Shown: piece after piece, positions 1 through 29,702 of the stretch
How the letters are laid out: each line of letters opens with the position of its first letter
Numbering within the stretch: the stretch's first letter is position 1
Virus record (IMG/VR): IMGVR_UViG_3300010885_019080
Coordinates: 1-29,702 of that record
Direction: 5' to 3' (one strand)
Source: a virus
Length of the DNA: 29,702 bases
Program-made: the position numbers and the translations under genes
The notes under the pieces: model-generated
What the model saw: only the letters and a program-made list of their open reading frames with translations
Database searches by the model: none
What the model was told of the DNA's origin: nothing

Positions 1-110
1 AACCTAATAAATACAATTATAAAAAATGCCGGCGAGCTGATTATTCTAAGCATTATTTTCATATTAATTTGATGTTTGAGTTTTTTAGTTACGCAAATTC
101 AGACATATAG

Positions 111-131
111 CCCCAACCGTTATGTGCCATT
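111..131. repeat. Half of an attC-like recombination site at the left edge
   Basis: The bases AGCCCCAACCGTTATGTG resemble the end of an integron attC site: an L-box-like AGCCCC, a short spacer, then a GTTRRRY-like box (GTTATGT, 119-125). The partner arm of the hairpin is not seen in bases 1-110 and may lie outside the window. The 13 bases at 119-131 are an inverted copy (12 of 13) of 361-373, so the two copies bound the ORF at 130-348. That relation between a cassette start and its site is expected for integron cassettes. No integrase gene is present to support it. Confidence 0.4.
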
Positions 132-348
132 AAGCATCAAACCAATCTATAAGCGTTCCATCACATTTTGGAGCATTAGGGCAAACAATGTATTCCTCAC
201 CATTTGCTAATTTTACTTTGTAATCACCAACTATAAAATCTTGCTCACAATGAATACAATGTTTTTTGTCTGTTAATTTTGGCACACCTACAAATGGGTA
301 GTGCTTTTTTAAATAACTTGCTTTGTCTTTGATTTCTTTAAATTTCAT
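130..348 (-). CDS. Small putative zinc-binding protein (cassette-like ORF 1)
   Basis: A 72-residue ORF that I do not recognise as a named family. It has a C-x2-C pair (C31, C34, in a HCIHC context) and a C-x5-C pair (C56, C62), which could hold one zinc ion. The basic N-terminus is followed by a hydrophobic C-terminus ending LIDWFDA. I chose the ATG at 348 because the upstream TTG at 375 lies inside the palindromic element. The stop codon sits next to an attC-like box and the start lies about 16 bases after another. This is the usual position of an ORF in an integron cassette read on the minus strand. Function unknown. Confidence 0.6.
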   Translation of the reverse strand: MKFKEIKDKASYLKKHYPFVGVPKLTDKKHCIHCEQDFIVGDYKVKLANGEEYIVCPNAPKCDGTLIDWFDA

Positions 349-366
349 TTTGTTAAATTTAACGGC

Positions 367-461
367 ACATAACAAGGGTTTTGCGTAATAGCCCTATCAA
401 GTGTCGTGGTTAATTTAAGTTTCTACTAAGGGCTACTACGCAAAGCCCCGATACGTTAGGC
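367..461 (-). repeat. attC-like palindromic element between two ORFs
   Basis: Read on the minus strand: a GCCTAAC box (461-455, fits RYYYAAC), a 6-base spacer, a 19-base arm (448-430), a 35-base loop, a matching arm (394-376), a 2-base spacer and GTTATGT (373-367, close to GTTRRRY). The two 19-base arms pair at 17 of 19 positions (GGGCTTTGCGTAGTAGCCC against GGGTTTTGCGTAATAGCCC in the same sense). Order, total length (95 bases) and box consensus agree with attC sites. The unequal spacers would give the asymmetry used for orientation. A plain inter-ORF palindrome of the kind common in Bacteroidetes is the alternative. Confidence 0.55.
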
Positions 462-797
462 GATAGCTTTTTTGAGCATCTCCCACCTTTCAACGGTTGA
501 CATTATTTTATACTTATCATTTATATCTTTGAATAGACCATCAACATTTTTCAGAAAGTCATTATCTACTTCACTACCATTGTATAAAAAAAATTGTGCT
601 ACAATATCGGAAACAACATTTAGTTTTATTTCCTGCACTTTGCTTAATGTTATCATTGGAACATTCATATTTTCTAACCATATTTTTTTTATTTCAGCGT
701 ATAAGTTTCGCCAAAGTTCAATCAAGTTTATTCCTTCAATCCTTTTAAAGTCATCAGATACTTTTTCCATAATGTCTATTCTATCGTCAATTTGCAA
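456..797 (-). CDS. Hypothetical protein (cassette-like ORF 2)
   Basis: A 113-residue, largely helical, charged protein with no family I recognise and no signal peptide or membrane segment. Its stop codon overlaps the GTTAGGC box of the attC-like element. It is bounded by a 13-base inverted repeat (458-470 and 840-852, 12 of 13). The start is uncertain: 797 is a TTG, the first in-frame ATG is at residue 10, and the frame stays open back to about 857 without an ATG. An antisense ORF covers the same region on the plus strand, but its serine-rich composition looks like a shadow. Confidence 0.55.
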   Translation of the reverse strand: MQIDDRIDIMEKVSDDFKRIEGINLIELWRNLYAEIKKIWLENMNVPMITLSKVQEIKLNVVSDIVAQFFLYNGSEVDNDFLKNVDGLFKDINDKYKIMSTVERWEMLKKAIA

Positions 798-839
798 TAG
801 AAGTTCTGCAACATTCTCAAATTTGAAAAGGTGACATCC

Positions 840-869
840 AAAGCCATCGCCTTGTGTTTAGTGTTAGGT
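840..869. repeat. Inverted repeat and partial attC-like box closing cassette 2
   Basis: AAAGCCATCGCCT (840-852) is the inverted copy, with one mismatch, of 458-470. Eleven bases further on lies GTTAGGT (863-869), which fits GTTRRRY exactly. No long L-type palindrome is visible next to it, so this would be a degraded or truncated site. The phage-like part of the window begins after this point. Confidence 0.35.
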
Positions 870-1104
870 TTCTGTTTGTTTGATGAAGTAAAGGTATTTA
901 ATATATATTTATTATGGTAGTAATATTTGGAAATTTTCAAAAATATTTTTTGTTGAGTATCAAGTAGTTACGAATAAAGTGTGGTACTATTTTACATGAA
1001 AGTAAAAAAGTGTCAAAAAACATGTCGTGTTCTGCTATTTTATATAAATAAATATATTTTTATTAAAATGTAAAATATGATAGTTATTGTATTACCTTTG
1101 TCGT
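870..1104. other. AT-rich non-coding stretch before the first phage gene
   Basis: No convincing ORF on either strand. The stretch is very AT-rich with T and A runs. A short dyad, TACT...AGTA, lies around 986-1005 and could bind a regulator, but it is too short to argue for. The right end carries the -7-like box of the next gene. It may contain the junction between phage and flanking DNA, but no attachment-site core can be identified because the other end is not in the window. Confidence 0.4.
1093..1100 (+). promoter_or_regulatory. Bacteroidetes-type -7 promoter box, probably leaderless
   Basis: TACCTTTG matches the Bacteroidetes -7 consensus TAnnTTTG. Only four bases separate it from the ATG at 1105. 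Since transcription normally starts about 5-7 bases after this box, the mRNA would begin at or next to the start codon. No clear TTG -33 element is seen at the expected distance. Confidence 0.5.
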
Positions 1105-1302
1105 ATGAAAATGAAAGAAAAAATAAAACGGACCCGCGCACCTGGTGCCGGAAGAAAAAGGATCATGGATAAAGTACGAATGATACCTTTATATATAAGA
1201 GATTCACGGATTGCTGAATTGGGTGGCGAAAAAGCAATACGAGAGAAGTGTATGGAGATTCTGGATGTGCCGGAAAAGATAACGGAAGATAGGGTTGATT
1301 AA
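1105..1302 (+). CDS. Small basic DNA-binding-like phage protein
   Basis: A 65-residue protein. The basic N-terminus (KIKRTRAPGAGRKRIMDKV) is followed by a short strand (MIPLYIRDSRI) and a helix (LGGEKAIREKCMEIL). This order of glycine/arginine-rich arm, strand and helix resembles small ribbon-helix-helix-type proteins of Bacteroidetes plasmids and phages. An in-frame TTG at 1087 exists, but the ATG at 1105 fits the promoter box. As the first plus-strand gene it is a candidate early regulator. DNA binding is inferred from composition and not from a confirmed fold. Confidence 0.65.
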   Translation: MKMKEKIKRTRAPGAGRKRIMDKVRMIPLYIRDSRIAELGGEKAIREKCMEILDVPEKITEDRVD

Positions 1303-1303
1303 C

Positions 1304-1427
1304 GGTTGCGGCTTTATGAAGTTGGGGATTTCGGAGAACAAAATTTCAATTAACCACAAAATTATATTAGAATGACAAAAGTTAAAAATAGCACTAAAGC
1401 CCCAATTTCATTAAAGCCGATACAACC
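1304..1427. repeat. Long imperfect hairpin between two small genes
   Basis: The arm CGGCTTTATGAAGTTGGGG (1309-1327) pairs with 1400-1419 across a loop of about 72 bases, with one mismatch and one extra base. Outside it GGTTG (1304-1308) pairs with CAACC (1423-1427) beyond a 3-base bulge. The hairpin starts just after the stop of the previous gene and ends 2 bases before the next ATG. An extrahelical base in one arm plus outer short boxes recalls attC architecture, but the GTTRRRY boxes are poor. It could equally be an RNA element in the transcript. Confidence 0.5.
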
Positions 1428-1429
1428 AC

Positions 1430-1645
1430 ATGAACACAATTAAATCAGGCCAGAAATTAACAGCAAAATCAATATGTGATCATAACTGCATATTTGAACT
1501 TGAAGTTATTGAGCGTAGAGGAAATTTTGCTACAATTAAATATGATGGCAAAATCAGAAAAACAAAAGTACGTGAAATTTGGGGCGAAGAATATTTGAGG
1601 CCTGATACATATTCAATGGCACCTACATTCAGATTTAATAACTAA
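1430..1645 (+). CDS. Small conserved-type phage protein, unknown function
   Basis: A 71-residue, beta-rich protein (SGQKLTAKSICDHNCIFELEVIER, then basic strands, ending YSMAPTFRF). From memory it resembles a small family found in many phages and plasmids, with a conserved LTAKSICDHNC-like start and a YSMAP-like end. I cannot name a function. It has no membrane segment. The ATG lies directly after the 1304-1427 hairpin, so translation may depend on that structure. Confidence 0.7.
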   Translation: MNTIKSGQKLTAKSICDHNCIFELEVIERRGNFATIKYDGKIRKTKVREIWGEEYLRPDTYSMAPTFRFNN

Positions 1646-1688
1646 CCACCAAACAGCTTCCCTATCGGCTACACGGGGCAAAAACATT

Positions 1689-1859
1689 ATGAAGACACTA
1701 TTCACCATTTCAACGATCTTCCTGTTTGTAGGATCGTTAGTAGCTATCAACTGGCTGGGAAAACAATCACTACCCACTATATTAATTGCTCTTGCATTCT
1801 GTGCCTCCTGGCTCTGCTACTTTTACGTTTTGATCACAGAAAAGGAGGAAGAGGAATGA
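1689..1859 (+). CDS. Small membrane protein
   Basis: A 56-residue protein. It starts MKTLFTISTIFLFVGSLVAI, then a short loop (NWLGKQS) and a second hydrophobic stretch (TILIALAFCASWLCYFYVLI), and ends in an acidic tail of Glu residues. Two membrane helices are therefore likely. The stop overlaps the ATG of the next gene (ATGA), so the two are translationally coupled. The overlap region also encodes a strong AGGAGG Shine-Dalgarno for the next gene, which is rare in this window. No known family recognised. Confidence 0.65.
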   Translation: MKTLFTISTIFLFVGSLVAINWLGKQSLPTILIALAFCASWLCYFYVLITEKEEEE

Positions 1860-2131
1860 ACGGAGATCCACAATATAGAGGCCACTGCCCAAATTGCGGG
1901 GATGATACATATACTTGCTATGACGAGCTCTGCGAATCATGCGCAAAAGATGAGCCGGTAAAATGCCCGATGTGCGGAGATATGGTTCACCCTGACCATA
2001 TGACTGAAGATGGTTGTTGCATACTTTGCATTGAATACGAATCGGAAGAAAGGACAATAAGTTCAACAGAATTCTTTAATTCACTAAAAATAATACTTAA
2101 AGATTATGACAAACGAGCTTATCAAATTTGA
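1856..2131 (+). CDS. Double zinc-ribbon protein
   Basis: A 91-residue protein with four cysteine pairs: C11/C14 (CPNC), C26/C29 (CESC), C37/C40 (CPMC) and C55/C58 (CILC). These would form two zinc ribbons or knuckles, followed by a 30-residue tail. The start is fixed by AGGAGG located 8-13 bases upstream, inside the preceding ORF. It overlaps the next gene by 26 bases. Such ribbons bind nucleic acid or protein partners; the actual partner is unknown. Confidence 0.75.
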   Translation: MNGDPQYRGHCPNCGDDTYTCYDELCESCAKDEPVKCPMCGDMVHPDHMTEDGCCILCIEYESEERTISSTEFFNSLKIILKDYDKRAYQI

Positions 2132-2744
2132 AAACGACCTTGAAAAATTGGTCAAACAGAACAAAGTCATGGTTGCACTGAACCAGGATCCGCCCTCGGA
2201 ATGGGTAAAGCAGCACCCTTATATTAAAAACTTTAATTACTTGCCAATCGAAAGGGTGGAATGGTTGCTAAAGACCTTCTTCAATGGTAATTATAAGGTT
2301 GAAGTTCTAAAGACCGGAACAATTCTGAATGCAATAGAAGTGACGGTAAGAATACACTACAAATCAATTGCTTCAAATGAATGGTTGTATCATGACGGAG
2401 TTGGGGCAAAAGAAATTCAGACGACATCCGGTAGCGGGTCTCTTAAACTTGACCTGTCAAATATAAATAGGGGAGCCGTTGAAATGGCTTTGCCGATTGC
2501 CAAGACAATTGCCATAAAGGATGCCTGCGACCATTTCGGAAAGCTATTTGGTTCTGACCTTAACAGGAAGGTACAGTTATCATATACAGAAGATACCAGG
2601 TTGCAACCAATCGACACCGAAAGCGAAATATGGCCTAAGATACTGGAGGCTGTAAAGTCAGGGAAGTACACCATCGAACAAATTGAAAAGAAATATACAT
2701 TAACAAACAACGCTAAACAAATACTTCAAGATGAAACAATTTAA
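2106..2744 (+). CDS. Rad52/Sak-like single-strand annealing protein
   Basis: A 212-residue protein. The N-terminal helical part (1-55) is followed by a beta-rich core with WLYHDGVGAKEIQTTSGSGS (about 94-113) and then LPIAKTIAIKDACDHFGKLFG (about 130-150). This pattern matches Rad52/22-superfamily phage annealing proteins (Sak-like), which bind single-stranded DNA and pair complementary strands during recombination-dependent replication. A C-terminal helical tail follows. The next gene, overlapping by 14 bases, encodes a YqaJ/lambda-exonuclease-type nuclease; exonuclease plus annealing protein is the standard phage recombination pair. The family call rests on motif memory, and an ERF-like assignment is the main alternative. 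Confidence 0.75.
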   Translation: MTNELIKFENDLEKLVKQNKVMVALNQDPPSEWVKQHPYIKNFNYLPIERVEWLLKTFFNGNYKVEVLKTGTILNAIEVTVRIHYKSIASNEWLYHDGVGAKEIQTTSGSGSLKLDLSNINRGAVEMALPIAKTIAIKDACDHFGKLFGSDLNRKVQLSYTEDTRLQPIDTESEIWPKILEAVKSGKYTIEQIEKKYTLTNNAKQILQDETI

Positions 2745-3336
2745 ACTCCGTGCCAGTGCAGCGGGCAACCTGGTCCCTAACGGAAAAGGCTCGTTAATCT
2801 CAGTCGGTGGGAAAACCTACCTGAAAGAGTGGGCAACATCCCAAATCTACGGGATTGAAAAACAAATCAAATCCAAGTACATCGAAAAGGGTATCCTTTT
2901 AGAGGATCAGGCGATTGACTTCGCGGTGAAGATGTTGAACTTGGACCTTGTTTTGAAAAACGAGGCTAACTTTGAGGACGAATATTTCACCGGAACACCG
3001 GACATGATTACGGATAATAAGGTGTTGGATATAAAAAACAGTTGGGATGCGTTCACATTTCCTTTGTTTGAATCAGAGATACCGAATTCTGACTATATGT
3101 ACCAGCTTCAGGTTTACATGCACTTAACAGGTAAGCGGTCGGCTACACTTGTATATGTTTTACTTGATACACCGGCAACGAATTGGGAAGCCGGTATAAT
3201 GTACGATGTTTCAGATGCGTTGCGTATCAAGACTTTTGAAGTCGAATATGACGATGCAGTTATAGAAATGCTACAAAAGAAAGTATCTGCATCGCGGGAA
3301 TATTTAAGTGAAATTATTAATACATTTGATCTCTAA
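2731..3336 (+). CDS. YqaJ-like PD-(D/E)XK exonuclease
   Basis: A 201-residue nuclease. The catalytic pattern is readable: E58 in ILLEDQAID, D91 in GTPDMI, D100-I-K102 in VLDIKNSWD and Q125 in YQLQVYM. This is the PD-(D/E)XK arrangement of phage recombination exonucleases and Cas4-like proteins. It would resect double-stranded ends to give single strands for the annealing protein encoded immediately upstream. Length is normal for the family and all core residues are present. The ATG at 2731 lies within the 3' end of the upstream gene, typical of coupled phage genes. Confidence 0.85.
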   Translation: MKQFKLRASAAGNLVPNGKGSLISVGGKTYLKEWATSQIYGIEKQIKSKYIEKGILLEDQAIDFAVKMLNLDLVLKNEANFEDEYFTGTPDMITDNKVLDIKNSWDAFTFPLFESEIPNSDYMYQLQVYMHLTGKRSATLVYVLLDTPATNWEAGIMYDVSDALRIKTFEVEYDDAVIEMLQKKVSASREYLSEIINTFDL

Positions 3337-3341
3337 ACAAA

Positions 3342-3671
3342 ATGGAAAAATTAATCGAACAAATTCAGAGCCTGTTCATGGCCCTAATCATTAACGGTGA
3401 TTATGTCGTTAAAACGTTTCAGGAAAGCTATCTGATGATAGAGGTAGATGATAAGTATCCGTTCGCCCTATGGATAGGAGCAGATGCAAGCATGGTTCAC
3501 ATATGGACCGCAATAGGTGTTAACTTCATGCCATTGCCAGACTTTACACCCCAAGAAAAAAAACTAATTTATGAACACACTAAACAACTCCGAATTGAGA
3601 AAAAAGAGGAGATCCGATTGTCAAAGATTGCTGAACTAAAATCCGAACTTGAAAAACTTGAATCCATATGA
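3342..3671 (+). CDS. Hypothetical protein with C-terminal coiled coil
   Basis: A 109-residue protein of unknown family. Residues 1-75 are mixed strands and helices (a run MIEVDDKYPFALWIGADA is beta-like). The last 35 residues (KQLRIEKKEEIRLSKIAELK and on) form a charged heptad-like helix, probably a coiled coil. It follows the exonuclease by 5 bases, and its stop overlaps the next start (ATATGA). Probably an accessory to recombination or replication, by position only. Confidence 0.65.
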   Translation: MEKLIEQIQSLFMALIINGDYVVKTFQESYLMIEVDDKYPFALWIGADASMVHIWTAIGVNFMPLPDFTPQEKKLIYEHTKQLRIEKKEEIRLSKIAELKSELEKLESI

Positions 3672-3841
3672 ATATATTCAACATTATAGGAATCGCCATC
3701 GCACTGCCTTCATTGGCGGTGCTGGCGATAGCCTTAAAGAATCACTACCAGCAGCAGCAGATGGACCGAAAAAGGTTAGAAATGAAACGCAGGAAGATGG
3801 ATGCATGGAAGAAATCCCGGAGGGCGAAAAGATGGGTGTAA
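3668..3841 (+). CDS. Small single-pass membrane protein with basic tail
   Basis: A 57-residue protein. The N-terminal hydrophobic helix (MNIFNIIGIAIALPSLAVLA and on) is followed by a polyglutamine stretch and a strongly basic cytoplasmic-type tail (RKRLEMKRRKM...KKSRRAKRW). The start is coupled to the previous stop (ATGA), and a Leu-Glu-Ser-Ile C-terminus of the upstream gene ends at the same point. Another frame is also open here, but its translation (AADGPKKVRNETQEDG...) looks non-coding until about 3832. Function unknown. Confidence 0.6.
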   Translation: MNIFNIIGIAIALPSLAVLAIALKNHYQQQQMDRKRLEMKRRKMDAWKKSRRAKRWV

Positions 3842-3966
3842 ACTATATCATCCGGCACCGGGTCAGGTTCTGGAATAACACCTGGAAAAGATACCGAAGC
3901 AAGATTATAGGATGCGATTCAAAGGATCATGCCGCGCAGAAATTGAATCAAACGAAATTGAAGTAG
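3832..3966 (+). CDS. Small basic phage protein
   Basis: A 44-residue protein (MGVNYIIRHRVRFWNNTWKR...DSKDHAAQKL). The pattern of a strand with aromatic residues, a second strand and a DHAxQ-type helix resembles small phage proteins that carry one beta-hairpin and a helix. I chose the internal ATG at 3832 because the upstream part of this frame lies inside the membrane-peptide gene and has poor composition. It overlaps that gene by 10 bases. No named function. Confidence 0.5.
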   Translation: MGVNYIIRHRVRFWNNTWKRYRSKIIGCDSKDHAAQKLNQTKLK

Positions 3967-3993
3967 TCGACATTATGTTAAATTGGATAAGCG

Positions 3994-4266
3994 ATGATAA
4001 AATTAGGTAAAGACATCAAATATACACAACGGATCATCCGACCATCGGAATCGCTATCCGGAGCCAGGGCTGTGGAAAAGAGCCGTAACGCTTCGGCAAG
4101 TATGCTCATCGACATCAATAACCTACCCGATGAATTGCGTTATCTGATGCCACAAGTGAAGGCGTTGGGGATTTCAAATGCGCTGATTCAGTTCATCGAG
4201 GGGGCAGATATTGAAAAATGCTTGTGCGAGTTCATCAGACGGCATGGGAGGGTAAGGAATTATTAA
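3994..4266 (+). CDS. Hypothetical protein
   Basis: A 90-residue protein, unrecognised. The N-terminal third is basic and likely flexible (KYTQRIIRPSESLSGARAVE). The rest is helical (DELRYLMPQVKALGISNALI, then QFIEGADIEKCLCEFIRRHG). It ends about 30 bases before the promoter box at 4295, so it seems to be the last gene of the first early operon. The start ATG at 3994 has no obvious ribosome-binding site. Confidence 0.55.
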   Translation: MIKLGKDIKYTQRIIRPSESLSGARAVEKSRNASASMLIDINNLPDELRYLMPQVKALGISNALIQFIEGADIEKCLCEFIRRHGRVRNY

Positions 4267-4294
4267 CAACTGATGTTATTTTAAATAATTGTTG

Positions 4295-4302
4295 TATATT
4301 TG
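4295..4302 (+). promoter_or_regulatory. Promoter -7 box before the pseudoknot leader
   Basis: TATATTTG fits the Bacteroidetes -7 consensus TAnnTTTG exactly and lies in the gap after the preceding operon. Transcription would start near 4307-4309, only a few bases before the first arm of the pseudoknot at 4314. A TTG -33 element at standard spacing is not evident. Confidence 0.45.
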
Positions 4303-4313
4303 TAATTCCTAAC

Positions 4314-4393
4314 GGGTCCAGCTAATGAAAAGATTTTATAATTACCTCCTAACATTTCCCGATTCTGCACAGCTGGACCCTTTGCAGGTCGGG
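4314..4393 (+). ncRNA. Predicted H-type pseudoknot leader RNA
   Basis: Stem 1 pairs GGGTCCAGCT (4314-4323) with AGCTGGACCC (4371-4380): 10 of 10 bases. Stem 2 pairs CCCGA (4358-4362) with TCGGG (4389-4393) and TGCA (4366-4369) with TGCA (4383-4386) around a 3-by-2 internal loop. The strands interleave as S1-L1(34)-S2-L2(1)-S1'-L3(2)-S2', a classic H-type pseudoknot. It lies between a promoter box and the likely start codon at 4427. I matched it to no riboswitch or ribozyme I know. The alternative is that it is coding, since the frame is open from 4325. Confidence 0.5.
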
Positions 4394-4426
4394 ATTTGTT
4401 TTGGGGGTACTTTAAATAATCTTACC

Positions 4427-4747
4427 ATGTCACAATTAACCTTATTTGACGAACCAGAAGAGGAGCATAAGATTGATATTGTTTACGTTCCACATCATAG
4501 GTCAACCGGATTAGGCAATTTTTATGATTTCCTACAATATTACAGGAATGAGAACAATACTTTTATTTCACTTAACAACAGGACTTATTTTTCTGAAATT
4601 GAAGAGGTTGAAATAGTAAAACAACTGCTTTTTAAGTTTAATAAAGATACTCAGGAATGGGATCATAAGCCGGTTTATAACTTTCGTATTAATTCAATGC
4701 TTCACGATATATATGATTACTTAAACGAAAGGAGTAACCATGTATAA
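4427..4747 (+). CDS. Replication-region protein with N-terminal clamp-binding-like motif
   Basis: A 106-residue protein. QLTLF at residues 3-7 fits the bacterial sliding-clamp (beta) binding pentapeptide QLxLF and is followed by an acidic stretch (DEPEEE). The rest is mixed alpha/beta (KIDIVYVPHHRSTGLGNFYD and on) with no family I recognise. An in-frame ATG at 4325 would add 34 residues, but those codons lie in the pseudoknot and give an unconvincing peptide, so I prefer 4427. The 3' end overlaps the primase gene by 8 bases and contains its AAGGAG ribosome-binding site. A role in tethering the replisome or clamp is inference. Confidence 0.6.
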   Translation: MSQLTLFDEPEEEHKIDIVYVPHHRSTGLGNFYDFLQYYRNENNTFISLNNRTYFSEIEEVEIVKQLLFKFNKDTQEWDHKPVYNFRINSMLHDIYDYLNERSNHV

Positions 4748-5615
4748 ATTCCAATATTACCCTGCAACTATAAACGCTTCTTATCCTTTGGGGTGGGTTA
4801 CGATAGATCAATTCATTCAGGCTAATGTAAACCCGAAACCTCATATCGTTGAGTTATTCAATTCGATTCAGGAGTGCGTCAGGTTGGGAGACAAAGAAGG
4901 CAAAGCAAGGTTAAAAGAACATTTATACTCGTTTACTCCGTGCGTTAATGTCAGCACTTCGCGGGCATATAAAAACATTGTTTCATGGACTGGGTTATTG
5001 GTTTTAGATTTCGATAAAATTGATAATGCAGAGGACTTCAAAGAATACCTATTTAACGAATATAAATTTATTTACATTTGCTGGATTTCACCCTCAAAAA
5101 GAGGCGTTAAGGCTTTGGTGCAAATTCCTGTTTGTAATTCGGTGGATGAATTCAAATCTTACTTTTTTGGGATAGCTGAAGAAATGCAACAATATAACGG
5201 GTTTGATCCAACAGGTCAGAACTGTGTTTTGCCGCTTTTTCAATCGATGGACAGGAATATGTTAGTTAATCCATTCCCTTTTAAATGGATTGACAAGGGT
5301 TTTAAAATGAATAATTTTGAAACGGTTGTACCTACTCAGGTCGTTTACACGGGAGAAAAAAAAGAATCTATAATTATAAAGATTATAAATACCGGAATTA
5401 ATAAGATTATTGACAACGGACACCCACAATTAAGATCGTTGTGTGTAGCTGCCGGAGGGTATGTTTCAGGCGGGTATATTGATTACCAAACGGCATTGAA
5501 TCAGATTGAATATTGCATAGACACGAACGGATATTTAAAAAAGGGTATTTCAGGGTATAAAAAGACTGCCAAACAATCACTGAATTTAGGTATGACTAAG
5601 CCGCTATCACTATGA
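4740..5615 (+). CDS. VirE-N/BT4734-like primase domain protein
   Basis: A 291-residue protein. After an N-terminal region (1-80) comes GLLVLDFDKID (85-95) with the D90-x-D92 metal pair, then WISPSKRGVKALVQIP (115-130) and a DPTGQN...FQSMDRNMLVNP segment. This matches the VirE N-terminal (BT4734-like) family of archaeo-eukaryotic-primase-type domains common in Bacteroidetes mobile elements. The last 90 residues are a helical domain of the type that links primase to helicase. A clear Shine-Dalgarno (AAAGGAG, 4728-4734) precedes the ATG. The stop overlaps the helicase start, so primase and helicase are encoded as a coupled pair. Confidence 0.8.
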   Translation: MYKFQYYPATINASYPLGWVTIDQFIQANVNPKPHIVELFNSIQECVRLGDKEGKARLKEHLYSFTPCVNVSTSRAYKNIVSWTGLLVLDFDKIDNAEDFKEYLFNEYKFIYICWISPSKRGVKALVQIPVCNSVDEFKSYFFGIAEEMQQYNGFDPTGQNCVLPLFQSMDRNMLVNPFPFKWIDKGFKMNNFETVVPTQVVYTGEKKESIIIKIINTGINKIIDNGHPQLRSLCVAAGGYVSGGYIDYQTALNQIEYCIDTNGYLKKGISGYKKTAKQSLNLGMTKPLSL

Positions 5616-6973
5616 AAAAATACTCACGAAAAGAATTTTTAAAACCAGAAAACAGGTATATCCGTGTTGGTATTGACTATTTCAAAGTGATTGAAAAAGA
5701 AGATCGTTATGGAATTATTCGTACTGAGTTAAAAAAATGGTCAAAGGATGAAATTAAACTGGATCATGGATCATTAATGTTAAAGGAAATTTGCAAGTAT
5801 GACGATTTTGTTTTGATACCTGACAATAGAAACTACAACCAGACTTCGGGCGAATTCTATAACCTTTACGTTCCTTTTCAACACAGGCCGGAACCAGGTG
5901 AATGGAAATGGACAAAAGTTTTATTAGAACATATTTTTGGCGATCAATATAATATAGGAATAATTTATTTACAAGTCCTCTACCTATACCCGAAACAGGC
6001 ATTGCCGGTATTAGTTTTGGTATCTAAGGAACGGCAAACAGGGAAAAGTACTTTCATTGATTGGCTTATGATGGTTTTCGGTGCTAACATGTCGCTAATT
6101 TTCCCGACAGATTTAAGCCGTACATTCAACGGTAGTTATTCACGATCGAACATTATTGCAATTGAGGAAACGGTAGTGGATCAATCGCATGTAGTTGAAA
6201 AAATAAAGGCGTTAAGCACTCAGAAAACAATTAACGCAAACCTTAAAAACATTAATGATTTTCAGCTTCCATTTTTCGGGAAAATAATTTTAGCATCAAA
6301 CAATGAGCGTAAATTCATGAAGGTAGATGCTGAGGAAATACGTTTTTTCATTCGTAAAATCAATACTCCTTCAATAACAAATCACAATATATTGAATGAT
6401 ATGATTAATGAAATACCGGCGTTTCTTAATCATTTGGAATCGTTACCGGTGCCAGACTTCAAAAAGAGTAGAATGGTATTTTCGCCAGAAGAGTTGACAA
6501 ACGACAGCCTGAAGAACGTTAAAAACGAATCACATACCTGGCTTTATAAAGAGTTGTTTGCTATTTTTGAGGATCAATTTAATAATTATTTTATCGGTGA
6601 TGTGATGAAAGCCACGCCGAAAGAAATGAAAGATACTTATTTTACTCACAATTCAAACGTTTCAAGCTCATTCATTAAAGACGTTTTAACTGAGGAATTT
6701 CAATTTAAAAAAGCGCAAAAAAACGAGGCGTATAAATCACTAAATTCTGATAACTACAAAACAGGCCAACCGTATTCGATCATAAAAAGTGAAATTTGCG
6801 TTATAAAGTCTGATTTGCAAAATGATGAAAAAAGCACACTTTTTGATGAAAAAACGCAAAAAAATAGCGAAAAAACACCATTTTTGAAAAGTAGTGAAAA
6901 AATCGTTATAAAGTCTAAATTAACTGAATATGAGGAACTTAACGAAATAGAAGTAACTGAACCTCTGTTCTGA
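5612..6973 (+). CDS. SF3/D5-like replicative helicase
   Basis: A 453-residue protein. The ATPase core contains a Walker A loop (KERQTGKST, 139-147), a Walker B strand (NIIAIEET, about 180-187) and a sensor motif (IILASNNE, about 225-232). This order is typical of superfamily 3 / D5-like (DUF5906-type) helicases that act with a primase at phage origins. Residues 1-110 form an N-terminal domain and about 290-370 a C-terminal helical domain. The last 70 residues are lysine/serine-rich, low-complexity and probably disordered. The AT-rich stretch directly downstream is a natural candidate origin. Confidence 0.85.
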   Translation: MKKYSRKEFLKPENRYIRVGIDYFKVIEKEDRYGIIRTELKKWSKDEIKLDHGSLMLKEICKYDDFVLIPDNRNYNQTSGEFYNLYVPFQHRPEPGEWKWTKVLLEHIFGDQYNIGIIYLQVLYLYPKQALPVLVLVSKERQTGKSTFIDWLMMVFGANMSLIFPTDLSRTFNGSYSRSNIIAIEETVVDQSHVVEKIKALSTQKTINANLKNINDFQLPFFGKIILASNNERKFMKVDAEEIRFFIRKINTPSITNHNILNDMINEIPAFLNHLESLPVPDFKKSRMVFSPEELTNDSLKNVKNESHTWLYKELFAIFEDQFNNYFIGDVMKATPKEMKDTYFTHNSNVSSSFIKDVLTEEFQFKKAQKNEAYKSLNSDNYKTGQPYSIIKSEICVIKSDLQNDEKSTLFDEKTQKNSEKTPFLKSSEKIVIKSKLTEYEELNEIEVTEPLF

Positions 6974-7255
6974 TTTTAGGCAGAAAATTAATAAAACCCC
7001 TGATTTTTAATAACTTTTTAATACTTTTTTAATATGATTCAGTACGCTAACTTCTTTATTATTAATATATTATATATATATATTAATTTATTAAAAAGTT
7101 TAGACGGGTTCTGGGTAAAAAAAGGGGGTAAACTATCGGCAAAAGAAATTAATAAATTAATAAAACGCCTGAAAGTATTGATACTGTAAGACTGAAGCCG
7201 TATTAAAAAGTAAAAAACACGTTTTAATAAATTAATAACATTAATAAAAACCATT
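6974..7255. other. AT-rich intergenic region, candidate replication origin
   Basis: Very AT-rich and full of TTAATAAATTAATAA-type words. A 19-base sequence AAATTAATAAAACnCCTGA occurs twice (about 6986-7004 and 7155-7173, one difference), and an alternating TA tract lies at about 7065-7085. The position, next to the helicase gene and before a second replication block, suits an origin, but no experimentally known box is recognised. A 52-codon ORF at 7034-7189 (MIQYANFFIINILYIYI...) is open and could be a small membrane peptide. I regard it as unproven. Confidence 0.4.
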
Positions 7256-7432
7256 ATGAAAACACTAACAAATCAAAAAGCATCAGAACTCACTAAAAGA
7301 GAACTTTTTGCTATCATGGCACTTCAAGGGATGGCCGCCGATAAATATCAAGACAATAAAATAAGTGATGATGTCGAAATTGCTATTCAGATGGCAGATC
7401 AACTTATTGAACAGTTAAACGAAAAGAAATGA
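7256..7432 (+). CDS. Small helical phage protein
   Basis: A 58-residue protein. ELTKRELFAIMALQGMAADKY is followed by an acidic helix (DDVEIAIQMADQLIEQLNEK). Short proteins with an R-x-x-FAxMAxQG core are frequent in phage early regions; their function is not known to me. The stop overlaps the next ATG (ATGA), showing translational coupling with the nuclease gene. It begins the second replication operon after the AT-rich region. Confidence 0.65.
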   Translation: MKTLTNQKASELTKRELFAIMALQGMAADKYQDNKISDDVEIAIQMADQLIEQLNEKK

Positions 7433-7941
7433 TCACTCAACAAGACCGCACCAACCTAAAACAATTCTATCTCCTTATATGGCAGGATAACTGTCGCAGG
7501 CATCCGATGACAGAACAAAGATTAATAGCTTCACCGAAGCCTTACAACCTTACCAAGACAAATGACCTTGAAAGAGCCATATGCAAATGGTTCGAGATCA
7601 AAGGATACAAGGCCGAACGCGTAAAGGTGCAAGGCAGGCAATTAGGATCAGACGTGGTGACATACAACCAGATCACTGGAAAGAGGCAGACCATTGACAA
7701 GGCCAAATACATTCCTTCTACAGGGGCGAAAGGATCCGCTGATATTTCCGTAACTTGCCGCGACACAAAAAGGATGGTAATGTCTTTACGGATAGAGGTG
7801 AAAAATGGGTACACCGGGGACAGGGTTAGACCCGACCAGGTTAAATATAAAGAACAACACGAGGCAGCAGGTGGCACGTATATAATCGTTCGCTACTTCT
7901 CGGAATTCATTGAATGGGCAAACATAAATGTTAAACAATAA
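7429..7941 (+). CDS. PD-(D/E)XK (VRR-NUC-like) nuclease
   Basis: A 170-residue protein. Recognisable nuclease features: E48 in an N-terminal helix (NDLERAICKWFEIKGY), D105 in KGSADISVTC, E123-V-K125 in LRIEVKN, and RPDQVKYKE (134-142), followed by a closing beta strand (GGTYIIVR). This is the core of VRR-NUC/Holliday-junction-resolvase-like PD-(D/E)XK enzymes. In phages these resolve branched DNA or trim replication intermediates before packaging. The first 40 residues are an extra N-terminal extension. It sits directly before the SSB gene, in keeping with a DNA metabolism role. Substrate is not determined. Confidence 0.75.
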   Translation: MITQQDRTNLKQFYLLIWQDNCRRHPMTEQRLIASPKPYNLTKTNDLERAICKWFEIKGYKAERVKVQGRQLGSDVVTYNQITGKRQTIDKAKYIPSTGAKGSADISVTCRDTKRMVMSLRIEVKNGYTGDRVRPDQVKYKEQHEAAGGTYIIVRYFSEFIEWANINVKQ

Positions 7942-7957
7942 CTAAAACCAAACAACT

Positions 7958-8224
7958 ATGAACATTAAATTAAAGATTAACGTGCTTGCCATCGACAAGC
8001 TGAAACTATTTAAAGGTGAAAAAGGCACATACTTAGATGCCGTTATGATCGAAATGCCAGGAGGTCAGTACTCAGATTTCATGATCGTACAGGATACAAC
8101 CGCAGAAGAGCGCACACAAGGAGTTAAGGGTGCTATTTTGGGTAACGCATCTTATATGAAACCTAAAGTTGAACAGACGGCAGCTTCAGTAGCACCACAG
8201 GCAAAAGATGATCTGCCATTCTGA
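7958..8224 (+). CDS. Phage single-stranded DNA-binding protein
   Basis: An 88-residue protein. It is a beta-rich, OB-fold-sized domain (strands such as INVLAIDKLKLF, YLDAVMIEMP, YSDFMIVQD) followed by a short linker. It ends in DDLPF, which matches the acidic SSB C-terminal tip (DDxPF) used to recruit replication proteins. It is shorter than a typical bacterial SSB. The stop overlaps the next start (TGATG). Confidence 0.7.
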   Translation: MNIKLKINVLAIDKLKLFKGEKGTYLDAVMIEMPGGQYSDFMIVQDTTAEERTQGVKGAILGNASYMKPKVEQTAASVAPQAKDDLPF

Positions 8225-8409
8225 TGACGTACATCATAACAGGCTACGACCTGGTAAACGGAGAGCGCACCTCGCATAAGTTGATTAACGAGGTGCGCGT
8301 GGAGTGCATAGCTGACATTGATAAGATGGAGCGAAAAGTTGAAAAGAGATATTATAAACGAACCGGCCACGCTGTTCAGGTGTATGCCATATTCAAACGT
8401 AAGATATGA
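8224..8409 (+). CDS. Small hypothetical protein
   Basis: A 61-residue, basic, mixed alpha/beta protein (MTYIITGYDLVNGERTSHKL...VQVYAIFKRKI). I recognise no family. It is tightly packed between the SSB and DnaA-like genes with overlaps at both ends, which supports translation. Strand-helix-strand order would allow a small nucleic-acid-binding fold, but this is not shown by any motif. Confidence 0.6.
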   Translation: MTYIITGYDLVNGERTSHKLINEVRVECIADIDKMERKVEKRYYKRTGHAVQVYAIFKRKI

Positions 8410-8762
8410 CACAAGTTATAAACTACATAATCATAACAACAACTGATCTTTTAGGAATTCATTATGATGATATTGATAAAGAGTGCAGACAACGAGAAAT
8501 TGTGTATGCCAGATACATCAGCTACGCACTATGCAAGAGATACACAAACCTGACTAATAAAACTATTGGAGAACTGTTCAGTGGTAAATACAACCCATGC
8601 ACTGTTACCCACGGACTGAAGGCAGTTAACAATGCGATACACCTGTATAATCATAAAAAAGTCCGGACAGATATGGGTGAGCTGTTCAGATATGCGGACC
8701 AGGGGATGCGTGATGCAGGGTTCAAGGTTAGATGGAGATCTATGGTTGATGACATATTATAA
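8406..8762 (+). CDS. DnaA domain-IV-like DNA-binding protein
   Basis: A 118-residue protein resembling only the C-terminal DNA-binding domain of DnaA. A helix REIVYARYISYALCKRYTN (29-47) is followed by KTIGELFSGKYNPCTVTHGL (52-71), where the TVTHGLK/AVN part corresponds to the DnaA signature helix (DHxTVxxAxxxI). There is no ATPase domain. Such stand-alone domains occur in phages and could recognise DnaA boxes at the phage or host origin, or regulate transcription. It is the last gene before the late promoter at 8762-8800. Confidence 0.65.
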   Translation: MTQVINYIIITTTDLLGIHYDDIDKECRQREIVYARYISYALCKRYTNLTNKTIGELFSGKYNPCTVTHGLKAVNNAIHLYNHKKVRTDMGELFRYADQGMRDAGFKVRWRSMVDDIL

Positions 8763-8800
8763 ACATTTTTATCAATTATGTGGGTTATATCTTAATTTTG
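8762..8800 (+). promoter_or_regulatory. Late promoter of the packaging/head operon
   Basis: AACATTTTTATCAA (8762-8775), a 17-base spacer, then TAATTTTG (8793-8800), which fits the Bacteroidetes -7 consensus. The same 14-base block occurs with a 16-base spacer and an identical TAATTTTG at 26060-26097, before the second late gene group. The upstream element replaces the usual TTG -33 box. It begins immediately at the stop codon of the previous gene. Confidence 0.65.
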
Positions 8801-8820
8801 TAAATTAAATTCTTTACACT

Positions 8821-9159
8821 ATTAAAAGACCATCAAACGATATTATAATAAAACTGCTGAAAGAGTCAGGCGGTTTAGTTCTCCCGGTTGCTGAAGCAAT
8901 CGGGTGCAGTCGCAATGCCTTGCATACTTGGCTAAGAGAAGATTCAGAATTGAAAGAAGCGCAAATATCTGCAAAAGAGGGACTTATAGATTTTGCCGAA
9001 GGAAAATTGTTGAAAAAGATTAAAGAAGATGATTTGACTGCTATCATATTTTTTCTGAAAACGCAAGGAAGGAGAAGGGATTACGCAGACAAGCAAGAGA
9101 TTGAACACTCCGGAGGGGTGCAGCACAACGTAACATTCAAGATCATTGGAAACGATTAA
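8821..9159 (+). CDS. Terminase small subunit
   Basis: About 112 residues. A helix-turn-helix (VAEAIGCSRNALHTWLRED) is followed by helices (AKEGLIDFAEGKLLKKIKED) and FFLKTQGRRRDYADKQ, the typical phage small terminase that recognises packaging DNA. It lies just before the large subunit and overlaps it by 14 bases. The frame has no ATG, GTG or TTG upstream of the helix-turn-helix. The first such codon (TTG, 8920) would delete half of that motif. ATT at 8821 or 8809 is therefore the likely start, and the exact N-terminus is uncertain. Confidence 0.7.
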   Translation: MKRPSNDIIIKLLKESGGLVLPVAEAIGCSRNALHTWLREDSELKEAQISAKEGLIDFAEGKLLKKIKEDDLTAIIFFLKTQGRRRDYADKQEIEHSGGVQHNVTFKIIGND

Positions 9160-10321
9160 CACGCTGATCGAATCTACTAAGATATTCTTGCGCAACCAAA
9201 GCGCAAAGACGCGTTTTGTTTTCAATCAGGGCGGAACACGATCTTCAAAGACTTATAGCCTTATGCAGCTTGCATGGATGATAGCCAATGAAGAGAAGGG
9301 CAAGATCATTTCAATCGTTTCTGAAACCATGCCACACTTGAAGAAAGGGGCAATGCGCGATTTCTTTTCATTCCTGAATTCTGCTGATATCTATGATCCA
9401 AAGCAACATAATAAAACAGACAACATATACAGGGTAGGGACTTCAATCATTGAATTCTTTTCTGCCGATTCTTCGGATAAGGTTCACGGACCTGGTCGGG
9501 ATTATTTATTTGTCAATGAAATTCAGAACCTGACATATGAAACTTTTTTTCACCTTGCTCAAAGGACAAATGTACGCATCTATTCTGATTATAATCCTAC
9601 TCACAATTTTTGGGTTTATCCTCAGTTTATTAATGAACCGGAATACAAGACGGATCTCACTTATATTCACTCTACTATATTTGATAATCCGTTTGTCAGT
9701 GAGGCAATAAAGAAGGATGTAATGATCCGCGCATCTAAAGATGCTAATTATCGTAAAGTCTATCTTGAAGGAATACCCGGAACGCTTGAAGGGTTGGTAT
9801 TTGAGGCGTTCAATATTATAGGGGAAATGCCTGAAGGTATGAACTTCGTTTATGGTCTTGACTTTGGTTTCTCAAATGATCCTACAGCTATTACTAAGAT
9901 AGCATTACATAATGATGATCTGTTTATTGATGAACTGATATACAGAACCGGACTTACGAATGCAGATATTATTTCTTTGATGAAGGAGTCAGGGATTCGT
10001 CCAACATACGACGAACTGATTGCTGATTCGGCAGAACCAAAAAGTATTGAAGATATTCTTCGTGCTGGGTTTAATGTCAAACCTTCTGCAAAGGGTGCCG
10101 ACTCCATCAGATCGGGAATTGACACAATGAAACAATTCAATATCCATATTACAAAGCGGTCTGTTAACATTATAAAGGAGTTCAGAAATTATTCCTGGAT
10201 TATGGATAAGAACGGGAATCCAACAAACAAGCCATCTGATAACTTCAATCATGCGATTGATTCAATTCGATACGGAAGCCAGGCACTCGCCAAACCAATA
10301 CTAAATGACTACTATTTATGA
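9146..10321 (+). CDS. Terminase large subunit
   Basis: A 391-residue packaging motor. The ATPase domain has a Walker A loop GGTRSSKT (29-36) and Walker B VNEIQ (123-127). The nuclease domain carries D239 in GLDFGFSNDP, D294 in IADSAEPKS and D372 in NHAIDSIRYG, the three acidic residues of the RNase-H-like fold. Length and motif set match the SPP1/PBSX-like terminase group. The start is a TTG inside the 3' end of the small-subunit gene. It cuts concatemeric DNA and drives it into the prohead through the portal encoded next. Confidence 0.92.
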   Translation: METINTLIESTKIFLRNQSAKTRFVFNQGGTRSSKTYSLMQLAWMIANEEKGKIISIVSETMPHLKKGAMRDFFSFLNSADIYDPKQHNKTDNIYRVGTSIIEFFSADSSDKVHGPGRDYLFVNEIQNLTYETFFHLAQRTNVRIYSDYNPTHNFWVYPQFINEPEYKTDLTYIHSTIFDNPFVSEAIKKDVMIRASKDANYRKVYLEGIPGTLEGLVFEAFNIIGEMPEGMNFVYGLDFGFSNDPTAITKIALHNDDLFIDELIYRTGLTNADIISLMKESGIRPTYDELIADSAEPKSIEDILRAGFNVKPSAKGADSIRSGIDTMKQFNIHITKRSVNIIKEFRNYSWIMDKNGNPTNKPSDNFNHAIDSIRYGSQALAKPILNDYYL

Positions 10322-11625
10322 TTCAGAAAGATATATTTGGAGGCACGAAGCCATTAGAGAATAGATTCAATCAGATTCTATATGCCTATATTGCAAAAGG
10401 TATGCCATTCATACTTCCGGCAGACTTTGACACATTCGTAAACAAAGGCTATGCCGGCAACATTAATATATATCCAATCATTCGGAAAATAGTTGATCCC
10501 GTGATCGGAGTTGAATGGGAACTGAAAGATCGCAATACCAAAGAAGAAGCCATTGACCAAACTATGATGCAACTTCTACGAAATCCGAATTCACATCAGA
10601 GCATGAATGAGTTCATTGATGAAGCGATGGTATGGCGATTGGTGACAGGAAATAGATATATCTATTGGATAGCACCGAATACCGGGCCAAACAACGGAAA
10701 GCCAGCCGAACTTCATCTTCTCCCCGCATCACAGACGGAGATCATACAAGGAGATTGGCTGAATCCTGTATCTGGATATCGCATGCTGATTGGTGACGTA
10801 TGGAAGATTCTGGGAAAGGATGAAGTTATTCACGGCAAGAAAACAAATATCAAATATGATATGCAGGGAGGACAACTCTATGGAATGTCACCCTTGGAAT
10901 CTGCGTTAAAAGTAATGTCTGCCACGAATACAGGGTATGATAGATTGGTCATGAACTTTGAAAATGGCGGACCAGATGTTATAATCACCAATACCGAAGC
11001 AGGCAGTAATGGAGTTGAATATTCAAAAGAGCAGGCAGCAGGAATATGGGAAACATTCGTAAGGCGGTTCAGAGGAAAGAGCAAGGAACGGTTCATGATT
11101 AAGAATAAGCCGGTTGAAGTCCATGAGATAGGTAAGTCACCGGTTGATTTGAATATACTGGAATACATGAACCTATCATTGAGGGATTACTGTAACGTTT
11201 ATAACGTCCCTTCTGTATTACTGAATGACAATTCAAATTCAACATATAACAACGTTAAAGAGGCAACGAAAGCACTATGGAATAATGCTGTCATTCCTGA
11301 ACTTGAATATCTGAAGGAAGATTTTAATAAGCTGGCAGATGTTTACAACCGTATCACCGGGCAAGATTTATATTTTGATTATTGCTTGGATGATATACCA
11401 GAACTTCAGGAAGATAAATCGTTATTAGCCAATTCTCTTGCACAAACATGGTGGTTATCGCCTGATGAGAAACGTGAGGAAATGGATAAATACCCAATAG
11501 GAACTCCTGAAATGCGGGCTATATATGCACCGATGGGAATTATGCCAATCGCTGAAGTACTGACCCCGATTGATTTTGAAGATCAGACCGCTAAGTATTA
11601 CGAACAACAAAACATAAAGTATTGA
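10318..11625 (+). CDS. Portal protein (HK97-like family)
   Basis: A 435-residue protein at the position of the portal. Typical segments are NEFIDEAMVWRLVTGNRYIY (about 97-116), ELHLLPASQTEI, YGMSPLESALKVM, and a C-terminal clip/crown part with YNVPSVLLNDNSNSTYNNVK. It forms the dodecameric ring for DNA entry and the tail joint. The start overlaps the terminase stop by 4 bases and the stop overlaps the next start. Length is normal and no breaks are seen. Confidence 0.9.
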   Translation: MIQKDIFGGTKPLENRFNQILYAYIAKGMPFILPADFDTFVNKGYAGNINIYPIIRKIVDPVIGVEWELKDRNTKEEAIDQTMMQLLRNPNSHQSMNEFIDEAMVWRLVTGNRYIYWIAPNTGPNNGKPAELHLLPASQTEIIQGDWLNPVSGYRMLIGDVWKILGKDEVIHGKKTNIKYDMQGGQLYGMSPLESALKVMSATNTGYDRLVMNFENGGPDVIITNTEAGSNGVEYSKEQAAGIWETFVRRFRGKSKERFMIKNKPVEVHEIGKSPVDLNILEYMNLSLRDYCNVYNVPSVLLNDNSNSTYNNVKEATKALWNNAVIPELEYLKEDFNKLADVYNRITGQDLYFDYCLDDIPELQEDKSLLANSLAQTWWLSPDEKREEMDKYPIGTPEMRAIYAPMGIMPIAEVLTPIDFEDQTAKYYEQQNIKY

Positions 11626-12407
11626 TGCTATATGCAAAAAAGATAGAGAAACAACGCCAAAGGTACTATTCGGGTGCCAGGTCTATTATGCGCAAAACAT
11701 TAAGATCATATACAGATGATCTGATGGTTGAAGTCAATAAGGCAACGACACCACAGCAGATCATAGCTGCCTGCGATAAGGAAATACAACCAGATCAGAT
11801 TCACGCAGCTATGCGAAAACTATACGGAAACACACTACCATATTTCGCCAATCAAACCGTAAGGCAACTGAAACCAAAGAAAGCAATTGCGCCTGATCCT
11901 ATTGAAACAGACTACTGGCAAGCATATATTGATAAATTCGTGAAGATGAGATTGGCAGAACGGATTAAGTGGATCAACGAAACTACGGCTGACGTATTTC
12001 AGTCCACCGCTCGCAGGGTGGTAGATGTAGCCATCAAAGAAGGATTGGGAGTTGATACGATTGCCAAGAACCTTATGAAAGAGCTTAACATATCTGAACG
12101 ATATCGCGCAGAACGTATTGCCCGAACGGAAGTAGTCAGCGCATCGAATGAGGGATCATTAGCAGGGGCAAACTCAACAGGATTAGATATGATAAAAGAA
12201 TGGATTTCATATATTGACGATAAGACAAGAGCTAGCCACGAAGCAATGAATTCAACAACGGCAGAAATGGATGGCGTATTCTCGAATGGGTTGCAGTATC
12301 CTGGTGATCCAGAAGGATCAGGGGAGGAAGTCATTAACTGCCGATGCACAATCGGATACCAAATAAAAGATTCTAATTTTGAAATTGGGAGGACTATAAA
12401 TGAATGA
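11625..12407 (+). CDS. Head morphogenesis (MuF/SPP1 gp7-like) protein
   Basis: A 260-residue protein. The C-terminal half has the MuF-type signature: RIARTEVVSASNEGSLAGA, WISYIDDKTRASHEAMN, then LQYPGDPEGSGEEVINCRCT. In this family the protein is a minor head component associated with the portal. The N-terminal half is helical. No extra toxin-like domain is fused to it. I use the ATG at 11625, one codon after the TTG, because it is the first standard start; it overlaps the portal stop. Confidence 0.87.
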   Translation: MLYAKKIEKQRQRYYSGARSIMRKTLRSYTDDLMVEVNKATTPQQIIAACDKEIQPDQIHAAMRKLYGNTLPYFANQTVRQLKPKKAIAPDPIETDYWQAYIDKFVKMRLAERIKWINETTADVFQSTARRVVDVAIKEGLGVDTIAKNLMKELNISERYRAERIARTEVVSASNEGSLAGANSTGLDMIKEWISYIDDKTRASHEAMNSTTAEMDGVFSNGLQYPGDPEGSGEEVINCRCTIGYQIKDSNFEIGRTINE

Positions 12408-13128
12408 TCTAATTAAGAAATCAATAAGCAATGCCGTTATTAAAGATGTATCAGGGCGAATCGTTACTGGATATTATGCTTCATGGGGTGCAGATCCAAC
12501 AGAAATAAATCCACAATCTTTATGGATTGATTCCGATGGTGATGTTTTCGACTCGAAGGCATTCAATACAACCATCGCACAGAATGGACCTACCGGAGCA
12601 AATAGAATATGGCATCTATACAATCACAATTTCGGAGCAGCTATTAATAAGCCAAAGGTTTTACTTGCTGATAATTTCGGAGTATATTTTGAAACAGTAT
12701 TCCCTGATACAACTATCGGAAATGATACACTGAAGTTGTATGAAGCTGGAGCCATCACTGAACATTCTGTTATGTTTAACATTATACAGGCAAGGCAGGA
12801 AGTAATTTCAGGGCAGGAATACCAACTTATTCAGGAGGTAAAGATGTGGGAAGGTTCATCCGTCCTTTGGGGAGCCAACTCAAATACTCCTACAACCGGA
12901 TTAAAGATGGAGCAGGCAGAAGCACAAATCAAATTATTAGATAGCCTGATGCACAACGGCACATTTTCAGATGATACATTTCTAATGATCGAAAAGACAC
13001 TAGCAGATATAAAGAGCATTTACAAAGGCGCGGGCGATAACCATCCTTTGAAAATAAATAACCATATGCCGGCGAAAACGAGTATGGAAGAAATAGTTAA
13101 ATCATTTTATTCATCATTTAAAAACTAA
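12400..13128 (+). CDS. HK97-family prohead protease (S78)
   Basis: A 242-residue protease. HLYNHNF (72-78) carries the catalytic-type His (H76) and TEHSVMFN (120-127) the Ser (S123). A further strand VKMWEGSSVLWGANSNTPTT is typical of peptidase family S78. The C-terminal 70 residues are helical and may act as scaffold, as the capsid gene has its own N-terminal coiled coil. It matures the prohead by trimming capsid and scaffold. It overlaps the MuF-like gene by 8 bases. Confidence 0.87.
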   Translation: MNDLIKKSISNAVIKDVSGRIVTGYYASWGADPTEINPQSLWIDSDGDVFDSKAFNTTIAQNGPTGANRIWHLYNHNFGAAINKPKVLLADNFGVYFETVFPDTTIGNDTLKLYEAGAITEHSVMFNIIQARQEVISGQEYQLIQEVKMWEGSSVLWGANSNTPTTGLKMEQAEAQIKLLDSLMHNGTFSDDTFLMIEKTLADIKSIYKGAGDNHPLKINNHMPAKTSMEEIVKSFYSSFKN

Positions 13129-13132
13129 AAAA

Positions 13133-14326
13133 ATGAACCAAGAAGAACTTGACATTATCGCAGCAGAAGCCGCCAAGGTCGAAAAGAAAATGAACTCCCT
13201 TGTTGATCCGTTGATCAAGAAGTTGGAGAAAGCGGAAGAGGTTACGCCCGCACTGGAAGCCAAGATTAAAGAAGCTGCCGATAAATACATTGGCATGCAG
13301 AAACAATTAGACGAACTGGATATGAAACTTCAGAAAGCAAATGTACCTAATCAATTCGCTCCTTTATCAGAGCAGTTTGAACATGTGATCTCAAAAGCAA
13401 CATGGCTTTCAGAATACAAAGAAAGCAAACGTGGGGGCAAATTGGATCTTAAAGGTATGGACATTCATGCTAAAGTTGGGACCGTAACACGGGTGACCGA
13501 TACCATTCAGCCACAGTTCACACCATTTCAATTCGTACCAGGTCGCAGATTTCACGTGCGTGACATTATACCAGTTGGTACAACCACATCGTCTACCATA
13601 TGGATGCCTTACGAATCCGCTACAACTAACGGAATTGCCCGCGTTGCTGAAGGTGCAGTAAAACCACAATCAGACTTTACCCCTGCCGTTGTTAAATGGC
13701 CCGTTGAAAAGATCGCCACCTGGATCAAGTTCTCAGAAGAAATTCTTGAGGATATGCCAATGTTCACATCTTATCTTACTACTCGTTGGTTGGAGTTGCT
13801 CAAACAAGCTGAAGATACCAAACTGCTCTATGGTTCGGGATCAAGCGATATCAAAGGATTAACTGTTTCAGCTGCTGCTTACGTTGATTCGTTGGCATCT
13901 TCATTGGTTGACAGGTTCATGGTATTGGATGCTGCCACGACTCAGGTTCAGGCTGCAAACTTCTATCCGAACTACATTCTACTTCATCCTACTGATGCCA
14001 TGCTTCTTCGTCAGACACGCGACACAACCGGGGAACCTTATTTCTTCGCATTGGGACAAGGTCAGCCGTTAACAATCAACGGTGCTACTATCATAACAAC
14101 TCCAGCAATGACCGTTGGTGATTTCCTCGTAGGGGACTTCGCAATGGGCGCACAGATTTGGGATCGTAAGGCTGCAAACATCACTTTCTACGACCAGAAT
14201 GAAGATGATGCCAAATACAACCTTATCATGGCTGTAATAGAAGAACGTCTTGCATTGATAACTTACGCATCAACTGCATTCTGTTTCTCATCATTTGGAT
14301 CAGCACTGGCACGCGGATCAGCATAA
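13133..14326 (+). CDS. Major capsid protein (HK97 fold)
   Basis: A 397-residue protein. Residues 1-70 form a charged coiled coil (QEELDIIAAEAAKVEKKMNS and following), the delta domain usually removed by the protease. The rest fits the HK97 capsid: VRDIIPVGTTTSSTIWMPYE, KFSEEILEDMPMFTSYLTTR, the YGSGSSDIKGL segment, NYILLHPTDAMLLRQTRDT and a late VGDFAMGAQIWDRK strand. The gene starts 4 bases after the protease stop and ends before an intrinsic terminator, as suits a highly expressed gene. Confidence 0.92.
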   Translation: MNQEELDIIAAEAAKVEKKMNSLVDPLIKKLEKAEEVTPALEAKIKEAADKYIGMQKQLDELDMKLQKANVPNQFAPLSEQFEHVISKATWLSEYKESKRGGKLDLKGMDIHAKVGTVTRVTDTIQPQFTPFQFVPGRRFHVRDIIPVGTTTSSTIWMPYESATTNGIARVAEGAVKPQSDFTPAVVKWPVEKIATWIKFSEEILEDMPMFTSYLTTRWLELLKQAEDTKLLYGSGSSDIKGLTVSAAAYVDSLASSLVDRFMVLDAATTQVQAANFYPNYILLHPTDAMLLRQTRDTTGEPYFFALGQGQPLTINGATIITTPAMTVGDFLVGDFAMGAQIWDRKAANITFYDQNEDDAKYNLIMAVIEERLALITYASTAFCFSSFGSALARGSA

Positions 14327-14346
14327 ATTGTTCATGTTGTTGCATT

Positions 14347-14377
14347 AAAGGGAGGGGTTAAATCCTCCCTTTTTTTT
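14347..14377 (+). terminator. Intrinsic terminator after the capsid gene
   Basis: A perfect 9-base stem, AAAGGGAGG (14347-14355) with CCTCCCTTT (14364-14372), an 8-base loop and a run of eight T (14370-14377). It lies 20 bases after the capsid stop and 12 bases before the first glycosyltransferase gene. No new promoter is visible after it, so downstream genes would rely on read-through. Confidence 0.88.
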
Positions 14378-14389
14378 AATCTATTCAGA

Positions 14390-14953
14390 ATGAAAACAAA
14401 GATCATCAACTTAGCTAAGAGGACAGACCGATGGGAAGCTGTACAGTTGGAGGTACAGAAATTTGGTATAACTGAATACGAAAGATTTGATGCAATCGAA
14501 GGCGGATATATGGGGTTCAATCGATCCGTTCATAAAGCATTGGAAGGAGAATCAGAATTGTTACTACTTGAGGATGATTGTGTTTTCGAGGCAACGATGG
14601 ATGTTATGATTCAGGCAAAGTCCGAACTTCCTGAAGATTGGGATTTGATGTACCTGGGGGCAAATCTAAAGAGTAAAGTAAATCAGTATTCTGAACATCT
14701 GTACACGTTGACAGATGCATGGACTTCTCACGCCATCCTGTATTCGGATAAGGGGGCAAAATGGTGTTATGAAAACTTTGATCCTGAAGAAGGAACTATA
14801 TATGATGAATGGCTTCGCACTACTGCTCAACGTAGATTGAAATGCTTTGTTATGTGTCCGATGATCGCACTTCAGGCAGATGGATGGTCTGACATTTGGG
14901 GAGCAAACGCAGTTTATGGCATTCAATGGTCATCTAAACATTTCTATAAATGA
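14390..14953 (+). CDS. GT25-like glycosyltransferase
   Basis: A 187-residue protein. It starts MKTKIINLAKRTDRWEAV, matching the N-terminal strand and NLxxRxDR motif of family GT25 (LPS biosynthesis) glycosyltransferases. The metal/nucleotide-binding acidic motif LLLLEDDCVF (57-66, E61-D62-D63) and DWDLMYLGAN follow. The typical late motif with DEWLRTTA (about 139) is also seen. No membrane segment or signal peptide, so it acts in the host cytoplasm. It is the first of five glycosyltransferase genes, and its stop overlaps the next start by 4 bases. Family members transfer galactose or glucose; the sugar and acceptor here are unknown. Confidence 0.82.
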   Translation: MKTKIINLAKRTDRWEAVQLEVQKFGITEYERFDAIEGGYMGFNRSVHKALEGESELLLLEDDCVFEATMDVMIQAKSELPEDWDLMYLGANLKSKVNQYSEHLYTLTDAWTSHAILYSDKGAKWCYENFDPEEGTIYDEWLRTTAQRRLKCFVMCPMIALQADGWSDIWGANAVYGIQWSSKHFYK

Positions 14954-15654
14954 TCCATCACGTTACATACACCGATAAAAACATGACCACCTCCGCGCTA
15001 CATTGTTCGGAATCTGCCACTAAATACGGATGTGATAGTTCGTGCATATATACAGAAATGCAGTTATCAGAAGCATTCAGAGAACGTAATGCATCAATAT
15101 TGGCACAATCACGCGGAGCCGGGTATTGGATATGGAAGCCTCAGATCATACTTCAGGAAATGGAGAAATGTAAAGAGGGGGATTATATTCTATATACCGA
15201 TGCCGGGGTGCAGATTATCGGTGATGTCAGGCAATTGATTTCAAGTGTGGAAGATGGCATGTTGTTATTTGGCGGTCAATATAACAATCATGAATGGACA
15301 AAGGGCGATGTACTTAGTATAATACCTGAAGGCGTTTACAAACAGATTCAGGCATCGGCAATGATTTTTGAATGCACGACTAAAACGGTTAAATTCCTTC
15401 ATCTATGGGCTATGCTTTGTGAAATACCAGGATTTATAGACGATTCACCTTCCAAAACTGAGAATCATCCTGATTTTGTAGAGCATAGACATGATCAGTC
15501 TATCTTAACAGTTTTACAGATTCTATGCAATATCAATAGCCATTGGTGGCCTGCTACATATAATAACGGCAAATTCAATTACCCAAAAAATGAGCATACA
15601 GATTCATATCAGATCATATTCCACCACCACAGAAAACGTAATAACGAATGGTAA
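14950..15654 (+). CDS. Putative glycosyltransferase of the RGxGYWxWKP type
   Basis: A 234-residue protein. SRGAGYWIWKPQIILQEM (54-71) and GDYILYTDAGVQI (77-89) match a widespread but poorly studied glycosyltransferase-like family. There the D-A-G (84-86) probably plays the role of a DxD motif in a GT-A fold. FVEHRHDQSILTVLQI further on is also typical. No membrane segment. It overlaps the genes on both sides (4 and 7 bases), consistent with one transcription unit. Activity is inferred from motif and neighbours; no sugar specificity can be deduced. Confidence 0.7.
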   Translation: MIHHVTYTDKNMTTSALHCSESATKYGCDSSCIYTEMQLSEAFRERNASILAQSRGAGYWIWKPQIILQEMEKCKEGDYILYTDAGVQIIGDVRQLISSVEDGMLLFGGQYNNHEWTKGDVLSIIPEGVYKQIQASAMIFECTTKTVKFLHLWAMLCEIPGFIDDSPSKTENHPDFVEHRHDQSILTVLQILCNINSHWWPATYNNGKFNYPKNEHTDSYQIIFHHHRKRNNEW

Positions 15655-16289
15655 CTATAGTCATACCAACCTACGATATGGAAGGAAAGTCAATTTACTT
15701 CCTTCGCCAAGCTATCAACAGCGTTCGGCAGTTAAGGCGCGGTTATGAAATTATAGTATCCGATGAATCAACAGATTTTCAGGTAGAGGATTATTGTGGT
15801 ATCGCTTCTGTTAAATATTTCAAAAATACAAGATCACCAGGTGCAGCTGGAAATCTTAACAATGCAATAGATCACGCAACAGGGGAAATGATTAAGATAC
15901 TATTTCAAGATGACCAATTGCGGTCCATTGAAGAATTCGATTTCATAGAACATTGGGGGTTCTGCACATCAAAACACAATACTAATCGCGGAGATCATAT
16001 TCCATTCCATTCGCATTCTATAAAAGAATTAGCATTGGGGTGCAATACATACGGATCTCCTTCATCACTTGCATTTAGGAAAACGGATCTTCGATTCAAT
16101 GAATCATTAAGATGGCTGTTTGATTGTGAATTCTACGCGCGAATGACCATTATGTATGGATTGCCAGATTTGGTTAATACATCCGTTGATATTACAGAAT
16201 GGGAAGGGATGGCAACAAATACCATATGCACCGGATCAGTTAGGCTTCAGGATACGGAAATAATTAACAGATTGTATGCTGACATTTAA
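15648..16289 (+). CDS. Family 2 (GT-A fold) glycosyltransferase
   Basis: A 213-residue protein. VTIVIPTYDMEG (2-13), EIIVSDEST (34-42), GAAGNLNNAIDHATGE (65-80) and ILFQDDQ (84-90) are the standard GT2 nucleotide-sugar motifs; the usual DxD reads D88-D89-Q90. The acceptor-side motif is FDCEFYARM (about 164-172). It is shorter than many GT2 enzymes and lacks membrane helices. Acceptor may be a growing glycan or a virion protein. Overlaps the next gene by 14 bases. Confidence 0.85.
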   Translation: MVTIVIPTYDMEGKSIYFLRQAINSVRQLRRGYEIIVSDESTDFQVEDYCGIASVKYFKNTRSPGAAGNLNNAIDHATGEMIKILFQDDQLRSIEEFDFIEHWGFCTSKHNTNRGDHIPFHSHSIKELALGCNTYGSPSSLAFRKTDLRFNESLRWLFDCEFYARMTIMYGLPDLVNTSVDITEWEGMATNTICTGSVRLQDTEIINRLYADI

Positions 16290-17019
16290 AGAACTTGGGA
16301 AATATGGCAGACTTGGCAATCAGATGTTTCAGATAGCCAGCACAATCGGATTAGCAACATCACACGGATATGCGTATGGATTCCCGGAATGGAAGAACTA
16401 CGATCATCTGAATAGATTCGGGAGTGCTGAAGATGTGGACATTCAAAAGTATTTCAAGAACGCATTACCACCAATAGAGCAGCGGAATTATTCTGATTAT
16501 TTCATTCATTGGGGATACCACAACTTCAAAGCATTACCAGACAATATTAATCTATTAGGACACATGCAATCTGAGAAATACTTTGCCCACTGCAAGGATT
16601 TGATACGTCACTACTTTGAATTTACAGATGAATGTGAGCCTATGCCGAAAGAGTCTATTGCTATACATATAAGGCGTGGGGATTACGATGACTCGTACCA
16701 TCCTACAATGAAAGAGAAATATTATAAACAATCTTTAGATTTACTGCCAAACGTACCTAAATTTGTATTCTCAGACGATATAAAAGAGGCTAAGAAAATT
16801 ATAGGAAATGATGCAACATATATTGAAGGCAATCATTATATGAAAGACTTGCAAATGATTAGTAAATGCAGGCACTTCGTTCTTTCAAATTCAACATTCT
16901 GCTGGTGGGGGTGGTGGCTTGCGGATCATGGTAAGTGTATCGCTCCACAAAAATGGTTCGGAGATGTGGCTCAGTTAAGTTCCAAGGATATATATACAGA
17001 CGAAATGATTATAATATGA
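16276..17019 (+). CDS. GT11 alpha-1,2-fucosyltransferase-like enzyme
   Basis: A 247-residue protein. GRLGNQMFQ (11-19), HIRRGDY (131-137) and SNSTFCWWGWWLAD (about 203-216) are the three signature motifs of family GT11 (and its fut2-like relatives), which transfer fucose from GDP-fucose to a galactose or similar residue. The central HIRRGD segment binds the GDP part. No GDP-fucose synthesis genes are in the window, so the donor must come from the host. Family members are usually somewhat longer (near 280-300), but all key motifs are present. Confidence 0.87.
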   Translation: MLTFKELGKYGRLGNQMFQIASTIGLATSHGYAYGFPEWKNYDHLNRFGSAEDVDIQKYFKNALPPIEQRNYSDYFIHWGYHNFKALPDNINLLGHMQSEKYFAHCKDLIRHYFEFTDECEPMPKESIAIHIRRGDYDDSYHPTMKEKYYKQSLDLLPNVPKFVFSDDIKEAKKIIGNDATYIEGNHYMKDLQMISKCRHFVLSNSTFCWWGWWLADHGKCIAPQKWFGDVAQLSSKDIYTDEMIII

Positions 17020-17981
17020 AGATATTCGCACAAGTTCACGCATACCCTACGCGACACAATGCAGGAGCTGAATGGTATCTCCATTCCATGCTTCGCTACC
17101 TTGTTGAACAAGGGCATGAGTGCAGGGTGCTGACCTCGGATATCGCATGTCGGACATTGGATGGTGTTCAACTATTTGAGCAAAATCCGACAAATGAATG
17201 GGAGCTTTCGTTGTGGTGTGATATAATTGTTTCACATTTAGGCCGATCTGGTAGGGCATTTAATTGCGCAAACCAGCATAATAAACCTATTTATATAATT
17301 CTGCACAATACATTCACTAATCGCTTGGTTGAAGTACGGCAGGATGCTTCTTTGATTGTCAATGCTGATTGGGCATTACAAGATTGCTTGGAAAAAGGAT
17401 ACAAGCATCGGATGGCGGTGTTAAGGCCAGCTGTCTTTTTTGATGACTATAATTTCATCCCCGGTAAACGCGAGCATATCAGCCTCATTAATCTTTGGGA
17501 ACGGAAAGGAGGTCAGACATTCGCAGAGATTGCAAGACTAATGACTGATCGTAAATTCCTTGGAGTTAAAGGTGCATACGGAGATCAAATCACTCCAATA
17601 CTTTCAAACGTTGAGTACATCGAAAACACACCATACATTAAGCAGGCTTGTTATGAAAGAACGCGCATCCTTTTGATGCCTTCCGTTTATGAAAGTTATG
17701 GCAGAACAGCAGTTGAATCAATGTGTTCCGGTATTCCGGTCATTGCTTCCGATACTCCTGGACTTCGTGAATCATTGGGAGATTGTGGTATATTCATTGC
17801 ACAAGATTCGCCTATATCAAAATGGGTAGAGGCTATCAAATCGCTGGATGACAAAAAGGTTTATGAAGAATTATCTAAACGTTGTGTCATCCGTGCAGAA
17901 GAACTATTTGAAAAATCACTTAACGAATTAGAAAACATAAACGAATTCATACAATATGAACAGCTACTTAGTGAAGCGTAA
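17016..17981 (+). CDS. Family 4 (GT-B fold) glycosyltransferase
   Basis: A 321-residue protein. It begins MKIFAQVHAYPTRHNAGAEW, the N-terminal GT-B acceptor domain start, with AGAEWYLHSMLRYLVEQGHE typical of GT4. The C-terminal donor domain has VYESYGRTAVESMCSGIPVI (about 225-244), i.e. the E-x7-E retaining motif, then ASDTPGLRESLGDCG. The start at 17016 overlaps the GT11 stop; a longer frame from 16935 exists but lies inside that gene. It is the last of the five glycosyltransferases and overlaps the next phage gene by 26 bases, so the island is seamlessly tied into the structural operon. Confidence 0.85.
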   Translation: MKIFAQVHAYPTRHNAGAEWYLHSMLRYLVEQGHECRVLTSDIACRTLDGVQLFEQNPTNEWELSLWCDIIVSHLGRSGRAFNCANQHNKPIYIILHNTFTNRLVEVRQDASLIVNADWALQDCLEKGYKHRMAVLRPAVFFDDYNFIPGKREHISLINLWERKGGQTFAEIARLMTDRKFLGVKGAYGDQITPILSNVEYIENTPYIKQACYERTRILLMPSVYESYGRTAVESMCSGIPVIASDTPGLRESLGDCGIFIAQDSPISKWVEAIKSLDDKKVYEELSKRCVIRAEELFEKSLNELENINEFIQYEQLLSEA

Positions 17982-18183
17982 CTTTGCAAAGAATTCAGGC
18001 ATGGCGCATACAGGGGACATACTTACTGATCTTCCTGAACCATATGCATCAGACTGGACTGCACTTGGTTTCATTGTTGCTTATACGGCAACATCAGATC
18101 CGATTCCACATACCGTTGAACTGGACCATAAACCACTTATAAAAAGAACAGGCGGAAAGCCTAAAGATCCAAAAACGAAATGA
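17956..18183 (+). CDS. Small protein before the connector gene
   Basis: A 75-residue protein (SYLVKRNFAKNSGMAHTGDI...LPEPYASDWTALGFI) with a basic, lysine-rich C-terminus. No named family recognised. It lies between the glycosyltransferase island and the head-tail connector, overlapping both. In related phages small proteins often sit between the capsid and connector genes. A structural or decoration role is only inferred from position. Confidence 0.6.
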   Translation: MNSYLVKRNFAKNSGMAHTGDILTDLPEPYASDWTALGFIVAYTATSDPIPHTVELDHKPLIKRTGGKPKDPKTK

Positions 18184-18695
18184 AACTGATCACGAAAACA
18201 GATGTAGCAACTGAATCCGTATTGGCTCCAGCCGTTCGTGAATGGCTGGCATTGGATTCAACATCACAAGATGCGATGCTTGCCACGATGGCAAAGGCTG
18301 CCCGGATGAAGATTGAAAGATTAACAGGTAAGGCAATCGGTGCGCGTACTTTGATTTATACAATTCAGATGCCTATATATGGGGTTCTTGATCTACCATA
18401 TCCGCCGGTCGTATCTATTTCAACGGTGAAAACAATCGCAGAAGATGGCACAACTAACACGCTCGGAGTCTCGGATTTCTCGCTTGTGAATGAATCCCTA
18501 TATTGTGCATCAGCCATTGGGTTCGCCGTTGAAGTTGAATACATTACCGGGTTAACTCCTACGGTAACAGAAAATCAATTGATATTAAAACAAACGGCAT
18601 GGGATTATACCCATAGAGGTGATACAGATGTAGCAACATATTCACCAGATGTCTTGAATGAAATCACATCCATAACTATAAATAACGGATTCTAA
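18180..18695 (+). CDS. Head-tail connector (gp6/gp15-like)
   Basis: A 171-residue protein. An N-terminal helical part (TESVLAPAVREWLALDSTSQ, then AMLATMAKAARMKIERLTGK) is followed by beta strands (LPYPPVVSISTVKTI) and a C-terminal helix (NQLILKQTAWDYTHRGD). This is the pattern of HK97 gp6 / SPP1 gp15-type connector proteins that bind the portal ring after packaging. Order relative to its neighbours agrees with this. Confidence 0.8.
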   Translation: MKLITKTDVATESVLAPAVREWLALDSTSQDAMLATMAKAARMKIERLTGKAIGARTLIYTIQMPIYGVLDLPYPPVVSISTVKTIAEDGTTNTLGVSDFSLVNESLYCASAIGFAVEVEYITGLTPTVTENQLILKQTAWDYTHRGDTDVATYSPDVLNEITSITINNGF

Positions 18696-19378
18696 TGGCA
18701 AACGCCCCTTACATCGGACAACTCCGAAGCAGGCTTCAATTCCTGAAGGATACCAAGACATCCGATGGTGCTGGAGGTTTTACGTCTGCTAAATCTGTTG
18801 ACTTTGAAATGTGGGGTTACATCCGGCAGATAAGTGAATCGGAAGCAATGCGAAACGGTCAGGTGGTTGGATACAACTCATATGAGATTTGGGTGCAATA
18901 TCAATCATCTATTATCCCTACACGACAGCATATAATCCTTTACAATAATAAAGCATACACGATAAACGGAACACGTGAGATTGAAGAAAAGAATCGTTGG
19001 ATAGTAATGTCATGTTCACGATACTCAGGATCGGAGGTTGCTGTTATTGAGCGTACTCCGGTAGTTGTATCAATGGGATGGAAACCAACATATATAGAGA
19101 TAGTGTTTAACTATTCGATGTGCAATCCTGCCCCGTTTTTTGCTGATTTTTCAGTTATACTTCAAGTCGGTGGCGGTCCAATCAGTTTATTAAACATCAA
19201 TTCTGTTGCATTTGGTACTACCGATTCCTCATATAGATTATACGGAACATTTACAACCAATACCATGAAAGTCTCAATAGCAAAAGGGAATATAAAAGCT
19301 AATCTGAACGTGATTCCAGGTTATACAAACGATACACTTTTGGAATCTGTAACTGATTATGTAGTGCCTGCGCTATGA
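18695..19378 (+). CDS. Head-tail adaptor fused to an Ig-like C-terminal domain
   Basis: A 227-residue protein, about twice the usual adaptor length. Residues 1-110 match the SPP1 gp16-like adaptor (GQLRSRLQFLKDTKTSDGAG, EMWGYIRQISESEAMRNGQV, NNKAYTINGTREIEEKNRWI). Residues about 118-227 are a separate beta-rich domain. Its motif run YIEIVFNYSMCNP, FFADFSVILQVGGGPI, LLNINSVAFG, TNTMKVSIAKG, ending LESVTDYVV, resembles SwmB/Big_5-type Ig-like domains of secreted Bacteroidetes proteins. Such Ig-like domains on phage virions often bind surface glycans. The fusion assignment is by pattern only. Confidence 0.72.
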   Translation: MANAPYIGQLRSRLQFLKDTKTSDGAGGFTSAKSVDFEMWGYIRQISESEAMRNGQVVGYNSYEIWVQYQSSIIPTRQHIILYNNKAYTINGTREIEEKNRWIVMSCSRYSGSEVAVIERTPVVVSMGWKPTYIEIVFNYSMCNPAPFFADFSVILQVGGGPISLLNINSVAFGTTDSSYRLYGTFTTNTMKVSIAKGNIKANLNVIPGYTNDTLLESVTDYVVPAL

Positions 19379-19848
19379 GTGGTGGAGCAAAAATAGAGTT
19401 AACATCGACTTCATTAGTGAGAGTTAATAAGTTGTTGAATAATGTAGCAAAAAATTTCCCTGAACAAGTAGTAAAATTAATTCACGCAGAAGCATTAATA
19501 ATTGAATCACAGGCAAAAAAGAATTTAATATCTGAATTACAAAAGAGGCAACCAAAGAAAAATGATAAGTCTACATATAGCGGTTTATTATCGGCATCAA
19601 TCCACAGCAAAAACAGTTCAAGCGGTGCTGATGTTAGCGCAAGTAAAATTTATGCAGCATACATTGAATTTGGTACCGGAAATATGGTATCAATACCTAA
19701 AGGGTGGGAAGCATTCGCAGCTAAATTTAAAGGGAGTGGAATGCGCCCGCACAATATGAAAGCACGTCCGTATCTTGTTAAAGCATTCATTGAAGAGCAA
19801 AAGAATTTTATTGACAGGCTTAAAACATTAGCAAGCAAAATAAAATGA
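19375..19848 (+). CDS. HK97 gp10-like tail completion protein
   Basis: A 157-residue protein. An N-terminal helical region (NKLLNNVAKNFPEQVVKLIH, AEALIIESQAKKNLISELQK) precedes GLLSASIHSK, IYAAYIEFGTGN and RPHNMKARPYLVKAFIEEQK, the typical pattern of the HK97 gp10 family. It joins the tail tube to the head connector. This gene is visibly more AT-rich than its neighbours. Overlaps both adjacent genes by 4 bases. Confidence 0.82.
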   Translation: MSGGAKIELTSTSLVRVNKLLNNVAKNFPEQVVKLIHAEALIIESQAKKNLISELQKRQPKKNDKSTYSGLLSASIHSKNSSSGADVSASKIYAAYIEFGTGNMVSIPKGWEAFAAKFKGSGMRPHNMKARPYLVKAFIEEQKNFIDRLKTLASKIK

Positions 19849-20255
19849 AAGATTCAGCAACCGCAATCCGTTCAGCATTATTCACTCGCATCACCGCACT
19901 TGGCTATGCAGCATATGATACACCTCCCGAAACTACAACCGCTCCATATGTCTACTTATACAACCAATCCAGTTATCAGGATGGCAATCAATCAGAGTTC
20001 GGTCAGGTTGCTTCCATTTCGATAGATGTAGTAACTGAATTTCAGAAAGACTACGGAGGCGGAAAGGTAGCTGATACGATGGTGGATGTCATACTTCAAG
20101 ATGTTTTGAAGTTCGCACCGGCACAGTTGACGGTATCAGGATTCGATTGTATTTCAGTAACATTGGATGGAGTCAACTCCATGCATCTCACATCGGCAAC
20201 AACAACACAACATATCCGCACAATCAAATTAAAATTAATCCTTTATCAAATCTAA
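19845..20255 (+). CDS. Tail completion protein (DUF3168-like)
   Basis: A 136-residue protein. DSATAIRSALFTRITALGYA, the PPETTTAPYVYLYNQS motif and VDVVTEFQKDYGGGKVADTM fit DUF3168 / gpU-like tail terminator proteins that cap the tail tube. Length is normal. It lies at the usual place directly before the major tail protein gene. Confidence 0.8.
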   Translation: MKDSATAIRSALFTRITALGYAAYDTPPETTTAPYVYLYNQSSYQDGNQSEFGQVASISIDVVTEFQKDYGGGKVADTMVDVILQDVLKFAPAQLTVSGFDCISVTLDGVNSMHLTSATTTQHIRTIKLKLILYQI

Positions 20256-20260
20256 AAACA

Positions 20261-20671
20261 ATGACTAAAGTAAATGGAACATTATTTCGCCTTAAAATCG
20301 GCACTTATTTAGTGGGCGCATCGACTGATTCAGAATTCACATTGGAACAGGACGATCCGAAAACAACAACACAAGACGGAAACGGATGGGAAGAGTCCCT
20401 GGATCAGGGTGGTATCCGCAGGGCATCAGGATCTGTTAACGGTCTACTTGACCCTGATGCAAACTACAACGCGGAAGAACTGCTGGATCATATCATCGGA
20501 AATACTACGATGGCAACCGCTCAATATGGGGTTGTCGGTGGTACATATTACACATCAAAGATTAAGATCACGAACTGCAAGATGTCAGGATCAACGGAGA
20601 ATCCTGTTGGCATTTCAATGTCTTGGGTAAGTTCTGGTGCGGTTACAAAAGCAACAACAATGGCATCCTAA
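20261..20671 (+). CDS. Major tail tube protein
   Basis: A 136-residue protein (MTKVNGTLFRLKIGTYLVGA). KINGTLxxLxxGxxxxGxSTDSEFTLEQD, GWEESLDQGGIRRASGSVNG and a closing KITNCKMSGSTENPVGISMS match short major tail proteins of Bacteroidetes siphophages. I use the ATG at 20261, 6 bases after the preceding stop, rather than an earlier in-frame ATG at 20147 inside the upstream gene. It polymerises around the tape measure. Confidence 0.82.
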   Translation: MTKVNGTLFRLKIGTYLVGASTDSEFTLEQDDPKTTTQDGNGWEESLDQGGIRRASGSVNGLLDPDANYNAEELLDHIIGNTTMATAQYGVVGGTYYTSKIKITNCKMSGSTENPVGISMSWVSSGAVTKATTMAS

Positions 20672-20672
20672 T

Positions 20673-21023
20673 ATGATCGGAAAACTTTCAATTGAATTAG
20701 GAGGGAAAACCAGGCATCTAACCTTTGGGCAAAATGCCTGGTACATCTTTTGCAAGCTGCACGGAATAAATATTTCCGACATCGGATCCTACTTTGGCGA
20801 TTCAATACACAATCCTGATGCCTTCCGCGATCTAACATATGCTGGGTTGAAGGCATTTGATTTATCGGCAGGCAATGAAGTTGATTATAACGCATACACG
20901 GTAGGCGATTGGTTAGACGAAGCAGGAGAAGAGGTGATCGGTGAAGTATTGAACTGCATCCTCGAAAGCAGGTCGCAGAATACAGCACTGGCAACAAAAA
21001 AAAAGGTAAGTCAGAAAAAGTAA
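20673..21023 (+). CDS. Tail assembly chaperone, frame-0 product (gpG-like)
   Basis: A 116-residue protein (MIGKLSIELGGKTRHLTFGQ..., acidic middle, ending KKKVSQKK). It sits between the tail tube and tape measure genes, where the gpG chaperone is always found. An earlier in-frame ATG lies within the tail tube gene; the ATG at 20673 directly follows that stop. Near the end the codons ACA AAA AAA AAG create a slippery site, after which this frame ends at a TAA. It helps fold or load the tape measure and is not part of the virion. Confidence 0.8.
   Translation: MIGKLSIELGGKTRHLTFGQNAWYIFCKLHGINISDIGSYFGDSIHNPDAFRDLTYAGLKAFDLSAGNEVDYNAYTVGDWLDEAGEEVIGEVLNCILESRSQNTALATKKKVSQKK
20999..21005 (+). 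promoter_or_regulatory. -1 ribosomal frameshift site
   Basis: The heptamer A AAA AAG stands in the correct phase (codons AAA 21000-21002, AAG 21003-21005) within a run of nine A. It is a known efficient -1 slippery sequence, as in dnaX. A slip joins frame 0 to the open -1 frame starting GGT AAG TCA, which runs to 21313. Confidence 0.75.
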
Positions 21024-21313
21024 CATGGGATGACCTATTAACAACAGCTGCGGAGGTGGGAATAATGCCGGATAAATTCTGGCATCTCACCGAACGCGAA
21101 CTGATGGCAGCCATCAACGGTTATAGGAGAAGGCAGGTTGAAGAATGGAAACGAGCAAGGCTTATGGCTTATATGACGTATGCAACGCAGGTAAAAGACC
21201 CGACAAAGATTGAACATTGGATGCCACTGGAAGGAGATCATGTTGTTAAGACATCAAACACATTGGCGCGAATACGGAAACTTAATAAAATAGCTGAAAA
21301 GTCATGGCGATAA
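21005..21313 (+). CDS. Tail assembly chaperone, frameshift extension (gpT-like)
   Basis: The -1 frame read after the slip encodes 102 residues (GKSEKVTWDDLLTTAAEVGI, MPDKFWHLTERELMAAINGY, then a basic helical part). WDDL...PDKFWxLTxxEL is the typical start of a gpT-type extension. An ATG at 21056 in this frame would omit VTWDDLLTTAAEV and is unlikely to be used. The fusion with the 111 frame-0 codons would be 213 residues. Its 3' end overlaps the tape measure start by 10 bases. Confidence 0.78.
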   Translation, partial: GKSEKVTWDDLLTTAAEVGIMPDKFWHLTERELMAAINGYRRRQVEEWKRARLMAYMTYATQVKDPTKIEHWMPLEGDHVVKTSNTLARIRKLNKIAEKSWR

Positions 21314-23058
21314 CTGAAGAACTACTCATAAAACTAACCGCAGATAATACCGATCTGAAGGCCAAAATGGCTGACAGTGAAAAGTCGGTGGGAATTCTCG
21401 GTAAGGCAGTTGGCGCAATCGGCCCAATGATAGCCGGTGCGTTTGCTATTGGTTCAATAGGTTCATTTGCGGCGGCGGCTTTTAAATCGGCTGAACAGCA
21501 GATGCAAGTTAACAAACGTTTACTATTTTCACTTAAAGGAAATACACTTGCGTTCAAAGAGTTAGCAAATCAGGCCGAAAACATAAGAGCAGCAACCGGA
21601 GTAGATGATGCAGCTATAATGCAGATTCAGACTTTAGGAGGTGCAGCCGGTTATTCAACTGATAAGATTAAGAAAATTACTCAGGCTTCGGTAGAACTTG
21701 CCGCCGTTACAGGTCAGGATTTGCAAGCCGCTTACATGCAGGTAAATGCAACATTTAACGGTTCAGCCGGTAAGTTAACTCGTTTGGATGCTGAATTTGA
21801 TACATTGTCAGAATCGCAGTTAAGGAATGGCGGTGCAGTTGATTTGCTTATTAAAAAGTATGACGGATTTGCAGCAAATTCAGCAACAGAAACGCAGAAA
21901 TTTTCATCGAATTGGGATGAATTTACTGAGCGATTAGGCAAGGTTACGCTACCTACTATTAATAAAGTGTTCGGACAAATAAATAAAGATATGGAAGTAA
22001 ATTCTGCCACATCTTTAACATTTTTGGAACGCTGGACTAAATCGCAAAAAGATTTATTAGCACTTATAAAAGAGAGAAAGGCTGTTGAAGATAAAGCAGA
22101 TTCAGACCGATTAGCTGCAATAGTTAAAGGTCAGGAAGGATTCTTAAAAACAGCAGCCGGTATTAAAATGGTTGCTGATAAAACGGCAGAACTAAGAAAA
22201 AATAGTAAGTTTTTGAATAGTGAAGTTGAACCAGTTAATAAATCAACAGGTAGTAATGCGAAAAAAGAAGCACAATTAAAAGAGTTTAATGATTTATTCG
22301 CAGAAGTTCAAGCAGAGCATGATGCTATTTTAATAGAGAAGAAAAAATCTTTGGCAGATCAATTATCTGAAGATTCAAAATATTTTGATAATCTTTTTGC
22401 AGATGCACAGAAATCTGATGATGATATTTTAAGATTAAAAAAAGAAGCTGAGAAGAAATTAGCTGAAGATACAAAAAATGCGCAAAAAGATTATGATCTT
22501 AGTAAGTTATCATCATATGAAAAAGAGAAAGCATTAATTGAGGCTTCATTAGTTGATGCAAAATCAAAAGCTGAATTAATGACACAGCTTGAAATTGATA
22601 CTAATAATGCCAAAGCTGAATCAATGGCTAATATGTTTGGTCAGGCTGCGGCAATGTTCAAAGAGAATACAATTGCTTACAAAGCAATGGCTACAGCACA
22701 AATAATGATCAGCACATATATTGCTGCTATGGCTGCTTTCGCTGACGGATCAAAATATGGAGGACCAATATTGGGAGCTGTATATGCTGCTATTGCTGTT
22801 GCTGCCGGACTTGCAACTATTGCGAAAGTAAACGGAATCGCATTTGCCGATGGCGGTATTGTATCTGGACCAACCAATGCGCTGATTGGGGAATATGCGG
22901 GCGCACGATCTAATCCAGAGGTAGTCGCACCGCTTGACAAACTTAAAGGAATGCTCGGAGGCGGAAGACAACAGGTGGAGGTAGTAGGTTACATTTCAGG
23001 CGATGTGATAAGATTGGCGAACAAACGGAGTGAATACATTCTTAACAGACGAGGCTAA
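21304..23058 (+). CDS. Tape measure protein
   Basis: A 584-residue protein. Long helical and coiled-coil stretches, an N-terminal hydrophobic segment (GAIGPMIAGAFAIGSIGSFA and on, about 37-60), the GGAAGYSTDKIKKITQASVE and VNATFNGSAGKLTRLDAE motifs common in tape measure N-termini, and a second alanine-rich hydrophobic segment near 460-510. By the rough rule of 1.5 angstrom per residue the tail would be close to 90 nm, which fits a siphovirus. The middle (about 230-450) is AT-rich and lysine/glutamate/aspartate-rich. No lysozyme or peptidase domain is seen. Confidence 0.85.
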   Translation: MAITEELLIKLTADNTDLKAKMADSEKSVGILGKAVGAIGPMIAGAFAIGSIGSFAAAAFKSAEQQMQVNKRLLFSLKGNTLAFKELANQAENIRAATGVDDAAIMQIQTLGGAAGYSTDKIKKITQASVELAAVTGQDLQAAYMQVNATFNGSAGKLTRLDAEFDTLSESQLRNGGAVDLLIKKYDGFAANSATETQKFSSNWDEFTERLGKVTLPTINKVFGQINKDMEVNSATSLTFLERWTKSQKDLLALIKERKAVEDKADSDRLAAIVKGQEGFLKTAAGIKMVADKTAELRKNSKFLNSEVEPVNKSTGSNAKKEAQLKEFNDLFAEVQAEHDAILIEKKKSLADQLSEDSKYFDNLFADAQKSDDDILRLKKEAEKKLAEDTKNAQKDYDLSKLSSYEKEKALIEASLVDAKSKAELMTQLEIDTNNAKAESMANMFGQAAAMFKENTIAYKAMATAQIMISTYIAAMAAFADGSKYGGPILGAVYAAIAVAAGLATIAKVNGIAFADGGIVSGPTNALIGEYAGARSNPEVVAPLDKLKGMLGGGRQQVEVVGYISGDVIRLANKRSEYILNRRG

Positions 23059-26057
23059 TGGCAGGAACAACGCATTACCAATATTCATTTAAATCTGAAT
23101 CCGGCACACTCTGGACAGTAGCAATTAAAGATACCACATACACAGGTATTTCCTTCAAAAGCCTGAAACCTGACCAGGTCGGATTTAATCTTAATTGGGA
23201 GGGGGCAACATCGGAAACATATCAGCCTATTGTAAGCAGCACATTTGAGGCAGGTGTTTACCGCGATGCTATTTCACTTGAATTATTAGAAGCTATCATT
23301 TCCGGAGTTGATTGCCAGTTCATCGTTGAGATTAACAAGACAACGGAGAAAGTTTGGCGCGGATTCCTACTTCAGGACTCGATGACAAAGCCAGATTCAT
23401 ATGTTAATGTTGACACGTTGAAACTAAAGGCTGTTGATGGATTCGGACTGCTAAAAGATTTGTATTACGATTCATTCAATCCTGTTGCATTAACACAGAC
23501 AACATGGATTAATTTCTTTGCAAAACTGATGCCACATCTTCCGCTTCATTTTATTGGTGCAGGGGAAAAAGTTTTTGCCACAGCATCAGTTTGGTACGAG
23601 GATTCAATGGCATCAGGTTCAGGGGATGATCCGTTGGCGAATACGATCATAAAAGAGTCGGCATTTATTGAAGTGGATAATTATGGAGTTATAAAGGCAC
23701 TATCGTACTATGACATTTTAACCGCATTACTGACCACATTTAATCTTCAGGTAGTTCAGTGGAATGGTTATTATCTAATCATACAGCAAAATACATATAC
23801 TCAATCCACTACGCGCGTATGGAATTACGACCTTGAGGGGAACTATATTGATACCGCCATCATGCCCTTAACACAAACTATGCCTACCAGATTAAGCGGT
23901 GGGCAATTTGAATATATTTTGCCGGTGAAGGAAGTTAGGACGGAATATGATTACAAGCAAAATATATATCCCAATAGTTTATTTTCAAGGATAGTTGAGC
24001 CAGGTATAACATATCCAGGAGGACAGCCGGGAATAAATACTATTGTAAGTATTGACGGAGATATTAATACATTAATTTCCTATCCTGCGGATGGATTGTT
24101 TCTTTGGTCAGTTACTTATTCATTTATTATAAGGGCAGGAAATTATTATTTAAAAAATTCAGGCGATGGATATGAATGGACTTTAACAGCTTCATATTTT
24201 AATTTATCTTCAAGAGTTTATGAGGCTTACAGTACTCATCTATCTGATGCTGTTAACAGACCGTATTCATTTCATATTAATATAGTTACTCCAGGTATAA
24301 TTGACGATAATGCCATATTTTCGTTTTATTATTATTATTCAGGAATTTCAAATGCAGGTCCAGATTCAGCAACAGCAACCCCATTAATAAGTCTTGTTGA
24401 ATCAGGGTTCAAGGGTGTTAATATGGAAGGAACCGAACTATACAAGGCCACCACTTCCAATTCTGCGCGAGCTGATATCGAACTTGAAAAAGCCATACTT
24501 GGGGATGGTGTGCTGAAATATTCAGCAGGCGCATTAACGATCAATGATAGTACTTCTATACTTGTAAAATCAAATGCGTGGACTATATATTCAGAGATTG
24601 GTGGAACGGCTATAAATGTGAATTCCTTGCGATGCAGAGAAATGCTTGCACTTAGGAAGTCAACTGTTCGTTTGTATTCAGGAAATTATAAAGGCATTCC
24701 AAATATTCATCTTGCATTTGGATGGGCGCCAGGTATGAACTACGTTTTCAATTCTATTAACTTCTCATGCAATGCTGAAGAATACACCGCAACCGCAATG
24801 GGTATTAATGTCAGTCGTACTTCAATCACCATCGCGACTCCTTTAATATCACAAGACAAGGGAGGGTCAGGTGGTGGAAGTTCTTCAACCGGAGGCGGAT
24901 CTTCACCGGAGAGCCACTCACGATTACATAATTTCTTTAACGACCTTGATCACGATGGCACCGGAGGCACCGCCAAGACCACCCCAATAGATGCCGATTC
25001 GGTCGTAATAATAGACTCCGCAGATTCGAGCAAGGTAAAACGGACGACATGGGCGAATGTCAAAGCAACGATTGGAGCATATTGGTCCAGAAATTCAGGC
25101 AGTGCATTATTAACACCAGTTAATCCAGGAGATGACATTTCTACCTATGGATTTGTAAAGAGTCAATCATCTGATGGAACAAAAAGTAGCTGGTTCAAAG
25201 AAGGTACAATTTATCAATTGTCAGATGATGCAATGTCATCAGGGTCAACGCGCACACTAACATCATATCTTGCATTGGGAGTTACTATTTGGTCAAATAA
25301 TGTATGGGCAACTATTTCAGGAGTAAGTAATCATCTATTCTATAATTCAGTTGCTACCGGAGAAGTGTGGACTGCCACAAGCAGGGCCGTAACTTGGGTA
25401 ATTCAAACGGTTAAGAGTGGAGGGGCTATTTTGGAAGATCGAATTAAGATACTCGCATCTGGTTCATTTCAAATCGGAAACGACACCAATAATGCAACGT
25501 TTGACTTTGGTGGTAAGTTGAGGTTGAACGGCAGCGCAACTGTTTGGGATGATTTGCAAACATCAGGACTTAGCAGTAAAAAAGGTGGGTCAAATGATCC
25601 CGTATTTACCAATATTGCAGGAAATATATGGATTGATGTATTCAGCGGAACGGCAACAAATGAAGTTTTCTTCACTGTTCAATTCCCGCACCGATATAAA
25701 GAGGGGAGCGATATTGAACCTCATGTCCATTGGTTCCCGATTACAAGTCCGGCAACAACAAAAAATGTTGTATGGAAATTGGAATACCAATGGCAAAATC
25801 ATGATGGTACGTTTGGCGCAACCAATACGACAATTACGGGGACAGGAGCAACAGGAACAGCAGGATATAAGGGTATCATCACATCATTAGGCGTTGTTTC
25901 AGGAACAGGAAAGGGAATCAGCTCGTTAATGATATGCAGACTATACCGTCCTGGTGGTGATGCACTTGATACGTATGCAGACGGAGCTGCATTTCTGAGC
26001 TGCGATATGCACTATGAGATTGATGCGCTCGGTAGCGATACCGAATATGCAAAGTAA
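23058..26057 (+). CDS. Tail tip protein with modular C-terminal receptor-binding part
   Basis: A 999-residue protein. Residues 1-590 form the tail-tip part (starting YQYSFKSESGTLWTVAIKDT; later WRGFLLQDSM, LKLKAVDGFGLLKDLYYD). A Gly/Ser linker (about 601-618) leads into SRLHNFFNDLDHDGTGGTAK and VVIIDSADSSKVKRTTWANV, a segment typical of tail-fibre joins. A middle beta domain follows. The last domain (about 830-999), with SDIEPHVHWFP and VVWKLEYQWQNHDGTFG, resembles a jelly-roll found at the ends of many environmental phage tail proteins. It probably combines baseplate hub and host binding. The Tal/Dit roles cannot be separated here. Confidence 0.78.
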   Translation: MAGTTHYQYSFKSESGTLWTVAIKDTTYTGISFKSLKPDQVGFNLNWEGATSETYQPIVSSTFEAGVYRDAISLELLEAIISGVDCQFIVEINKTTEKVWRGFLLQDSMTKPDSYVNVDTLKLKAVDGFGLLKDLYYDSFNPVALTQTTWINFFAKLMPHLPLHFIGAGEKVFATASVWYEDSMASGSGDDPLANTIIKESAFIEVDNYGVIKALSYYDILTALLTTFNLQVVQWNGYYLIIQQNTYTQSTTRVWNYDLEGNYIDTAIMPLTQTMPTRLSGGQFEYILPVKEVRTEYDYKQNIYPNSLFSRIVEPGITYPGGQPGINTIVSIDGDINTLISYPADGLFLWSVTYSFIIRAGNYYLKNSGDGYEWTLTASYFNLSSRVYEAYSTHLSDAVNRPYSFHINIVTPGIIDDNAIFSFYYYYSGISNAGPDSATATPLISLVESGFKGVNMEGTELYKATTSNSARADIELEKAILGDGVLKYSAGALTINDSTSILVKSNAWTIYSEIGGTAINVNSLRCREMLALRKSTVRLYSGNYKGIPNIHLAFGWAPGMNYVFNSINFSCNAEEYTATAMGINVSRTSITIATPLISQDKGGSGGGSSSTGGGSSPESHSRLHNFFNDLDHDGTGGTAKTTPIDADSVVIIDSADSSKVKRTTWANVKATIGAYWSRNSGSALLTPVNPGDDISTYGFVKSQSSDGTKSSWFKEGTIYQLSDDAMSSGSTRTLTSYLALGVTIWSNNVWATISGVSNHLFYNSVATGEVWTATSRAVTWVIQTVKSGGAILEDRIKILASGSFQIGNDTNNATFDFGGKLRLNGSATVWDDLQTSGLSSKKGGSNDPVFTNIAGNIWIDVFSGTATNEVFFTVQFPHRYKEGSDIEPHVHWFPITSPATTKNVVWKLEYQWQNHDGTFGATNTTITGTGATGTAGYKGIITSLGVVSGTGKGISSLMICRLYRPGGDALDTYADGAAFLSCDMHYEIDALGSDTEYAK

Positions 26058-26059
26058 TT

Positions 26060-26097
26060 AACATTTTTATCAAAACATATAAATCTTATTAATTTTG
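26060..26097 (+). promoter_or_regulatory. Second copy of the late promoter
   Basis: AACATTTTTATCAA (26060-26073) is identical to 8762-8775. After 16 bases comes TAATTTTG (26090-26097), identical to 8793-8800. The ATG of the next gene follows only four bases later, so the message would be leaderless, as at 1105. The element begins just after the stop of the tail tip gene. Confidence 0.7.
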
Positions 26098-26101
26098 CAA
26101 T

Positions 26102-27793
26102 ATGGCATATCAATTCAATAACGAGGTACTGAATGCGATCCTGCTGGATTTGGGCGGAACAACTACCTATCCGCAAGATATAGACGTATTGAATGCGATC
26201 CTGTTACAGCTCGGAGGCACCGGAGGACATCACTATATGATAGATGCCTACAATGAACTCTGCACGATTCAATCAGTATCGTCAAATCATTACTACTTGA
26301 TTGATGCGCTGAATGCAATCAATATTGGTGGAGGAGGAACGGCTGAAAGATTTGAGTTGCCGGCATTGGTTCAACTTGGGGCAAATGTGAACCAACCATT
26401 AAACCTTTTCAACAAGGCTACGGCAGGGGGACACTCTGAAGATTACCTTCTTTCAGATTTTATACCAGTTGAGGCGTTAACACGATATGATCGTACAAAT
26501 AAATGGATGGTTTATTACTACTATGCAAATAAGGCTAAATTTTTTGAAGATGTGCCTGCTGATTATGATTTTTTAACACCAGCTGATACAGCTTTTATAA
26601 AGGTTTTTGTAGGTAGGACATCGGTAAACACTTTTATGCTTTTGGATTATGGAGTTTCAAAGGCTAAATATCTGAATTATTACAGAACTGATGTTGTTAA
26701 ATTTCACGAAACTTCTGATTTTACAACCGGATTCAATCAAACCGGATTTACTTTAACAAATGGTTTAGCCAGTGCGACAGCAGCAACTTCAATGCTTGTT
26801 TCAACTCGTGATTTTATCTCTGATAATCGAACTTTGAAATATAAAGTGAAAATGGCTGCTGATGCAGTTATTGGAATTGGAACTACAATGTACAATAATA
26901 ACACAGATAGATCAACAGCTTTATTTACAACTTATTGTGTGATTGATTGTGTTAATAAATTACTCAAAGTTATAAAAACAGGGGCTGATCCTGGGGGCGT
27001 TCCAAATCCTACCACTGTACTGGCTTCCGCTGCTATTGCTCAGACTTTGAATGCAACTGATGATTATATTATTGAACTCAAAAGGTTGCGGAAAGTAACT
27101 ACATTAAAATTAACCAATAACAATACTGGTGTTATTGATACAGTTTCATGGAATGGATCAATAGCAATTTTTGCCGATGGTGCCGGAAATCACAGACCGT
27201 ATTATTGTATAGAATTACACAGCGGAGCAAGTTTATCAGTATCACTAATGCAAGTTTACGGTAAAAATTATGAAAGAGTTGTTTTCTTAGGTGATTCAAT
27301 CACAGAGGCAAGTGGCAGGGCGGATACTACCGGAATAGGTTTTAATTATGCTGAAAAACTAATTACATTCTTTAAGGATAATGGACAGATTGTAGCATGT
27401 CAAGGTATGCCGATTACAGGTGCTATTACAGCACTTACAAACGAAGTAATTTACATTAAGCCTAAATACTTAGTTGTAACAATCGGGACAAATGACAGCG
27501 CAACAGAGGCACATTACAACACAATAAAAACATGGTGTACTACTAATGGGGTTACTTTAGTATTAAATCATGTACCTTGTTTTGATGCTGCAAGAACTCC
27601 CACATATCAGGACATTAACGCTGTTATTGACTTGCTTTTGGTTGATGGTGCAAAATTCGATATTGCTACGGCAGTTGGCGGTGTTCCTGCTAATGGTTAC
27701 GATGTGACATTATTCAAGGACACAGTACATCCGAACCAATTAGGTAACAATGCTATGTATACAAGATTTAAAGCTGATATAGCTTACGTTTAG
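26102..27793 (+). CDS. Tail protein with N-terminal repeats and SGNH/GDSL hydrolase domain
   Basis: A 563-residue protein. Residues 8-79 are four 20-residue repeats. Residues about 80-200 and 200-390 are beta-rich, the second resembling a concanavalin/LamG-type sandwich. The C-terminal SGNH hydrolase has block I GDSIT (397-401, nucleophile S399), block III GTND (462-465) and block V DTVH (540-543, D540/H543), so the catalytic residues are complete. Such enzymes deacetylate or de-esterify surface polysaccharide, fitting a tail spike that modifies the host capsule during adsorption. No signal peptide. It has its own late promoter. Confidence 0.82.
   Translation: MAYQFNNEVLNAILLDLGGTTTYPQDIDVLNAILLQLGGTGGHHYMIDAYNELCTIQSVSSNHYYLIDALNAINIGGGGTAERFELPALVQLGANVNQPLNLFNKATAGGHSEDYLLSDFIPVEALTRYDRTNKWMVYYYYANKAKFFEDVPADYDFLTPADTAFIKVFVGRTSVNTFMLLDYGVSKAKYLNYYRTDVVKFHETSDFTTGFNQTGFTLTNGLASATAATSMLVSTRDFISDNRTLKYKVKMAADAVIGIGTTMYNNNTDRSTALFTTYCVIDCVNKLLKVIKTGADPGGVPNPTTVLASAAIAQTLNATDDYIIELKRLRKVTTLKLTNNNTGVIDTVSWNGSIAIFADGAGNHRPYYCIELHSGASLSVSLMQVYGKNYERVVFLGDSITEASGRADTTGIGFNYAEKLITFFKDNGQIVACQGMPITGAITALTNEVIYIKPKYLVVTIGTNDSATEAHYNTIKTWCTTNGVTLVLNHVPCFDAARTPTYQDINAVIDLLLVDGAKFDIATAVGGVPANGYDVTLFKDTVHPNQLGNNAMYTRFKADIAYV
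26123..26338 (+). repeat. Four tandem 20-residue repeats in the tail hydrolase N-terminus
   Basis: Period of exactly 60 bases: copies start at 26123, 26183, 26243 and 26303 (the last partial). In protein they read EVLNAILLDLGGT, DVLNAILLQLGGT, DAYNELCTIQSVS and DALNAINIGGGG, with Ile at position 20 of each full copy. Fourteen bases (tgaatgcgatcctg) are identical in copies 1 and 2, while copies 3 and 4 have diverged. Confidence 0.85.
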
Positions 27794-27837
27794 TTCACCT
27801 TTAGTACTTTTTGAACCAAAACACCAACCATAATAAT

Positions 27838-28035
27838 ATGAAAAATACATCGTATAAAACAACCATAGTTGGCATTTTTGGATTTATAATATTAATTATT
27901 GCGCTTGCACTTGTATATTTTGGGAAGGCAACATTCACGGAGGTGGCTGCCGGGCTTGGATTCATAACCACTTTTTTAACTGGTTTACTCGCTTTACTGG
28001 CAAAGGATGCCGATAAGACTGGGCTACCCAAATAG
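27838..28035 (+). CDS. Putative holin
   Basis: A 65-residue protein with two hydrophobic helices (TTIVGIFGFIILIIALALVY and EVAAGLGFITTFLTGLLALL) and a short charged C-terminus (AKDADKTGLPK). Two helices, small size and location before the endolysin gene fit a class II holin of Bacteroidetes phages. The ATG at 27838 is preferred over an in-frame TTG at 27811 because the added residues (NQNTNHNN) precede no plausible signal. Confidence 0.72.
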   Translation: MKNTSYKTTIVGIFGFIILIIALALVYFGKATFTEVAAGLGFITTFLTGLLALLAKDADKTGLPK

Positions 28036-28045
28036 TATTAATTTT

Positions 28046-28402
28046 ATGGCAATGACACGCGATGATCACACCCAAATCAAAGAATTATTTCAAACGGGTA
28101 TTGACCACATCAACGCAATTCAGGATTTGAAAATGAAATTAATCGAACAGAAGTTGGATTCAATCATTGATCAGACCACAAAAACAAACGGCACTGTGCG
28201 CAGGCATTCTGAACAGCTCGCTGACATCGAACAAGGGAAATGGCACTCGATAGTAACCTGTCCACAGGCTCAGGTTGTTAATGAAGTGAGGGATTCGATG
28301 ATGAATGGAAAGAGTATCAAAAAACTTATTATTACATCGATCACAATCACGGGGATAGTTGTCGCAATTGTAATAGGTATAATTGACACACTTTCAAAAT
28401 GA
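28046..28402 (+). CDS. Coiled-coil protein with C-terminal membrane helix
   Basis: A 118-residue protein. A heptad-like helix (IKELFQTGIDHINAIQDLKM, LIEQKLDSIIDQTTKTNGTV, RRHSEQLADIEQG) is followed by a C-terminal membrane segment (LIITSITITGIVVAIVIGII). This layout resembles XhlA/hemolysin-like accessory proteins of lysis cassettes. It lies between the holin and the endolysin and overlaps the latter by 4 bases. In-frame ATGs at 28046 and 28052 are both possible starts. A lysis role is inferred. Confidence 0.65.
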   Translation: MAMTRDDHTQIKELFQTGIDHINAIQDLKMKLIEQKLDSIIDQTTKTNGTVRRHSEQLADIEQGKWHSIVTCPQAQVVNEVRDSMMNGKSIKKLIITSITITGIVVAIVIGIIDTLSK

Positions 28403-28812
28403 ACATCAGCGAACACATCACATTTGAGGAGGCAACGCATACCAGCGCGGGACTGCCAAACGTACCTGACAATTCATCTATGTCAAACATGGTGCATGTA
28501 GCAGTCAACTTATTTGAACCTTTACGCGCTCATTTCGGGGTGCCGATAAACATAAACTCTTTTTTCAGATCAAAGGAAGTCAATCGTAAAATTGGGGGAG
28601 TTTCGTCATCTCAACATGTGACAGGGTGCGCGATGGATTTGCAATGTAAGACGGTCAGCGTTCAGGATATGTTTGATTTTGTATTGCATAATCTTCAATT
28701 CGATCAGATCATTCATGAGGGAACCTGGCTGCATGTCAGCCTGAAAAAAACAAATAACAGATATAATTCGCTACGCAAAACAGCATCCGGTTATGAAATC
28801 TATCCTGCGTAA
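28399..28812 (+). CDS. M15-family peptidase endolysin
   Basis: A 137-residue protein. SSSQHVTGCAMDLQ gives the zinc ligands H73 and D80, and TWLHVS the third, H112. INSFFRSKEVNRKIGG (52-67) is the conserved substrate-side helix. This is the peptidase M15 (D-Ala-D-Ala carboxypeptidase-like) fold of many Bacteroidetes phage endolysins, which cut peptidoglycan peptides. It is complete, with no cell-wall-binding domain or signal peptide, so export should depend on the holin. Confidence 0.88.
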   Translation: MNISEHITFEEATHTSAGLPNVPDNSSMSNMVHVAVNLFEPLRAHFGVPININSFFRSKEVNRKIGGVSSSQHVTGCAMDLQCKTVSVQDMFDFVLHNLQFDQIIHEGTWLHVSLKKTNNRYNSLRKTASGYEIYPA

Positions 28813-29368
28813 TTTCCCATATGCTATAATAGTTGTATTGTTTGCATATATTTTCGTGTTGCGCGAGTGCGCAGATAAACATGAACCTTGTCCTGAAATT
28901 AAAACAGATACAGTTGTAACTTATAAAGTCGACACAATTACAATTGTAAAACATTACCCGGCACCAAATCAAACAATTATAATTGATTCAGTGTACATTT
29001 GGAAAACTTCCGATACTATTAAAGAGTGCATAGAGCTATCGAATGATTACGCTTCATTTCGGATTTATAATCGACACCTGGTTGTCGATACATTGGGATG
29101 GATTGATCTTGCCGATACAGTACATAACAATAGACTAAGAGGATATACTGTTAATTCTTATTTTAAAGCCTATACAAAGACTTATTATATAGATAGAGTA
29201 GTAACTACTCCAAAACGTTTTAATGCGTTTATAGGTCTTAATTTCAATTCAGATATAACTATTACCCCATCGGTGATGATTAAAACAAAACGAGAGAATT
29301 ATTATCAAGTTGGGTACAATCCATTCAGTAAGGTGGCGCATGTGGGTGGTTATTGGAAGTTGTTTTAA
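28793..29368 (+). CDS. Membrane-anchored protein, possible spanin-like
   Basis: A 191-residue protein. An N-terminal membrane anchor (FPYAIIVVLFAYIFVLREC) is followed by a periplasmic-type region with many beta strands (TDTVVTYKVDTITIVKHYPA, TITPSVMIKTKRENYYQVGY). The Cys after the helix is not in a good lipobox. It lies in the lysis cassette and overlaps the endolysin by 20 bases. Position and topology suggest a link between inner and outer membranes (spanin-like), but the typical coiled coil is missing. It also resembles a family of Bacteroidetes phage proteins of unknown role. Confidence 0.6.
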   Translation: MKSILRNFPYAIIVVLFAYIFVLRECADKHEPCPEIKTDTVVTYKVDTITIVKHYPAPNQTIIIDSVYIWKTSDTIKECIELSNDYASFRIYNRHLVVDTLGWIDLADTVHNNRLRGYTVNSYFKAYTKTYYIDRVVTTPKRFNAFIGLNFNSDITITPSVMIKTKRENYYQVGYNPFSKVAHVGGYWKLF

Positions 29369-29547
29369 AATGGACACTTGAATTTTAATTTTTCATCTTT
29401 GATCCCCTTCCAATCACGTTGCAACTTTTCCTTTATTGCGCTCCTGATGAACTGCGACACATTGACGTTGTAATCTTTAAGCGTAGCAAGTGATTTATCT
29501 TGAGTTTCTGAAATCATAACTGTGTGTCTAACTGTTAGTTGTTTCAT
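29365..29547 (-). CDS. Ribbon-helix-helix regulator
   Basis: A 60-residue protein. A strand (QLTVRHTVMIS) precedes two helices (ETQDKSLATLKDY and VSQFIRSAIKEKLQRD), the order of ribbon-helix-helix (Arc/CopG-like) repressors. It is transcribed opposite to all late genes, ends 4 bases inside the 3' end of the preceding convergent gene, and starts about 50 bases from the methyltransferase. The ATG at 29547 is preferred to that at 29559. Likely a DNA-binding dimer; its target is unknown. Confidence 0.65.
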   Translation of the reverse strand: MKQLTVRHTVMISETQDKSLATLKDYNVNVSQFIRSAIKEKLQRDWKGIKDEKLKFKCPF

Positions 29548-29592
29548 TTTATTATACATTTTATGGTTGTTAGCAACGAGTTAGCGGTAATG

Positions 29593-29702
29593 CTAAAAAC
29601 CGCACCTCCGACAAGCAATCTCATAATAATTAGCTTCCTTTTCAATCCCGATAAATTTACGGTTCAGTTCTTTGGATGCTAAACAAGTTGTTCCGCTTCC
29701 CA
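29593..29702 (-). CDS. DNA methyltransferase, C-terminal fragment at window edge
   Basis: Read on the minus strand from the edge: GSGTTCLASKELNRKFIGIE, then KEANYYEIACRRC, then a stop. The GSGTT part is the end of the DPFxGSGTT AdoMet-binding motif and FIGIE...YYEIA is its usual continuation in N4/N6-type DNA methyltransferases (beta class). Only the last 35 residues are present; the rest lies beyond base 29702. It is probably an orphan phage methyltransferase transcribed ahead of the ribbon-helix-helix gene. Confidence 0.8.
   Translation of the reverse strand, partial: GSGTTCLASKELNRKFIGIEKEANYYEIACRRCGF

Follow-up and report, generated by a model that had tools for sequence, protein, structure and literature searches.

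Our analysis shows that five consecutive glycosyltransferase (GT) genes stand between the capsid and connector genes of this phage, where they most probably form a virion-glycosylation cassette, predicted to build a short glycan on virion proteins and above all on the capsid. Since the same kind of capsid-side cassette is found in many unrelated phages, their particles are very probably decorated with sugars whose make-up is specific to each phage. In the window, by which we mean the whole analysed stretch of 29,702 nucleotides, the ORF list places the five genes on the + strand at 14390-17981, each overlapping the next, in the order GT25, GYW, GT2, GT11, GT4. The prohead protease and the HK97-type major capsid protein (MCP; 13133..14326, + strand, PF05065 5e-29) precede them, and a small ORF starting at 17956, the adaptor and the head-closure genes follow. 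Place and overlaps are as given in the initial annotation, and its fold classes are borne out by Pfam for GT25, GT2, GT11 and GT4 and by predicted fold (GT-A) for the second gene.

The assignments differ in the evidence behind them. GT11 (16276..17019, + strand) exceeds the Pfam cut-off of 23.9 bits with 73.8 bits to PF01531 (1.9e-20), matches phrog_2644 (2e-56) and carries the HxRRxD motif of this fucosyltransferase-like class as HIRRGDY. GT4 (17016..17981, + strand) is supported by PF13692 (3e-12) and PF00534, has an invariant E-x7-E, and aligns to positions 7-319 of the 346 of the phrog_26352 profile (1.7e-71); an alternative GTG start at 16935 was rejected by homology in favour of the ATG at 17016. 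GT2 (15648..16289, + strand) matches PF00535 (1.7e-8). The GYW ('RGxGYWxWKP') enzyme (14950..15654, + strand) has no match in Pfam or PHROG and no sequence family match. Its AlphaFold model (pLDDT 93) resembles 2p72, a GT of capsid glycosylation in chlorovirus PBCV-1, with a VIA Z of 14.6, a value tied with those for GT6 enzymes (Z about 14), to which there is no sequence match. We therefore predict a GT-A fold glycosyltransferase for this gene from its modelled structure. In PBCV-1, virus-encoded GTs glycosylate the capsid protein with an N-glycan; it is, however, a virus of eukaryotes whose capsid is of a type of its own, and the likeness of GYW to its enzyme is at the level of fold only, with 11% identity.

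GT25 (14390..14953, + strand) links the island to a phage system for which capsid glycosylation is reported. Its EDD motif is invariant, and its PF01755 score of 24.0 bits lies exactly at the cut-off, with a match mainly over the N-terminal 36 residues. The same family is matched by the GT25 of mycobacteriophage Che8, gp110. A wide GT25 profile reaches gp110 with 31 bits and matches, among 1469 background ORFs, only this protein and Dylan gp35. A profile built from five sequences did not reach gp110 and profile-profile comparison gave a weak score, so the link depends on the wide profile and the common Pfam family; from these sequence comparisons we regard the two proteins as distantly related homologues. 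In PMC12363180, gp110 is reported as essential for mycobacteriophage capsid glycosylation, and C-terminal glycosylation of the Che8 capsid and tail tube, both of which end in -GS, is likewise reported (PMC12363180, PMC12619734 and PMC11256854, after Freeman et al. 2023).

Like the window phage, Che8 encodes a set of several GTs with a GT25 among them; the Che8 set (gp108-110) includes a methyltransferase domain. The Che8 genes lie, however, at the far genome end and not behind the capsid gene, its three GTs include no homologue of GT4, GT11 or GYW, all of which the window has, and the two phages presumably infect different host groups and share only distant sequence similarity. Corndog-type phages too keep a GT island in the head operon, and glycosylation of the Corndog virion is reported in PMC12363180. 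In Corndogvirus Dylan the island consists of an O-methyltransferase, two GTs and a GT25-like gene at its end; it is flanked by the portal and protease genes and so lies ahead of the capsid gene, whereas the window island stands after it, and the Dylan island gives no match to the GT4, GT2 or GT11 profiles.

A further tie to the capsid comes from GT4. Members of its family are encoded at most 4 kb downstream of the MCP gene in 48 of the 52 testable clusters, and all 44 of the GT4-adjacent MCPs submitted to Pfam were confirmed (44/44). These clusters include remote contigs in which no other GT was seen, and in L060 and L139 the GT4 gene is still behind the capsid gene while the other GTs lie elsewhere. 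The family extends to Streptomyces phage TurkishDelight, whose gp20 (458 bits to the GT4 profile) is encoded three genes behind the capsid gene; there, however, two GT4 domains are fused in one protein, and a search for GT25 found none. In 296 genomes of the phylum of the Bacteroidetes MAG no match to the family appeared at E 1e-30, in a search run without a positive control and hence not taken to show absence. At the DNA level, comparing the island with the phage collection gave no match.

A capsid-adjacent cassette is found again in independent phages. In near relatives GT25 remains the first gene and GT4 the last, and the interior is exchanged: between the two lie a GT32-like gene, a methyltransferase, extra GTs, or nothing. 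In other phages the interior is likewise made up of sugar genes: GT32-like, FkbM and class I methyltransferases, and a cytidylyltransferase. All five genes of the window are under purifying selection (dN/dS 0.03-0.13 against two relatives), which together with the recurrence of the arrangement in independent phages argues that the island is more than a chance assembly.

The initial annotation had proposed stepwise assembly of a short glycan in the cytoplasm on a virion protein, either the capsid or an Ig-like domain of the adaptor. The synteny of GT4 with the capsid gene and the homology to gp110 support the former, whereas the latter has been dropped: Pfam finds only Phage_HCP in 18695-19378, and no homologue of the head-closure protein to which the proposal pointed was detected in L004, L006 or L021, all of which retain the cassette. 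As a target, the capsid is preferable to this region, and the tail tube may be so too. The same absence weakens the broader idea that the acceptor is another protein of the virion, be it in the connector, a decoration protein or a tail fibre, and that the cassette owes its place by the capsid gene only to the need for late expression. The small conserved ORF that opens the connector block (17956..18183, + strand) and the adaptor are indeed coupled to GT4 by overlap; the 26 bases noted earlier (17956-17981) are real and recur as 22-25 bases in L004, L005 and L021. The window adaptor also has a relatively high dN/dS (0.22-0.34). Across remote phages, however, the constant neighbour of GT4 is the capsid gene, and we consider another virion target unlikely.

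Glycosylation of the capsid would proceed with soluble enzymes. As had been claimed, the five proteins have no membrane segments (the top 19-residue Kyte-Doolittle mean is 0.98), and no sugar-nucleotide or flippase families were found among the ORFs scanned, flanking ones included. This bears on remodelling of a host surface glycan during infection, for superinfection exclusion or O-antigen conversion, which we hold to be improbable. GT11 and GT25 enzymes are frequent in LPS loci, PHROG files such phage GTs under moron/host-takeover, and GT2 weakly matches the GtrB-like phrog_841. However, a Gtr-type module (GtrA flippase, membrane-bound GtrB/Gtr transferases) is absent from the five proteins and the flanking ORFs, the island lies between capsid and connector genes and is syntenic with the capsid, not with early genes or those of lysogeny, and GT25 is a distant homologue of a capsid GT. 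Glycosylation of modified phage DNA bases, as in T4, is very improbable: the best PHROG match of GT25 is to a glucosyltransferase (phrog_2835), but the island genes are not with replication genes, and the window and three related records, possibly fragments, contain no thymidylate-synthase-family (hydroxymethylase) gene. We consider it just as improbable that the gap between capsid and connector is a hotspot of recombination in which passing genes gather without a common task. Relatives do differ strongly in the interior, but the cargo examined comprises, with few exceptions, GTs, methyltransferases and one sugar-nucleotide gene, GT4 is constant, and the low dN/dS values speak against it.

Our picture of capsid glycosylation is inferred as regards the sugars donated, the sequence in which they are added, the residue that accepts them and the gain for the phage. 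The process would take place late in infection in the cytoplasm with nucleotide sugars of the host as donors. A short oligosaccharide would be assembled straight on a structural protein; the major capsid protein is the most likely one, and the tail tube may be another. As GT4, and in near relatives GT25, are retained where other enzymes are lost, these constant enzymes may attach or start the chain, and those encoded between them would lengthen the chain or cap it, so that every phage would have a sugar pattern of its own. The gap between capsid gene and island holds a terminator-like hairpin (14347..14372, + strand) with a 10-pair stem followed by a U run, and a stable hairpin was present in this gap in 15 of 15 loci examined. 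It probably lowers expression of the island relative to the capsid, and the enzymes might in this way be held to catalytic rather than structural levels.

As to the acceptor, the window capsid, whose AlphaFold model matches the HK97 capsid (Z 26), ends in ...SALARGSA, a tail that is not clearly disordered in the model, and the tail tube protein (20147..20671, + strand, PF06199 3.9e-8, start codon maybe further in) ends in ...ATTMAS, a possible second acceptor. With relatedness ignored, and under a rule set after part of the data had been viewed, a C-terminal Ser ending is found in the capsids of 77/87 GT4 phages versus 5/24 controls, and in the tail tubes of 15/25 versus 0/9 GT4-less phages; the two endings are concordant in 15/18 versus 0/14. 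Relatives of the Che8 capsid were judged GT-less by PF01755 and PF00535 only. It should be noted, however, that the HK97 capsid itself ends in SSGS, that capsids of several GT4-less Bacteroidota prophages end in SAS, and that L123-type phages have the enzymes and lack the Ser ending. Given this non-specificity in wider controls, we rejected the ending as a clean marker and keep it as suggestive. From sequence, the foremost candidate for the glycan site is the small-residue-plus-Ser tail that both proteins, capsid and tail tube, have in common.

In the accessible literature, glycosylation of tailed-phage virions is documented for a few mycobacteriophages, and we found no description of the capsid-GT4 pairing in publications within reach, most subscription papers lying outside it. 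The pairing suggests that virion glycosylation is widespread, and it provides a simple rule for finding such systems together with a likely attachment region. Tentatively, particle glycosylation might be common in tailed phages far beyond mycobacteriophages, with a dedicated GT4 family travelling with the HK97-type capsid gene and exchangeable partners placing lineage-specific glycans on the Ser tail common to capsid and tail tube, so as to create sugar 'glycotypes'. In that case phrog_26352, labelled 'unknown function' in PHROG, would gain a function. Some prophage-like contigs carry a single GT4 gene directly behind the capsid gene, and they represent minimal systems for testing the attaching enzyme.

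The five-gene glycosyltransferase (GT) island at 14390–17981, placed by the initial annotation between the capsid and connector genes, is confirmed. The window is a linear record in IMG/VR with a siphovirus-like late region, in which terminase, portal, head morphogenesis, protease and HK97-type capsid genes precede the island, and a small ORF, adaptor, head closure, neck, tail tube, tape measure, tail genes and M15 endolysin follow it. The five ORFs lie on one strand and overlap by 4, 7, 14 and 4 bases in order, while the last, GT4, overlaps ORF 17956 by 26 bases. That layout stands as described, except that the GT4 start was mended to ATG 17016 and a strong terminator-like hairpin (14347–14372), which separates the capsid gene from the island, was added. 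A stable hairpin was found in this gap in 15 of 15 loci examined, and HK97 has an annotated terminator at the equivalent position behind its capsid gene. From these hairpins we infer that the island is probably transcribed by read-through, at a lower level than the capsid. Just ahead of the terminase gene, positions 8406–8762 encode a small protein that matches the helix-turn-helix domain of the DnaA C-terminus (PF08299, 1.9e-11).

All five genes show dN/dS of 0.03–0.13 against two close relatives, resembling most structural genes. Expected motifs are present in GT25 (EDD), in the second, RGxGYWxWKP-type gene, GYW (14950–15654; YxDAG), in GT11 (HIRRGDY) and in GT4 (E-x7-E). GYW is without any family match and is predicted with high confidence (pLDDT 93) to be a GT-A glycosyltransferase; the predicted model is structurally most similar to a GT that takes part in capsid glycosylation in PBCV-1 and to enzymes of the GT6 family.

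A GT4 alignment search, independent of the capsid search, returned 184 relatives. When the best 80 were clustered with the other loci at 80% identity, 48 of the 52 clusters that could be judged had a major capsid protein gene at most 4 kb upstream of GT4, and all 44 capsid representatives checked matched PF05065. In many remote contigs GT4 stands directly behind the capsid gene as the one GT seen from the five families. When three clades were searched in reverse, starting from the capsid, 87 clusters proved GT4-positive, 7 GT4-negative and 17 undecidable, a ratio that is no general frequency as the queries were drawn from GT4-positive phages. More distant capsid relatives (L013, L016, L017; ∼31% identity) had no GT of the five families at that place. 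In L060 and L139 GT25, GYW and GT11 lie ahead of the protease and GT4 is still behind the capsid; the GT25-GYW-...-GT11 order is also kept ahead of the protease in L124, L129, L131, L142 and L145. In these five, L136 and L143 the genes lie between portal and protease, not behind the capsid gene, and several contigs of this set come from ∼67 kb records. Two GT4-family genes separated by an ORF follow the capsid in L077, L082, L085, L092, L095, L101 and L105, and TurkishDelight encodes a single protein with two fused GT4 domains.

Among close relatives found by capsid search, the ends of the cassette are constant and its interior varies. L002 and L003 carry five genes identical in kind to the island, L004 has GT25-GT4 alone, L005 has GT25, a 99-aa ORF and GT4, and L021 and L028 have GT25, a GT32-like enzyme and GT4. 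L006 has GT25, two GYW, a candidate FkbM-like methyltransferase (assigned by eye; its L032 homologue had no Pfam match), GT2, GT11 and GT4. In other loci class I methyltransferases occupy the slot between capsid and GT4, and L052 has an FkbM methyltransferase there. The same interval of L041 (2740–4410) encodes a cytidylyltransferase (PF02348), that is, a sugar-nucleotide gene within the cassette, an MptE-like protein and a methyltransferase. This swapping of interior genes hints at selection for differing sugars on the particle surface, which might, for instance, protect against environmental agents that bind phage particles. The capsid-GT4 pairing with its swappable cassette is a wider pattern, of which we found no description in the accessible literature.

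Passages in PMC12363180 and PMC12619734, both citing Freeman et al. 2023, report glycosylated virion proteins in mycobacteriophages Che8, Corndog and Myrna; the former names Che8 gp110 and Corndog gp38 as essential to capsid glycosylation, and the latter locates the glycans to the C-terminal ends of both capsid and tail-tube subunits. Che8 gp110 is a GT25 by Pfam, and a wide GT25 profile built without it finds it, with Dylan gp35 as the only other match (1469 background ORFs). By sequence comparison, the window GT25 and Che8 gp110 are distant homologs. Corndogvirus Dylan has methyltransferase-GT-GT-GT25 genes ahead of the protease, like the GT sets of L124, L129, L131, L142 and L145. The HK97 relative mEp390 (L368) carries a GT25 resembling Che8 gp110; its tail protein ends in ASGS versus LTIS in HK97 (L369), and both capsids end in SSGS.

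The window capsid ends in SALARGSA, and LAxGSA is invariant among eight capsids that are 33–57% identical to the first of them. We took Che8 as the model for an ending rule, which requires a Ser within the final two residues, preceded by Gly, Ala or Ser. Under this rule, set after the data were seen and with counts that take no account of relatedness, capsids of 77 of 87 GT4-positive clusters had the ending versus 5 of 24 controls (17 of 21 versus 1 of 9 for 60%-identity lineages); the tail-tube protein, unrelated to the capsid, had it in 15 of 25 versus 0 of 9, and both endings co-occurred in 15 of 18 versus 0 of 14. Che8-type capsids repeat this contrast. Those of Che8 and prophiGD57-2, both with GT25, end in GS, and so does the capsid of Dylan. 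The Che8-type capsids of Dubu, AGM1, phiSASD1 and D6E have no GS ending, and these phages gave no match to PF01755 or PF00535, the two families tested. Against the ending as a marker stand the HK97 capsid (SSGS), some GT4-less prophage capsids ending in SAS, and L123-type phages, in which the enzymes are present and the Ser ending is absent. The C-terminal Ser ending is a candidate glycan site, not a result.

The proposal that the island builds a short glycan on a virion protein is supported, with refinements, as a variation on known phage virion glycosylation within the wider capsid-GT4 pattern. Late in infection, soluble enzymes would use host nucleotide sugars to glycosylate capsid subunits in the cytoplasm, and probably tail-tube subunits too. 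The retained GT4 and GT25 would attach and start the chain, which the exchangeable interior enzymes would extend, branch or cap.

A BT4734-like domain in the primase region and a capsid relative at 64% identity in a Bacteroidetes MAG fit the Bacteroidetes host guessed earlier. On the MAG contig (L165:834–1940) this capsid gene stands alone, with neither GT nor head genes in the 1.3 kb behind it and then cellular-looking opposite-strand ORFs, and is possibly a prophage remnant. In the window, a tail-region protein (26102–27793) has a GDSL lipase/esterase domain (PF00657) and perhaps acts on host surface glycans.
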